Assembly: GCA_021736305.1 (NCBI GenBank)
Contig: JAIPGD010000001.1
Location: forward strand, 1-64,000
Source: Candidatus Izemoplasma sp.
GTDB lineage: Bacteria; Bacillota_I; Bacilli_A; Izemoplasmatales; Hujiaoplasmataceae
Length of the DNA stretch: 64,000 nt
Reading direction: 5' to 3'
A program made the translations under genes and the position numbers. Each line of letters begins with the position of its first letter. Within the stretch, counting starts at the first letter, position 1. Under the pieces are notes generated by a model. That model was given only the letters and a program-made list of their open reading frames with translations. It had not been told where the DNA came from and ran no database searches. Below are positions 1 through 64,000 of this stretch, one piece after another.

Positions 1-2
1 GT

Positions 3-257
3 ATTCTTTATAGAGCATTTAAAAAGAATATTTTTAGTATTTATAATTCGTTAATTATTGCGATGCTTGCTGGTCGGGCTGTATTTGGGATTGCTAATGT
101 AATTCTTTTAGGACTTAATGGCAATGCTTATAGTTTTTCGGCATTTATTGGCGCAGCATTTATTACATCCTTACCAGGAATTATTTTTCAGCTTATCGCA
201 ATTCCTTTAATTGTATTTGCGCTTGAAAGGATTAATGAAAGCGAGCGGTATGCCTAA
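3..257 (+). CDS. C-terminal part of an integral membrane protein, possibly an ECF transporter S component (5' truncated by window edge)
   Basis: Open frame runs from the window start (LYRAFKKNIFSIYNSLIIAMLAGRAVFG...FQLIAIPLIVFALERINE); hydrophobic segments; TAATGA overlap with the next gene. Confidence 0.5.
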   Translation: MLYRAFKKNIFSIYNSLIIAMLAGRAVFGIANVILLGLNGNAYSFSAFIGAAFITSLPGIIFQLIAIPLIVFALERINESERYA

Positions 258-835
258 TGATTTTAGCTAAAGATAGTTTGACTTTTCTTAAACAAAAAAT
301 TGATTGCTTATTAAAGACAAAACCAACAATTATAATCGGTATTGATGGTATGGCAGCTTCAGGCAAGACAAGTCTTGCTAATGCATTAGGAAATGAATAT
401 AAAGTTAGTATTATTCATATGGATGATTTCTTTTTACAAGATTATCAAAGAACTAAAAAAAGGCTTTATGAAATAGCTGGTTTCATTGATTATGAAAGAT
501 TTACTTCTGAAGTTATTAAGCCATTACAAAATAATAGATCTTTTACATATCATTTATATGACTGTCAAACTAAAACTATGACTGAAGAATATGTAAATAA
601 TGATTGTCAGGTATATATTATAGAAGGAGCTTATGCTTTAAGACCAGACTTTCAAGCAATTTATGATTTAAAAGTATTGATGTTAATTGATGAAGAAAAA
701 CAAATATCAAGAATTAAAGCGAGAAATAAACCTAGTTTAGTTAAGCAATTTAAGCAAGATTGGCTACCAAGAGAAAATAGATATATTAAAGAATATAATC
801 TAAAAGAAATAGCTGATATTATTATTGTTGAATAG
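257..835 (+). CDS. P-loop NTPase, uridine kinase-like
   Basis: Walker A IGIDGMAASGKTSLA; MDDFF motif as in uridine/phosphoribulokinase family. Confidence 0.75.
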   Translation: MILAKDSLTFLKQKIDCLLKTKPTIIIGIDGMAASGKTSLANALGNEYKVSIIHMDDFFLQDYQRTKKRLYEIAGFIDYERFTSEVIKPLQNNRSFTYHLYDCQTKTMTEEYVNNDCQVYIIEGAYALRPDFQAIYDLKVLMLIDEEKQISRIKARNKPSLVKQFKQDWLPRENRYIKEYNLKEIADIIIVE

Positions 836-867
836 AGTTTCAATCAAAAAATCATAATAAATATTTA

Positions 868-898
868 CACCTACCAAAATTTGGTAGGTATTTTTTAA
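868..898 (+). terminator. Intrinsic terminator
   Basis: acctaccaaaatttggtaggt followed by attttttaa. Confidence 0.75.
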
Positions 899-1032
899 TG
901 TGAGAATTAAATATGGTTTCACTATAAGAGTTGTTTTAAAAATATTGATATTATTTTCTTATTGGTTTCCTTTTTTATCTAAAAATTGCTATAATTAAAT
1001 AAATAATAGTAATTTTAGGGAAGGTGATTCTT

Positions 1033-3930
1033 TTGAACGAAAAACAATATGGTTGGTTAGGTATTATTATCGGAACTTTTATGCTATTAATGTTATTTGT
1101 TTATAACATTAAAGAAGATTATCACATAATTGTTGCACAATTATTATTAGTTCAAATAATTATTGGTGTGATTTTTTACTACAAATGGGTTATGCCAATT
1201 ACTATTATTTTAATTATTGCTCATGTAAGTTATGATGCTATTACCTTAGAAACTTTTCCTGTTGATGCGGTTTTTACTAGTGTGATTCAATTAGGAGTAA
1301 TGTTCTTACTTATTTATGTCTTACATTTACGTAAAAACCTTAGTAAAAGATTAAATAATATTATTGAAGCGACTAGAATTGGCTCATGGGAATGGAATTT
1401 AAAAACTAATGAAGTAATTGTTAATGATCGTTGGGCTGAGATGCTAGGGTATACTAAAGAAGAATTGAATCCGATAACATCTAAAACATGGGAGAGCTTA
1501 ACTTATAAAACAGATTTAGATAAATCAAATGAACAAATCCAAAAAGTGTTTAATAAAGAACAAGAATACTATGATATAGAAGTTAAGATGAAACATAAAG
1601 ACGGTCATTATATTTGGGTTAATGACCGAGGCAAAGTAACTGAATGGGATAAATCAGGTAGGCCAGTTTTAATGAGTGGTACTCATACTGATATTACTGA
1701 TAAACGTAATTTAAAAGATAAAATATTATATTATCATAATCTAATGGATTATGTTATTGATCATATGAATAGCGGTATCGCTGTTCATGATAAGGATTTA
1801 AATTATATTTATGTTAGTAAACATTATTTAGAACAATATAATATAAAAGAAGATATTATTGGCAAACATCATTATGATGTTTTTCCAGATTTACCGCAAA
1901 AATGGCGTGATGTACATCAAAAAGCTTTAAAAGGTGAAGTATTAAGCGCAGATAGAGATGAATGGATTAGAGAAGATGGTGAAAGAGAAATTACTAGATG
2001 GGAATGTAGACCTTGGTATGATGAGTTTGGCGAGATTGGTGGAATAATTGTTTATACTGAAATCATTAATGATTTTATTAAAATAGAAGAAGAGCTTAAA
2101 AAGTCAAAAGAGTTATTACAAGCAGTTATGGATAATTTGCCAATTGGTATTGCGGTTAATTCAGTTAAACCTGAAGTTAATTTTGAATATATTAATGACA
2201 ATTTTGCTAAAATTTATAATACTACTATAAAAGCTTTAAAGGAAGGTGATTTTGCCGAGGTTGTTTATGAAGATGAAAAATTCAGAAAAGAAATCAAAAA
2301 GAAGATACTCGCAGATATTGCCTCGAATAATCCTGATAAAATGGTATGGAAAGATATTCCGATTACTAAGAATGGTAAAGTCGTTAAATACGTAACGGCT
2401 TATAATACGCCTTTACCAAATAGAGATTTATATATTTCGACAGTAATTGATGATACTTTAAGAAAAAAACTTGAACAATCATTAGAAGAAAGTGCTAAAG
2501 AGAGTTTTATCCAAAAAGAAAAAATAGAAGCTACATTACTTGCGATTGGTGATGCAGTTATTTCAACTGATGAATTTGGCAAAATAAACGCTTTTAATGA
2601 TATTGCTAGTGAGGTTACCGGTTTTTCGAAAGCAGAAGTTAAAGGTAAGTTATTTAGTGATATCTTTAATATTCATAATGAAACAACAAAAAAAGAGATA
2701 CCTTGTCCAGTAAAAAGAGTACTTGAAACTGGAAAAACTATCCATTTAGAAAATCATACAGTTTTAGTTACAAAAACTAAAGAACATAAAATTATTGAAG
2801 ATAGCGCAGCTCCTATTAGAAATCAAGCAGGAAAATTAATTGGTGTTATTTTAGTTTTTAGAGATGTGACTGAGAAAAAACAAAAACAAAGAGAAATTGA
2901 GTTCTTGAGTTTACATGATTATCTAACTGGTCTTTATAATCGCCGATTCTTTACTGAAAAATTCGCTTCACTTGATAGTTTCGAACATTATCCATTAGGA
3001 GTAATGATGATTGATGTTAATGGTTTAAAGATAATTAATGATGCTTATGGTCACGAAGTTGGTGATTTAGTATTAAAAGAAAGTGCTAAATCTATGATGA
3101 AAGTTATTAATGATAGAGGAATAGTTTCTAGGATTGGTGGCGATGAATTTACGGTAATTGTTGATAATACTTCAGTTGAAGAATTAGAAAATTTAAAAGA
3201 AAAAATTAATCTTGAAATTTCAAATCATAAGATTCAAAATATTACTTTATCTGTATCAATTGGCTATGCTCTAAAGCAAGATAAAGATGATGATATATCA
3301 GAAGTATTAAAAACAGCTGAGAATATAATGTATAAGTTTAAACTAGCTGATGGAGCTAGTGCGAGAAATCATACAATTCAAGCTATCCTTAAAACTTTAA
3401 CCGATAAGCACGCCTTAGAGAGAACCCATTCTGAGCGTGTTGGTAAGATTTCAAAAGCAATTGGTAAAGCTTTAAAAATGCATAGAGATGAATTAACTGA
3501 ATTAGAGATGTCAGGATTATTCCATGATATTGGTAAAATATCAATTCCAGATAAAATCCTAAATAAACCAGGAAAACTAACAAAAGAAGAATATGAAATT
3601 ATTAAGGAACATACTAGAAATGGCTATATGATTTTAAGAGCCGCAGATGAATATTCTGAATTAGCTGAAAACGCCTTATTACATCATGAACATTTTGATG
3701 GTAAAGGCTATCCTGAAGGTTTAAAAGGTGAAGACATTCCTTTACAAGCCCGGATTATTTGTATAGCTGATGCTTATGAGGCTATGACTTCAAACAGGCC
3801 TTACCGGGATGCGTTAAGTGTTGAGCAGGCTAAAGAAGAGTTAATTAAATATAAAGGAACTCAATTCGACCCAAAATTAGTAGATATATTTATTAACAAA
3901 GTTTTAACTAAATCTGAATTTTTAGATTAG
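1033..3930 (+). CDS. PAS-domain GGDEF / HD-GYP signalling protein (c-di-GMP turnover)
   Basis: N-terminal TM segments, several PAS segments, intact IGGDEF, intact HDIGK and HHEHFDGKGYP; TTG start after AAGGTGAT (ORF track begins at 1024). Confidence 0.9.
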   Translation: MNEKQYGWLGIIIGTFMLLMLFVYNIKEDYHIIVAQLLLVQIIIGVIFYYKWVMPITIILIIAHVSYDAITLETFPVDAVFTSVIQLGVMFLLIYVLHLRKNLSKRLNNIIEATRIGSWEWNLKTNEVIVNDRWAEMLGYTKEELNPITSKTWESLTYKTDLDKSNEQIQKVFNKEQEYYDIEVKMKHKDGHYIWVNDRGKVTEWDKSGRPVLMSGTHTDITDKRNLKDKILYYHNLMDYVIDHMNSGIAVHDKDLNYIYVSKHYLEQYNIKEDIIGKHHYDVFPDLPQKWRDVHQKALKGEVLSADRDEWIREDGEREITRWECRPWYDEFGEIGGIIVYTEIINDFIKIEEELKKSKELLQAVMDNLPIGIAVNSVKPEVNFEYINDNFAKIYNTTIKALKEGDFAEVVYEDEKFRKEIKKKILADIASNNPDKMVWKDIPITKNGKVVKYVTAYNTPLPNRDLYISTVIDDTLRKKLEQSLEESAKESFIQKEKIEATLLAIGDAVISTDEFGKINAFNDIASEVTGFSKAEVKGKLFSDIFNIHNETTKKEIPCPVKRVLETGKTIHLENHTVLVTKTKEHKIIEDSAAPIRNQAGKLIGVILVFRDVTEKKQKQREIEFLSLHDYLTGLYNRRFFTEKFASLDSFEHYPLGVMMIDVNGLKIINDAYGHEVGDLVLKESAKSMMKVINDRGIVSRIGGDEFTVIVDNTSVEELENLKEKINLEISNHKIQNITLSVSIGYALKQDKDDDISEVLKTAENIMYKFKLADGASARNHTIQAILKTLTDKHALERTHSERVGKISKAIGKALKMHRDELTELEMSGLFHDIGKISIPDKILNKPGKLTKEEYEIIKEHTRNGYMILRAADEYSELAENALLHHEHFDGKGYPEGLKGEDIPLQARIICIADAYEAMTSNRPYRDALSVEQAKEELIKYKGTQFDPKLVDIFINKVLTKSEFLD

Positions 3931-3962
3931 AAAAAAAGACAAATATTTAAGGTGATTAACTA

Positions 3963-4448
3963 ATGAAGCATTATCAAATTTTATTTTTAAAAATAGTTAC
4001 AATAATAGCTGTAGTACCAATATTGTTTTTATGCCTTTATCAATTTCCATTATCATTTATCGAAGGCTTTAATAGTGATTCTGTTTATGTAAAATATATC
4101 TTTGTTATTTTAATAAGCGTATATTTAATGGCTATTCCATATATACTAAGTTTATATCATGGATATAAACTATTAGTGAATATTGATAGTGAAAAAACTT
4201 ATTCTGATTCAACGATAAAATCTTTATTCTTTATTCAGGTTAGTGCTTTTATTATTGCTTTATTATTCTTAATTGACTTACCAGTTGTTTATATAATAGC
4301 TAATTTAGATGATGCGCCAGGTTTAATTCTGATAGGAATGGGTTTTGTTGGGGTTTCACTTACAATTGGTGTGTTTGCAGGGTTATTAAAAACGATTGTA
4401 AATAAGACAATTTTAGAGCGTGCTTTATTGATAGAATTAACTAAATAA
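3963..4448 (+). CDS. Membrane protein, DUF2975-like
   Basis: About 160 aa with four hydrophobic segments; resembles the DUF2975 pattern. Confidence 0.45.
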   Translation: MKHYQILFLKIVTIIAVVPILFLCLYQFPLSFIEGFNSDSVYVKYIFVILISVYLMAIPYILSLYHGYKLLVNIDSEKTYSDSTIKSLFFIQVSAFIIALLFLIDLPVVYIIANLDDAPGLILIGMGFVGVSLTIGVFAGLLKTIVNKTILERALLIELTK

Positions 4449-4473
4449 TATTATTTTGTGAGGTGGATAAACT

Positions 4474-5025
4474 TTGAATTCATTTTTTAGTAGAGACTTT
4501 TTTGTAAGTAAAAAAACATTATTAATCTCAACGATATTTTTTGTGTTGTTTATGATAATAGTTTTGCCAACTATTAATTGGCTTAACAATCATTATATAG
4601 GGGTTTTAGAATCACCTGATACAATGCTTTTTTATTCATCTAGGACTTTTTATTTATTGATGGAAGAATATGGTGAGAGCGGAAGAAATTTATATATATT
4701 ATTACGTTGGACCTTTGATTTAGTATATCCTTTGGTTTATGGTTTATTCTTTATGACACTTTTAATATATCTAATGGAAAAGCTAAAGAAATATTATAAC
4801 TGGATGCTTTCATTTGCTTTATTAGCTGTTATAACGGATTATTTAGAAAATATCTTTTCTACGGTTAATGTAGCTATCTTTCCAAAAGAGATACCTACAC
4901 TTGTTTATATTATGCAAGGAGCTAGTTTATTAAAATGGTTGTTTATAGTATTTACAGTAATATCGCTTATTCATTTAACTTTTCTATTGATTAAAAAGCA
5001 TTTACAACTTAAGAAAGACAGCTAA
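4474..5025 (+). CDS. Multi-pass membrane protein of unknown function
   Basis: Hydrophobic segments; TTG start preceded by GAGGTGG. Confidence 0.6.
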   Translation: MNSFFSRDFFVSKKTLLISTIFFVLFMIIVLPTINWLNNHYIGVLESPDTMLFYSSRTFYLLMEEYGESGRNLYILLRWTFDLVYPLVYGLFFMTLLIYLMEKLKKYYNWMLSFALLAVITDYLENIFSTVNVAIFPKEIPTLVYIMQGASLLKWLFIVFTVISLIHLTFLLIKKHLQLKKDS

Positions 5026-5051
5026 AGAAAACACTTACATTAAAAATATTC

Positions 5052-5080
5052 TTGACTATTTGTAATAACATCTTTATAAT
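5052..5080 (+). promoter_or_regulatory. SigA-type promoter upstream of the lysine riboswitch
   Basis: TTGACT (5052-5057), 17 nt, TATAAT (5075-5080). Confidence 0.75.
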
Positions 5081-5107
5081 TAGGCAAGTAAGAAAAAAAA
5101 CTTCATC

Positions 5108-5280
5108 AAACTTTAGAGGTAGCGATGTAGATTAGTATTATAGGGAGCCGGTAGGCTATGAACTATAAGAAAGGCAACCATCGCCGAATGCATTATGATA
5201 GACATATCTTATGTGTGGGGCTACAGGGAATACCTGTAACACTCCTATCAATTTATTGATAGTGGCGCTAGTTGTCAACT
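5108..5280 (+). ncRNA. Lysine riboswitch (L-box) leader
   Basis: Consensus blocks AGAGGTAGCGATGTAGATTAGTA, GGGAGCCGGTAGGCT, GAAAGGCAACCATCGCCGAA, TGTGGGGCTACAGG..CCTGTAACACTCCTATCAAT..ATTGATAGTGGCGCTA. Confidence 0.9.
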
Positions 5281-5290
5281 TAGATTAACT

Positions 5291-5317
5291 AAAGCGTCTT
5301 GATGGACGCTTTTTTTA
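5291..5317 (+). terminator. Riboswitch expression-platform terminator
   Basis: aaagcgtcttgatggacgcttttttt immediately after the L-box and before the transporter gene. Confidence 0.85.
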
Positions 5318-5342
5318 CGCAAAAAATCTAAGGAGGATTAAG

Positions 5343-6182
5343 ATGAAAAAAATTATTTTTAGTTTTATGGTATTATTTTTAGGAGTTTTACTTATTAGCT
5401 GTAATACAAGCAGTAATGTTGAAACTTCAACGGAGGCAAGAGAAACATTAGTTGTTGGTATGGAGGCAGCTTACGCTCCTTTTAATTGGACTGTAAGCGA
5501 AGCTAATGCTTATGAAGGCGCAGTTCCAATTGATGGAACAAATAACTACGTAGATGGTTATGATGTAATGATTGCTAGTTATGTTGCTAGTGAATTAGAT
5601 ATGGATTTAGTGATTAAAGCAGTTGAATGGGAGGGATTAATTCCTTCACTTGTAACTTCACGTGAAATTGATTTGATTATTGCTGGTATGAGCCCGACAG
5701 CTGAGAGGGCAGAGACAGTTAGTTTTACAAGTGAATATTATCAATCAACTCATGTTGTAGTTTTAAGAAGTGATTCTGAATTTGCTTACGCAACTTCAAT
5801 AGCTGATTTTAGTGGGGCAGATGTAGTTGCGCAAATGTCGACTATTTATGATTCATTAGTTGTTCAATTAACTGGAGCTAATCATTTAGATCCATTAGGA
5901 GATGTTCCAACGATTGTTACAGCTATCAAACAAGGAACTTATGATTTAACTATTTTAGAATTACCTGTTGCCCTTGCTTTAGTTGAATCTAATCCAGAAT
6001 TAACCTATATTGAATTTTCTGAAGGAAATGGTTTTGATGTTGCTTATGAAGATAGTGCTGTAGCGATTGCCTTAAGACAAGCTGATAGTGATTTATTAAT
6101 TGCTATAAATCAAGTTTTAGCTGAATTAAGTAATGAAGATTTTGAAGCGATGATGACTGAGGCGCTTTCGAGACAACCTTAA
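5343..6182 (+). CDS. Amino-acid ABC transporter substrate-binding lipoprotein (predicted lysine)
   Basis: Lipobox LLISC; SBP_bac_3-like sequence (VGMEAAYAPFNW, DLIIAGMSPTAERAETVSFTSEYY); downstream of the lysine riboswitch. Confidence 0.9.
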   Translation: MKKIIFSFMVLFLGVLLISCNTSSNVETSTEARETLVVGMEAAYAPFNWTVSEANAYEGAVPIDGTNNYVDGYDVMIASYVASELDMDLVIKAVEWEGLIPSLVTSREIDLIIAGMSPTAERAETVSFTSEYYQSTHVVVLRSDSEFAYATSIADFSGADVVAQMSTIYDSLVVQLTGANHLDPLGDVPTIVTAIKQGTYDLTILELPVALALVESNPELTYIEFSEGNGFDVAYEDSAVAIALRQADSDLLIAINQVLAELSNEDFEAMMTEALSRQP

Positions 6183-6184
6183 AT

Positions 6185-7354
6185 ATGAGAAGTGTCTTAA
6201 AAAAAGTTTTTTGGTTTGCGCTTGCTTTTGGGATTATTGTCCAAATATTTCCTAGAAGCAACGCGTTAGAACCAGAAACTAATTCAACTGATAATTTAGT
6301 TATTCAAGAAGCAATCGATAATATTCGCTTTTATAGCTCATATAACTATCAAACATTAACAGTAGATAAACTAAATAGATTAACCGCAGATTTTTATCTG
6401 CCGGTTAATTATAGTGATGTTTCTATAACTTATTCGATTGAATCAGATTATTTATTAATAAATGATGAGACTGAAACGATAACTTTAAGAACAGGTGATA
6501 TAGAAGTTATAAAAGTAGAAGTTATTGATTTACCTTCTGTATTAAAGGGGGAACAAGCTTTTGTAATTAATGCTACTTTTAATTATCAAGGTGATAGTTT
6601 TACAAAAGTTTATTATGGACAAATAATTCCGGTTATTCCTGATTCATTTTTAGGTGGTTCAATTTATACAATTGTAACTTATGGAAAAATGTTTTTTGAA
6701 GGAGCTATATTAACCTTAGGTATATCATTAGTGGGTACTATTGCTGGATTTATCCTTGCTTTGTTTTTAGCGACTTCAAGGTTAATTAAAGTTACTGAAC
6801 AAGATAATAAGTTAATGAGTTTAATTAAAATATTCTTTAATAAATTTAGTGCTATTTATATTACTATATTTAGAGGAACACCAATGATAGTTCAAGCGAG
6901 TTTCTTTTGGTATGGGTTTGGTCTTTTTGGTGATCCACTTTTATGTGGTCTTTTTGTAGTTTCATTAAATACCGCGGCTTATATTGCTGAGATTATTCGT
7001 GGGGGTATTCAATCAATTGACAAAGGCCAAACAGAAGCTGCTTTTAGTGTTGGCTTAAATTATTCACAAACTATGTTGTTTGTTATTTTTCCCCAAGCAA
7101 TTAAAAACGCAATGCCAGCAATTGGTAATGAGTTTGTGATAAATATCAAGGATACAGCAGTTTTATCAGTGATTGGAATTTTTGAACTCTTTAATCAAGC
7201 TAAAAAAATTACTGGTATGCATTACCGGCAATTAGAGGCATATGCAATTGTTGCATTAATTTATTTATTTTTAACTTATACTGTATCAGCTATTTTAAAG
7301 TATATTGAGAAAAAAATGGATATGAAACCAGTTGATTTAGTGAGTTCGAATTGA
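6185..7354 (+). CDS. Amino-acid ABC transporter permease with N-terminal extracytoplasmic Ig-like domain
   Basis: C-terminal permease with FRGTPMIVQ and the EAA-like loop ([34 protein letters not shown]); about 130 aa N-terminal beta-rich insertion. Confidence 0.88.
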
Positions 7355-7362
7355 GGTTAGCT

Positions 7363-8094
7363 ATGAGTCTATTAAAAATTATTGATTTACATAAAGCTTA
7401 TGGAAATGAAGAAGTATTAAAAGGGATAAATTTAGAAGTTAACCAAGGTGAGATCATCAGTATAATTGGATCTTCAGGTTCAGGTAAATCGACCTTGTTA
7501 AGGTCAATAAACTATCTTGAAAGACCAAGTAGTGGTGAAATCTTGTTTCATGATAAAAATTATTTCCAAACGCAAAAAGCTATTCAAAAATTACGCACAA
7601 AAATAACGATGGTGTTTCAATCGTTTTATTTGTTTGAGAATTTAACTGTAATTGAAAATATAATGTTAGCTCCAAAAAAAGTATTAAAGCAAAATAAAAC
7701 TTTTTTAAGAGAAAAAGCTTTAAAGACTTTAGATAAAGTTGGAATGAAAGAGTTTCAAAATAAAGCACCTAAACATTTATCCGGCGGACAAAAACAGCGA
7801 GTTGCTATAGCTAGAGCCTTAATGATGGATCCAGAGATTATTCTCTTTGATGAACCGACAAGTGCCTTAGATCCAGAAATGGTTGGTGAAGTTTTAGAAG
7901 TTATGAAAAAACTCGCTAGAAGCGGTATTACTATGTTGATAGTGACCCATGAAATGGATTTTGCTAGAGAGTTATCTGATAAGGTTATCTTTATGAATGA
8001 AGGAATAGTTTATGAATCAGGTACACCTGAAGAACTTTTTCTTAAGCCTAAGAACAAAAGAACATTAGAATTTTTAAAAAGAGTAAGTCATTAA
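7363..8094 (+). CDS. Amino-acid ABC transporter ATP-binding protein
   Basis: Walker [10 protein letters not shown], signature LSGGQKQR, Walker [15 protein letters not shown]. Confidence 0.93.
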
Positions 8095-8178
8095 AAAACT
8101 AGTTTAAATAATTTTGTTTTGAAATATTTTGCTTGATAAAGTAAAATATAGATAAGAACTTATTTAGGAGGCTTTTTT

Positions 8179-9048
8179 ATGAGATTAACTAAAATACAAA
8201 TTATGAGTTTTATAATTGCTTTTTTAGCATTTATCGCTGCTTTAGTTGGTGTATTAGCATTTGGTGATTATGAAGAAATTTCTTTTATTACAATTAGAGG
8301 AGAAGAGGTATTTTTATATGGTAAAGGAATTTATGCATTTGATACAGTAAGCGTTGCTTTACAAGCAATTGCCCAAGACTTTGTTACTTTAGTGATTGCT
8401 ATACCTTTATTAATTTATTCAACAATTAAATTAACAACAAATTCTGTGAGATGGACTCTGCTTCACTTAGGTATGGTAGGATACTTTTTATATTCTTATG
8501 GTACATATAGTTTCTTAAGTCATTTTAATGCTTTGTTTTTAGTTTATGTGATTATCTTTTCAATGAGTTTCTTTACTTTTGTTTTAGCAATTATGCGAAT
8601 TGATGTTGAAAAAATAAAAATATCTTTTAAAGAAGATTTTTCAAAAAAACTAATTGTTATCTTTTTGCTTTTTACAGGCTTTATGTTATTAGCTATGTGG
8701 TTAGGTAGAATTGGTCCGGCATTATTATTGAATGAGATTCCAGTTGGATTAGAATCTTATTCAACTTTAGTTATTCAAGTCTTTGATTTAGGCTTTATTG
8801 TTCCTTTATCATTCTTAGGGGCTTACTTGCTTGCAAATGATAAAGCATGGGGCTATTTATTAGCAGGCGTATTATTATTAAAAGGTATTGCCTTATTTAC
8901 CGCAGTTAGTGCAATGGGTATTATGCAACTTGCTTTAGATGAAGGCGCAAATATTGTTGAGATAAGTATTTTCTTAGCGTTAACATTGTTTTCTTTTTAT
9001 GTTATATTTAAGTTTATTACTGGCATAAAAAAAACATCACTTATTTAG
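8179..9048 (+). CDS. Multi-pass membrane protein of unknown function
   Basis: About eight hydrophobic segments; AGGAGG ribosome-binding site. Confidence 0.6.
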   Translation: MRLTKIQIMSFIIAFLAFIAALVGVLAFGDYEEISFITIRGEEVFLYGKGIYAFDTVSVALQAIAQDFVTLVIAIPLLIYSTIKLTTNSVRWTLLHLGMVGYFLYSYGTYSFLSHFNALFLVYVIIFSMSFFTFVLAIMRIDVEKIKISFKEDFSKKLIVIFLLFTGFMLLAMWLGRIGPALLLNEIPVGLESYSTLVIQVFDLGFIVPLSFLGAYLLANDKAWGYLLAGVLLLKGIALFTAVSAMGIMQLALDEGANIVEISIFLALTLFSFYVIFKFITGIKKTSLI

Positions 9049-9056
9049 TCATAAAA

Positions 9057-9086
9057 AACTCAGGAAAATTCCTGAGTCTTTTTTTT
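9057..9086 (+). terminator. Intrinsic terminator
   Basis: actcaggaaaattcctgagtctttttttt. Confidence 0.8.
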
Positions 9087-9123
9087 GAGAAAAAACAGGG
9101 ATTAACTTGTATATATAAGTGAA
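9085..9123 (+). promoter_or_regulatory. Candidate promoter of the sigma operon, shared with 10907-10945
   Basis: TTGAGA-N16-TTGTATATATAAGTGAA; matched in sequence and spacing by the element upstream of the lipoprotein gene. Confidence 0.55.
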
Positions 9124-9190
9124 CGAATTATTTGGTTATATTTTTCCCTGTGGTAAACTATTAATATATATAATTCACAGGAGATCGCTT

Positions 9191-9736
9191 ATGGATGACA
9201 AATTAATTATAAAAAGAATTTTAGATGGCGAAAAAGATGAATATAGGTTCTTAATGGATAAGTATTATAAGGAATTGTTTAAATATGTTTATAATTTAAC
9301 CAATAATTATGATACTACCGAAGACTTATTACAAGAGATCTTTTTTAAAGTTTATAAAATATTAAATAAATTTGATTCAAATAAAGCAAGTTTTAGAACT
9401 TGGCTTTACCGGATAACATCAAATTACACATTAAATCATTTAAAGAAAAAGTCAAATCGTTTTAATAAGTTTACTTATGAATATGATGATGCTTTTAATC
9501 AAAGTAAAACCGATGTTTTCGAAGAAATAACTAAAGAAAAACAGATGAATCGGATTATCGAAGCTATGCATAAAGTATTAAAGCCAAAACACTTCGAAAT
9601 CATGTCGCTACATTATTTTTCGAATCTCTCCCCTAAAGAGATATCCATTACAACAAAAATTCCTTTAAAGACCGTTTATAAGGCTTTAAAGTCTAGTGTT
9701 GAAAAAATTAAACAGGAGGTGGACATAAATGAATAA
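9191..9736 (+). CDS. ECF-type RNA polymerase sigma factor
   Basis: Sigma region 2 (YYKELFKYVYNLTNNYDTTEDLLQEIFFKVY...FRTWLYRITSN) and region 4 (FSNLSPKEISITTKIPLKTVYKALKSSVEKIK); start with CAGGAG SD (ORF track begins at 9119). Confidence 0.88.
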   Translation: MDDKLIIKRILDGEKDEYRFLMDKYYKELFKYVYNLTNNYDTTEDLLQEIFFKVYKILNKFDSNKASFRTWLYRITSNYTLNHLKKKSNRFNKFTYEYDDAFNQSKTDVFEEITKEKQMNRIIEAMHKVLKPKHFEIMSLHYFSNLSPKEISITTKIPLKTVYKALKSSVEKIKQEVDINE

Positions 9737-10889
9737 ATATAATCGTGAATTAGATGAAACAAGAATCAACCAAGCTAAAAATCGCACGATTTCTTATGTA
9801 TTAGAAAACGTTGAAGCAAAACATTCAATCTTTTCTATCTTTAAACGTAGAAATGTTCGTTATGCATTATCATTTATGTCAGTAGTATTAGTAGTTATTG
9901 TTGGTTTTTCATTATTATTTAATTCTGGCGACACAAATTATAACCCTAATGTACCTACAGCTACTACACTTTCTAATTATGACCAACAAAAATTAGTTGA
10001 AACATCTTATATCTCAGGAAACATTATTATTAATAGTTTAGGTAATTCAATTCAACAATTAGCTTTAGCACAAAATACTACAAAGTTTGATACAAAAGCA
10101 GATGAGTTTAATTACTATTTCAATATGTTAAAACCATTTATCGATGATCAAGATTTTTCCGATTTTCAAGTTGTTGAACTTGAAAATAGTGAATATCAAT
10201 TAGAGATAAATTATCTAATAGGTAAGAAAAACTATGTATTTAGATTAGCAATTGAGGATTCAATTATTTCCGGAGAATTAGTTGTTGGAGATATTACTTT
10301 AATAGTAACTGGAACTATCTATAAAACTGATCAAGAAATAGAATTAGAATTACTAGCTAGTTCAGGTGAAGATTATATTAAAGTAGATTATAAGGCTGAA
10401 GTTGATTCTGAAGAAAGTGAAAAAACTTATGAAATTGAACAATATATTAATTCTGAATATGTTGAAAAAGAAGTTAAGATTTCTTTTGAAGCAGATGAAG
10501 TAAAAGTTGAAATTTCAGAAGGTGATAATGAGTATTTACTAGAAAAGATTATTGAAACTGATTCATATTACTATTATTTAGAATATGAAATTGATGGTAC
10601 TGAAGGCGAAGCCTATATTACAGAGCAATTAATAAACAATGTATATGTCTACAATTATCATATAGAAGAAGATGGTATTGAAAAAGATATTGAATTAGAT
10701 GACTATGAAGATGATGAAGATGATGAAGACGAAGAAGATGAAGAAGACGAAGAAGACGAAGAAGACGATGAAGGTGAAGAAGACATAGAAGATGATGAAG
10801 ACACTGAAGAAGACACTGAAGACGAAGAAGATACTGAATTAGAAGAAGATACTAAAGATGATGAAGACGACGACTCAGAAGAAGAATAA
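9729..10889 (+). CDS. Single-pass membrane protein, candidate anti-sigma factor with hyperacidic extracytoplasmic tail
   Basis: 8-nt overlap with the sigma gene; about 45 aa basic N-terminus, one TM (YALSFMSVVLVVIVGFSLLF), then about 250 aa acidic domain ending in a long D/E run. Confidence 0.65.
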   Translation: MNKYNRELDETRINQAKNRTISYVLENVEAKHSIFSIFKRRNVRYALSFMSVVLVVIVGFSLLFNSGDTNYNPNVPTATTLSNYDQQKLVETSYISGNIIINSLGNSIQQLALAQNTTKFDTKADEFNYYFNMLKPFIDDQDFSDFQVVELENSEYQLEINYLIGKKNYVFRLAIEDSIISGELVVGDITLIVTGTIYKTDQEIELELLASSGEDYIKVDYKAEVDSEESEKTYEIEQYINSEYVEKEVKISFEADEVKVEISEGDNEYLLEKIIETDSYYYYLEYEIDGTEGEAYITEQLINNVYVYNYHIEEDGIEKDIELDDYEDDEDDEDEEDEEDEEDEEDDEGEEDIEDDEDTEEDTEDEEDTELEEDTKDDEDDDSEEE

Positions 10890-10906
10890 ATATAAATTAA
10901 GTATTT

Positions 10907-10945
10907 TTGAGAATTATCAACACATTAATTGTATATATTAATGAA
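10907..10945 (+). promoter_or_regulatory. Candidate promoter of the lipoprotein gene, shared with 9085-9123
   Basis: TTGAGA-N16-TTGTATATATTAATGAA. Confidence 0.55.
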
Positions 10946-10968
10946 AGAGAAAACAGGAGGGCAAAAAA

Positions 10969-12234
10969 ATGAAAAAATTATTAGTATTTATTGGAGTATT
11001 ATTTACAGGTATAGCATTTGCTAGTTGTTCAGCTTTGGGCATAAGTGAAGGTGACCTTACACAATCAAAAGTATTATCAAGTAAAGATTCTTTAGCAACC
11101 TTATCATATTTATCAGCAAACTTTTTAGATATGAACGCACCTGAGGATACAACACAACCACTTAGTTTTATACCATTATCTGAAACAACAACTGAACCAA
11201 TGGATGAAACTGAAGTTGAAGAAAACCTTGAAGGTGTAAATGAATATTTAAGTTTATTAAAAACATTTATGACAAATGGTCCTGAAGAATTTGGCAGTGT
11301 AGAAAACCAAACATCAGACAGACCAGAATTTGATTATCTATTAAACATTAATGTTAATCAAGATGAATATAAACTATATTACAATGTTGATCTATTAAAC
11401 AGTGAAATTAACGGAATATTTATCATTGATGGTGTAGAATACGTTGTAGTAGCAACTTCAACTTTAGAGGGTATGGATGAATTATATGTACCTGAAACTG
11501 AAGAAGACGATGAAGATGAAGTAACTACTGAAGATGAAATTATAGATTCAACTGCAGATGCAACTACAGGTGATGGAACTTATGAAGATACAACTACTGA
11601 AGATACAACTACTGAAGATGCAACTACAGATGAAGCAACTACAGAAGATACAGCGTCTCAATTAGCTGAAACAGATGATGACGTTGATGATGACGAAGAC
11701 GATGAAGATGAAGTAGACGACGAAGACGAATATGATGACGAAGATGAAGCTGACGATGAAGCTGACGATGAAGATGAAACTGAAAGTAAAATGGTTTTAG
11801 TTGCTATGAACGGCGACGACAAAATTACTATCTCTTATGAATTAGAAGCAGAATCAGACGAAACAGAAATTAAATTTGAAATCACAAAAGAAATTAATGG
11901 CGTTACTTCTAATGTAATAATTGAAATCGAACAAGAAGAAGACGAATACAAAATCGAAATCTTTGAAGAAGGAAATTATTATGAATTCAAAATGGAAACA
12001 GAAGATGACGAAATCGAATACAAATTACAATATGAAGTAAATGGTGTACAAGGCGAAATCAAGATTACTGAAACAACAGATGAAGCTGGAAACATAATTT
12101 ATGAATATGAAATAGAAGAAGACGGGAAATATAAAGTTATCGAAAAAGAAGATGCATTAGACGAAGACGATGACGAAGATGAAGATGATGAAGACGAAGA
12201 AGACGAAGACGACGACGAAGAAGACGACGCATAA
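10969..12234 (+). CDS. Hyperacidic lipoprotein, paralogous to the extracytoplasmic part of the preceding membrane protein
   Basis: Lipobox AFASC; YKLQYEVNGVQGEIKITE..IIYEYEIEEDGKYKVIE aligns with YYLEYEIDGTEGEAYITE..YVYNYHIEEDGIEKDIE of the 9729-10889 product; D/E-rich tail. Confidence 0.75.
   Translation: MKKLLVFIGVLFTGIAFASCSALGISEGDLTQSKVLSSKDSLATLSYLSANFLDMNAPEDTTQPLSFIPLSETTTEPMDETEVEENLEGVNEYLSLLKTFMTNGPEEFGSVENQTSDRPEFDYLLNINVNQDEYKLYYNVDLLNSEINGIFIIDGVEYVVVATSTLEGMDELYVPETEEDDEDEVTTEDEIIDSTADATTGDGTYEDTTTEDTTTEDATTDEATTEDTASQLAETDDDVDDDEDDEDEVDDEDEYDDEDEADDEADDEDETESKMVLVAMNGDDKITISYELEAESDETEIKFEITKEINGVTSNVIIEIEQEEDEYKIEIFEEGNYYEFKMETEDDEIEYKLQYEVNGVQGEIKITETTDEAGNIIYEYEIEEDGKYKVIEKEDALDEDDDEDEDDEDEEDEDDDEEDDA
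11584..11655 (+). repeat. 15-nt coding tandem repeat (GAAGATACAACTACT), about 4-5 units
   Basis: Two exact copies at 11584-11598 and 11599-11613, then degenerate units. Confidence 0.85.
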
Positions 12235-12293
12235 ACAAAATAAGCAAAGTTATGACGAAATAACCACAACTAACTAATCCTAATTTTCATATA

Positions 12294-12332
12294 GAAAAGT
12301 CTCAGTGTAAAGCACTGAGGCTTTTCCTTTTA
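12294..12332 (+). terminator. Intrinsic terminator
   Basis: aaaagtctcagtgtaaagcactgaggcttttcctttt. Confidence 0.75.
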
Positions 12333-12442
12333 TATAGTTAAATCACTAATATATATTAAAAAAATAAATATAATTTATAAACATAATAAGTTGCTAAAAA
12401 AAGACATTTAAGTTATAATATCTTTTGTGAAAGGGGTAGTTT

Positions 12443-12964
12443 ATGAAGTTTTTAAAAGATAACTCTGTTTTAGATATTCAAGAAGCTAAACAAAAAGATG
12501 CAAAAGAAATTCTCGATTTTTTAAAACAAGTCCGTGAAGAATCTAAATTCCTTGTGTTAGATGATACTGGCATTAATAAAACACTTGAGGAACAAGAAGC
12601 TTATTTAGCCGATTTACGCAATAAAATAACATCAAAACTTTTTATTGGAAGAGTTGGTGGAGAAATTATTGCGAGTGGTGGTATATACCATCGCGAAGAA
12701 TCTATTGAAGGAAATGTTATATTAGATATTAATATATTAGCTGATTATTTAGGTTTAGGAACTGAAGAACACATTTTAAATCATGTTATAAACTATGCTC
12801 GAATTACAACTGAAATCAGTAGCATTGATATCTTAACAAGTAAAGATAATCAAGCAATGATTTCTATCTATAAAAAACTTGGATTTAAAGAATTAGATGT
12901 AGAAAATGAAGAACTTAGTCTTAACCCTAAAAATGAAGAGGTTGTTTATAGATTAACAATCTAG
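12443..12964 (+). CDS. GNAT-family N-acetyltransferase
   Basis: GNAT-like pattern (FIGRVGGEIIASGGIY...LTSKDNQAMISIYKKLGFKEL). Confidence 0.75.
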   Translation: MKFLKDNSVLDIQEAKQKDAKEILDFLKQVREESKFLVLDDTGINKTLEEQEAYLADLRNKITSKLFIGRVGGEIIASGGIYHREESIEGNVILDINILADYLGLGTEEHILNHVINYARITTEISSIDILTSKDNQAMISIYKKLGFKELDVENEELSLNPKNEEVVYRLTI

Positions 12965-13003
12965 TATATTACTAGATAACATAAACTAGAGAGGGCTGAT
13001 ATA

Positions 13004-13501
13004 ATGATATCAATGGATTTATTAAGAGGTTTTGAGAGTCGGATAGCTGCGATTCAAAAGCGGAGACCAACGAATTTAATTAAAATGAAATTACCACAAG
13101 GTTATGATGATGTTATTGCAATGTTTATTAAAGAAGAAAATGAAATTCTTTTTAATGATAAAGTATTTGATCAAGCAAATGAAGCTGATATAATGGCTGC
13201 GTTATTTCATGAAATACGTCACGCATATCAATGGCATCAAATTAACAATAAACAATCATCAAAAGAAAATAAGGAATTATTAGAAATTTGGGAAGAAGAG
13301 TTTCATAATAATATTCAACCTAATGAAGAAAACACTGAATATTATTATAATCGCAATATTGAAATTGATGCGATTGCTTATGCAGATACAAATATTAATA
13401 ATATTTATTTAACAAATTTACAGATTCCTGAAAGTATTAAAACTAAAGTTTTAGCGAGACAAGCTGAGATTAAAGATAATGATGATATAATTAAATTATA
13501 A
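13004..13501 (+). CDS. Putative zinc metallopeptidase (HExxH) of the ImmA/IrrE-like size class
   Basis: LFHEIRHAYQW motif and downstream EIDAIAYAD. Confidence 0.55.
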   Translation: MISMDLLRGFESRIAAIQKRRPTNLIKMKLPQGYDDVIAMFIKEENEILFNDKVFDQANEADIMAALFHEIRHAYQWHQINNKQSSKENKELLEIWEEEFHNNIQPNEENTEYYYNRNIEIDAIAYADTNINNIYLTNLQIPESIKTKVLARQAEIKDNDDIIKL

Positions 13502-13567
13502 AATCTTAATGATTTTATAATTTTTTTTTGCTATAATAGACTTATATTGAAAGAAGGAGGAAAAATA

Positions 13568-13729
13568 ATGAAAAAATATGTATGTGATGTATGTGGATAC
13601 ATCTATGATCCTGAAGTTGGCGATCCTGATGGAGGCGTTGAACCTGGAACTGCTTTTGAAGATATTCCTGAAGATTGGGTATGTCCTGAATGTGGAGTAA
13701 CTAAAGATAATTTTAGTCCTCTTGATTAA
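13568..13729 (+). CDS. Rubredoxin
   Basis: [44 protein letters not shown], two CxxCG motifs. Confidence 0.95.
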
Positions 13730-13732
13730 TTT

Positions 13733-14134
13733 ATGAAAGATTTTTGGAAAGATTTTCGTGGTTTTATAACCAAGGGTAATGTGCTTGATTTAGCAATTGC
13801 CATAATTATTGGTACTGCCTTTAATCAAATCGTTAAATCACTTGTAAATGATATAGTAATGCCACTTGTTTCACTTTTATTTAAAGCGGATATGAGTAAC
13901 CTATATATTCTTTTACGAGGTGAAGCAAATTATATTGCTGGCGAATTAATCTTAAGTGAAGATGCTGTGTTATTAACCTACGGAAACTTCATAACTCAGA
14001 TTGTAAACTTCTTGATTATTGCTTTATCAATCTTTGTAGCTATTAAATTTGTTCAGAAAATGCATACTCGGATTGATGAATACAAGGGTAATCTTAATCC
14101 AGAAAAAGAAAATAATAAGGAAACTGGTAAATAA
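13733..14134 (+). CDS. mscL: Large-conductance mechanosensitive channel MscL
   Basis: FRGFITKGNVLDLAIAIIIGTAFNQIVKSLVNDIVMP. Confidence 0.93.
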   Translation: MKDFWKDFRGFITKGNVLDLAIAIIIGTAFNQIVKSLVNDIVMPLVSLLFKADMSNLYILLRGEANYIAGELILSEDAVLLTYGNFITQIVNFLIIALSIFVAIKFVQKMHTRIDEYKGNLNPEKENNKETGK

Positions 14135-14151
14135 TTTACCAGTTTTTTTTG
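14122..14151 (+). terminator. Intrinsic terminator
   Basis: actggtaaataatttaccagtttttttt, overlapping the mscL stop. Confidence 0.8.
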
Positions 14152-14231
14152 TTTCTAAACATATTTTTAATTATTGATTAAAGACAGTTTATATAGTAAA
14201 CTATAAACACTTGAGATTTAGGGAGAAAATA

Positions 14232-16889
14232 ATGAGGACTACTCTTCTTGTGGGCGCAATTGATTTTTGGTCACTGGTATTAGGGTTTTTTATTGCCGCA
14301 ATTGCTTTAGTGATAATTTATTCTATGGCGATTGAGCTTTTAAAACGCAATAAACAATTAAAAACTGAATCAGAATTTGAAAAATTTTCTAGTATAAGAG
14401 TACTAGAAAATTATACTGGTATGGCTTTTTCTTGTGATATTGACCGTGATTGGACAATGCGTTATTTATCTTCAAATACTTATCAGATTTTGGGATACAC
14501 AAATGAAGAGTTATTAGATAATTCAGTTATTTCTTATAATGAAATTATTCATCCGAAATACCGCAAATATGTTCACGAAAAATATGAAGAAGCAATTAGA
14601 AATCATGATGATGTGGTTATAGAATATAAAATAATTAATAAAGACAAACAAGAAATATGGGTTAGAGAAGAAGGCGTTATTATTTATGATAAGTTTAATA
14701 ACCCTCAATCGATAGAAGGCTTTATTTATAATATTACTGCGATTAAAGAATTACGTTATCAAAAGAACATCATAGAGTTAAGATATAATTCGCTTTTTGA
14801 TAGTATTGATTTTCCGATTGTTGTTATAAAAAAAGCTAAGATTGTTGATGTTAATCCTGCAGGATTAACCTTTTTTAGAGCTTCTACAAAATCAGATATG
14901 GTTGGTAAGGATCCAATGGATTTTATTGATAATCAATATCTTGAATTTTATGAAACTAGAATGAAAAGGCTAAAAGATACAAAAACCGCTAATTTATCTA
15001 CTAATTATAAATTTAAACGTTTAGATAACACTAAAGTAGTTGCGAATGTAACAGCTACACCTTACTTTGAAAAAGGTGAAATGATTGTTAATGCTATTAT
15101 TCTAGAAAAGGATAATCGTAATTCTTTTAATCAACAATTACGTAAAACCGAAAGAAGAAATCGTGATTTAATATTATATATGCATGAAGGTATAGGAGTT
15201 TTTCAAGTTATACCAGATGAATTAGATGGAAAACTAGTTTTCCAAAATAAACGCTTTAGTGAGTTTGTATATGGAAAATATCAAAATTTAATTTATAAAC
15301 GTTTTTCAGAGATTTTCCCTTCAACAAAAGAGAATGATTTACAAATTATTTTTGATCAAACTAGGGATAAACCGTATAAAAGAGAAGTAAGAAATACCGA
15401 AACTAATCGACATTACCAATTTTTATTTTATTTTAATCGTGAAAATGAATTGATAACCCAAATTACCGATTTAACTAAAGAAAAAGAGACAACCGAGAAG
15501 TATTTACAAGAGAAACAAAAGCTTGATGATATTTTAGAATCTACTGGAGTAAATCTATGGGAATGGAATTTAAGAAATGATAGTTTAAGTTTTGATGAGC
15601 GTTGGTTAAAATCTATGGGTTATAGTGATAAAGATTATAACCAATTTGATTTCTATTCTTTTGAAAAATTAATTCATAAAGATGATTATGATTATGCAAA
15701 AGCAGAATTAGTAAGATATTTTAGAAATGAAATTAAATTTTTTAGTTTAGAAGTTCGAATTAAAGATAAGTACGGACATTATCGTTATGGACTAATACGC
15801 GGAAAAGCTTCTGAATATAATCGCAAAGGAAGACCGATAGTAATTAATGGAACTTTCCAAGATACTACAGCTAATAAAGAAAAAGAAGCCGAGATTAAAT
15901 TTTTAAGTCTACACGATCATTTAACTAAATTATACAATTTGCGTGCTTATGAAAATGCAATAACTAAATTAGACAATAAGAAGTATTATCCTGTATCATT
16001 AGCTATAGCTGATGTAAACGGCTTAAAAGTGTTTAATGATGCCTTAAGTCATGCTGTGGGTGATAAATTATTGGTTAAAACTGCAAATATTTTTACTAAA
16101 AATTCTAAAGAAGCTGATTTTGTTGCGCGCATAGGTGGCGATGAATTCGTAATTATTATGCCAAATACAAGCAATGAACAAGCTAACAATCGTTTATTAA
16201 GAATTGAAAAAGAGCTTAATCAAGAAAAAATTGCTGATATACCAATTTCAATTTCTTTTGGGGTTGAAACAAAGACAAAGGAAGGTTTTACTTTAAAACA
16301 AATTAAGGATTTAGCTGATTCGAAAATGTACCAACAAAAATTCAGCGGAAAAGATACAAGATTACAAATTTTAGAACAAATCCTTGAAAACTTTTATAAA
16401 GCTAATCCTTTTGAAGAAAAAGTAGTGAATCAAGTAAATAAATTATCGCTTGAATTAATTAAAAAAATTACAGATAATCAAGAACTTATAAATGAAGTAG
16501 ATATAGCTAGTCAGTATTATAATATTGGAATTTTTTCAATTCGAGATGATGTATTCAATGATGTTCGTGAATTTGAAGAAAACCAAGAAATTGAATACAA
16601 AAAACATGTTGAGAATGGCTATCGGATTATGTTAGCTACATATAGATCAGAAAATATATCTAAAGCTATATTATATCATCATGAGAAATACAACGGAGAA
16701 GGATATCCAAGTGGTTTAAAAGGCAAGGATATACCTTTAACATCAAGAATTATTGCAATAGCGGCTACTTATGCTAGAAAGCAACTTTTAGGCGAGAAAA
16801 ATAAAGTAATATTCGCATATTTGAATTCTCAAAGAGATATATCCTTTGATCCTGAATTAGTTGATGAATTTATTAAAATGATAAAATAA
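14232..16889 (+). CDS. PAS-GGDEF protein with degenerate C-terminal HD-GYP-like domain
   Basis: Intact ARIGGDEF; C-terminal HD region reads YYNIGIF instead of HDIGK but keeps KHVENG, HHEKYNGEGYP. Start chosen at ATG after AGGGAG (ORF track begins at 14211). Confidence 0.85.
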   Translation: MRTTLLVGAIDFWSLVLGFFIAAIALVIIYSMAIELLKRNKQLKTESEFEKFSSIRVLENYTGMAFSCDIDRDWTMRYLSSNTYQILGYTNEELLDNSVISYNEIIHPKYRKYVHEKYEEAIRNHDDVVIEYKIINKDKQEIWVREEGVIIYDKFNNPQSIEGFIYNITAIKELRYQKNIIELRYNSLFDSIDFPIVVIKKAKIVDVNPAGLTFFRASTKSDMVGKDPMDFIDNQYLEFYETRMKRLKDTKTANLSTNYKFKRLDNTKVVANVTATPYFEKGEMIVNAIILEKDNRNSFNQQLRKTERRNRDLILYMHEGIGVFQVIPDELDGKLVFQNKRFSEFVYGKYQNLIYKRFSEIFPSTKENDLQIIFDQTRDKPYKREVRNTETNRHYQFLFYFNRENELITQITDLTKEKETTEKYLQEKQKLDDILESTGVNLWEWNLRNDSLSFDERWLKSMGYSDKDYNQFDFYSFEKLIHKDDYDYAKAELVRYFRNEIKFFSLEVRIKDKYGHYRYGLIRGKASEYNRKGRPIVINGTFQDTTANKEKEAEIKFLSLHDHLTKLYNLRAYENAITKLDNKKYYPVSLAIADVNGLKVFNDALSHAVGDKLLVKTANIFTKNSKEADFVARIGGDEFVIIMPNTSNEQANNRLLRIEKELNQEKIADIPISISFGVETKTKEGFTLKQIKDLADSKMYQQKFSGKDTRLQILEQILENFYKANPFEEKVVNQVNKLSLELIKKITDNQELINEVDIASQYYNIGIFSIRDDVFNDVREFEENQEIEYKKHVENGYRIMLATYRSENISKAILYHHEKYNGEGYPSGLKGKDIPLTSRIIAIAATYARKQLLGEKNKVIFAYLNSQRDISFDPELVDEFIKMIK

Positions 16890-16896
16890 CATAAAT

Positions 16897-16929
16897 AGAC
16901 CTGATAGTTTTTTGAAATCTATCAGGTCT
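16897..16929. terminator. Bidirectional intrinsic terminator between convergent genes
   Basis: agacctgatag-ttttttgaaat-ctatcaggtct flanked by A/T runs. Confidence 0.75.
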
Positions 16930-16934
16930 TGTTT

Positions 16935-19043
16935 TTATTTGATTGTTAATTCGTTTTGGTCGTAATCCAATGTGTATTTTTTTGAGGCTTCTAGTTCATC
17001 ATTAACTATTTTTCTCGCGATTAGCGATTCGATGTTATGTTGGATAAAACGCTTTAATGGTCTTGCACCATAATTTACATCAAATGCACTTTTTAAAATA
17101 TATTCTTTTAAATTTTTCGTAAAGGTAAAGTTAATTTTCTTTTCTTCAAGTCTTGTTTTTAGTTCAGTTAGTAATTTATCTACAATTTTAAGTTGAACAT
17201 CTTTATCTAATGGATTAAAGATGATTAATTCATCAATTCGATTGATAAATTCAGGTTTAAAGTTTTCTTTAACTAAAGCAATGACTTTATCTCTTGATTC
17301 ATGATTACCCTCAACTAAAAATCTAGAACCTAAATTTGATGTCATTATAATTATAGTGTTTCTAAAATCTACGACTCTTCCTTGTGAATCAGTTAAACGA
17401 CCATCATCTAATATTTGTAGCAATAGATTAAATACTTCTGTATGGGCTTTTTCAATTTCATCAAAAAGCACTATCGAATAAGGTTTTCTTCTGATTGCTT
17501 CGGTTAATTGTCCACCTTCATCATAACCAACATATCCTGGTGGGGCACCGATTAATCTTGAAACAGAATATTTTTCCATATATTCAGACATATCAATTCT
17601 TACAATATGTCTTTCACTGGCAAATAACTGTTCAGCTAACGCTTTTGCAAGTTCGGTTTTACCAACACCAGTTGGACCCAAAAACATAAATGAACCAATT
17701 GGACGATCTACGTTTTTTATACCTGCGCGTTGTCTAATTATTGCATCGCTAACAAGTTGAATAGCGTTTTCTTGACCAATTACTCTTTCTTGTAGGCGTT
17801 TATCTAAATTAACAAGTTTTTCTTTATCGCCTTCCATTAGTTTAGTTACTGGGATATTAGTCCATTTAGCTACAACTTCAGCAATGTCTTCTTCATTAAC
17901 TGATTCAGATATTAATTTATGATCACTTGAATTAGCTAATTCATTTATTTTACTTTCTAGTTCTGGAATGATTGAGTATTGAAGTTCTGCGGCCCGAGAA
18001 TAATTAGAATCATTAAAAGCGTTTTGTAATTCGTTCTTTAAGTTATCAAGCTTTGTTTTAAGTGTTTTAATTTCATTAAGTTCAGATTTCTCTCGTTCCC
18101 ATTCTTTAGTAATTGCTTTTTCTTTGCTTTTTAAAGTTTTTAATTCATCATTTAAAGTTTTTAATCTTGCTTTTGAACCTTTGTCGGTTTCTTTTTCTAA
18201 TGCGCGTTTTTCAATTTCTAGTTGCATTATCTTTCTAGTAATATCATCTAATTCAGCTGGCATTGAATCGATTTCCATTCTGATAGAAGCACTTGCTTCA
18301 TCGATTAAATCGATTGCTTTATCAGGTAAGAATCTATCAGTGATGTATCTATTAGAAAGAATAGCGGCTTGAATGATAGCTTCATCATGAATATGAACTC
18401 CATGATGCGTTTCAAATTTTTCTTTTAAACCACGTAGAATTGAGATTGTATCTTCAATTGAAGGTTCGCGAATTATAACTCTTTGAAGTCGTCTTTCTAA
18501 AGCTGAATCTTTTTCGATATATTTACGATATTCATTAAGTGTTGTTGCGCCAATAGTATGTAATTCTCCACGAGCTAACATCGGTTTAAGCATATTAGAA
18601 GCATCCATAGCTCCCTCTACTTTACCAGCGCCAACAATCATATGAATCTCATCAATAAATAGAATTATATTTCCTTGTGATTTTTTGATTTTATTTAAAA
18701 CAGCTTTTAATCTTTCTTCAAATTCACCTCTAAATTTAGCGCCAGCTACTAAAGCAGCTAAATCTAACTCATAGATGATTTTATCTTTTATTGTTAAGGG
18801 AACATCTTTATCGACAATTCTTTTTGCTAATCCTTCAACAATTGCAGTTTTACCAATTCCTGGTTCACCAATTAATACAGGATTATTTTTAGTTCTTCTT
18901 GAAAGGATTTTGATAATTCTCCGAATTTCTTCTTCACGACCAATTACAGGGTCAATTTTCCCTTCTTTAACTTGTTCGTTAATATTTCTGCCAAACTTAT
19001 CTAAAATGTTTTCGTCTGTTTCATAATTAGGTTGTTGTTGCAT
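16935..19043 (-). CDS. clpB: ClpB-type AAA+ disaggregase lacking the N-terminal Clp_N domain
   Basis: Two Walker A motifs ([18 protein letters not shown]), coiled-coil middle domain, 702 aa; starts just before NBD1. Confidence 0.93.
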
Positions 19044-19085
19044 AGAGCACCTCCTTTTATTTCACAACTATTATACCGCAAACAA

Positions 19086-19112
19086 TTAGCACTGTCAATA
19101 ATAGAGTGCTAA
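19086..19112. promoter_or_regulatory. CIRCE operator (HrcA binding site) upstream of clpB
   Basis: TTAGCACTG-N9-GAGTGCTAA; on the minus strand TTGACA lies inside it, followed by TATAAT at 17 nt. Confidence 0.92.
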
Positions 19113-19178
19113 TTGATTAAATAATTGTTTTTTATAATAAAGATTGATATAATTGAAGTGAAGTTTTAGGAGGTAAGA

Positions 19179-20570
19179 ATGGAAAATTTAACGACTGATT
19201 TATTAGTTATTGGTGCTGGACCAGGTGGGTATGTAGCTGCTATTTATGCTAAAAGAAAAGGTTTAGATGTAGTTTTAGTCGATCGAGAAGCTATTGGTGG
19301 AACTTGTTTAAACTGGGGATGTATCCCAACTAAAGCGTTAGTTAGATCAGCTAAGTTTTATAATGAGATATTAAATAGTAATGATTTAGGAGTAGAAGTC
19401 AATGATGCCAAAATTGATTTAGCTAAGATGATTGATAGAAAAGACGAGATTACTAAAAAGTTAGTTAAAGGTATTGAGTATTTACTTGATAAACATGGGG
19501 TAAAAGTAATTAGTGGAAATGCGAGTTTTAAAGATAGTAAAACAGTTGAAATTAAAGGCGAAACGAGCTATTCAGTTAAAGCAAAAGATATTATTATTGC
19601 GACAGGTTCAAAACCTAAACATTTACCTATCGAAGGAATAGATTTAGCAATTACTTCAAAGGAAATTCTCGCGAATAAAAAACTACCAAAATCATTAACG
19701 ATTATTGGTGGAGGAATTATTGGAATGGAATTTGCTTTTATATATGCTCAATTAGGAGTTAGCGTTAATGTTGTTGAATTTTTACCAAGAATTCTTCCGG
19801 GAATTGATAAAGAATTAGCCATGCGTTTAATTCCTTATGCAAAAAAACAAGGAATTAATATTGTAACTAATGCAAAAGTAACTAAAATAAAAGCAAGTAA
19901 AGCTTTAAAAACGGTTTATTATGAACGTAAAGACAAAGAAGAAACAATTGCTTCTGAATTAGTGCTTGAAGCAGTTGGCCGGGGACCAAATGTTGAAGAA
20001 TTAGGTTTAGATAATACCGATATAGATTATGATAAAAAAACAGGTATAAAGGTTAATGATTCTTTAGAAACAAATATTGATGATGTTTTTGCTATTGGAG
20101 ATGTTAATAATTTAATTCAATTAGCACATGCTGCTTCACATCAAGCATTTATCGTTGTTGATAATATTTTAGGTAAAAATAAAACTTTTTCTATCCAAAA
20201 CATTCCTTCAGTTATTTTTACTTCGCCAACAATTGCAACAGTAGGTATTACTGAAGAAATGGCAAAAGCTAAAGAATTAGATTACTCAGTTGTTAAAACT
20301 CCTTTTTCAACAAATGGAAAAGCATTAATTTTAGATGCTGAGAGAGGCTATATTAAATTACTTAAAGATAATAAGACAAATCATTTAATTGGCGCAATGA
20401 TTTTAGGTGAAGAAGCCGAAAACCTAATTGCAACTTATACTTTAGCTATTACTAATAAGCTAAAACCAGAAGAAGTTTATGAGACAGTTTTTGCTCATCC
20501 AACTATCCAGGAATTAGTTCATGAGTCTGCATTAGGCTTAGATAAGCTTGCAATTCATTATATTGAATAA
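19179..20570 (+). CDS. lpd: Dihydrolipoyl dehydrogenase
   Basis: FAD motif GAGPGGYVAAI, redox motif GGTCLNWGCIPTKAL, C-terminal HPTIQELVHES. Confidence 0.92.
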   Translation: MENLTTDLLVIGAGPGGYVAAIYAKRKGLDVVLVDREAIGGTCLNWGCIPTKALVRSAKFYNEILNSNDLGVEVNDAKIDLAKMIDRKDEITKKLVKGIEYLLDKHGVKVISGNASFKDSKTVEIKGETSYSVKAKDIIIATGSKPKHLPIEGIDLAITSKEILANKKLPKSLTIIGGGIIGMEFAFIYAQLGVSVNVVEFLPRILPGIDKELAMRLIPYAKKQGINIVTNAKVTKIKASKALKTVYYERKDKEETIASELVLEAVGRGPNVEELGLDNTDIDYDKKTGIKVNDSLETNIDDVFAIGDVNNLIQLAHAASHQAFIVVDNILGKNKTFSIQNIPSVIFTSPTIATVGITEEMAKAKELDYSVVKTPFSTNGKALILDAERGYIKLLKDNKTNHLIGAMILGEEAENLIATYTLAITNKLKPEEVYETVFAHPTIQELVHESALGLDKLAIHYIE

Positions 20571-20621
20571 GGTCAATTTTGTTAGTTAAAAATCGTATAA
20601 AAGCATAGGAAGGTTTTTTAT

Positions 20622-21833
20622 ATGAAAAAATTTTTAGTTGGAATATTAATGCTTATTGCAGTTGTTTCGTTTGCATCATGTAATAATAATGCTCTTCAAA
20701 AAGAAGTATATGAATTTGTACCTGAGTTATCTATGGTTGATGTTTACGGTGAGAATGCAATATTTATAGATTATGATAACCAAGTATTTACGATGGGAGA
20801 TAATTCATATGGTCAACTATCAGATGGGACTTTAGAAGAAAGTGAAACATTTGTAAACATTACAGATAATTTTGCTTTAGAAACTGGAGATTACATTATT
20901 TCAGTTGCTTTAGGAGATGCTTTTGGTGCAGCTCTTAGTAATAATGGAAGAGTCTTTACCTGGGGAAATAATATATATGGTAAATTAGGTATTGAAGAAG
21001 TTAATTATATAAATATTCCAGTTGATATTACAGACAATTTTGCTTTAGAAACAAGAGATAAAATTGTTTATTTGGCATTAGGGAAAGATAATGGTGCTGT
21101 TATAAGTCTAAATGGAGAAGTATTCACATGGGGTATTAATTCTTATGGGCAATTAGGCGATGGAAATAGTTTAATTCCTTGGGAAGAAGTAAGCCCAGAA
21201 GCTAGTAACATTACTGATAATTTTAATTTAGATATTGATGAATTTGTAATTAAAATCATTATTGGTAAAAATCACGCTATTGCTTTAACAAACAATAGTA
21301 GGGTATTTACTTGGGGTTCAAATGAATCTGGTCAAATGGGAACAAATGATTATGAAGCGAGTTTATTGCCTGTAGATATAACTGAAGAGATTAATCTTGG
21401 TGAAAAGGAAGATATTATTGATATAGCTATTGGTTATGATCATAGTGGTGTATTAACTGATTTAGGTCGGCTTTATGTGTTTGGAGATAATACTTATGGT
21501 CAATTAGGTCTTGGGAATGAAATTAAAGAGGTAAAATTACCTGAAGAAATATCGGAAAATATTACAACGACTGAAAGTATAACAAGAATTAAATTTGGAC
21601 ATAATTCTTCTGCAGTTATCACTGGAGAGAATGTATATGTATTTGGGAATAACGATTCAGGTCAACTAGGAATAGGAAATAATAGTTCAGTATATTCACC
21701 TACACAAATTGATTTAAGTTTTATTAGTGAAGGTCAAGTTGTTAACTATATTGTGGCAGAAGAACTGACTTTGTTAGTTACTGATACTTACGATTTATAC
21801 GTTTATAAAGATTATACTTGGCATTTAGAATAG
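20622..21833 (+). CDS. RCC1-repeat beta-propeller lipoprotein
   Basis: Lipobox SFASC; about six repeats of the type (R/E)VFTWGxNxYGQLGxG. Confidence 0.85.
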   Translation: MKKFLVGILMLIAVVSFASCNNNALQKEVYEFVPELSMVDVYGENAIFIDYDNQVFTMGDNSYGQLSDGTLEESETFVNITDNFALETGDYIISVALGDAFGAALSNNGRVFTWGNNIYGKLGIEEVNYINIPVDITDNFALETRDKIVYLALGKDNGAVISLNGEVFTWGINSYGQLGDGNSLIPWEEVSPEASNITDNFNLDIDEFVIKIIIGKNHAIALTNNSRVFTWGSNESGQMGTNDYEASLLPVDITEEINLGEKEDIIDIAIGYDHSGVLTDLGRLYVFGDNTYGQLGLGNEIKEVKLPEEISENITTTESITRIKFGHNSSAVITGENVYVFGNNDSGQLGIGNNSSVYSPTQIDLSFISEGQVVNYIVAEELTLLVTDTYDLYVYKDYTWHLE

Positions 21834-21846
21834 ATGTAACAAAAAG

Positions 21847-21876
21847 GCTTGACCTCTTGGTCTTGCCTTTTTTTTG
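21847..21876 (+). terminator. Intrinsic terminator
   Basis: aaggcttgacctcttggtcttgccttttttttg. Confidence 0.65.
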
Positions 21877-21933
21877 TTTTTGGTTTATTTAATTGTGGGT
21901 TTAAGTTATAATATAATAAATGGAAGTGATAGA

Positions 21934-23052
21934 ATGATATATCTAGATTATAGCGCAACCACACCGGTTGACAAATTAGTTTTAGAAGATTACATTGATT
22001 TTAGTCGAAGTAATTTTGCTAATAGCAATTCTTTGCATAAATTAGGCAAAGAAGCTTTAATTGATTTGACTAACACTACAAAAAACATTAAAGAAAAATT
22101 GAATCTATTAACTCATGAACTAATTTATACTTCTGGAGCAACCGAAGCTAATAATTTAGCTTTAAAAGGTGTAGCTTATAAAAATAGATCAAAAGGAAAC
22201 CATATTATTACTTCGCCTTTTGAACATTCATCTATAACTACTACATTAAATTATCTAGCAAAACAAGGTTTTATCATTGATGTATTAGATTTTGATGATT
22301 ATGGCAGAATTGATTTAGAAGAATTAGATAGTTTAATCACTGATGAAACTATCTTAGTAAGTATTGGAATAGTAAATTCTGAAGTAGGTTTATCACAAGA
22401 TTTAAACGCAATTAGAAGTGTTTTGAATAACTATCCTAATGTTTTATTACATAGCGATATGACTCAAGCAATTGGTAAGATTGAACTTGATTTTAGTTTG
22501 GCTGACTTAATTTCTTTTTCTGCTCACAAACTTTATGGTTTTAAAGGTATTGGTGGTCTTTTCGTTAGAAAAGGTATTAAATTAACACCAATAATTCATG
22601 GTGGAAAATCTGTATCACAATATCGTGGGGGAACACCACCGACAAATTTAATTCATTCTTTAGGAAAAACTATTGAAGTTGCTTTAACTGATTTCGAAAA
22701 GAAATTAAACAAGATTAAAGAGTTGAATCTGTATCTAGTTAGTCAATTACAAAGAATTGACAATATAGTTGTTAATTCTAGTCAATATTCTATCGATCAA
22801 ATAGTGAATTTTTCTTATCTACCGCTAGCTTCAAATAAGCTACAGAAGTATCTATCGGATAAAAACATCTATGTTTCAACGACTACAGCTTGTTCATCTG
22901 ATAAATCTATCTCTAAAGTAGTAAAAGAAATAACTGGTTCTTACGAACAAGCAACAACTTCAATACGAGTATCTTTGTCTCATTTAACTACTAAAGATGA
23001 AATAGATTTATTAACTTTTGCCTTGCGAGGTTTAAATAGTGAAAATAGTTAG
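21934..23052 (+). CDS. Cysteine desulfurase, NifS/IscS-like
   Basis: MIYLDYSATTPVD, PLP lysine context SAHKLYGFKGIGGLFVRKG, TTTACSS cysteine loop (ORF track begins at 21874). Confidence 0.88.
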   Translation: MIYLDYSATTPVDKLVLEDYIDFSRSNFANSNSLHKLGKEALIDLTNTTKNIKEKLNLLTHELIYTSGATEANNLALKGVAYKNRSKGNHIITSPFEHSSITTTLNYLAKQGFIIDVLDFDDYGRIDLEELDSLITDETILVSIGIVNSEVGLSQDLNAIRSVLNNYPNVLLHSDMTQAIGKIELDFSLADLISFSAHKLYGFKGIGGLFVRKGIKLTPIIHGGKSVSQYRGGTPPTNLIHSLGKTIEVALTDFEKKLNKIKELNLYLVSQLQRIDNIVVNSSQYSIDQIVNFSYLPLASNKLQKYLSDKNIYVSTTTACSSDKSISKVVKEITGSYEQATTSIRVSLSHLTTKDEIDLLTFALRGLNSENS

Positions 23053-23308
23053 GGTAAGTGCGATTTGGTGTATGTCGTGTTTGGTGATGAGAAATCGTTA
23101 TGATAAACTATTTAAGGAATTTGAAATTAATGAAGTTAAAGATTTAGATTATGATGAAGATAGTGAAGAAGTAGAAGAATTAAATATTGGTGATATATTG
23201 CCCGTAGTAATTGTTTATCAAGATGATAAAGAGATTAAAAGAATTATTGGCGAAAAAACAAAAAAAGAACTCAAGGAGATTTTTACTACTTTAAATGAAA
23301 AAACTTAA
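23039..23308 (+). CDS. Thioredoxin-like protein
   Basis: WCMSC active site; GTG start overlapping the upstream gene by 14 nt. Confidence 0.75.
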   Translation: MKIVRVSAIWCMSCLVMRNRYDKLFKEFEINEVKDLDYDEDSEEVEELNIGDILPVVIVYQDDKEIKRIIGEKTKKELKEIFTTLNEKT

Positions 23309-24491
23309 AAATAGTCTATTAGTAATTTTTCTTATAATTTTATCAATACCATTAACAGTGAATGTTAAAGCAGAAAGCACCATAAATATTCACTATTTTT
23401 ATGATGAGTTTTGCCTTAATTGTCGCGAAGCCGAAGCGTATTTGAATGATTTAGTGGCTGATAATGATAACTTGAATATTATTAAATATGAAGTGATTAA
23501 AAGTGAAGAGAATGAAAATTTATTTTTCGCTGTTAAAGATGTTTTTGGAAGGGATTCAAATTCAGTTCCTTATATTGTTATTGGTGGAGTTGATTTTCCT
23601 AACTTTTATAATAGTAAAGAAAAAATCGAAGAAGTTATTGAGTATTATGAAAATAACTCATTTGTTGATGTGGTCGAAAAGGTTAAGAATGATGAAGTGA
23701 TTTTAGAGAGCGATTTAGATGCTGATAAATTCAGTGATCAATATGTTGTTGACATTCCTTTATTTGGTGAAATTGATTTGGCTAATACTACACTTTTCTT
23801 TGGCGCTGTTGTTGTTGGTTTAGTGGATGGTTTTAATCCTTGCGCAATGTGGGTTTTACTTTTCATGATTATGATGTTGATTAATTTAAAAGATCGTAAA
23901 AGAATGCTTTATTTAGGATTAACATTTATTCTAACGAGTGGAATAATCTATTTTCTAATTATGATGAGTTGGCTACAAATTGTAATCGCACTCTCAACAA
24001 TTAATATTGTTAAGATATTAATTGGGATATTAGCGCTTGTTTTTTCGCTCTATAGTTTTAGGAGTTTTTGGAGAAAAAGAAAAGAAGAGATTGGTTGTGA
24101 GGTTACTAATAAAAATCAAAGAAAGATATTGTCTTCAAAACTAACAAAAATCATTCAAAAAGAAAGTTTGTTATTAGCTATTCTAGGTATAATTGTTATA
24201 AGTATAAGTGTTAATTTTATCGAACTTGCTTGTTCGCTTGGTTTACCTTTGTTTTATACTTCTTTACTAGCAATGCATGGTTTATCGACTGCGGCTAGTG
24301 CAGGGTATATATTGATTTATGTTTTGTTTTTTATCTTAGATGATTTAATTATCTTTTTACTTGCTTTCTTTACTTTAAAAGTTACAGGAATATCCAATCG
24401 GTATATGAAATATACTCACTTAATCGGCGGTATTATCATGTTTATAATCGCGATTGGTTTATTATTCTTCCCTGAATTATTATTATTATAA
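23295..24491 (+). CDS. Thioredoxin-fold plus CcdA/DsbD-like transmembrane protein
   Basis: N-terminal FCLNCREAEAYL domain; TM region with GFNPCAMW and IELACSLGLP cysteine pair as in CcdA/DsbD. Confidence 0.8.
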   Translation: MKKLKNSLLVIFLIILSIPLTVNVKAESTINIHYFYDEFCLNCREAEAYLNDLVADNDNLNIIKYEVIKSEENENLFFAVKDVFGRDSNSVPYIVIGGVDFPNFYNSKEKIEEVIEYYENNSFVDVVEKVKNDEVILESDLDADKFSDQYVVDIPLFGEIDLANTTLFFGAVVVGLVDGFNPCAMWVLLFMIMMLINLKDRKRMLYLGLTFILTSGIIYFLIMMSWLQIVIALSTINIVKILIGILALVFSLYSFRSFWRKRKEEIGCEVTNKNQRKILSSKLTKIIQKESLLLAILGIIVISISVNFIELACSLGLPLFYTSLLAMHGLSTAASAGYILIYVLFFILDDLIIFLLAFFTLKVTGISNRYMKYTHLIGGIIMFIIAIGLLFFPELLLL

Positions 24492-24495
24492 TTAG

Positions 24496-24530
24496 TCTTG
24501 CTTATTGATAAGCGAGACTTTCTTTTTATG
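24496..24530 (+). terminator. Intrinsic terminator
   Basis: agtcttgcttattgataagcgagactttcttttt. Confidence 0.7.
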
Positions 24531-24554
24531 ATATAATAAATTTGGAGGCGAATT

Positions 24555-25448
24555 ATGAAACTAACATACCCAATTAAAAAGATTTTGCAGTCATACAAAG
24601 ATACTTTGATTGAGAAAGATCATTGTTCTTGTAAGATCCCGCAAAATTCTGAAATAATAAAAATCATTGATTTAACAAGAGAAATAATCTTCCCAGGTTA
24701 TTTTTCAACTAAGAATTTAAGCGAGTTGGGAAATACGCGAACAACTAAAAGAATAGTTAGGCGTTTGCATAGAGTTTTGAAAAAACAAATTAAATATGCT
24801 TTATTATATTTAGCTGATTCAGAAAAAGATAAACAATTAACCCAAAAATCATGTAGTTTATGTGTTGATTTTATTGTCCAAATTCCTAAAATAAGAGAAA
24901 AAGTATATCAAGATGTTATAGCTCATTATAACGGTGATCCAGCTGCTTTTAATCATGATCAAGTGATTATATCATATCCTGGTTTATATGCTATTATGAT
25001 TTATCGTATAGCTCATGAATTAGACAATTTAGGAGTAAAAGTAATTCCGAGAATGATGAGTGAATATGCACATCGCGAAACAGGCATTGATATTAATCCT
25101 AAAGCTAAAATTGGTAATGCATTTTTTATTGATCATGGTACTGGAGTTGTGATTGGCGAAACTGCTGAAATAGGTGATAGAGTTAAAATCTATCAAGGAG
25201 TAACTTTAGGAGCAATGAGTTTAAGGAAAGGCAATAAACTAAAAGGTGTTAAAAGACACCCGACAATTGGAAATGATGTAACGATATATGCTAACGCTGC
25301 TATTTTAGGTGGGGATAGTTTTATTGGTGATAATTCAATTATTGGAGCTAATGTATTTATCACAGGCTCTATACCTGAAAAATCAATTGTAACTATGAAG
25401 AATATGGAATTAGAGACAAGGGAGAATAAAGTCGATGAGTCTATATAA
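24555..25448 (+). CDS. cysE: Serine O-acetyltransferase
   Basis: Hexapeptide-repeat C-terminus GIDINPKAKIGNAFFIDHGTGVVIGETAEIGDRVKIYQGVTLGA. Confidence 0.9.
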   Translation: MKLTYPIKKILQSYKDTLIEKDHCSCKIPQNSEIIKIIDLTREIIFPGYFSTKNLSELGNTRTTKRIVRRLHRVLKKQIKYALLYLADSEKDKQLTQKSCSLCVDFIVQIPKIREKVYQDVIAHYNGDPAAFNHDQVIISYPGLYAIMIYRIAHELDNLGVKVIPRMMSEYAHRETGIDINPKAKIGNAFFIDHGTGVVIGETAEIGDRVKIYQGVTLGAMSLRKGNKLKGVKRHPTIGNDVTIYANAAILGGDSFIGDNSIIGANVFITGSIPEKSIVTMKNMELETRENKVDESI

Positions 25449-26355
25449 TAATATTTTAGAAACAATAGGCAATACTCCACTCGTAAAATTAGAAAAGTTT
25501 AAAAAAGCTAAAAATCTTAATAACAATTTTTATGCTAAGTTAGAAAGTTTTAATCCCGCTAATAACATCAAAACAAGAGCTGCCTATTATATGATTAAAT
25601 CATATTATGAAGCAGGTAAGATTGACTCAAGCTATACAATTATAGAAGCGACTAGTGGAAATACTGGGATAGGCTTAGCGATGGTAGGAGCTTATTATGG
25701 TAATGATGTAATTATCATTATGCCTGATAAAGTGAGTGAAGAAAGAATTAAAATAATTAAACATTACGGGGCTAAAGTTATTTTAACTCCAGCAAGTGAA
25801 GGGATAAACGGTTCAATTAAGAAAGCGAAAGAACTAGCAAAAACAAAAAAAGCAATCATTCCATCACAATTTTCAAATCTTAATAATTCGCGAGCTCACT
25901 ATGAAACTACCGCAAAAGAATTAGCCAGAGATTTAGAAAACATTGATTATATATTTATTACAGTAGGGACTGGAGGAACAGTTTCTGGTGTAGGTAGATA
26001 TTTTAAAGAATTAGGCTTAAAAACAAAAATTATTGCGATAGAACCTAAACAATCACCTGTTCTTTCCGGAAAAGCTTCAGGAAAGCATAAAATCGCTGGT
26101 ATTTCACCAGGCTTTATCCCTGATATTTATAAAGAACAATATGTTGATGATATCGAATTAGTTGATGATGAAGAGGCCTGGAAATTAACAAAAGAATTTG
26201 TGCGAATTGAAGGTATATCTATTGGAATATCTTCAGGAGCTTGTTTACAAGCAGCCCTTAACTACAGTGAAAGAATGAATTTAAAAGAAAAAAATATTGT
26301 CTGTATTCTCGCTGATTCTGGCGAAAAATATCTCTCTACAGGTGTGTTCGATTAG
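25435..26355 (+). CDS. cysK: Cysteine synthase (O-acetylserine sulfhydrylase)
   Basis: NIKTRAAYYMI, EATSGNTGIGLAMVGA, GTGGTVSGVGRYFKE. Confidence 0.92.
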   Translation: MSLYNNILETIGNTPLVKLEKFKKAKNLNNNFYAKLESFNPANNIKTRAAYYMIKSYYEAGKIDSSYTIIEATSGNTGIGLAMVGAYYGNDVIIIMPDKVSEERIKIIKHYGAKVILTPASEGINGSIKKAKELAKTKKAIIPSQFSNLNNSRAHYETTAKELARDLENIDYIFITVGTGGTVSGVGRYFKELGLKTKIIAIEPKQSPVLSGKASGKHKIAGISPGFIPDIYKEQYVDDIELVDDEEAWKLTKEFVRIEGISIGISSGACLQAALNYSERMNLKEKNIVCILADSGEKYLSTGVFD

Positions 26356-26368
26356 AAAAATAAAAAAA

Positions 26369-26395
26369 TTAGCACTTTAGACTTGACAGTGCTAA
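26369..26395. promoter_or_regulatory. CIRCE operator 1 upstream of hsp20
   Basis: TTAGCACTT-N9-CAGTGCTAA, with TTGACA embedded. Confidence 0.88.
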
Positions 26396-26413
26396 AAATA
26401 TGTTATAATATAA

Positions 26414-26440
26414 TTGTCACTCGGAGAAGACGAGTGCTAA
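26414..26440. promoter_or_regulatory. Second CIRCE-like operator upstream of hsp20
   Basis: TTGTCACTC-N9-GAGTGCTAA, two mismatches in the left arm. Confidence 0.8.
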
Positions 26441-26469
26441 TCCAAAATTATTAAAGGAGGAATTATATT

Positions 26470-26889
26470 ATGGCTAATATTGTAAGGAAAAATAATGCAT
26501 TATCATTCTTTGATGATTTCTTTGATGATTTCTTTACACCTACAAGAAGAAATACATCTTGTATGAAAACAGATATTATTGAAAAAGATGATGGTTATGA
26601 ACTTCAAGTTGATGTTCCAGGATTCGATAAAGATGATGTAAAAGTATCTTTAGATAATGGATATTTAACAATCGAAGCTAAAACAGAAAAAGAAAATAAA
26701 GACGAAGATAAAGAAACACACTATGTTAAAAGAGAAAGATATGTAGGTGCTTCAGCAAGAAGTTTTTATGTAGGTGAAGATATTTCTGAAGAAGATATTC
26801 AAGCAAATTATGATAAAGGCGTTATTAAATTATTTATTCCTAAACAAGGAACTAATGTTAAAGAAAAGAAATACATTGAAATTAAATAA
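26470..26889 (+). CDS. Hsp20 / alpha-crystallin small heat-shock protein
   Basis: DIIEKDDGYELQVDVPGFDKDDVKVSLDNGYLTIEA; ASARSFYVGEDISEEDIQANYDKGVIKLFIPK. Confidence 0.93.
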   Translation: MANIVRKNNALSFFDDFFDDFFTPTRRNTSCMKTDIIEKDDGYELQVDVPGFDKDDVKVSLDNGYLTIEAKTEKENKDEDKETHYVKRERYVGASARSFYVGEDISEEDIQANYDKGVIKLFIPKQGTNVKEKKYIEIK

Positions 26890-26903
26890 CTAAGAATAGA
26901 TAT

Positions 26904-26938
26904 GGTTAAGCAATTTTTTGCTTAACCATATTTTTTTT
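26904..26938 (+). terminator. Intrinsic terminator
   Basis: ggttaagcaattttttgcttaaccatatttttttt. Confidence 0.8.
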
Positions 26939-26983
26939 ATGAAAATTAATATTTCTTATGATATAATCTTTATGGTGAAGAAC

Positions 26984-28885
26984 ATGAAACAATATATGCA
27001 ACAAAAATTTATTTTAATTATAACCTTTTTAATCTTTTACTTTAGTATTGAATTGATTGCCTTTTTATGGGTAGGATTTAAGTTTTTACCTACGGCTTTT
27101 TTAATCGATTTAATCCTGAGTTTTTTTGTGATATCAATTATTATTCTTATTCCTAGTCACAAAATTTCGATTATATATATGAGTTTGTGGTTGTTTTTTA
27201 TTAACGCTTTATTTGTAACTAATGCTAATACTTTTAGTGCTTATAAAGAATTGTTTACCTTTGAATCATTTAAATTAATTGGGGAAGCTACTGATATTTT
27301 AAATTTAGATTATCTTTCAATACCAGCTTTTATAGTATTTATATTGATATGTGTGGCTTATATTTATGTAATGCGAAAAATTTATGCTAATTATTTACGT
27401 GTAAATGATTATGAAGTAACTTTTGATTTGATTTTAAAAGCAGTTTTTATATTTTTCATTTTAGGTATCTCTTCTTATACAATTTTTACATCAAGGAATT
27501 ATGAACCATTCGAAGAATATAATCAAGATATGAATTTTCCTACATTAAAACGTTATTCTTTAGGTAAGTATGGTTTAATTGGTTATTACTATAAAGAGAT
27601 AGATTTGTTATATTTTACTGAAGAAGCAGAAGGTGAATATGAATTGCCAGTTGAAATAGCAGAAAAGAGTGAATATTTTGGCCTTTTAAACGGCTATAAT
27701 GTTTTTACGATTATGATTGAATCAGCTGAATCATATGCAATTCATCCTGATTTAACTCCGAATTTATATCAATTTACTCAGGATGGACTATATTTTCCAA
27801 ATCATTATAGTGAAAACAAAACTAATGTTTCAGAAATCATTGGAATAAACGGACATTATCCTTCAACATCTTTTGATACCAATAATTACATTTATCATTT
27901 TGATCATTCTATCCCAACTATTTTGAATTCTGAATATGAAACTGCGTATTTCCACGATAACTATCCTGTGTTTTATCAACGTGGAGATATCTTAGATATG
28001 ATAGGTTTTGAGAATTTATACTTTCATTCACAAATTTATCCAGGTGAAAAAAGATGGCAATGGGATGGTAATTTAACCTTAGATAGTTTTACAGCGACAG
28101 AAATGCTTGATTTAATGTATCAAACTGATGATCCGTTTTATTATTTTTGGACTACTCTTTCTACGCATGGGCCTTATAATGAAGGCGAAGAGAACATTCA
28201 GTTATTTGAAGATTTAGGTTATTATGATTTGATTGAACAAACTGAACTAGCAGGTGATTGGACAAATCCTTTAGCTGATTATGATGAAGAAGACCAGGCA
28301 AGAATGAAATATTATCAAGCAGCTATGATGAATTTTGATGATGCTTTAGGTATTTTAATTGATGATTTAAAAGCAAAAGGAGAATTTGATAATACTTTAT
28401 TTGTTCTTTATGGCGATCATAGCGTTTATTATCATGATTTTAATACTAAAACTAGTTCATATGATGACAGCGCAGAATATTATGAAATGGATATTTATAC
28501 AAGCTTTTACACTATTTATAATGAAACATTAACTAATGCTTATTTAAGTAACGGAAATTTATCAACTGAGTTAGAAAAGTTTGTTTCACCTTATACTATC
28601 GCTCCAACTATTTTAGATTTGCTTGGAAAAGAATATAACGAAAACCTTTATTTTGGCGGAACGATATTTTCTGATATAGAACATGTTTTTTATTCAAATA
28701 AAATCACAACATTTTTTACTGATATGGTCTTTAGTGATGATGGAATTGAGATAGTTTATGAACGCTATTACACTGGTCCTGAATATTTAGAAGAATTTAG
28801 AATTCAAGCGGAAAAAATTAAAGAAAAACTATTAATTATTAATGAATATTATTACTATACAAAAGAATTACGTGAAGATAACTAG
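26984..28885 (+). CDS. LtaS-like membrane sulfatase/phosphoglycerol transferase
   Basis: Five N-terminal TM segments, then alkaline-phosphatase-superfamily domain with ESAESYA, NKTNVSE, STHGPY, YGDHSVYYH; start within 26918-26984 uncertain. Confidence 0.8.
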   Translation: MKQYMQQKFILIITFLIFYFSIELIAFLWVGFKFLPTAFLIDLILSFFVISIIILIPSHKISIIYMSLWLFFINALFVTNANTFSAYKELFTFESFKLIGEATDILNLDYLSIPAFIVFILICVAYIYVMRKIYANYLRVNDYEVTFDLILKAVFIFFILGISSYTIFTSRNYEPFEEYNQDMNFPTLKRYSLGKYGLIGYYYKEIDLLYFTEEAEGEYELPVEIAEKSEYFGLLNGYNVFTIMIESAESYAIHPDLTPNLYQFTQDGLYFPNHYSENKTNVSEIIGINGHYPSTSFDTNNYIYHFDHSIPTILNSEYETAYFHDNYPVFYQRGDILDMIGFENLYFHSQIYPGEKRWQWDGNLTLDSFTATEMLDLMYQTDDPFYYFWTTLSTHGPYNEGEENIQLFEDLGYYDLIEQTELAGDWTNPLADYDEEDQARMKYYQAAMMNFDDALGILIDDLKAKGEFDNTLFVLYGDHSVYYHDFNTKTSSYDDSAEYYEMDIYTSFYTIYNETLTNAYLSNGNLSTELEKFVSPYTIAPTILDLLGKEYNENLYFGGTIFSDIEHVFYSNKITTFFTDMVFSDDGIEIVYERYYTGPEYLEEFRIQAEKIKEKLLIINEYYYYTKELREDN

Positions 28886-28887
28886 AA

Positions 28888-28918
28888 TAATCTAAAAAAG
28901 ATTATTCTAGTTTTTTAA
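28888..28918 (+). terminator. Intrinsic terminator
   Basis: agaataatctaaaaaagattattctagtttttt. Confidence 0.65.
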
Positions 28919-28972
28919 ATTTCACTTAAAATATCAGTTTCTTACGTGTTATAATTATATAAAGGTGGTAGT

Positions 28973-31243
28973 TTGAAAATGATAGAATTAGATAATAATT
29001 CTTTAGTGTTTTCAGAAAAGAGTGCAAAACTCAATCTTTTACTTGAATTAAGGGCTAAAAAACAAATTAAAAATTTAAATTTTATTAACGGATTGAATCA
29101 TTTAACACAAGTTAAAAACACCTATCCGTTTTTTATCTATAATAATTTTAAACTTAAACCAGATTTAGCTAATCGAATAAAAAAATATTTAGCATATATA
29201 GACTGTTCAAAAACTTATAAAGATGCTAAATTAACTGAGATAAAATTAATTAAAGAAGCTTTGCTTAAAGAAAAAATTATTAGTGATTTTGATTTTACAT
29301 TTTATAAAACGATTGTATCTTTAGATAAGGCTTTAGTTCCTAAGTTTATTGATTATTATCAGGAAGTAAATTATTTTAAACAACAAGCTAAACAGGTTAT
29401 CTTAACTAAGAGTAAAAATCAAAGCGAACAAATCTATTCAATTTATGAAATGATTGTAAAATCATTAGAAGCAGAAGTTGATATTAACAAAATAAAAATT
29501 GTTAATACTAATGATTCTGATGATTATCAACTACAAAAACTATTGAATGATGCTAAAATTCCTTTAACAATCAATAAAGCAATTAGTATATCTAAATATC
29601 CAATATTTAAACAATTTAAGAAAGTGTTTAAAACTCGTTCTCTTGCTAAAGCAAAAGAGTTCTTACAAAATAACCAATTACAATATCCAGAAGTTATTAA
29701 TAAGCTTATTAATGTATTTAATCGGTATAGTGATAGTTTAATTGAAGCCAATAAATCTATTTTCATTTATGAATTAGATCAGTTAGTGATTAAACCAAAA
29801 AAATATAGTAATTCAGTTGAAATTATTAATGTTGATGATATTAATGTATATAGTGATAATTATTATTTACTAGCAAACTATATCGATGATGTTTTTCCTA
29901 AGAAAATAATCGATAATGATTATTTAACTGACAAACAAAAAGCAGAAATTAATTATTATACTTCAGAAGAATTAAATCACCATAACTTAAATTATTATTC
30001 GCATTTATTAAATTCCGTTAAAAATTTATATTTATTTATGCCTGAAAAAATTATTGATGAGACAAGATTAGCTAGATTAACCTTAAAAAGAGAAATTATT
30101 ACTAAAGCTTACAAATACAATGTTTCTTCAACAACTTATTTAGATAAAATAAATTATCTTAGATATGCTAAACTTAGATATAAATGGCTTAATTATAATC
30201 AAGAATCAAGTGACTATTTAACTTTAGACAAGTTTTATAAAACTGAGTTTAAACAATTTAATCCTCAATTTAAAGGTATCGAAAAAGCGACTTTAGATGC
30301 TTTGTTAGAAGAATATACAATTACAGGCGCTAAGATAGAAACCCTTAAACTTTGTCCATTTCAGTATTTTTTAAAATACTTGCTACGTTTTGGTGAAGCT
30401 ATCGATAATCATTATTTATTCTTTGGCAATGTAATCCATAAAGCATTAGAAAATTTAGCTATAAATCCTGATTATGATTATAGAGAATTAGTATATAATC
30501 AAACTGATTTTCCTGAAGATATTTTTTACAAACGAAATATATTTAATGATGTATTAATTGATATTATTGAATATATTGCTTTTGAAACAAAAAAATTACA
30601 TAGTAAAACCTTATATAATAAGTTAATAACTGAAGAAAAATTTTCTTTTAAATTAGCTGAAAATGATCGTTTCTTTATAAAAGGTATTATTGATAAAATA
30701 ATGATTGATACTGAGAATAAATATTATGCAATCATTGATTATAAATTCTCTGATAAAACTTTTTCAGTTAGTGAGTTTAATCGGGGGTTAAAACAACAAC
30801 TACCATTTTATTTGTTCGCTTATAATCATTTAAGCGATATTTCACCAAGCGGAATATTCTACCAACAAACTTCTAAAAACCGCGAAAAGGTTTATAAGAA
30901 AAGTGATAATCGTTTAAATGGAATTTATTTAAATGATGTAGAGCAAATGAAACGTTTTGATCCAAATGGAGAAAGTGTATTAGGACTTAGTTATACTAAT
31001 TCTGGTTTAAGAAAAAGCCCAAGGGCTTTATCTGAAACAGATTTTTTACAATTACTTGACAAAGTAAGAGATTATATTTATGAAGCTGCTAATAAGATTG
31101 AATCAGGAGATTTTAAAATAGATCCAATTTTATCTGAAGAACAAAATAATACTTCCATTAGTTGTTTATATTGTGAATTTGCTAGTATATGTTATTTAAA
31201 GAATAAGAATGTAAAAGGTGTTAATGATGAAGTATACAACTAA
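28973..31243 (+). CDS. addB: AddB-like nuclease subunit (short form)
   Basis: C-terminal PD-(D/E)xK region (GNVIHKALE...YYAIIDYKFSDK...QLPFYLFAY) and cysteines LKLCPFQY / CLYCEFASIC; upstream of addA. Confidence 0.78.
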   Translation: MKMIELDNNSLVFSEKSAKLNLLLELRAKKQIKNLNFINGLNHLTQVKNTYPFFIYNNFKLKPDLANRIKKYLAYIDCSKTYKDAKLTEIKLIKEALLKEKIISDFDFTFYKTIVSLDKALVPKFIDYYQEVNYFKQQAKQVILTKSKNQSEQIYSIYEMIVKSLEAEVDINKIKIVNTNDSDDYQLQKLLNDAKIPLTINKAISISKYPIFKQFKKVFKTRSLAKAKEFLQNNQLQYPEVINKLINVFNRYSDSLIEANKSIFIYELDQLVIKPKKYSNSVEIINVDDINVYSDNYYLLANYIDDVFPKKIIDNDYLTDKQKAEINYYTSEELNHHNLNYYSHLLNSVKNLYLFMPEKIIDETRLARLTLKREIITKAYKYNVSSTTYLDKINYLRYAKLRYKWLNYNQESSDYLTLDKFYKTEFKQFNPQFKGIEKATLDALLEEYTITGAKIETLKLCPFQYFLKYLLRFGEAIDNHYLFFGNVIHKALENLAINPDYDYRELVYNQTDFPEDIFYKRNIFNDVLIDIIEYIAFETKKLHSKTLYNKLITEEKFSFKLAENDRFFIKGIIDKIMIDTENKYYAIIDYKFSDKTFSVSEFNRGLKQQLPFYLFAYNHLSDISPSGIFYQQTSKNREKVYKKSDNRLNGIYLNDVEQMKRFDPNGESVLGLSYTNSGLRKSPRALSETDFLQLLDKVRDYIYEAANKIESGDFKIDPILSEEQNNTSISCLYCEFASICYLKNKNVKGVNDEVYN

Positions 31244-34200
31244 ACAACTACAAGCTATTAATCACGAAGGCGAAAATATCTTAGTTTCAGCTAGTGCTGG
31301 TTCAGGCAAAACTGGAGTTTTAAAAGCAAGAGTAATAAGGAAAATAAAAAATGGTGTTGATATAGATAAACTAATTGTTTTAACCTTCACAAAAGCCGCA
31401 GCTGAAGAAATGAAATCAAGAATTATTAAAGAATTAGAAGAATTAGAGTTAACTGAACAAATTATCAAACTTGATAATGCAATAATTTCAACCTTTGATG
31501 CATTTACCCTAAGGTTAGTTAATGAATATCATTATTTATTGCATTTACCTGGAGATGTTTCTATATCAGATAAAATCTTAATTGATATGGAAAGTAAGAA
31601 CTTATTAAAAGATATTATAAAAGAATATTATCAAAGAGATGATCAAGAGTTCCATCAATTAGTTAAGTTACTTTTCGCTAGTAATGATGATTTCTTAGAA
31701 AAGGCGATTTTAACTGTAGCGAAAGGGATAAAAAAAATTCCTAACTATCAGACATTAATAAAAGATTATAATAATCAATTTTTTACTGAGGAATTATTTC
31801 AATCAGCTTATAAGAAATATTTTGAATATATAAAAGCTGATATTATAAAAATTTTTAATAAGTTTTTAGAGTATTATGATGAAAATTATAATCAATATGA
31901 TATTGCAAGTAACCAATATTTAGAACAGGTTAAACAATTATATGTTGATTTAGTAAATGAAACAAATCCTGATAAAATCATTGAAATGGTTAAAGACTTT
32001 AAACATCCAAGTAAACCGAGAAAGCCAAAGGAAGTTGATGTATATTTAGAAGCTGATCCTTATAAGCCTTTACTTAAAAAGCTAAAACAAGAATTTGAAG
32101 AAAACCTTATTGAAGGTTATGCCTTAGATAAAACCAAGGTTTTAGAGTCTAAACCTAGAGCTAAAATCATTTTAGAAATGGCAAGTAAATATCTTTTGCG
32201 ATTAAGCGAACTTCAATATGAAAAATCACTTTATTCTTATGATGATATTATGAGTTTTGCGATAAGATTGTTTGAAGAGAATCCAGATATTAAGCATAAA
32301 TATATAAATTCTATTGATGAGATTTTAGTTGATGAATATCAAGACACAAATGATTTACAAGATTATTTTATTTCACTCATCAGCAATAATAATATCTTTA
32401 TGGTTGGTGATGTTAAACAATCAATTTATCGTTTTCGGGATGCTAACCCAAAAAACTTTACCCGAATTTTTAATGAATACGAAGAAAAAAATACTGGAAA
32501 GGCAATTCGATTAAAAGAGAATTTTAGATCTAATCAATACTTACTTGATGTAATTAACACTTTATTTTTAAACATTATGAGTGAAAAATTAGGTGGAGTT
32601 AATTACAAGGATAACCATAGTTTAATCAGTGGATATGGTGAAGATTATGGTTTAAATGAAAAAAATAATCCGATTATTGAACATTACTATAACTCTGAGG
32701 CTATTTTAGAAAAACATGAAGACTTATCAAAATCAGAGATTGAAGCTCATATTGTTGGTAAATCTATTGTAAAGAAAATTGCAGATAGACAGCCTATCTT
32801 TACTGGCGAAGAATTTAGACCAATTGAATATAAAGATATAACTATTTTGGTGGACAGAAAAACTTCTTTTTCTAAATATAAAAAGATTCTTTCTTCATAC
32901 GGGATTCCAATTGATGTATATAGTGATGAAGAGTTTGTTGAGACTGAAGAAATTATCTTTTTGTTTCAGTTTTTGTTATTGATTCAAACTTTTAGAGAAA
33001 AAGAAGTGTTCAATAAATATTTTAAAAAAGCATTTTATTCGGTTTCTAGATCTTTTGTTTATCAAATTGAAGATCAAATCATTATTGACTTTTTGGTTAA
33101 TGAAGATTTTAATAAAGGTTTTACTTTTGATAGATTAGATAATTACTCTGATTTTAAAAAACTTAAAACTGATCTTGAAGGTTTATTAGAAATTGTTGAT
33201 AAAGTTCCTAATTATCAAGTGATAGATGAGATCTATAACCGACTTAATATTTATGGTAAGATTGCTGAATTAGATAATCCTGAAGCAAAAGAGAATAAGT
33301 TAGATTATTTCCGTGAATTAGTCTTTTCCCAAAAAGAAACAGGTTTTAATGATTTAATTGCTTATTTAGAGTTTATTAATGAACAATCTAATTTAGATAT
33401 CGAGTATAATGAAACTAGAGAAGATATAAATGCAATTAAATTAATGACAATTCATAAAGCAAAAGGATTACAATTTCCAATTGTATATTTAATCGGTTTA
33501 AATAAGAAATTTAATTTTACTGAGAATAAAGAATTATTTAATTTTTCTCCAAGATATGGTGTGCTAACTCATTCATATCATCAAGGTTTTCATCGGAACT
33601 TTTTAGAGAATTTATATTTGCGGGAAATCTCAAGTGAAGATGATTCTGAAAAAGTAAGATTACTTTATGTTGCTCTTACAAGAGCGAAAGAAGAAATTAA
33701 TTTAGTTTTAGAAGCAATTGAAGATTTTAAATTTGAAAAAATAGCATATAATAAGTATATAGAAATGTTATATGATGGATTAAATTTAGAGCCATATGAT
33801 ATTATTTTTGATTTAACAATGCCAAAAGCTAAAACTGCAAAAGCAAAAACTGAAGTTAAAACCTCTTTAGAAAAATTAAGATTTGACTTTAAAAAACAAT
33901 TAGAAGAAGAAAAATCGTATTCTAAAACAACAAATAAGTTTATTAGTGATGATACTTTAAAAGCTATTCAATATGGTGATGAGATTCATAAGTTATTAGA
34001 AAAAATAGATTATAATAATCTTGATGAATCATTAGAAATTTTACCAGACAATATTAAAGCAAGTATTATTAGTTTAACTAATACTAAATTATTTAAAGGC
34101 TTTAATAATCCAACTTTCTATCAAGAATATGAATTCTTTGATCAACAAAATAACCGATATATAAATGGTATAATTGATTTGTTAGTAATTGATGAAAATA

Positions 34201-34358
34201 AAGCGTATATCATTGATTATAAGTTGAAATCAATCAATGATGAGGCTTATATTGAACAATTAAAAGGTTATAAACAATATTTAAAAAAGGTAATAGATTT
34301 AAAAATCGATGCTTACTTATATTCTTTAATAGATAGGGACTTAAAACAGATAATTTGA
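31224..34358 (+). CDS. addA: ATP-dependent helicase/nuclease AddA
   Basis: UvrD-type motifs SASAGSGKT, LTFTKAAAEEM, ILVDEYQDTN, VGDVKQSIYRFR, MTIHKAKGLQFPIVYL, RLLYVALTRAK; nuclease AYIIDYKLK. Confidence 0.93.
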   Translation: MMKYTTKQLQAINHEGENILVSASAGSGKTGVLKARVIRKIKNGVDIDKLIVLTFTKAAAEEMKSRIIKELEELELTEQIIKLDNAIISTFDAFTLRLVNEYHYLLHLPGDVSISDKILIDMESKNLLKDIIKEYYQRDDQEFHQLVKLLFASNDDFLEKAILTVAKGIKKIPNYQTLIKDYNNQFFTEELFQSAYKKYFEYIKADIIKIFNKFLEYYDENYNQYDIASNQYLEQVKQLYVDLVNETNPDKIIEMVKDFKHPSKPRKPKEVDVYLEADPYKPLLKKLKQEFEENLIEGYALDKTKVLESKPRAKIILEMASKYLLRLSELQYEKSLYSYDDIMSFAIRLFEENPDIKHKYINSIDEILVDEYQDTNDLQDYFISLISNNNIFMVGDVKQSIYRFRDANPKNFTRIFNEYEEKNTGKAIRLKENFRSNQYLLDVINTLFLNIMSEKLGGVNYKDNHSLISGYGEDYGLNEKNNPIIEHYYNSEAILEKHEDLSKSEIEAHIVGKSIVKKIADRQPIFTGEEFRPIEYKDITILVDRKTSFSKYKKILSSYGIPIDVYSDEEFVETEEIIFLFQFLLLIQTFREKEVFNKYFKKAFYSVSRSFVYQIEDQIIIDFLVNEDFNKGFTFDRLDNYSDFKKLKTDLEGLLEIVDKVPNYQVIDEIYNRLNIYGKIAELDNPEAKENKLDYFRELVFSQKETGFNDLIAYLEFINEQSNLDIEYNETREDINAIKLMTIHKAKGLQFPIVYLIGLNKKFNFTENKELFNFSPRYGVLTHSYHQGFHRNFLENLYLREISSEDDSEKVRLLYVALTRAKEEINLVLEAIEDFKFEKIAYNKYIEMLYDGLNLEPYDIIFDLTMPKAKTAKAKTEVKTSLEKLRFDFKKQLEEEKSYSKTTNKFISDDTLKAIQYGDEIHKLLEKIDYNNLDESLEILPDNIKASIISLTNTKLFKGFNNPTFYQEYEFFDQQNNRYINGIIDLLVIDENKAYIIDYKLKSINDEAYIEQLKGYKQYLKKVIDLKIDAYLYSLIDRDLKQII

Positions 34359-34367
34359 GGTGATAAT

Positions 34368-35297
34368 GTGGAACAACTTGAAAAAGCAAAACAATTATAT
34401 ATCGCTAAGAAATATAAAGATAGCTTTAACTTGTTTAAAACTCTCGCTGATTCATTGCCTGAGGCAAGTTATTATTTAGGTATGCATTATTACTTAGGGT
34501 TAGCTACTAAACAAAAATACGATTTAGCTTATGAAGCGTTTAAACGTTCTTGGGAGGGATTATATCCTGAGGGTATTTATATGTTGGGTAGATTGTATGA
34601 AACGGGTAGAGGGGTTAATAAAAACCTTAAACAAGCAATTAATCTTTATCAAGCTGCAAAAGACTCTGAGAATGCAAAATTGCGTTTAGCAATTATGTAT
34701 GAAGAAGGTATAGGCTGTGATAAAGATTTAGCCAAAGCAATTAAACTATATAATGATTTACAAAAATTAGGTAATAGTTTTGCAATGTATAAAATCGGTA
34801 GATTTTATTTACAGGGTAAAGGTTTAAAGAAAAATTTAAATAATGGATATAAATGGTTAAATAAAGCACTTTCTAAAGGTAATCTTTTAGCTATGAATTA
34901 TTTTCGTTTGATTGGTTCAAGAGCTAAAGAAGATATTCGTTCGACTACAGAAATCTATAAACAAGCATTAGGAGCGATAAAAAAAGAACAAAAACAAGTT
35001 GCGCTTTCTTTATTAGAAATCGCTGCTAAAGAAGGTTTAGTAGAAGCTTGTTTTACCCTTTATAGGATGTATTTAACTGGTAAATTAGTTAAAAAAGATG
35101 AAGCTCAAGCCTTTAAGCAATTATTAAAGTATCAAGATTTAAATGATAAAGATCTTTATTATGAAATCGGTATGTGTTATGAAAAAGGAATTGGTGTCGA
35201 TTCTTCATATTATCGTGCCGGAATTTTCTATAAAAAAGCGATGGAACTTGATCACGAAGACGCAAAGATAGCTTTAAGAGAATTAAGGGGGTATTAG
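34368..35297 (+). CDS. Sel1-repeat protein
   Basis: Repeats such as ASYYLGMHYYLGLATKQKYDLAYEAFKRS and LRLAIMYEEGIGCDKDLAKAIKLYND. Confidence 0.85.
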   Translation: MEQLEKAKQLYIAKKYKDSFNLFKTLADSLPEASYYLGMHYYLGLATKQKYDLAYEAFKRSWEGLYPEGIYMLGRLYETGRGVNKNLKQAINLYQAAKDSENAKLRLAIMYEEGIGCDKDLAKAIKLYNDLQKLGNSFAMYKIGRFYLQGKGLKKNLNNGYKWLNKALSKGNLLAMNYFRLIGSRAKEDIRSTTEIYKQALGAIKKEQKQVALSLLEIAAKEGLVEACFTLYRMYLTGKLVKKDEAQAFKQLLKYQDLNDKDLYYEIGMCYEKGIGVDSSYYRAGIFYKKAMELDHEDAKIALRELRGY

Positions 35298-35298
35298 A

Positions 35299-37017
35299 AT
35301 GAGCAAAAGTTATACACCCAAAGAATTGAATGATTTAGGCGATAAACATTTTTATGGAAAAAATATTACAAAAAATATAGAAATTGCCTATACTTATTAT
35401 AAACAAGCAGCCGATATGAATAATCCTATCGGTATTTACAACGTTGGAAAATATTATGAAGCAAAACAAGAGTTTAAAAAAGCTTTTTATTACTATGAAA
35501 AGGCGACTGAATTAGATTATGGAAAAGCTTATTTAAAAATATATAAGTTTTATTTAGACGGAATTGGCACAAGAAAAAGTAAAAAACGCGCTTTTAAGTC
35601 TTTAAAAACTGCGATTGATAATAATGAAATTAGCGCGTATCATTTATTAGGTAAATTATACGAAAAAGGTATTGGTACTAAGAAAAACCCTGATAAGGCT
35701 TATGATTTATATGAATTATCAGCTAACAGAAATAATCGTGAAGGAATGTATTTATTAGGTGAATTTTTATTAAAACAAAAGAATAAAGATAAAGAACATG
35801 AAAATGCGTTTTATTGGTTAGATAAAGCTGCAGGTTTAGGCTATGAAGTTGCGATACATCGTTTAAAGAATTTATATAAACTTCCACACCCCTTCCTTTC
35901 TAAACGTTCAGAATTATATTTAGAGGAAATGATATTTCATTATGATGAGTTACTTGCTAAAGCAAAAGATATTAATGCTTTAGAAAGAGTAGCTTTAGCT
36001 TACTTTGAAGGTAGAACATTTTTACAGGTAAACTACGCTAAAGCTTTCCAATATTTTAAATTATTACATGAAGCTGATCATACATTAGGATATTTAGGTT
36101 TAGGTAAACTCTATCTTTATGGTTTAGGGGTAAAAAAAGATTATGACCAAGCAAGAGACTATTTAGAAATAGCAAGTTCTAGAAACATCTCAGAAGCGAA
36201 GAGTTTAATTGGTGATATTTTCCGCCATGGTTATGGCGTAGATATTGATTACAATAAAGCAAAAGAATATTACTTAGCCGCAGCTGAAGATGATTTTATC
36301 GATGGGTTAATCAATCTTAGTTTATTGCATTATCGTCAACAAATTAAGAATTCAAGTAATTTATCAGCTTTTACTTATATCAAGCGGGCAGTAGAAAAAG
36401 ACAATCCTAAAGCATATTTTTGGCTTGGTCATTATTATGAATTAGGTATAGGAACTGATAAAGATATTGATGAATCTATAAAAGCATATAAAAAAGCTAT
36501 TCAATTAGGTAATAATGCTTCAAGATATAAATTAGCAAAATTATTATATAAACAAATTAGAACTACTAAAATGTCTAAAAGAAAACAAGCATCTGGCTTT
36601 CTTGAAGTCAAAGAATTATTGTTTACCTATTTAGAAAATGTTGATATTGATAATCGTCTTAAAGCAATGTATCTATTAGGGGATTTATATAAAGAGCCTA
36701 ACTTTGCATTAGCATCAGAAAAAATATCAAGATATTATTATGAATTAGCTGCAGAAAATGGTTATTCAAAAGCTATGAACCGGTTATTTGAGCTATTTAA
36801 AGAAAGTGATTTTTCTAGAGCACTTAAATGGCTAGAGAAATCATGTGAAAACCCTAGTGATGGTGAAGAATTATATCTATTGGGAAAACTTTATGAAAAA
36901 GGTTATAAAACATTAGAAAAAGATTTAGTTAAAGCTGAAAAATTATTCACTAAATCAGCTGAATTAAATTATACAAAAGCAAAAGAACAATTAATGTTTC
37001 ATGAAAACAATACATAA
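35299..37017 (+). CDS. Sel1-repeat protein
   Basis: Many Sel1 repeats (AYHLLGKLYEKGIGTKKNPDKAYDLYELSA, AYFWLGHYYELGIGTDKDIDESIKAYKKAI). Confidence 0.87.
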   Translation: MSKSYTPKELNDLGDKHFYGKNITKNIEIAYTYYKQAADMNNPIGIYNVGKYYEAKQEFKKAFYYYEKATELDYGKAYLKIYKFYLDGIGTRKSKKRAFKSLKTAIDNNEISAYHLLGKLYEKGIGTKKNPDKAYDLYELSANRNNREGMYLLGEFLLKQKNKDKEHENAFYWLDKAAGLGYEVAIHRLKNLYKLPHPFLSKRSELYLEEMIFHYDELLAKAKDINALERVALAYFEGRTFLQVNYAKAFQYFKLLHEADHTLGYLGLGKLYLYGLGVKKDYDQARDYLEIASSRNISEAKSLIGDIFRHGYGVDIDYNKAKEYYLAAAEDDFIDGLINLSLLHYRQQIKNSSNLSAFTYIKRAVEKDNPKAYFWLGHYYELGIGTDKDIDESIKAYKKAIQLGNNASRYKLAKLLYKQIRTTKMSKRKQASGFLEVKELLFTYLENVDIDNRLKAMYLLGDLYKEPNFALASEKISRYYYELAAENGYSKAMNRLFELFKESDFSRALKWLEKSCENPSDGEELYLLGKLYEKGYKTLEKDLVKAEKLFTKSAELNYTKAKEQLMFHENNT

Positions 37018-37034
37018 AAAATACGAGGTGAAAA

Positions 37035-37829
37035 ATGAATTATTTTTTAGCATTAACGGATATTAATGAAGTAAAAGAAGCATGGTGGTTATATTTAATT
37101 GGTATTTTTGTTTCACTTTTCATTATTGGTGGTGCACTTTTCTTTGCTTATAAAGCAAAACAAAGAGCAAAAGAGTTAGAAATGGATGGAAAAACTTTAA
37201 AAAAAGTTGTTATTACTAGTATAAGTTTTTCCATCTTACCTTCGATTGGTATTTTTATCGGGGTTATTACGATGGCAGGTCTTTTAGGAATACCTTTGCC
37301 TTGGGTTAGATTGAGTGTTTTAGGGGCTTTGCATTATGAGTTAATGGCAGTTAAAATTGCTGCTGATGGTGTTTCAGTAGCTTCCTTAACTATTCAAAAC
37401 TTTGTGACAATTAGTTTTGTAATGACAATCGCAATAATTTGGGGGGCATTATTTGCCTTGTTTTTCTTTAAAAAATATCAAAAATCAATTGTTGATAAAG
37501 CTGATGTGAAAAATAAAAAAGGTTTTGCTAACTTATTGTTTCAATCAGTATTTATTGGTTTAATCGCGGCTTTCTTTGGTGATGCATTTGCGAAAATATT
37601 TAATTATGAAACTGAAGAAATTGTCGATGGGGTGTTTACTGGAGTCACAACTAATAATCCAACAATTGTGCCGGTAGTTGTTTTTGTTAGTGCATTTATT
37701 ATTATGGCGGGTTTTGATTATTTAATTAAACATAAAAATGTTAAATGGTTGGAATACTTTCAACTATCATTATCGATGATTCTTGCAATGACAATTGCAG
37801 TCCTTCTAGGTTTAGGAGGTATCTATTAA
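37035..37829 (+). CDS. DUF5058-like integral membrane protein
   Basis: Multi-pass protein; resembles the DUF5058 pattern (uncertain assignment). Confidence 0.55.
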   Translation: MNYFLALTDINEVKEAWWLYLIGIFVSLFIIGGALFFAYKAKQRAKELEMDGKTLKKVVITSISFSILPSIGIFIGVITMAGLLGIPLPWVRLSVLGALHYELMAVKIAADGVSVASLTIQNFVTISFVMTIAIIWGALFALFFFKKYQKSIVDKADVKNKKGFANLLFQSVFIGLIAAFFGDAFAKIFNYETEEIVDGVFTGVTTNNPTIVPVVVFVSAFIIMAGFDYLIKHKNVKWLEYFQLSLSMILAMTIAVLLGLGGIY

Positions 37830-38488
37830 TGGAAAACGCATATAGAGATAAAATGCATTTATATGGTAGAATTTTTGTTGTTATGGGAATAATCGTTATG
37901 TTTTTAGTTCCCGTAGTTACTTGGACGATAACTGGGGTTGCTCCTAATTTTGATCAATTAGTTGTAGGAGTAATTGCATTAAGTGTTATTTATTTGCCTG
38001 GAGGGATTATTGAAGTATTAACTTATGGTCCTATTTTAGGTACATCAGCTACTTATTTAGCTTTTATTACTGGTAATTTAGTGAATTTAAAGATTCCGTG
38101 TGTTATGAATGCTAGAGATGTAGCTAATACAGAAATCAATACAGAAGAAAACGAAGTAATTTCAACAATAGCTGTAGCTTTTTCGACAATAACAACTATT
38201 GTTATTATGGGCTTAGGAGTTTTATTGTTAATTCCTTTAAAACCATTTTTAAACTCAGAAGTTTTAAAACCAGCCTTTGATTGGGTTGTCCCTGCTTTAT
38301 TTGGAGCTTTGGGTTATAAATACTTTAAAGGAAACTTTAAACTCGCAATTGCTCCAATGGCTTTTGTAATTATTCTTTCAATTATCGCACCAAAATTTGT
38401 TTATGGAAATGTTGTAATTATGATTTTGTTATCTGCATTAATTACAATATTAGTAGCGAGAATTTTATTTGTTAAAAATAAAATTTAG
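37829..38488 (+). CDS. Integral membrane protein, possible partner of the preceding membrane protein
   Basis: TAATG overlap with the upstream gene; multi-pass; ORF track start 37745 lies inside the upstream gene. Confidence 0.55.
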   Translation: MENAYRDKMHLYGRIFVVMGIIVMFLVPVVTWTITGVAPNFDQLVVGVIALSVIYLPGGIIEVLTYGPILGTSATYLAFITGNLVNLKIPCVMNARDVANTEINTEENEVISTIAVAFSTITTIVIMGLGVLLLIPLKPFLNSEVLKPAFDWVVPALFGALGYKYFKGNFKLAIAPMAFVIILSIIAPKFVYGNVVIMILLSALITILVARILFVKNKI

Positions 38489-38500
38489 ATAGGAGATTAT

Positions 38501-39946
38501 ATGATTTATTTATATGTTATCATTGGTTTTATTGTTTTAATTTTTTCAATTGCTTTCTTTAGATTTTTATTTATAAAAGACAAAACTCTAGTTGATGCTA
38601 AACCAGTTGATTTAGCATTAGCTAAGAATTATGCTGAAGAATTCGCTGAATTAATTAAAATTAAAACTATTTCTTTTAAGGAAACAGAAAATAATCAATT
38701 GCCCTTTATTAAATTAAAAGAAAAGTTACGAGAACTTTTTCCAAATGTATTTAAAACTATGAAAGTAAAAAATTTTCTCGGTGAAGCAGTTCTTTTACAT
38801 TGGGAAGGTAAAAATAAAGATAAACCAATTGTTTTAATGAGTCATCTTGATACAGTAGAAGCTGATGAAGATAGTTGGGAACATAAAGCTTTCTCAGGGG
38901 AAATTATCGGAGATGAGATTTATGGTAGAGGAACTTTAGATACAAAATCTACAGTTTATGCATTTTATAAAGCTTGTGAAGAATTAATTAAGTCTGGTTA
39001 TGTTCCTGATCAAGATATTTATCTTTTCAGTTCAACTGATGAAGAAATATCTGGTTTAGGAGCTAAAAAAGCAGTTGATTATTTAAAAGATAATAATGTA
39101 AAACCTTTTTTGGTTTTAGATGAAGGGGGAGCTATTGTTACTAATGCGCTTCCAACAGTTAAAAAGCCTTTAGCTATGGTAGGTATTTTAGAAAAAGGTT
39201 ATGCAAATATAAAATTTAGTGCTAAATCATTAGGTGGTCATTCTTCAACCCCACCTAAAAATACACCAATTGCTAGACTTGCTAAATTTATCAATGATGT
39301 TGAAACAAAGTTTCCTTTGAAAACTAAGATGATTAAAGAAGTTGAAGATATTTTTAAAAATGCAGCACCTTATATGAAAGGCATTAACCGTTTCTTATTT
39401 ACTAATCTATGGTTATTTAGACCATTGATAACGAATATGTTGCCAAAAATTAGTCCTTATGGAAGAGCATTACTATCAACAACCATTGCTTTTACCATGA
39501 TAAAAGGTAGCGATGAAGAAAATGTGATTCCTGCTAATGCTTATGTAATTGCTAATATAAGAACTCATCCAATTCAAAATGTTGAATCTAGTTTTAAAGT
39601 GTTAGAAAAAATAGCTAGTAAATATAATCTTGAATCAGAAATCATCTCATCAAGAGAAGCGTCACCAATGACCTTGACTGATTCAAAAGCATATAAGTAT
39701 TTAGAAGAAAATATTTCTAAGGTTTTTCCTGATGTAAAAACCTCACCTTATGTTATGTTAGGTGGTACAGATTGTAGGTTCTTTAATGAGATTAGTGAAG
39801 GTGCTTTAAGATTTTCACCGATAAGAATGGATAATTCTGAGCTTAAGAAAATGCACGGAAAAGATGAATCAATTAAAATAAACACCTTGGTAGAAGCTGT
39901 TGATTTCTATCAAGAAATTATTAAAAATATTGGAGGTATTAAATGA
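38501..39946 (+). CDS. Membrane-anchored M20-family peptidase
   Basis: SHLDTVEADEDSWEHKAFSGEIIGDEIYGRGTLDTKS, STDEEISGLGAKKA; N-terminal TM. Confidence 0.88.
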   Translation: MIYLYVIIGFIVLIFSIAFFRFLFIKDKTLVDAKPVDLALAKNYAEEFAELIKIKTISFKETENNQLPFIKLKEKLRELFPNVFKTMKVKNFLGEAVLLHWEGKNKDKPIVLMSHLDTVEADEDSWEHKAFSGEIIGDEIYGRGTLDTKSTVYAFYKACEELIKSGYVPDQDIYLFSSTDEEISGLGAKKAVDYLKDNNVKPFLVLDEGGAIVTNALPTVKKPLAMVGILEKGYANIKFSAKSLGGHSSTPPKNTPIARLAKFINDVETKFPLKTKMIKEVEDIFKNAAPYMKGINRFLFTNLWLFRPLITNMLPKISPYGRALLSTTIAFTMIKGSDEENVIPANAYVIANIRTHPIQNVESSFKVLEKIASKYNLESEIISSREASPMTLTDSKAYKYLEENISKVFPDVKTSPYVMLGGTDCRFFNEISEGALRFSPIRMDNSELKKMHGKDESIKINTLVEAVDFYQEIIKNIGGIK

Positions 39947-40989
39947 TTTTTCCCAAAAACGAATTTAATAAAATATCATGTAAAGAAGCTTTTGTAAATA
40001 AACAATGTTTGATTGATATGTTTGATAAGATAGAAAAAGACAAAATCAATATTCATCAAATGATGCTTTTACATAATGGCTCTAAAGTCTTTAGCGTTAA
40101 CGCCGAAGGTTTTCATCAGAAAAAAGAAAATGTATATTCTGTATCTAAAAGTTTTACATCAGTAGCAATTGGAATTTTGATTGATCGTAAATTACTAAAA
40201 TTAGATGATTATGTTTTATTTTATTTTGCTGATGAATTAAAACGTTATAAAAAAGAGTATGAGAAATTAAAAGTAAGACATTTATTAACTATGACTGTTG
40301 GGCAAAAACAAGATCGTTTTATTGGATTAACTCCTCAACACAATCCGATAGAAATCTTTTTCAATACGGAAATGGTTGATGAACCTGGAGAAAAGTTTTT
40401 ATATAGTAATTATGCATCTTATATGTTATCTGCTATTGTAACTAAGTTAACTAATAAAACCTTAAATGATTTTTTAAAAGAAGAATTATATGATGTTATT
40501 GGTTTAGAAAACATTTTTTGGCCAGAATTCAAAGGATATACATTAGGAGCTACTGGTTTAAGACTTAATGTAAGTGACATGGCTAAATTTGGTCTATTAT
40601 TATTAAATGATGGTAAATGGGAAGATAAACAAATTGTTTCAAAAGCTTATCTTGATGAAGCATCGTCTGTTCAAGTTGATACTTCTAAAGAAGAAAAAGC
40701 GTTAAATCGATATGGTTATGGCTTTCAATTTTGGATTAATAAGTTTGGGGATTATAAGGCTGATGGTTTATATAATCAAGTGATTATTATAAATAAAAAA
40801 TATAATATAGTTTTTGCGATGACAGCTTATGATGATAGGAACTTAACTGAACTATTTTTAGATTATGTATTAAAGGGCTTTGAAAAGGGCTGGAAAGTAA
40901 CTAGTAAGTCTTTAAGAGACTCTTTAAAAACCTTTAAAAATAATTCAATTGCTATAATTCAAGAAGAAGAAATAAAACGTAAAGATTAA
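39943..40989 (+). CDS. Serine hydrolase, beta-lactamase/class C PBP family
   Basis: SxxK in VYSVSKSFTS, YSNYASYML; ATGA overlap with the M20 gene. Confidence 0.85.
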   Translation: MIFPKNEFNKISCKEAFVNKQCLIDMFDKIEKDKINIHQMMLLHNGSKVFSVNAEGFHQKKENVYSVSKSFTSVAIGILIDRKLLKLDDYVLFYFADELKRYKKEYEKLKVRHLLTMTVGQKQDRFIGLTPQHNPIEIFFNTEMVDEPGEKFLYSNYASYMLSAIVTKLTNKTLNDFLKEELYDVIGLENIFWPEFKGYTLGATGLRLNVSDMAKFGLLLLNDGKWEDKQIVSKAYLDEASSVQVDTSKEEKALNRYGYGFQFWINKFGDYKADGLYNQVIIINKKYNIVFAMTAYDDRNLTELFLDYVLKGFEKGWKVTSKSLRDSLKTFKNNSIAIIQEEEIKRKD

Positions 40990-41082
40990 TAAAGAATATT
41001 AATTAAGTTTTTTGGACTTATCTAGGCTTTTTTGGTATAATTAAATAGATGTTTTAAAAGGGAAAATGAGGTTTTAAATAAA

Positions 41083-41928
41083 ATGGAATTAGGAAGAATA
41101 AATCGTTTAAGAGTACTGCGTGAAACTGATATAGCCTATCTATTAACAGATGGGTTAGAAGAAGTTTTTTTACATAAAAAAGAAGCTGAAAAAGCGTATG
41201 AAGATTACGAAGAAATTGATGTATTTATTTATAAAGATAATCAAGGACGTTTAACTGCTTCAACAAAAACTCCTAAATTAACAATTGGTGGGTTTGCTAA
41301 ATTAGAAGTAGTTGAAGTAAATCATAAATATGGTGTTTTCCTTGATTATGGATTAGTTAAAGACTTATTGTTATCACTAGATGAATTACCAGCATCAAAA
41401 GATCTATGGCCACAAATTGGTGACCATTTATTTGTGACTATGAAAGAGAGTAAAGACCGTTTATTCGCTTCAATTCTTTCTCGAAATGAATTAAGTGATC
41501 GTTTTGATAATGAATTAAGTGATGATGTTGAATCACTTAAAGTAATTATAATGTATCATTTAGATAATGGTATTGTTGGGTTTAGTGATTTAGGCCATGA
41601 AGTTTTTATTCATCGTAATAACTTTCGTAGAAGAATACGGATTGGTGAGGAATTAGATGTTGATATTATTAAACGCAATGATACAGGTAATTATTCCGGT
41701 AAACTAATTGAACAAAAAGAAATTATGTTAGATAAAGATAGCGAGATTATCTTAGAATATCTTAAGAAAAATGATGGTATGATGAAGTTTACAGATAAAT
41801 CAGATCCCGAAATTATTTCAGAAGTTTTTCATATGTCAAAATCAGCATTTAAACGCGCTTTAGGTAAACTTTATAAAAACAAACAAGTTGAATTAAATAA
41901 AAACTATACGAAATTAATAAAGAGATAG
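41083..41928 (+). CDS. cvfB: S1-domain RNA-binding protein CvfB-like
   Basis: S1-like repeats (FAKLEVVEVNHKYGVFLDYGLVKDLLLSLDELP) and C-terminal winged-helix-like region. Confidence 0.8.
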   Translation: MELGRINRLRVLRETDIAYLLTDGLEEVFLHKKEAEKAYEDYEEIDVFIYKDNQGRLTASTKTPKLTIGGFAKLEVVEVNHKYGVFLDYGLVKDLLLSLDELPASKDLWPQIGDHLFVTMKESKDRLFASILSRNELSDRFDNELSDDVESLKVIIMYHLDNGIVGFSDLGHEVFIHRNNFRRRIRIGEELDVDIIKRNDTGNYSGKLIEQKEIMLDKDSEIILEYLKKNDGMMKFTDKSDPEIISEVFHMSKSAFKRALGKLYKNKQVELNKNYTKLIKR

Positions 41929-41936
41929 GTGAAATT

Positions 41937-42668
41937 ATGGGAAGAGCGCATGAAGTAAGAAAAGCATCTATGGAAAAAACCAGTAAACAAAAATCAAAGG
42001 TTTATTCTAAATTTGGTAAAGAAATTTATATGGCAGCTAAAGAAGGTGGCCCTGATTTAGAATCAAATTTAGAGTTAAAACGTTTGATAGAACGGGCAAA
42101 ACAAAATCAAGTTCCGGCTCATGTGATTGAAAAGAATATTGAAAAATCACAAAGTGTCGGTGGTGAAGATTATTTCCCTGTTCGTTATGAAGGTTTTGGA
42201 CCTGGGGGTTCAACGATAATTGTGGAGTGTATCACAGATAATGTTAATCGTACTGTAAGTGAAGTTAGAAATGTTTTTTCTAAGGTTGGTGGCAACCTTG
42301 GTAAAAAGGGAACTGTAACTTATATGTATGAATATGTTGCATTCTTACAATTCAGTGGTTTAACTGAAGATGAAGCATTAGAAGCCTTAATGGAAGCTGA
42401 AGTTGATGCATTAGATATATTATCTGATGAAGATGTAATTACTATCATTGGTGAACAAGGAGCCCTAGATGATATTAAAGATGCTTTAAAGGCAACTGGT
42501 AAGGAATTAGAGTTTTATAAAGATGAAGTTTTATGGTTGCCAAATAATACAATGGAGTTATCTGGTGATGATTTAAAAAGTTTTAAACGTTTTTTAGAAT
42601 TAGCTGAGGATGTTGAAGATATTCAAGAAGTTTATCATAATGTTAAATTAGAAGAAGAGGATGAATAA
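41937..42668 (+). CDS. yebC: YebC/PmpR family regulator
   Basis: MGRAHEVRKASMEKTSKQKSKVYSKFGKEIYMAAKEGGPD, RYEGFGPGGSTIIVECITDNVNRTVSEVR. Confidence 0.93.
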   Translation: MGRAHEVRKASMEKTSKQKSKVYSKFGKEIYMAAKEGGPDLESNLELKRLIERAKQNQVPAHVIEKNIEKSQSVGGEDYFPVRYEGFGPGGSTIIVECITDNVNRTVSEVRNVFSKVGGNLGKKGTVTYMYEYVAFLQFSGLTEDEALEALMEAEVDALDILSDEDVITIIGEQGALDDIKDALKATGKELEFYKDEVLWLPNNTMELSGDDLKSFKRFLELAEDVEDIQEVYHNVKLEEEDE

Positions 42669-43246
42669 TGAATTTACCAAATAAATTGACTTTGGGTAGA
42701 ATGTTTATGATTATTATCTTTATCATCTTGTATTTATTAAAAGATACAATTGGTGAGATTTACATTTACATTTTAGGTGGAGTTTTTGTTATTGCAGCTT
42801 TAACTGACTACTTTGATGGTTATTTAGCAAGAAAAAATAACATGGTAACTACCTTTGGAAAGTTTGTTGATCCATTAGCAGATAAGTTATTAGTAATAAC
42901 TGCTTTAGTAGTTCTATCTGATATTTATGCGCTTAGTGGTTATACACTTAGCTTTTGGATGCCGTTTTGGGTAGTTTTAGTTGTTGTTATAAGAGAACTT
43001 TTAGTAACTTCAATTCGTTTAGTAGCTATGGAAGATGGAAAAGTAGTAGCTGCTAGTAAATTAGGAAAATACAAAACTTTTATTACTATGGCAACATTGA
43101 CTTACTATTTCTTTATTATGCCAATTGATACAGAAATTATTAATATAATTGGAATTATTTTAGTTAGTATATCAGTATTCTTTACAGTAATATCAGGTAT
43201 TGATTATTTTATAAAAAATAAAAGTATCATTACAAAATCAATTTAA
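42668..43246 (+). CDS. pgsA: CDP-diacylglycerol-glycerol-3-phosphate 3-phosphatidyltransferase
   Basis: NLPNKLTLGR and DYFDGYLARKNNMVTTFGKFVDPLADK. Confidence 0.93.
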   Translation: MNLPNKLTLGRMFMIIIFIILYLLKDTIGEIYIYILGGVFVIAALTDYFDGYLARKNNMVTTFGKFVDPLADKLLVITALVVLSDIYALSGYTLSFWMPFWVVLVVVIRELLVTSIRLVAMEDGKVVAASKLGKYKTFITMATLTYYFFIMPIDTEIINIIGIILVSISVFFTVISGIDYFIKNKSIITKSI

Positions 43247-43294
43247 AGAAAAACGCATTAACTCAAGTACTATTTAAGTAGCATAGGAGGAAAT

Positions 43295-44305
43295 ATGGAA
43301 GATAAACAAAGAAAGAAAAATTTAGATGCAGCATTAAAAAATATTGAAAAAGAATATGGTAAAGGATCAGTAATGATTCTTGGTGACAATGAAATTTTAG
43401 ACGTTAAAACTATTTCTAGTGGGTCTTTATCTGTAGATAGAGCTTTAGGGGTATTCGGTTATCCTAGGGGTAGAATCATTGAAATTTATGGACCTGAATC
43501 AAGTGGTAAAACAACTTTTGCACTTCATGCAATAGCTGAAACACAAAAAGCAGGCGGGTATGCAGCATTTATTGATGCTGAACATGCTTTAGATGCACAA
43601 TATGCAAAACGGGTAGGAGTTAATATTGATGATTTAATTCTTTCTCAACCTGACACTGGTGAACAAGCTTTAGAAATAGCAGAAGCATTAATTCGTTCTA
43701 ATGCAGTTGATATGGTTGTTATTGACTCAGTAGCTGCTTTAGTTCCTGAAGCTGAAATAAGAGGCGAGATGGGAGATTCTCATATTGGTTTACAAGCGAG
43801 ATTAATGTCTCAAGCAATGCGCAAATTGTCTGGTGCTTTATCAAAAAGTAAATGTATTGCTCTATTTATTAATCAAATAAGAGAAAAAGTAGGCGTTATG
43901 TTTGGAAACCCAGAAGTAACTCCAGGTGGAAGAGCATTAAAGTTTTATTCATCAATTAGAATGGAAATAAGACGTGGCCAACAAATTAAAGAAGGTAATG
44001 ACGCTGTCGGCAATAAAGCAAAGGTTAAAATTGTTAAAAACAAAGTAGCTTCTCCTTTTAAAACCACTGAAGTTGACATTGTCTTTGGTAGGGGTATTTC
44101 TAAGACCGGTGAAATAGTAGATTTAGCCGCAGAAATGGATATTATCGAAAAAAGTGGAGCGTGGTATTCTTATAATGGCAATAAACTTGGTCAGGGAAGA
44201 GAAAACGCTAAAGCTTATTTAGATGAAAATCCTGATATTTATCAAGAAATCTATGACAAAATCAAAAAAGAGTTTGAAGAAGAACAAGAAAGATCTTTGA
44301 AGTAA
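43295..44305 (+). CDS. recA: RecA recombinase
   Basis: [32 protein letters not shown]. Confidence 0.98.
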
Positions 44306-44373
44306 ACAAATATATTAGATTGTTCATCGGAAACTATTATAATTTAAACATACTCTAAAAATAAATTTAATTT

Positions 44374-44407
44374 CAAAAAAGGTTCTTCATTTGAAGAATC
44401 TTTTTTC
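44374..44407 (+). terminator. recA terminator
   Basis: aaaaaaggttcttcatttgaagaatctttttt. Confidence 0.75.
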
Positions 44408-44436
44408 AATAAATTTAGTTTAGAGGGTTAGTTTAT

Positions 44437-44516
44437 ACTATCAATAAATTTAATTACTTATTATATTGATAGTTTCAGTGAAACCTTTTGACTATAACTT
44501 AAATATAATATATAAT
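44437..44516 (+). promoter_or_regulatory. rny promoter with inverted repeats immediately upstream
   Basis: Arms ACTATCAATA (44437-44446) / TATTGATAGT (44464-44473), GTTTCagtGAAAC, then TTGACT-N17-TATAAT (44488-44516). Confidence 0.55.
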
Positions 44517-44588
44517 ATAAAAGTAAATAAAATTGTTTATAAAATTAATTAAATATATAAAATTGAATCATGAAAAGGAGATAATAAT

Positions 44589-46154
44589 ATGCCAGATTTA
44601 TTTATTATTATTATTTCCAGTTTCTTAGGTTTACTTATTGGTGGACTCATAGGATTTATTATCAGAGTAGCAGTAGTCGAAAAAGGTTTTCAAACTGCTA
44701 GAAATAAGTCTCAAAGTATAATTGACCAAGCAACTTTACAAGCGGAACGAATTAAAAAAGAAAAATTATTAGAAGCAAGACAAGAAATTCACAACCTAAA
44801 TTTAGAAAACGATAAATTATTAAAAGAAAAGCGCGAAACTGTCGCTGTTCTTGAGAATAAAGCTCATCAAAGAGAAGAATTAGCAGAGAGAAGATCTGCT
44901 AATTTAGATAAACGAGAGCTTAATTTGGATCGTAAAGAGGAAAATTTAGAACGCAAGAAATCCGCTATTGAAGAAAAAGACCTTGAATTGGAAAGAATAA
45001 TTAAAGAACAAAATGATAAACTTTATGAGATTGCTAGTTTATCGAATGAAGATGCGAAAGCAATCATACTTGACCGTGTCAAAGATGATATGGCAAAAGA
45101 AATTGACATGTTTATCAGAGATGAAGAAGACAAAGCAAAAAATGAAGCACAAAAACGCGCAAGGGATATCATTACAAATGCTATCCAAAAGTTAGCACAA
45201 GATGTAACTGCTGAAATAACAGTTTCAGTTGTAAATTTACCGAATGATGAAATGAAGGGTAGAATTATTGGCCGTGAAGGTAGAAACATTCGCACCCTAG
45301 AAGCAATGACTGGTGTTGATTTAATCATTGATGATACACCTGAAGCAGTCGTTTTAAGTGGGTTTGATCCTATACGACGTGAAATCGCTAAAAAGTCATT
45401 AGAAGCCTTGATTGCTGATGGAAGAATCCATCCAGCAAGAATCGAAGAGATTGTTGAAAAAACTCGTGTTGAAGTAGATCAATTTATTCGTGATAAAGGT
45501 GATGAAGCAGTATTTGAAAGTGGAATTGGGAGAGTACATCCTGATTTAACTAAATTAATTGGTCGTTTACATTTTAGAAGTTCATATGGACAAAACGCCT
45601 TGAAACATTCAATGGAAACATCATTCCTTGCTGGAAAGATGGCAGTTGAATTAGGTGAAAATGAATCACTAGCAAAACGCGCCGGATTATTACATGATAT
45701 CGGAAAAGCGGTTGACCACGAAATGGAAGGTTCACATGTTGAGATTGGCCTTTCAATTGCTAGAAAATACAATGAAAATATCGCTGTTTTAGACGCCATT
45801 GCATCACATCATGGTGATCATGAAGCAGAAACCATTATCGGTGTTTTAGTAGCTGCCGCAGATGCATTATCAGCTGCTAGACCTGGAGCTAGATCGGAGT
45901 CTTTAGAAAACTACATTAATCGTCTAACAAAACTTGAAGAAATTTCTTCAGGAGTTAAAGGCGTTGAACAAGCATTTGCTATTCAAGCAGGGCGAGAAGT
46001 TAGGGTTATTGTTAAACCAAGTGAAGTTGATGATGCTAGAGCCCATGTAGTCGCAAAAGAAATTAAAGAAGAGATCGAAAGTAAGCTAAGCTATCCGGGC
46101 ACGATTAAGGTGACTGTTATTAGAGAAACACGCGCAGAAAATATTGCAAAATAA
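44589..46154 (+). CDS. rny: Ribonuclease Y
   Basis: N-terminal TM, coiled coil, KH region ([29 protein letters not shown]), HD ([12 protein letters not shown]). Confidence 0.96.
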
Positions 46155-46159
46155 TAAAC

Positions 46160-46189
46160 TTAGCCTTCCTTTTGGAAGGCTATATTTTT
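46160..46189 (+). terminator. Intrinsic terminator-like hairpin between rny and ymdB
   Basis: tagccttccttttggaaggctatattttt. Confidence 0.7.
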
Positions 46190-46198
46190 GGAGGAAAC

Positions 46199-46966
46199 AT
46201 GAGAGTATTATTTATTGGTGATGTGTATATGAATTTAGGGCAAAAAGCCTTTGATAAATATTTTACACAAGTAAAAAACGAATATAAACCACAATTTATC
46301 ATTGTCAATGGTGAAAACATTGAACAAGGAAATGGTTTAAGTAAAAAAATCTATAAAGATTATCTTTTACAAGGGGTGAATGTCTTTACCCTTGGTAATC
46401 ACGCGTTTTCAAGACGAGATGCAAAAGAAGTTTTAGACCTTGATTATGTATGTCGCCCAGCTAACTATGGTGTAGGAACTATGGGGAAAGAATGGGTAGA
46501 ATATCGCTTTAATGATAAATTGATTGTTGTGATTAATTTACTAGGAAGAATATTTATGCGAGATCCAATTGATAATCCATTTTCTAAAGCAGATGAAATA
46601 TTAGAAAAAATAAATGCGGATTATATAATTGTTGATTTTCACGCAGAAGCAACCTCAGAAAAATATGCACTTGCGCATTATTTAGATGGAAGAGTAGATG
46701 CAATTATTGGAACACATACACATGTACCCACCGCAGATACTATGGTTTTACCTAAAGGCACACTTTTTCAGAGTGATGTTGGTATGACTGGGGCTAAATA
46801 TAGTATAATTGGTGGAGAAGTTCGCCAAGGAATTCGTAAGTTTCTTTCAGGTGTTCCTGAAAGAGTTAAACCTGAAGAAAATTCAGTGTTGCAATTCAAT
46901 GCAACTTTCTTAGATTTAGACAATAAAACAATTGAGAGAATAAACATTTATGAGGAGAATCTATAA
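46199..46966 (+). CDS. ymdB: YmdB-like metallophosphoesterase
   Basis: MRVLFIGDVY, NGENIEQGNGLS, GNHAFS, GTHTHVPTAD; ATG after GGAGG (ORF track begins at 46172). Confidence 0.9.
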   Translation: MRVLFIGDVYMNLGQKAFDKYFTQVKNEYKPQFIIVNGENIEQGNGLSKKIYKDYLLQGVNVFTLGNHAFSRRDAKEVLDLDYVCRPANYGVGTMGKEWVEYRFNDKLIVVINLLGRIFMRDPIDNPFSKADEILEKINADYIIVDFHAEATSEKYALAHYLDGRVDAIIGTHTHVPTADTMVLPKGTLFQSDVGMTGAKYSIIGGEVRQGIRKFLSGVPERVKPEENSVLQFNATFLDLDNKTIERINIYEENL

Positions 46967-48390
46967 TGGAAAAAATGCATAAACCAAGTCTTACAAAAGC
47001 AAGAAAAAGATCTAAAACTTTAGTTGAGACAAAAGAATATAAACGACCTGAGATTATTAATCTTGGTAAAGGAAAAAAATATTTAATCCAAACTCATGGT
47101 TGTCAAGCTAATGAAGCTGATACTGAAATAATGCAAGGTTTATTAGAAGAACAAGGCTTTAAAAAAACGGATGTAATAGAACAAGCTGACCTTTTATTAA
47201 TCAATACTTGTGCAATTAGAGAAAACGCTGAAAATAAAGTGTTTGGAGAATTAGGTAGACTTAAGAGTTATAAACGCATTAATCCTAATATGATTATTGC
47301 AGTGAGTGGATGTATGCCTCAAGAAGAAGAAGTTGTAGAGAGAATCCTTAAACAATATCAACATGTTGATATTGTTTTTGGCACCCATAATGTAAATAAA
47401 CTCATTGAATACTTACATTTTGTTATAGTGGAGAAAAAGCGTTTAATAGAAGTTTATTCTAAAGAAGGCAATATAATCGAAAACCTTCCACAAGCAAGAG
47501 ATCATCGTTTTAAAGCTTGGGTAAATATTATGTTTGGTTGTGATGAGTTTTGTACTTATTGTATCGTCCCTTATACAAGGGGCAAAGAAAGATCTAGAAA
47601 CAAAGATTATATAATTAAAGAAGTAAAAGCTTTAATTAAAAAGGGGTATAAGGAAATTACTTTATTAGGACAAAATGTTAATTCCTATGGTTTAGATTTT
47701 CCTGATAATAATTACTCGTTTGCTAATCTACTAGAAGAATTAGCTAACTTAGATATTCCTAGAATTAAATTTACAACTTCTCATCCAAAAGATTTTTCTG
47801 ATGATATTATTGAAGTTATCGCTAAATATGATAATATTATGCCATTTATACATTTACCAGTTCAATCTGGTTCAAACAAAGTATTGAAAAAGATGAATCG
47901 TAAATATACTAAAGAATCGTATCTAGAAGTAGTTGAAAAAATATATAATAAAATTCCTGATGTTTCTTTAACTACTGATATTATTGTTGGCTTTCCAACA
48001 GAAACCCAAACAGATTTTGAAGAAACAATTGATTTGGTTAAAAAAGCAAAATTTGAAGGTGCTTATACCTTTGTTTTTTCACCAAGAAAAGGTACCCCAG
48101 CTGCGAGTTATGAAAACAATATAACTGAAAAAGTTGCTAAAGCAAGATTACATAAATTAAATGATTTAGTAAATGAAGGGTATTTGCGCGGAAATAAACG
48201 TTTTGAAGGTAAAAGCGTAAAAGTTTTAGTTGAAGGATATTCTAAAAATAATAAATCAGTTTTAACAGGTTACACCGAACATAATAAATTGGTAAACTTC
48301 AAGGGCGATGATTCTATAATCGGAGAAATAGTTGAAGTTTATATTGAAAAAGCAAAAACTTGGTCACTAGATGGGGTAATAAAAAAATAA
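46966..48390 (+). CDS. miaB: tRNA-2-methylthio-N6-dimethylallyladenosine synthase
   Basis: TRAM/radical SAM methylthiotransferase: QTHGCQANEADTE, MFGCDEFCTYCIVPYTRGKERSR. Confidence 0.93.
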   Translation: MEKMHKPSLTKARKRSKTLVETKEYKRPEIINLGKGKKYLIQTHGCQANEADTEIMQGLLEEQGFKKTDVIEQADLLLINTCAIRENAENKVFGELGRLKSYKRINPNMIIAVSGCMPQEEEVVERILKQYQHVDIVFGTHNVNKLIEYLHFVIVEKKRLIEVYSKEGNIIENLPQARDHRFKAWVNIMFGCDEFCTYCIVPYTRGKERSRNKDYIIKEVKALIKKGYKEITLLGQNVNSYGLDFPDNNYSFANLLEELANLDIPRIKFTTSHPKDFSDDIIEVIAKYDNIMPFIHLPVQSGSNKVLKKMNRKYTKESYLEVVEKIYNKIPDVSLTTDIIVGFPTETQTDFEETIDLVKKAKFEGAYTFVFSPRKGTPAASYENNITEKVAKARLHKLNDLVNEGYLRGNKRFEGKSVKVLVEGYSKNNKSVLTGYTEHNKLVNFKGDDSIIGEIVEVYIEKAKTWSLDGVIKK

Positions 48391-48489
48391 AAAAAAGTAG
48401 GAAATCGCCACAAATATATCTTAAGTTATTGAAATATTATTTTTTATGTAGTAAAATTAGTTTATAATATAAAAAAAAAGGGTGGTATT

Positions 48490-49848
48490 ATGAGTAAATT
48501 TAAGAATAATGAAGAATTTTTTGAGTTTTCAAAAGAATTAGTTTCAATTCCTATATCAGAAATTTGTAAGCTTTTAGAAACACATAAGATTAAATTACCA
48601 CTTTTTGCTTATCGTTTTTTACTTAAAGAAACGATAAGAGATGAAGTTTTTGAAGAAAAACGTTTTGAGTCATATACTGATGAGTTAAAATATCGTTTAA
48701 GAAATTACGATAATTACTCAATTTATTTGCTTGAAAAACTTATTGATAAATATGATTTAGATTTTGACTTAGCAAAATTTAAAATTTTGTTGTGTGATTT
48801 TTTGTTTTTGAATAAAGACGAATTAAAAATCGGAAAATCATTTTTTACTGAACTAGAGAAATTAAAAAAGGATTTCCCAGAAGAAAAACAACGTTTGTCT
48901 TATCAACAGTTTTATGAAACAATTAAATCTGTTTTATCACAAACTGTTGGGTATATTGATGGTATTCATACTGATGATTGGACAGATGATGCTCTTACAT
49001 CTCATACATTAGGAGATCTAAAAAGTTTAGGACAAAAATATAATATTAAAGTTCCTAGAAGAATCAATAAAAGTCGTTTAATCGATATTTTGGTTGCTAA
49101 ATTCAGATTGACTGATGAAGAAAAAGAAGCATTAGAAGACAAAAGTATCCTTGATATTGAAATATATGCTAAGGATAAAGGCTTTAGAATTTCTACTGAT
49201 CTTAAAAAGAAAGATATGATTGAGTTTTTACGTTACTCTTTAGGTATCTATCATAAAGATGTTCCTGATGATAATTTTAATTATGAACTTCCTTTAGCTG
49301 GTAAGACTGAAATATTCGAGGAAGAGGAAAAAGAAGTTCCTGAAGAAAAAGAAACTATTGAAGTAAAAGAAGAAAAAGTAGTTGTTGAAGAAGTTGAAGA
49401 AGACACTTCTCCAGATATTGAAGCAATTGAAGAAGAACTTGAAGAAGCAATTGAAGATGTAACTGAAGAGTTTGAGGAAGAAATATTTGAAGAAGAAATT
49501 TCTGAAGAAGTTCAGACTGAAGAAGAAACTAGTGACATTGAAATTGAAGAACTTGAAGAAGAACCTGAAAAACCGAAAACGAAAAAATCAGATGAAATTA
49601 AGGATTCAGTTCCGACTGAATTAGCTGATAGTGAACTATTAACTGAAGAAGAAAAGGAACTATTAGATGAAAAAATCGCTTTTATTATTCGTAAGTATCA
49701 TCAGAAAAAACGTCGTAAAAAAATTCTTTGGACAATCTTTATTGTTTTATTAGTATTGCTTGTTGGTTTTATAGCGTACTCATATATATATTATCACTAT
49801 ATAAATGATGGAAATTTACCTTTTAATATCCCACTCTTTTGGAAATAG
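48490..49848 (+). CDS. C-terminally tail-anchored acidic protein with SAP/Rho-N-like helical motifs
   Basis: Two helix-extension-helix-like segments (TLGDLKSLGQKYNIKVPRRINKSRLIDILVAKF; SILDIEIYAKDKGFRISTDLKKKDMIEFLRYSL), long E-rich linker, C-terminal TM. Confidence 0.65.
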   Translation: MSKFKNNEEFFEFSKELVSIPISEICKLLETHKIKLPLFAYRFLLKETIRDEVFEEKRFESYTDELKYRLRNYDNYSIYLLEKLIDKYDLDFDLAKFKILLCDFLFLNKDELKIGKSFFTELEKLKKDFPEEKQRLSYQQFYETIKSVLSQTVGYIDGIHTDDWTDDALTSHTLGDLKSLGQKYNIKVPRRINKSRLIDILVAKFRLTDEEKEALEDKSILDIEIYAKDKGFRISTDLKKKDMIEFLRYSLGIYHKDVPDDNFNYELPLAGKTEIFEEEEKEVPEEKETIEVKEEKVVVEEVEEDTSPDIEAIEEELEEAIEDVTEEFEEEIFEEEISEEVQTEEETSDIEIEELEEEPEKPKTKKSDEIKDSVPTELADSELLTEEEKELLDEKIAFIIRKYHQKKRRKKILWTIFIVLLVLLVGFIAYSYIYYHYINDGNLPFNIPLFWK

Positions 49849-49866
49849 AATTATAAGGAGAATTAT

Positions 49867-52464
49867 TTGAAAGAAGATACAATATCTAAATATACACCAA
49901 TGATGCAACAATATCTTAAAATAAAAAAAGACTATAGTGATTATATAGTCTTTTTTAGACTAGGTGACTTTTATGAGATGTTCTTTCAAGATGCTATAAT
50001 CGCTTCTAAGGAATTAGAAATCGTTTTAACTGGAAGAGATGCAGGAGCTAAAGAAAAAGTGCCGATGTGTGGTATACCTTATCATTCAGCTAATACTTAT
50101 CTAGAAAAGCTTGTTAATAAAGGTTATAAAGTAGCTATTGCTGAACAAACAACTGAACCAACAAAGGGTAAAGGTATTGTTGAAAGAGATGTTGTTAAGT
50201 TAATTACTCCAGGAACCGTTATTGAAGAAGGTTTAGTGAATCAAAAAGATAATAATTATATAGTAGCTATATCTGAGACAAAAAGCGGATTTATACTTGC
50301 TTATTCTGATTTAACAACTGGAGAAAATTTTTTACAAATAATTCCCGATGACTTAGATGTATTATTTAATGAAATATTAAGTTTAAATGTAAAAGAGGTT
50401 GTTGTTGATGAAAAATTCAATAATAAGTTAATTAAACATTATTTAAATAATTATCAATTGACAATATCAGTAGAAAGTAATACTAGTTTAAAATCATATT
50501 ACCGGAATTTGGTTGCGGATATTTATGATTTAGATTTATTAAAAGCATTTGCTAGATTAATTAATTATCTAGAAAGAACGCAAAAACAAGAATTATTACA
50601 TTTACAAAAGGTTGAAGTCTATCAAGCTAACTCATATTTAAGAATAGATAATAACTCTAAAATTAATTTAGAATTAACCAAAACTATGATGTCAAAATCA
50701 GAAAAATCGACTTTGTTCTGGTTATTAGATAAATGTAAAACTGCTATGGGGTCAAGATATCTTAAACAAACAATTCAAAGACCTTTAATTGATAAAATTT
50801 TGATTGAAAAGCGTTATTCATTAGTTGAGAGTTTTAACGACCATTTTATTGAAAAGGCAGAAATCATTGACTTATTAAAGAAAGTCTATGATTTAGAAAG
50901 AATAGTTGGACGTTTATCCTTTGGGAATTGTAATGCTAAAGATTTAGTTAATCTAAAAAATTCATTAGAAGTAATGCCTAAAATTAAAGATAATCTTATA
51001 AATTTAGATAATGATTATTCTAGTGAATTAGCTAATTCATTTCCAGAACTTTCTAATGTTACTGAATTAATAAATAACGCAATAATTGACAACCCACCTT
51101 TAACGATAAAAGAAGGTAATTTCATTAAACCAGGTTACTCTGAACAGTTAGATGAAATAAAATCAATTTCAGAAAATGCTAAAGCATGGTTAGATAAATT
51201 TGTTAAACAAGAACGAGAAAAAACTGGAATTAAAAACTTAAAAGTTGGATATAATAAAGTGTTTGGTTATTACATAGAAATATCTAAAGGTCAAATTTCA
51301 CAAGTTAAACCCGAATTTGGCTATGATAGAAAACAAACCCTAACTAATTCAGAAAGATATATTACTGATGAACTAAAAGAAAAAGAAGCAATTATTCTAG
51401 GTTCTAAAGAAAAAACAGAACAACTAGAATATGAACTCTTTGTTGAAATCCGTGAAAGTGTACAAAAAGAAACAACCAAACTTCAAACACTAGCTAGAAA
51501 AATAGCTTTAGTTGATATGTTAATCGCATTTTCAACTATATCTATGGAAAAACGATATATAAAACCTAACATTACTAATTCTAAAAAATTAGAAATTATT
51601 GATGGAAGACATCCAGTAGTTGAAGCGATTAATTCAGAAGTTTTTATTGAAAATTCTTTAACTATGGATGAAGATAATAATATCTTATTAATAACTGGGC
51701 CGAATATGAGTGGTAAATCTACTTATATGCGGCAAACTGCATTAATAATTATTATGGCGCAAATGGGATGTTTTGTTCCAGCAAAATCTGCCGAGATATT
51801 TATTATTGACCAAATCTTTACAAGAATAGGCGCAAGTGATGATTTAAGTTCTGGACAATCAACTTTTATGGTTGAAATGAATCAAGTTAACTATGCTCTA
51901 AAAAACGCTACTGAAAAGAGTATAATTCTTTTTGATGAAATCGGTAGAGGTACTGCAACATATGATGGAATGGCTCTAGCACAAGCAATTATTGAGTATT
52001 GTCATCACAAATTAAAAGCAAAAATATTATTTTCTACTCATTATCATGAATTGACATATTTAGAAGATGGTCTAAAGACTTTAAGAAATGTTCATGTTAA
52101 AGCAAAAGAAGAAAATGGTAATATTGTCTTTTTACATAAAGTTGCTAAAGGTCCAACTGATAGATCTTATGGTATACATGTAGCTAAACTTGCTAAAATG
52201 CCAAAAGTAGTGATTGAAAGATCAACTGAAATATTAAAAGAGTTAGAAAAAAATCATGGTTATAATGTTATAAAACCACAAACAATTGATTTATTTAATT
52301 ATCTTGAAGCGACAGAAAAAGATACAGAAGAAAAAGAAAAATATGCATCAGTTATCGAACAATTAAAAACCATTGATATATTAGATATTACACCATTAAA
52401 TGCAATGAATATATTAAATGATGCAATCGAAGAGATTAAAAAAATTGATAAAAAGGATAAATAA
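49867..52464 (+). CDS. mutS: DNA mismatch repair protein MutS
   Basis: FFRLGDFYEMFFQDA, TGPNMSGKSTYMRQ, FDEIGRGTATYDGMAL. Confidence 0.97.
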   Translation: MKEDTISKYTPMMQQYLKIKKDYSDYIVFFRLGDFYEMFFQDAIIASKELEIVLTGRDAGAKEKVPMCGIPYHSANTYLEKLVNKGYKVAIAEQTTEPTKGKGIVERDVVKLITPGTVIEEGLVNQKDNNYIVAISETKSGFILAYSDLTTGENFLQIIPDDLDVLFNEILSLNVKEVVVDEKFNNKLIKHYLNNYQLTISVESNTSLKSYYRNLVADIYDLDLLKAFARLINYLERTQKQELLHLQKVEVYQANSYLRIDNNSKINLELTKTMMSKSEKSTLFWLLDKCKTAMGSRYLKQTIQRPLIDKILIEKRYSLVESFNDHFIEKAEIIDLLKKVYDLERIVGRLSFGNCNAKDLVNLKNSLEVMPKIKDNLINLDNDYSSELANSFPELSNVTELINNAIIDNPPLTIKEGNFIKPGYSEQLDEIKSISENAKAWLDKFVKQEREKTGIKNLKVGYNKVFGYYIEISKGQISQVKPEFGYDRKQTLTNSERYITDELKEKEAIILGSKEKTEQLEYELFVEIRESVQKETTKLQTLARKIALVDMLIAFSTISMEKRYIKPNITNSKKLEIIDGRHPVVEAINSEVFIENSLTMDEDNNILLITGPNMSGKSTYMRQTALIIIMAQMGCFVPAKSAEIFIIDQIFTRIGASDDLSSGQSTFMVEMNQVNYALKNATEKSIILFDEIGRGTATYDGMALAQAIIEYCHHKLKAKILFSTHYHELTYLEDGLKTLRNVHVKAKEENGNIVFLHKVAKGPTDRSYGIHVAKLAKMPKVVIERSTEILKELEKNHGYNVIKPQTIDLFNYLEATEKDTEEKEKYASVIEQLKTIDILDITPLNAMNILNDAIEEIKKIDKKDK

Positions 52465-54152
52465 TGGGTGTTATTAAGAAACTAGATCCAATTATTGCTA
52501 ATAAAATAGCTGCTGGTGAAGTGATTGAAAAATTAGCTAATGTTGTTAAAGAACTTGTTGAAAATGCAATTGATGCTAATGCAACTCATATTGATATAGA
52601 CTTATTAGAGTCTGGCTTAAAACGTATAAGAGTGATTGATGATGGAGATGGAATGGATTCAGAAGACATTGAAGCTGCCTTTGAAAGACATGCTACATCA
52701 AAAATCGCTTCAGTTAATGATTTATTTAGAATTAAATCATTAGGCTTTAGAGGTGAAGCAATTCCTTCAATAGCCTCAATAGCTAAGGTATCAATAACCA
52801 GTAAAAAAGATGACCAAGCAAAAGTGGTTGTTTTTGATAATGGAAAGTTTATTAAGAAAGCAGATGCTACTCTTAATAAAGGCACACAAGTTGATGTAGA
52901 AAAAATCTTCCATTACACCCCCGCAAGATTTAAGTATTTAAAATCAGAAAACTATGAATTAGCAATGATTCAAAATTTACTTTATCAATTTGCACTTTCA
53001 TATCCAAACATTGCATTTCGTTTAACGAATAATAAAAAAGGACTTTTTTCTTCAAATGGTAATGGTGATGTTTTAAACTTAATAGCGCAAATTTATGGCG
53101 CAAATGTTGGTAAATCACTTATCGAATTTTCTGGTGTTACTAGAGACTATGAAATTCATGGTTATACCACAAAACCAGTTATTAACCGCTCTAATAAAAA
53201 CTACATTCATATTATTGTTAATCATCGAGTAATTCAAGACACACAAATTATTCGTGCAATTTTAGAAAGTTATGATCAACTAATTCCTAAACAAAGATAT
53301 CCTATTACTGCATTATATATTGATGTTGATCCAATATTAATAGATGTAAATGTTCATCCACGTAAACAAGAAATAAAATTTTCTGAAAAAAATGCTTTAT
53401 TAGCTTTAATTAAAACATCAATTAAAAAAGAAGTATCAAGCAAACCTATCTATCAAGAAGTAGAAAAAAAATATTCACAAACAGCTTTAAGCTTTAGTGA
53501 AAAGAAAAATGATGATTATTATAATAAAACACCTAATAAAGAATTAGAACCAACGAAAACTAAAGCTAAATTAGTGATTCCTGATTTAGAATATATTGGA
53601 CAATATCTCGGGACTTATTTATTGTTTCAAAATGAAGCGGGATTATTTTTACTTGATCAACACGCAGCTGCCGAAAGAATTCGTTATGAAAAGTACTTAG
53701 AAGCGATGAATAGAAATAATACAGAAATAAAATCTACCTTAATACCATTAAAATTAGATTTTCCTGGTGATGTTATATCTAAAGCAAAACAATACCTTGA
53801 AGATATTGAAAAATTAGGAATTAATTTAGAATTTTTTGATTCACATATTTTAGTAAAAAAAATACCTCAATGGTTTCCCGAAAACTATGAAGAAATCTAT
53901 TTAGAAACGATTATCAATAACTTTATTGATGAAGTCCCTAATGATAAATCAACTTTAATTGATGGTTTAGCTAAATTATTGGCTTGTAAGCACTCGTTAA
54001 AAGCTAATCATTATATTACTGAAGTTGAAGCTAATCATTTAGTTAGTGACTTAAGAAAATGTGATAGGCCATATACTTGTCCTCATGGGAGACCAATCAT
54101 AGTGAAATTGAAATATCAAGAAATAGAACATTGGTTTAACCGGGTGATATAA
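52464..54152 (+). CDS. mutL: DNA mismatch repair protein MutL (endonuclease type)
   Basis: KIAAGEVIEK, DDGDGM, DQHAAAERIRYE endonuclease motif, CPHGRP. Confidence 0.96.
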   Translation: MGVIKKLDPIIANKIAAGEVIEKLANVVKELVENAIDANATHIDIDLLESGLKRIRVIDDGDGMDSEDIEAAFERHATSKIASVNDLFRIKSLGFRGEAIPSIASIAKVSITSKKDDQAKVVVFDNGKFIKKADATLNKGTQVDVEKIFHYTPARFKYLKSENYELAMIQNLLYQFALSYPNIAFRLTNNKKGLFSSNGNGDVLNLIAQIYGANVGKSLIEFSGVTRDYEIHGYTTKPVINRSNKNYIHIIVNHRVIQDTQIIRAILESYDQLIPKQRYPITALYIDVDPILIDVNVHPRKQEIKFSEKNALLALIKTSIKKEVSSKPIYQEVEKKYSQTALSFSEKKNDDYYNKTPNKELEPTKTKAKLVIPDLEYIGQYLGTYLLFQNEAGLFLLDQHAAAERIRYEKYLEAMNRNNTEIKSTLIPLKLDFPGDVISKAKQYLEDIEKLGINLEFFDSHILVKKIPQWFPENYEEIYLETIINNFIDEVPNDKSTLIDGLAKLLACKHSLKANHYITEVEANHLVSDLRKCDRPYTCPHGRPIIVKLKYQEIEHWFNRVI

Positions 54153-55031
54153 ATGGATTTATTAGTAATTGTAGGACCAACAGGAGTTGGGAAAACCCAA
54201 TTATCAATTGTTTTAGCAAAAGAATTTAATGGAGAAATAATTTCTGGGGATGCTATGCAATTTTATAAAGGAATGGACATTGGAACTGCCAAAGCAACCA
54301 AAACGCAAAGAGACAGTGTTAAACATCATTTATTAGATATTTTAGAACCTAATGAGACTTTTACAGTAGTCGACTATCAAAAAATGGTAAGAGAAAAAAT
54401 CGATAATATTAAAGCAAAAAATAAATTACCGATTTTAGTTGGTGGCTCAGGTTTATATATTCAATCGATAATTTATAACTATAAATTTAAAGGAAATAAA
54501 AGCAAACAAAAAGATGAATTGAATAATCTATCATTAACCGACTTACAAAACCAGTTAAAAAAACATAATCCACTTTTATATGAAAAGATTGATTTAGAAA
54601 ATAAAAGACGCGTAATAAGAGCTTTAGAAAAAACTGATGATGATATTCAAAAGCAAGTTAAACCATATTATAACGATTCTTTAGTGATTGGATTGAATAC
54701 TGAAAGAAATAAACTTTACGAAAGAATCAATAACCGCGTTGATTTAATGATTAAAAACGGTTTATTAGAAGAAGTTAAAACACTGTATGATAAAAAAATT
54801 AATTCTCAAAGTGTTCAGGCTATAGGATATAAAGAATTTTATCTGTATTTTTCTGGAGAAATTACTTTAGAAGAAGCAATTAGACTAGTAAAAAGAAACT
54901 CAAGGAGATATGCAAAAAGACAGCTAACTTGGTTTAGAAATAAAATGAATGTAAATTGGTTTGAAAGTGATTTTACTGATTTTGAATTAACAATTCAAGA
55001 CGTGAAAAAATTCATAAAAAAAAGAAGCTAG
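54153..55031 (+). CDS. miaA: tRNA dimethylallyltransferase
   Basis: [33 protein letters not shown]. Confidence 0.95.
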   Translation: MDLLVIVGPTGVGKTQLSIVLAKEFNGEIISGDAMQFYKGMDIGTAKATKTQRDSVKHHLLDILEPNETFTVVDYQKMVREKIDNIKAKNKLPILVGGSGLYIQSIIYNYKFKGNKSKQKDELNNLSLTDLQNQLKKHNPLLYEKIDLENKRRVIRALEKTDDDIQKQVKPYYNDSLVIGLNTERNKLYERINNRVDLMIKNGLLEEVKTLYDKKINSQSVQAIGYKEFYLYFSGEITLEEAIRLVKRNSRRYAKRQLTWFRNKMNVNWFESDFTDFELTIQDVKKFIKKRS

Positions 55032-55042
55032 GCTTCTTAATT

Positions 55043-55444
55043 TTATTTCTTTGGATATGGCCAATTATCTAGTCCGCCTTTTAAGACATAAACTGGATTA
55101 TAACCTTTCCTCATTAATTTTTTACCAACTTTTTTTACTAAACCAGTATCTTTGTCATGGTAAAGGAAAATTGGTTGATCAGCTCTGATTAAATAAAGAT
55201 TCTGAAACACAGATTTTTTAGGGTAGTTTCGGCTACCATTAATCTTTTCTTTTTGATAATCTTCTTCAGATCGAATATCAATTAATTGACCTCTTCGCAT
55301 ATTTTTACGGAATTCATCTGGTTCTAAATAAAGTAAACCACCTTGATTCTTCTTGTTTTTAGATAATGCAATTAAAAAACCAAGAGAAATACCAAGTACA
55401 ACGGGTAATATCCACTCTGATATTGCTAAAAACATCATAATCAC
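55043..55444 (-). CDS. Membrane-anchored rhodanese-like protein, no catalytic cysteine
   Basis: TM then LIDIRSEEDYQKEKINGSRNYP...PIFLYHDKDTG...VYVLKGGLDNWPY; no Cys in the domain. Confidence 0.85.
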   Translation of the reverse strand: MIMMFLAISEWILPVVLGISLGFLIALSKNKKNQGGLLYLEPDEFRKNMRRGQLIDIRSEEDYQKEKINGSRNYPKKSVFQNLYLIRADQPIFLYHDKDTGLVKKVGKKLMRKGYNPVYVLKGGLDNWPYPKK

Positions 55445-55485
55445 CTCTTTTTGACTACTAATATTATAGTAGAAGTGAAAACTAT

Positions 55486-55513
55486 TGTCAATAAAGTGAT
55501 TTTATATTATAAT
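55486..55513 (+). promoter_or_regulatory. efp promoter
   Basis: TTGTCA-N16-TATAAT. Confidence 0.6.
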
Positions 55514-55546
55514 GACTCTGTTAGATATTTTTTATGGGAAGGAGTA

Positions 55547-55569
55547 AATAATAAATTAAATTTATTATT
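55547..55569 (+). promoter_or_regulatory. Hairpin between Shine-Dalgarno and efp start codon
   Basis: aataataaattaaatttattatt inverted repeat; GGAAGGAG at 55538-55544 region, ATG at 55578. Confidence 0.6.
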
Positions 55570-55577
55570 ATTACTAT

Positions 55578-56141
55578 ATGATTACAACTAATGACTTTAA
55601 AACAGGATTAACAATTAAATACGAAGGTGATTTATATCAAGTTATAGAATTCCAACATGTAAAACCTGGTAAAGGTAGCGCATTTGTTCGTACAAAACTA
55701 CGTAATTTAAGAACTAATTCTGTTATCGATAAAACATTTAATTCAGGAATAAAAATAGAAACAGCAATGATTGAAAAAAACACAATGCAATATTTATATC
55801 ATGATGGTGAAACTCATGTATTTATGAATAATGATACTTATGAACAACTAGAATTGCATGAATCTATGCTTGAAGGAAAATTAGAGTTTATTAAAGAAGG
55901 TATGGAAATCATAATTATTTCTTTTGAAAAAGAAATTTTAGGGATTGAATTACCTGATAAGGTAACTTTAGAGATTGTCTCAACACCAGGCGGTGCTAGA
56001 GGTAATACAGCAAGTAACGCAACAAAAGAAGCATTGACAGATACAGGTTTAAGATTATCAGTACCTTTATTTATCAATGAAGGAGATAAAATCGTTGTTT
56101 CTACTGAAACAGGGAAATACGATACAAGAGCTAAAGAATAA
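55578..56141 (+). CDS. efp: Elongation factor P
   Basis: DFKTGLTIKYEGDLYQVIEFQHVKPGKGSAFVRTKLRNL. Confidence 0.97.
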   Translation: MITTNDFKTGLTIKYEGDLYQVIEFQHVKPGKGSAFVRTKLRNLRTNSVIDKTFNSGIKIETAMIEKNTMQYLYHDGETHVFMNNDTYEQLELHESMLEGKLEFIKEGMEIIIISFEKEILGIELPDKVTLEIVSTPGGARGNTASNATKEALTDTGLRLSVPLFINEGDKIVVSTETGKYDTRAKE

Positions 56142-56156
56142 AAGGAAGTGATTTTT

Positions 56157-57536
56157 TTGGAAGTTAGTCAGATGTGGCTAGTCTTACAAGTTTTAGCATC
56201 CATTGACCCTGGGTTGATTATTTTGATGCTAGGATTAATAATGGTTTCAGCGTTTTTTTCATCTACTGAAACCGCCTATTCCTCCGTTGGGAGACTTAGA
56301 TTAAAAACCTTGGTTGAATTAAATAAACCAGGATCAAAAAAAGCATTATGGATAGTTGATAATTTTGATAAAACATTAACAACACTGTTAGTAGGAAATA
56401 ATTTAGCTAATATTGGACTTGCAACAGTCAGTGTTATCTTTTTTACTAATATATTTGCTGGGATAACTAATCCGAGTACACAACAAACTGTTGTTGCTTT
56501 AATGAATACAGGTGTTATGACAATCATAATTTTGATATTTGGTGAAATTATGCCAAAAACTTATGCAAAGAGTAATTCTGAAAAATTTTCATTAAGAATG
56601 TCAAAATTCATCTATTTTCTTATAAGAATAATGACACCACTAACCTTTATGTTTTTATTATTAAACCGAAAAGTTAGTGGCAGAATTGAACCTAATAAAC
56701 GAATTAGTGTTACTGAAAGTGACCTTGAAACCATAATTGATACAATGGAAGAAGAGGGTTCTATTCAAGTTGGTGAAGCAGATATGTTACAAAGTGTTTT
56801 AGAATTATCAGATATCTGCGTAGAAGAAATTATGACACCTAGAGTAGATGTTATTGCTATAGGAGTAAATGATTCAGTTTCAAAAATCAAACGAATGTTT
56901 TTTCAAAATAAATTTTCGCGAATTCCAGTATTTGAAGATAATATTGATAATATTATTGGGATTCTATCAGAAAGAGATTTTTATACTAAGCTATTACAAA
57001 AACAAAATGTAAATTTGCGAAGTCTCGTACGTCCAGCTTTATTTATTCCAACATCTACGAAAGTAGATAGTTTAATTGCGCTTTTACAAAACAAAAATAC
57101 ACATTTAGCAATTGTTGTGGATGAATATGGTGGTGTAGATGGAATTGTTACTATGGAAGATGCTTTAGAAGAGTTGGTTGGTGAAATTTATGATGAACAT
57201 GATGAGGTTATCGAAACCATTACAAAAAAAGACGATTATAACTACTTAATCAACGCAGACTACGATTTAGAAGATCTATTTGAAGATTTAAACTTAGGAA
57301 AACCTCCTGTATCAGATTCAACAAGTATTGGTGGTTGGTTATTTGAAATGTTTCAGGATATTCCTGAAATTGATGAAGAAATAGAATATGAAGTAAGATA
57401 TAATCAAGAATATGATGAATTAAGTGAGCTTATCAATGAAGATAAGGCTACATTAATATTTAAAATTCTTAAAGTTAAGAAACGAAGAATTAAATCAGTA
57501 TTGATGACAATTAAAGTTGAGGATTCTGATAACTAA
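56157..57536 (+). CDS. CNNM/HlyC-CorC family CBS-domain membrane protein
   Basis: DUF21 TM region (FFSSTETAYSSVGRLRLKTL), CBS domains (EIMTPRVDVIAI), CorC_HlyC domain; start approximate (TTG 56157; ORF track 56148). Confidence 0.9.
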   Translation: MEVSQMWLVLQVLASIDPGLIILMLGLIMVSAFFSSTETAYSSVGRLRLKTLVELNKPGSKKALWIVDNFDKTLTTLLVGNNLANIGLATVSVIFFTNIFAGITNPSTQQTVVALMNTGVMTIIILIFGEIMPKTYAKSNSEKFSLRMSKFIYFLIRIMTPLTFMFLLLNRKVSGRIEPNKRISVTESDLETIIDTMEEEGSIQVGEADMLQSVLELSDICVEEIMTPRVDVIAIGVNDSVSKIKRMFFQNKFSRIPVFEDNIDNIIGILSERDFYTKLLQKQNVNLRSLVRPALFIPTSTKVDSLIALLQNKNTHLAIVVDEYGGVDGIVTMEDALEELVGEIYDEHDEVIETITKKDDYNYLINADYDLEDLFEDLNLGKPPVSDSTSIGGWLFEMFQDIPEIDEEIEYEVRYNQEYDELSELINEDKATLIFKILKVKKRRIKSVLMTIKVEDSDN

Positions 57537-57573
57537 GTGGAATTCCTCACTTTTTTAAGAAAGGAGCAAATCT

Positions 57574-58293
57574 ATGGAAAGATTACAAAAAATAATCGCG
57601 AAAGCGGGGATTACTTCAAGAAGAAAAGCTGAAGATTTGATAACTGAAGGCAAAGTAAAAGTAAATGGAGAAATTGTAACTGAATTAGGTACAAGAGCTT
57701 CTTTTTCTGATGAAATAATTGTCGATGGAAAAAAGATACATAGAGAAAACTTGGTTTATTTTGTTCTTTATAAACCTGAAGGTTATATTTCGGCTGTAAA
57801 AGATCAATTTAACCGTAAAACAGTTGTGGATTTAATTCCAGTAAAAGAAAAGATATTTCCAGTAGGTCGTTTAGATTATGATACTTCCGGTCTTATACTT
57901 ATAACTAATGATGGTGACTTTGCTCAACATATGATACATCCTAAATATATGATTGAAAAAGAATATTATGTGAGAATCAAAGGCTTGTTAAGAAAAGAAT
58001 CATCAATTCTACTCGCTAAGGGATTGAAATATGATGGAATTCAAGCAATGCCAGCAAAAGTATGGAATGTAAACTACGATGAAAAGAAAGAAACTACCTT
58101 CTTAAATATTATTATAACTGAAGGTAAAAATCACCAAGTTAAAAAGATGTTCGAAGCTTTAGGGCATGAAGTTATTAAGCTTAAACGAGAACGTTTTGGA
58201 ACAGTAACTTTAGAGGGATTAAACAAAGGCGAATACCGAATTTTGAAACCTCATGAAATAAAAACCCTCTATAACCTTTCTAAAAACGGGTAA
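57574..58293 (+). CDS. rluB: 23S rRNA pseudouridine synthase RluB-like
   Basis: S4 domain MERLQKIIAKAGITSRRKAEDLI; FPVGRLDYDTSGLILITNDG. Confidence 0.92.
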   Translation: MERLQKIIAKAGITSRRKAEDLITEGKVKVNGEIVTELGTRASFSDEIIVDGKKIHRENLVYFVLYKPEGYISAVKDQFNRKTVVDLIPVKEKIFPVGRLDYDTSGLILITNDGDFAQHMIHPKYMIEKEYYVRIKGLLRKESSILLAKGLKYDGIQAMPAKVWNVNYDEKKETTFLNIIITEGKNHQVKKMFEALGHEVIKLKRERFGTVTLEGLNKGEYRILKPHEIKTLYNLSKNG

Positions 58294-58368
58294 AGAAAAA
58301 AAACTAACGATTTATTCTAGCCAAATCTTAAAAATATGATATAATGTTTAAAGGTTGAGGAGGTTTAG

Positions 58369-59037
58369 ATGAGTTATTATGCGTTAGCAATCGATGGACC
58401 TGCAGGAGCGGGGAAATCAACAATAGCGAAATTACTTGCAAAAAAATTAAATTACACGTATATTGATACTGGCGCAATGTATCGAGCTACAACTTACAAA
58501 GCTCTAAGCTTAGAAGTTGATCTTTCAACACCCGATAGTTTTGATTTTTTAGATGACACAGATTTTGTCTTTAAAAATGGCGAACTTTACATGGATAGCG
58601 TTAATATGACTAGTTTAAATCGCACAAAAGAAGTATCAGATAATGTTTCATTAGTTGCTTCACATATACCTGTTCGCAACAAGTTAGTCGCTCTTCAACA
58701 AGAAATTGCAAAAGGTACAAATGTAGTAATGGATGGTAGAGATATTGGAACAGTTGTACTTAAAAACGCTGATCTAAAAGTGTTTTTAACTGCGACAGTA
58801 AAAGTAAGAGCTAAAAGACGTTATGAAGAATTAAAAGCATTAGGAAGAGATATCACTTTAGAAGATATCGAAGATAAATTAAAAAAACGTGATTTATACG
58901 ATTCAAACAGGGAATACAACCCTTTAAAAAAAGCTGAAGATGCGATAGAAATCGACACATCTGATAAAGATATATATCAGGTAGTTGATTTATTATATAA
59001 AAAATACACAAAGATAATTAATAAAGGAGAGTTTTAA
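58369..59037 (+). CDS. cmk: Cytidylate kinase
   Basis: AIDGPAGAGKSTIAKLLAKKL; DGRDIGTVVLKNADLKVFLTA. Confidence 0.96.
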   Translation: MSYYALAIDGPAGAGKSTIAKLLAKKLNYTYIDTGAMYRATTYKALSLEVDLSTPDSFDFLDDTDFVFKNGELYMDSVNMTSLNRTKEVSDNVSLVASHIPVRNKLVALQQEIAKGTNVVMDGRDIGTVVLKNADLKVFLTATVKVRAKRRYEELKALGRDITLEDIEDKLKKRDLYDSNREYNPLKKAEDAIEIDTSDKDIYQVVDLLYKKYTKIINKGEF

Positions 59038-59038
59038 T

Positions 59039-60442
59039 ATGCAGGATAATACACCCAACTACACAAGTCCAACAAAACCTAGACCTGGATCAGTAGTGAC
59101 TGGGACTGTAGTCAGAGTAACTGATGAAGAGGTCTTAGTAGATATAGGTTATGTCACAGAAGGCGTTATCTACAAAGAACATTTAGCTTTAGATTCGATT
59201 GAGAGTGCTAAAGACACAATAAATGAAGGAGATAAACTTAAGGTTAAGGTTGTTAAGTATATTAGAAACGATGAACAAACTGATTGGCCACTTTTATCCC
59301 GAAAAGATATATTGAGAAAAGAACAAATTGATGAATTCAAAGACGAGCTAGAAGTAAATGGAAACTATGAATTTAAAGTTAAAAAAGCGGTAAAAGGCGG
59401 ATTGTTACTAGATTATAAAGGAATAGAAGTATTCTTACCAGATAGTTTAATTTTCTTAAGAGAAGAAGATGCAAAAAAAGAAGATTTAGTTAATACTAAA
59501 ATCACAGCTCAATTAATCGAAAAGAAAACTGAGGGAAGAAATACTAACTTAATTGCTAACCGTAAACAAGTTGTATATGAAACAAATAAAGCTGAAAGAG
59601 AAGCTGAACTAGAACAACTTAAAGAAGGTCAAGTAGTGACTGTAACAATTGAAAAAATCAAAGATTTCGGTGCATTTGCAAAAATCACTGAACATATTGA
59701 TGGATTAATTCATATTTCTGAAATTTCTCATTATCATGTTAAAGATGTTACTAATTACCTTGAAGAAGGTCAAAGTGTTGAAGCTAAAATCATAAAAATA
59801 AAAGGCAATAGAGTAAGTTTATCTTTAAAAGCTTTAGAAGAAACGCCATGGGAAAAATTCCTTAAAAACTATAAAGTTGGCGATAAAGTTGAAGGAAAAA
59901 TTGTTAGAAAAATGCAATTTGGAATGTTGATTGAAGTTGAAAAAGAAGTTGTTGGTTTACTTAACCGTTTTGATTATTCATGGAACCCAAATGAAAATCT
60001 TGCTGGAGAAGTAGAAGTTGGCGATACAATTGAAGTTGAAATCACCTCAATAAATAAAAAGAAAAAACAATTTTCAGTTTCTAAAAAACATTTAGAATAT
60101 AATCCTTGGGCTGATTTAAAACTTAAAAAAGGTGAATTAGTTTCTGCAGAAGTTGTTCGCATTGAAGACAACGGCGCAGTTCTAAAAGTAGATGAAGTAG
60201 AAGGATTTTTACCAATTGGTGAAGTTTCTAGTGAACATATAACGAATTTAGAAAACGAACTTAAACCTGAAGATATAATTACTGTAGAAGTAAAAGATTT
60301 TAATCCAAAGAAATGGCACTTAGTTTTATCTAAAAAATCTGTCGAAGAAAAGAAAAATCGCGCAGTTTATGAAGATGAACTTAAAGAAAATGTTAGTGCT
60401 AATCAATCTTTAGAGGATTTATTCAAAAAATTTAAAAAATAA
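59039..60442 (+). CDS. rpsA: S1-domain protein, ribosomal protein S1-like
   Basis: Four S1 domains, synteny with cmk. Confidence 0.9.
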   Translation: MQDNTPNYTSPTKPRPGSVVTGTVVRVTDEEVLVDIGYVTEGVIYKEHLALDSIESAKDTINEGDKLKVKVVKYIRNDEQTDWPLLSRKDILRKEQIDEFKDELEVNGNYEFKVKKAVKGGLLLDYKGIEVFLPDSLIFLREEDAKKEDLVNTKITAQLIEKKTEGRNTNLIANRKQVVYETNKAEREAELEQLKEGQVVTVTIEKIKDFGAFAKITEHIDGLIHISEISHYHVKDVTNYLEEGQSVEAKIIKIKGNRVSLSLKALEETPWEKFLKNYKVGDKVEGKIVRKMQFGMLIEVEKEVVGLLNRFDYSWNPNENLAGEVEVGDTIEVEITSINKKKKQFSVSKKHLEYNPWADLKLKKGELVSAEVVRIEDNGAVLKVDEVEGFLPIGEVSSEHITNLENELKPEDIITVEVKDFNPKKWHLVLSKKSVEEKKNRAVYEDELKENVSANQSLEDLFKKFKK

Positions 60443-60456
60443 AGTTAGGTGATACT

Positions 60457-61764
60457 ATGTTGCCAATTGTTGCGATAGTTGGAAGACCAAATGTAGGTAA
60501 ATCAACCCTCTTTAATCGAATTGTTGAAAAACGAGTAGCGATTACAGATGATTTGCCAGGTGTGACTAGAGATCGAATCTATAGCAAGGCAACCTGGTTA
60601 AACAGAGAATTTAGAATTATTGATACAGGGGGCATCGAAATTTCCGATGCGCCTTTTTTAACTGAAATAAAAGCACAGGCTGAAATTGCAATTGAAGAAG
60701 CTGACGTAATAATTTTTACAGTAGATGGAAAAGAAGGTTTATTACCTGGAGATACTGATATTATGGATATGCTTTATAATTCAAACAAACCGATAATTGT
60801 TGCAGTAAATAAAGTAGATAACCCAAAATATCAAGATGCTATCTATGATTTTTATGAACTAGGTGCTACTAGTGTGTTTAATGTTTCCTCAGTTCACGGA
60901 AGTGGAGTAGGGGATTTATTAGATGAAGTAATAGCTCATTTTCCGATATCAACTGGGGAAAAATACGCAGAAACCGATATTAAATTATCTGTGATTGGTA
61001 GACCTAATGTTGGAAAATCATCTTTAACAAATTCAATTTTAGGGTATGAAAGAGTTATTGTATCTGAAATTGAAGGAACAACTACAGATTCAATTGATAC
61101 TGAATTTACTTTAGATGATCAAAACTATGTAATTATTGATACTGCTGGAATGAAAAAACGCGGTAAAATTTACGAAAATCTTGATCGCTATGCAAATTTA
61201 AGAGCAATGCAAGCAATTGATCGTTCTGATGTTTGTTTATTACTATTAGATGCAAGTACGGGAATTAGACAGTTAGATAAAAATATTGCTGGATATGCAA
61301 TTGAAAATAAAAAAGCATTAATAGTCGTTTTAAATAAATGGGATTTAATCGAAAGAGATCAATATACAATGAAATCTTGGGAAGAATTAATTAGAAGTGA
61401 ATTTAAATTCTTAAAATATATTCCGATTGTTTATCTATCCGCAAAAACAAAATCAAGATTAAAAACGCTTTTTCCGATTATAAATCAAAGCTATAACAAC
61501 TATTCAAAAAGAGTATCAACTAGTTTATTAAATGAAACAATTCAAGATGCAATGCTTTTAAATCCGCCTAAACAATATAAACAAAGAGTATTGAAGGTAT
61601 ATTATGCAACACAAGTAAAAACAAAATGTCCAACATTTGTACTTTTTGTAAACGATATTAATTGTCTACATTTCTCTTATTATAGATATTTAGAAAATAA
61701 ATTAAGGGAAAATTTTGACTTTTTTGGGACTCCAATAAGCATAATATTAAGAAATCGGAAGTAA
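60457..61764 (+). CDS. der: Ribosome biogenesis GTPase Der
   Basis: Tandem G domains GRPNVGKSTLFNRI and GRPNVGKSSLTNSI. Confidence 0.97.
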   Translation: MLPIVAIVGRPNVGKSTLFNRIVEKRVAITDDLPGVTRDRIYSKATWLNREFRIIDTGGIEISDAPFLTEIKAQAEIAIEEADVIIFTVDGKEGLLPGDTDIMDMLYNSNKPIIVAVNKVDNPKYQDAIYDFYELGATSVFNVSSVHGSGVGDLLDEVIAHFPISTGEKYAETDIKLSVIGRPNVGKSSLTNSILGYERVIVSEIEGTTTDSIDTEFTLDDQNYVIIDTAGMKKRGKIYENLDRYANLRAMQAIDRSDVCLLLLDASTGIRQLDKNIAGYAIENKKALIVVLNKWDLIERDQYTMKSWEELIRSEFKFLKYIPIVYLSAKTKSRLKTLFPIINQSYNNYSKRVSTSLLNETIQDAMLLNPPKQYKQRVLKVYYATQVKTKCPTFVLFVNDINCLHFSYYRYLENKLRENFDFFGTPISIILRNRK

Positions 61765-61868
61765 AAACACTAAAAAACAGTAAAAAATTAAGTTAAATTG
61801 GCTAAATGCCTTGTTTTTTAGAAAATATTCTTATATAATAAGGTTATATTTTTAAAGGAGGAATTTAA

Positions 61869-62141
61869 ATGAATAAATCAGAATTAGTTTCAAGAATCGC
61901 AGATTTATCAGAATTATCAAAAAAAGATGCAGAAAAAGCTTTAAACTCAACTGTTTTAGCAATTGAAGAAGCATTAGTTCAAGGTGAAAAAGTTGTTTTA
62001 ACTGGGTTTGGAACATTTAACGTAAAACTTAGAAAAGCAAGAAAAGGTCACGATCCAAGAACTGGAGAAGAAATTCATATTCCATCTCTAAAAGCCCCTA
62101 CTTTTAAAGCAGGTAAAGTACTTAAAGAAAAAGTTAGATAA
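61869..62141 (+). CDS. hup: HU family DNA-binding protein
   Basis: MNKSELVSRIADLSELSKKDAEKAL...FGTFNVKLRKARKGHDPRTGEEI. Confidence 0.97.
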   Translation: MNKSELVSRIADLSELSKKDAEKALNSTVLAIEEALVQGEKVVLTGFGTFNVKLRKARKGHDPRTGEEIHIPSLKAPTFKAGKVLKEKVR

Positions 62142-62149
62142 CATAAAAA

Positions 62150-62186
62150 AAATCGCTATGGAAAATTCCATAGCTTTTTTTTATGT
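62150..62186. terminator. Bidirectional terminator between convergent hup and CPBP gene
   Basis: aaaaaatcgctatggaaaattccatagctttttttt. Confidence 0.8.
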
Positions 62187-62192
62187 ATTTTT

Positions 62193-63218
62193 TTATACTA
62201 AATTTGATGAATATATCAAAAATGGAATTAAATTATTTAAAAAATGTATAGCGATAACTACATAGATGTTTCTGCCGGATAGAAAATAAATGTAACTAAA
62301 TGACAAACCCATAAATGCATAAGGTATAATTTGGATATAATCACCATAAGAGATAACATGCATCAAAGCAAAAATTAAACCTGAAAGAATGATTGCCCCA
62401 ATATCTCCAATTAATGGTCTAATGAAACCATAGATAGATTTTCTAAATACAGTTTCTTCAACTATAGGAGTAAATACAGTTAATAACAAAAATAACATAA
62501 CTATATTTAATGTGTTTTTAGTGAAAAGAGATTGAATAGTTTGTTCATTTTGACTAGTATCAGATACACCAAGATATTCCAATATAATATTTGCAAAAAT
62601 CATAGATGCATAAACTAAAACAAAACCAGCAATTATGTAACCGAAATATTTTTTTGGATTATTCCTAAAGGCAATAAAATTATTATAAAAGTTTTTCTTA
62701 TTAACAACAAACAATAATAAAGCTACTACAATAGTTGATATTAAATTTAATCCAATAATAACAGTATTAGTTAAAGGAATAATTTCAGTTTGATTTATGT
62801 ATAAAACCTCGGATTCAGGTGAATATTCTTCATCAATATTTACAGTGTCACCAATTCCTAAATCTTCAACAACTATATATTCTTGTTTGAATAGTTCATC
62901 GTTGTAATCATAAAACTCTAGCCGGTAATATACATTATCAAAATGTCTATCGGTATTATTAGTAACAGTTCCTGTATAGTGGATAATATATTGTTCATCT
63001 TCGTTTATAACAACTTGCCAAGAAAGATCTTCTTGGACTAAATCAGAATAGTTTTTTTCTTGTGAAATCTGTAATTGAGCGCTAATTAAAGTAGCGATTA
63101 ATGTAAAAACAACATAAACAATTAAAATGATTCCATTAGTTTTGTTTTCATTTACTATATCTTGAAAATCATTTTCACTTGATGGATTATCTTCATAAAA
63201 TAGGTCATCATTTTGCAT
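62193..63218 (-). CDS. CPBP-family intramembrane metalloprotease
   Basis: EETVFRKSIYG (EExxxR) and ALMHV, multi-pass; an extra soluble beta-rich segment between the first TM helices. Confidence 0.85.
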   Translation of the reverse strand: MQNDDLFYEDNPSSENDFQDIVNENKTNGIILIVYVVFTLIATLISAQLQISQEKNYSDLVQEDLSWQVVINEDEQYIIHYTGTVTNNTDRHFDNVYYRLEFYDYNDELFKQEYIVVEDLGIGDTVNIDEEYSPESEVLYINQTEIIPLTNTVIIGLNLISTIVVALLLFVVNKKNFYNNFIAFRNNPKKYFGYIIAGFVLVYASMIFANIILEYLGVSDTSQNEQTIQSLFTKNTLNIVMLFLLLTVFTPIVEETVFRKSIYGFIRPLIGDIGAIILSGLIFALMHVISYGDYIQIIPYAFMGLSFSYIYFLSGRNIYVVIAIHFLNNLIPFLIYSSNLV

Positions 63219-63294
63219 AAATTCACCTCATTAATAGTATTATAACTTATTGTAAAAAAAAAGTATAGACCCTTCTAAATATATCTTAAGTCAA

Positions 63295-63322
63295 TTGACA
63301 ATCTAACTAATTAAAGTATAAT
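63295..63322 (+). promoter_or_regulatory. SigA-type promoter upstream of a small ORF / rdgB
   Basis: TTGACA-N16-TATAAT. Confidence 0.7.
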
Positions 63323-63345
63323 ATTACTATAGAAGGACAGTAAAT

Positions 63346-63444
63346 ATGAAAAAAGATTTTCTAGTTAAAAATACTTTAAAAACAATGAACAGAATGATTA
63401 TATTTTGTGATTTTTTATGGAAGGAGCAAAATAAGTTAAGATAA
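63346..63444 (+). CDS. Candidate 32-aa small ORF (MKKDFLVKNTLKTMNRMIIFCDFLWKEQNKLR)
   Basis: Own promoter, AGAAGGACAG upstream, terminator-like hairpin overlapping the stop; not in the ORF track. Confidence 0.35.
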   Translation: MKKDFLVKNTLKTMNRMIIFCDFLWKEQNKLR

Positions 63445-63459
63445 TTCTTAACTTTTTTT
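63434..63459 (+). terminator. Terminator-like hairpin before rdgB
   Basis: agttaagataattcttaactttttttc. Confidence 0.65.
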
Positions 63460-63468
63460 CTAATTGCG

Positions 63469-64000
63469 ATGAAAGAAATTGTTATAGCAAGTGATAATAT
63501 AAATAAAATTAAAGAGTATCAACATAAACTTAAGAGTTATAAATTAATCCCTTACAAAGAATTGATTAATATCGACCCAATTCCTGAAACTGGTAAAACT
63601 TTTAGAGAGAATGCTTATTTAAAAGCCGCTACACTAGCAAAACTATTAAATAAGCCATGTATTGGTGATGATTCAGGTTTAGTTGTCGAAGCTTTGCCAA
63701 ACCTCCTAGGAATACATTCTAAACGCTTTTCTAAAGCAGAAACTGCTTCAAGCAACAATGAATTACTCTTAGAAAAACTAAAAAATAAAAAAAGTAGAAA
63801 TGCAAAATTTATAACGGTGATTTGTTTGTATATCCCCGGATTGGAACCATTTTATTATCAAGGTGAATTAATCGGAGAAATAGTTGATAAACCGAGAGGA
63901 AAAAATGGTTTCGGATATGATCCGTTATTTTATATTAAAGATAAAAACAAAACATTAGCTGAACTTACTTTAACTGAGAAAAATAAAATCTCACATAGAG
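63469..64000 (+). CDS. rdgB: Non-canonical purine NTP pyrophosphatase RdgB/HAM1 (3' truncated by window edge)
   Basis: Manual translation: IASDNINKIKEY...GKTFRENAYLKAATLAK...GDDSGLVVEALPNLLGIHSKRF...GKNGFGYDPLFY; no stop before the window end. Confidence 0.92.
   Translation, partial: MKEIVIASDNINKIKEYQHKLKSYKLIPYKELINIDPIPETGKTFRENAYLKAATLAKLLNKPCIGDDSGLVVEALPNLLGIHSKRFSKAETASSNNELLLEKLKNKKSRNAKFITVICLYIPGLEPFYYQGELIGEIVDKPRGKNGFGYDPLFYIKDKNKTLAELTLTEKNKISHR

Follow-up and report, generated by a model that had tools for sequence, protein, structure and literature searches.

Three genes on the forward strand of the window, by which we mean the whole stretch of 64,000 nucleotides analyzed, encode an ECF sigma factor, a single-pass membrane protein and a lipoprotein, and form one unit (Table 1). 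The window lies on contig C76 of a 1.52 Mb draft genome (~96% complete) of an Izemoplasmatales bacterium (Mycoplasmatota), an order in which the peptidoglycan wall is absent (PMC10868615). All the features described for the trio in the original prediction were recovered by reading the sequence and its open reading frames, including the 8-nt overlap between the sigma ORF, which runs to 9736, and the membrane protein ORF, which starts from 9729. The trio is flanked on both sides by terminator-like hairpins (three found by the terminator scan vs 0.7 expected) and, from the overlap and these terminators, we infer that the sigma and membrane protein genes are co-transcribed. Immediately 5′ of the unit, positions 8179–9048 encode a membrane protein of 289 aa that has several membrane passes and matches nothing in Pfam or NCBIfam. 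A small HExxH protein, weakly SprT-like, is encoded at 13004–13501; several loci of this family likewise have an HExxH protein gene, together with a GNAT gene and mscL, after the trio.

Table 1. Features of the three-gene unit (window coordinates).
Feature	Position	Strand	Basis or remark
Terminator-like hairpin	9058..9077	+	Ends upstream gene; left border of unit
Predicted ECF promoter P1, GAGAA-N16-TGTATATAT, 5′ of sigma gene	9087..9116	+	Exact spacing, perfect site
ECF sigma factor, 181 aa, regions 2 and 4	9191..9736	+	Pfam, NCBIfam and PDB profile matches
Single-pass membrane protein, 386 aa, putative anti-sigma factor	9729..10889	+	Overlaps sigma gene by 8 nt
Cytoplasmic N-terminal region, residues 1–43, putative sigma-binding segment	9729..9857	+	Conserved helix
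Transmembrane helix, about residues 45–65	9861..9923	+	Hydropathy, direct sequence reading
Ectodomain, residues 83–325	9975..10703	+	AlphaFold pLDDT 83, pTM 0.80
Hyperacidic low-complexity tail of membrane protein	10704..10886	+	Not conserved among orthologues
Predicted ECF promoter P2, GAGAA-N16-TGTATATAT, 5′ of lipoprotein gene	10909..10938	+	Perfect site
Lipoprotein, 421 aa, paralogue of membrane protein's ectodomain	10969..12234	+	hhalign, alignment
Lipobox cysteine Cys20	11026..11028	+	FASC lipobox; invariant in 16/16 aligned lipoproteins
Acidic, Thr-rich low-complexity insertion in lipoprotein domain, length variable	11500..11778	+	Alignment, repeat analysis
Acidic C-terminal tail of lipoprotein, variable	12157..12231	+	Alignment, repeat analysis
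Terminator-like hairpin	12294..12326	+	Right border of unit

The products of the unit

The first product has regions 2 and 4 only in about 180 aa, as in ECF (group IV) sigma factors, and its earlier identification as ECF-type agrees with matches to Sigma70_r2 (4e-17), Sigma70_r4_2 (1e-5) and TIGR02937 (4e-24); the nearest sigma factors of the PDB in a profile search were SigW (1.6e-26) and RpoE/AlgU. The listed start, GTG 9119, was replaced by ATG 9191, with the ribosome site ACAGGAG, because the predicted promoter occupies 9087–9116.

The membrane protein has, as had been described, a short basic N-terminus (net +4 over residues 1–43) and one transmembrane segment, and the zinc motif HxxxCxxC is absent because residues 1–43 contain no Cys; the N-terminal region also lacks Cys in 12 of 13 homologues. 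In the membrane proteins of this type (type A, see below) the N-terminal helix carries the motif NRxID...SKxRTIxxVxxxI, and pairwise identity over residues 1–31 is 0.40, equal to that of the best ectodomain part, with just 0.19–0.24 in the juxtamembrane, transmembrane, linker and tail regions. The ectodomain is modeled by AlphaFold as two helices followed by 15 strands, which the spacing of the hairpins lets us read as antiparallel. Foldseek of this model against the PDB gave no relative below E 1e-3, with low TM values; the sole match below 1e-3 came from a viral library and, at a TM of 0.16, was judged meaningless.

The third gene encodes a lipoprotein with an Asp/Glu-rich linker and tail, in accordance with the original prediction, and has a signal peptide with a FASC lipobox (Cys20). 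The analysis adds three things to the earlier description: an ectodomain and a promoter shared within the unit, and a second module elsewhere in the genome. Comparison of hhalign profiles built from 13 membrane proteins and 16 lipoproteins showed that the two extracytoplasmic domains are homologous over their full length (probability 100%, E 1.3e-56), and the lipoprotein can therefore be seen as a second version of the membrane protein's sensor domain, attached by a lipid anchor and lacking the cytoplasmic helix. Searches of Pfam and NCBIfam with the whole membrane protein and with the lipoprotein returned nothing significant. The trio is real, conserved (see below) and without a family name.

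Promoters and occurrence of two module types

Motif discovery identified KGAGAAAA-N14-TGTATATAT as common to the regions 5′ of the sigma and lipoprotein genes. Allowing small variations, GAGAA-N16-TGTATATAT was found with identical spacing in 29/33 upstream regions of the family (sigma genes, 11/14; lipoprotein genes, 15/16; displaced lipoprotein genes, 3/3) and in none of the shuffled regions. Scans of 20 genomes with the perfect motif and a spacing of 15–17 gave 31 sites, 23 of which (about three quarters) lie at sigma or lipoprotein genes of the trio family, all with N16; five scanned genomes in which a type A trio was not detected had no perfect site. In the window's genome P1 and P2 are the only two perfect sites. 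A search of the same genome with two mismatches allowed, giving 48 sites vs 43 for the reversed pattern, was not above background, and therefore no wider regulon can be read there. Perfect copies within uppP in two relatives were judged to be coding coincidences. This is strong comparative evidence, from sequence, that the free sigma factor would drive its own promoter and that of the lipoprotein, both of one sequence.

A few genomes have additional predicted type A targets. At L071 (G041:C1:1530373) the promoter is followed by the gene of a small, acidic-tailed exported protein, a possible extra target in this relative, and then by that of a ferric-reductase-like membrane protein (PF01794); at L059 (G045:C1:189172) it lies 5′ of a lipoprotein gene with an RsgI_M domain (PF23750, 7.6e-22), and at L064 (G037:C3:52347) a perfect copy is located about 215 nt 5′ of the gene of an ABC transporter which, judged by eye, is MacB-like. 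A lipoprotein resembling, by eye, the RsgI_M one of L059 is placed before a type B trio at L135. In the window's own genome a one-mismatch site (GCGAA variant; L187:1317-1387, G000:C8), 40 nt 5′ of a CvpA-like gene, is a candidate third target. At L069:292-1494 (G039:C13) we observed a gene for a 401-aa fusion protein made up of a degenerate form of sigma region 2 (37.6 bits vs a shuffled maximum of 10.8), one transmembrane segment and an extracellular part in which no homology to the ectodomain of the trio was detected; directly at the 3′ end of this gene stands a perfect type A promoter. In three loci of one genus (L033, L034 and L035) the GGAGAAAA element of the lipoprotein promoter falls within the inverted repeat GGAGAAAATTCGTTTTCTCC, possibly an additional operator.

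The type A trio was found in about a dozen Izemoplasmatales genomes, and homologous loci from records with a name come from Izemoplasmatales and related Mycoplasmatota; 'Mycoplasmatota bacterium strain zrk2' (CP076020), for example, carries the trio. A second, paralogous and diverged sigma/membrane protein/lipoprotein trio (type B) is present in the window's genome (G000:C65, L047:3192-5942) and recurs widely across the class, G147 being among its carriers. The membrane protein gene lies directly 3′ of the sigma gene, on the same strand, in 13/13 type A loci and in 16 further type B loci (gaps from −17 to +10 nt in type B), as expected of an anti-sigma gene; the lack of a conserved association of the genes in relatives, which the original prediction had set against itself, was not observed. 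The position of the lipoprotein gene varies among type A loci, being downstream, upstream, divergent or elsewhere as an extra copy. Type B operons have a promoter of their own, CCAATAAAA-N13/14-CGTWTA, which in the window's genome takes the form CCAATAAAA-N13-CGTATA 5′ of both the type B sigma and lipoprotein genes; in G147 the predicted type B site, with CGTATA, is at C1:444468-444496, ahead of the lipoprotein gene. Each sigma type, having a distinct motif on its operon, therefore appears to have its own promoter, with autoregulation and the lipoprotein as main output.

The membrane protein as a putative anti-sigma factor

The N-terminus of the membrane protein matched no anti-sigma entry in Pfam, NCBIfam or the PDB, as the original prediction had anticipated, and may therefore represent an undescribed anti-sigma type; PDB profile searches with the N-terminus and with the ectodomain gave chance matches only, CnrY not being among them. 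Homology of the membrane protein to a known, unrelated family, which had been named as telling against an anti-sigma role, did not turn up either. An AlphaFold model was built of the sigma factor fused to residues 2–41 of the membrane protein through the real 8-nt overlap (four-letter step). It shows one clear predicted helix in the N-terminal region (residues 191–210 of the fusion, pLDDT 81–83), drawn as if it prolonged sigma region 4, at an overall pTM of 0.51; Foldseek with this model recovers the sigma portion only. The comparison of divergence (Mantel) is suggestive, with shared ancestry as a confounder: the N-terminal helix correlates with sigma at r 0.49, with its own ectodomain at 0.40, with the lipoprotein at 0.27 and with the transmembrane region at 0.24, and the highest correlation of the ectodomain is that with the lipoprotein (r 0.81). 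Of the idea that the membrane protein is an anti-sigma factor, the conserved adjacency to an ECF sigma gene and the lack of a known anti-sigma match stood, and the contact with sigma is a putative one.

Like class I anti-sigma factors (RsiW, RseA, ChrR; with and without zinc), the putative regulator is encoded directly 3′ of the ECF sigma gene, whose product is itself nearest to SigW and RpoE/AlgU; unlike them, its N-terminus of about 43 residues is too short for a helix bundle and has no match in Pfam or NCBIfam, and the HxxxCxxC motif carried in a helix bundle of >50 residues is lacking. In its cytoplasmic helical segment of <50 residues, placed before one transmembrane helix and free of a zinc motif, the protein resembles the class II factor CnrY, the partner of CnrH, in which two helices bind sigma4 and sigma2 (PMC7406223). 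However, it has one clear predicted helix and its sigma binding is putative, and class II membership is not claimed because no sequence similarity to CnrY was detected. The E. coli sigmaE system combines the anti-sigma factor RseA with a separate extracytoplasmic modulator, RseB (PMC10202637), an arrangement which the putative anti-sigma factor and lipoprotein recall, although no homology was found and the second protein of the trio is a paralogue of the ectodomain with its own sigma-type promoter. An anti-sigma factor with an extracellular sensor domain, as proposed for the trio, is also known from two systems of Bacillota, RsiV, a cleavage substrate of signal peptidase and RasP (PMC10202637), and RsgI. 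The proteins of the trio match neither of these families; an RsgI_M lipoprotein is instead a predicted type A target in G045.

An anti-sigma role of the membrane protein is the reading that we favour on these comparative grounds. That it is instead some other co-transcribed surface protein, with sigma controlled otherwise, would agree with the lack of a known anti-sigma domain and with a fusion model whose pTM of 0.51 gives no clear docking; we hold this to be unlikely, since it is the membrane protein gene alone that strictly adjoins or overlaps the sigma gene while the lipoprotein gene changes place, and since the conserved cytoplasmic helix is present in the membrane protein and absent from the lipoprotein. 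Less likely still is the mechanism of the original prediction, in which the polyanionic tails would be sensors of cations, cationic peptides or metals and would control the release of sigma. The very long Asp/Glu run that prompted it does end the membrane protein of this species (51/61 residues), and the lipoprotein has similar runs. Across orthologues, however, the Asp/Glu fraction of the tail goes from 0.85 down to 0.06, several having 0.06–0.3 and one no tail at all, while the trio, the ectodomain and mostly the promoter are retained. In addition, the acidic runs sit on short, degenerate, slippage-prone tandem repeats, and one gene of contig C65 that is unrelated to the trio also has an acidic tail at its end. 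The conserved part being the folded ectodomain, polyanion sensing is rejected as the core mechanism, and the Asp/Glu runs are accessory disordered extensions.

A proposed circuit and its meaning for wall-less bacteria

We consider it likely that the unit is an autoregulated switch, composed of an ECF sigma factor and a membrane anti-sigma factor, and that its main predicted output is the lipoprotein, a homologue of the anti-sigma factor's own sensor domain. The short N-terminal helix would hold sigma at the membrane, and the ectodomain, with its predicted fold of helices and 15 strands, would read a signal on the outer face, upon which the anti-sigma factor would be degraded or released, with intramembrane proteolysis by a protease of the RseP/RasP type as one possible route. 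Searches recovered an M50 site-2 protease from 11/12 genomes, but none from the draft genome of the window, and PrsW from 0/8 genomes, so that this proteolytic step is a tentative one. Free sigma would then act at the two promoters of the same sequence, its own and that of the lipoprotein, and the lipid-anchored twin of the sensor would build up at the surface. There it would close the loop, either through contact with the ectodomain of the anti-sigma factor or as a competitor for that domain's ligand, and sigma activity would be set by the amount of lipoprotein or its ligand load.

In this switch the lipoprotein would, in our judgement, take part in feedback or else be an effector with the same ligand as the sensor; going by its homology and its promoter, it is probably a feedback partner or decoy. 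The lipoprotein could also be imagined as a plain effector, e.g., a protective or ligand-binding coat of the wall-less cell, with the anti-sigma domain meeting the same ligand and with no direct feedback, an explanation to which we give somewhat less than an even chance. Lipoprotein genes with the same promoter are found outside the trio too, as expected for effectors, and clostridial RsgI-type anti-sigma factors, whose carbohydrate-binding domains are of the same kinds as those of the enzymes in their regulon, offer a precedent; homology alone, however, fits an effector and a feedback partner equally. Taking the feedback reading further, the unit could tentatively be seen as a closed homeostat and not a stress regulon, that is, a short anti-sigma factor of a new type and a sigma factor dedicated to a surface duplicate of its sensor domain, together keeping the density or ligand occupancy of that protein constant; such an ECF circuit of wall-less Bacilli would be undescribed, and we regard this extended proposal as a little less probable than the plain effector.

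The Mollicutes lineage is usually described as poor in sigma-factor regulation. Putative alternative sigma factors were reported there as mostly species-specific and partial (Fisunov et al., 2016; PMC5138195). With its two types and its readable promoters, the conserved ECF module of Izemoplasmatales and related orders would constitute a defined extracellular signalling pathway in wall-less bacteria. The homology between sensor and output suggests a simple feedback design, which may have been overlooked elsewhere, since Pfam has no entry for the shared outer domain; the module is of interest because of this homology, its narrow predicted regulon and its wall-less hosts.
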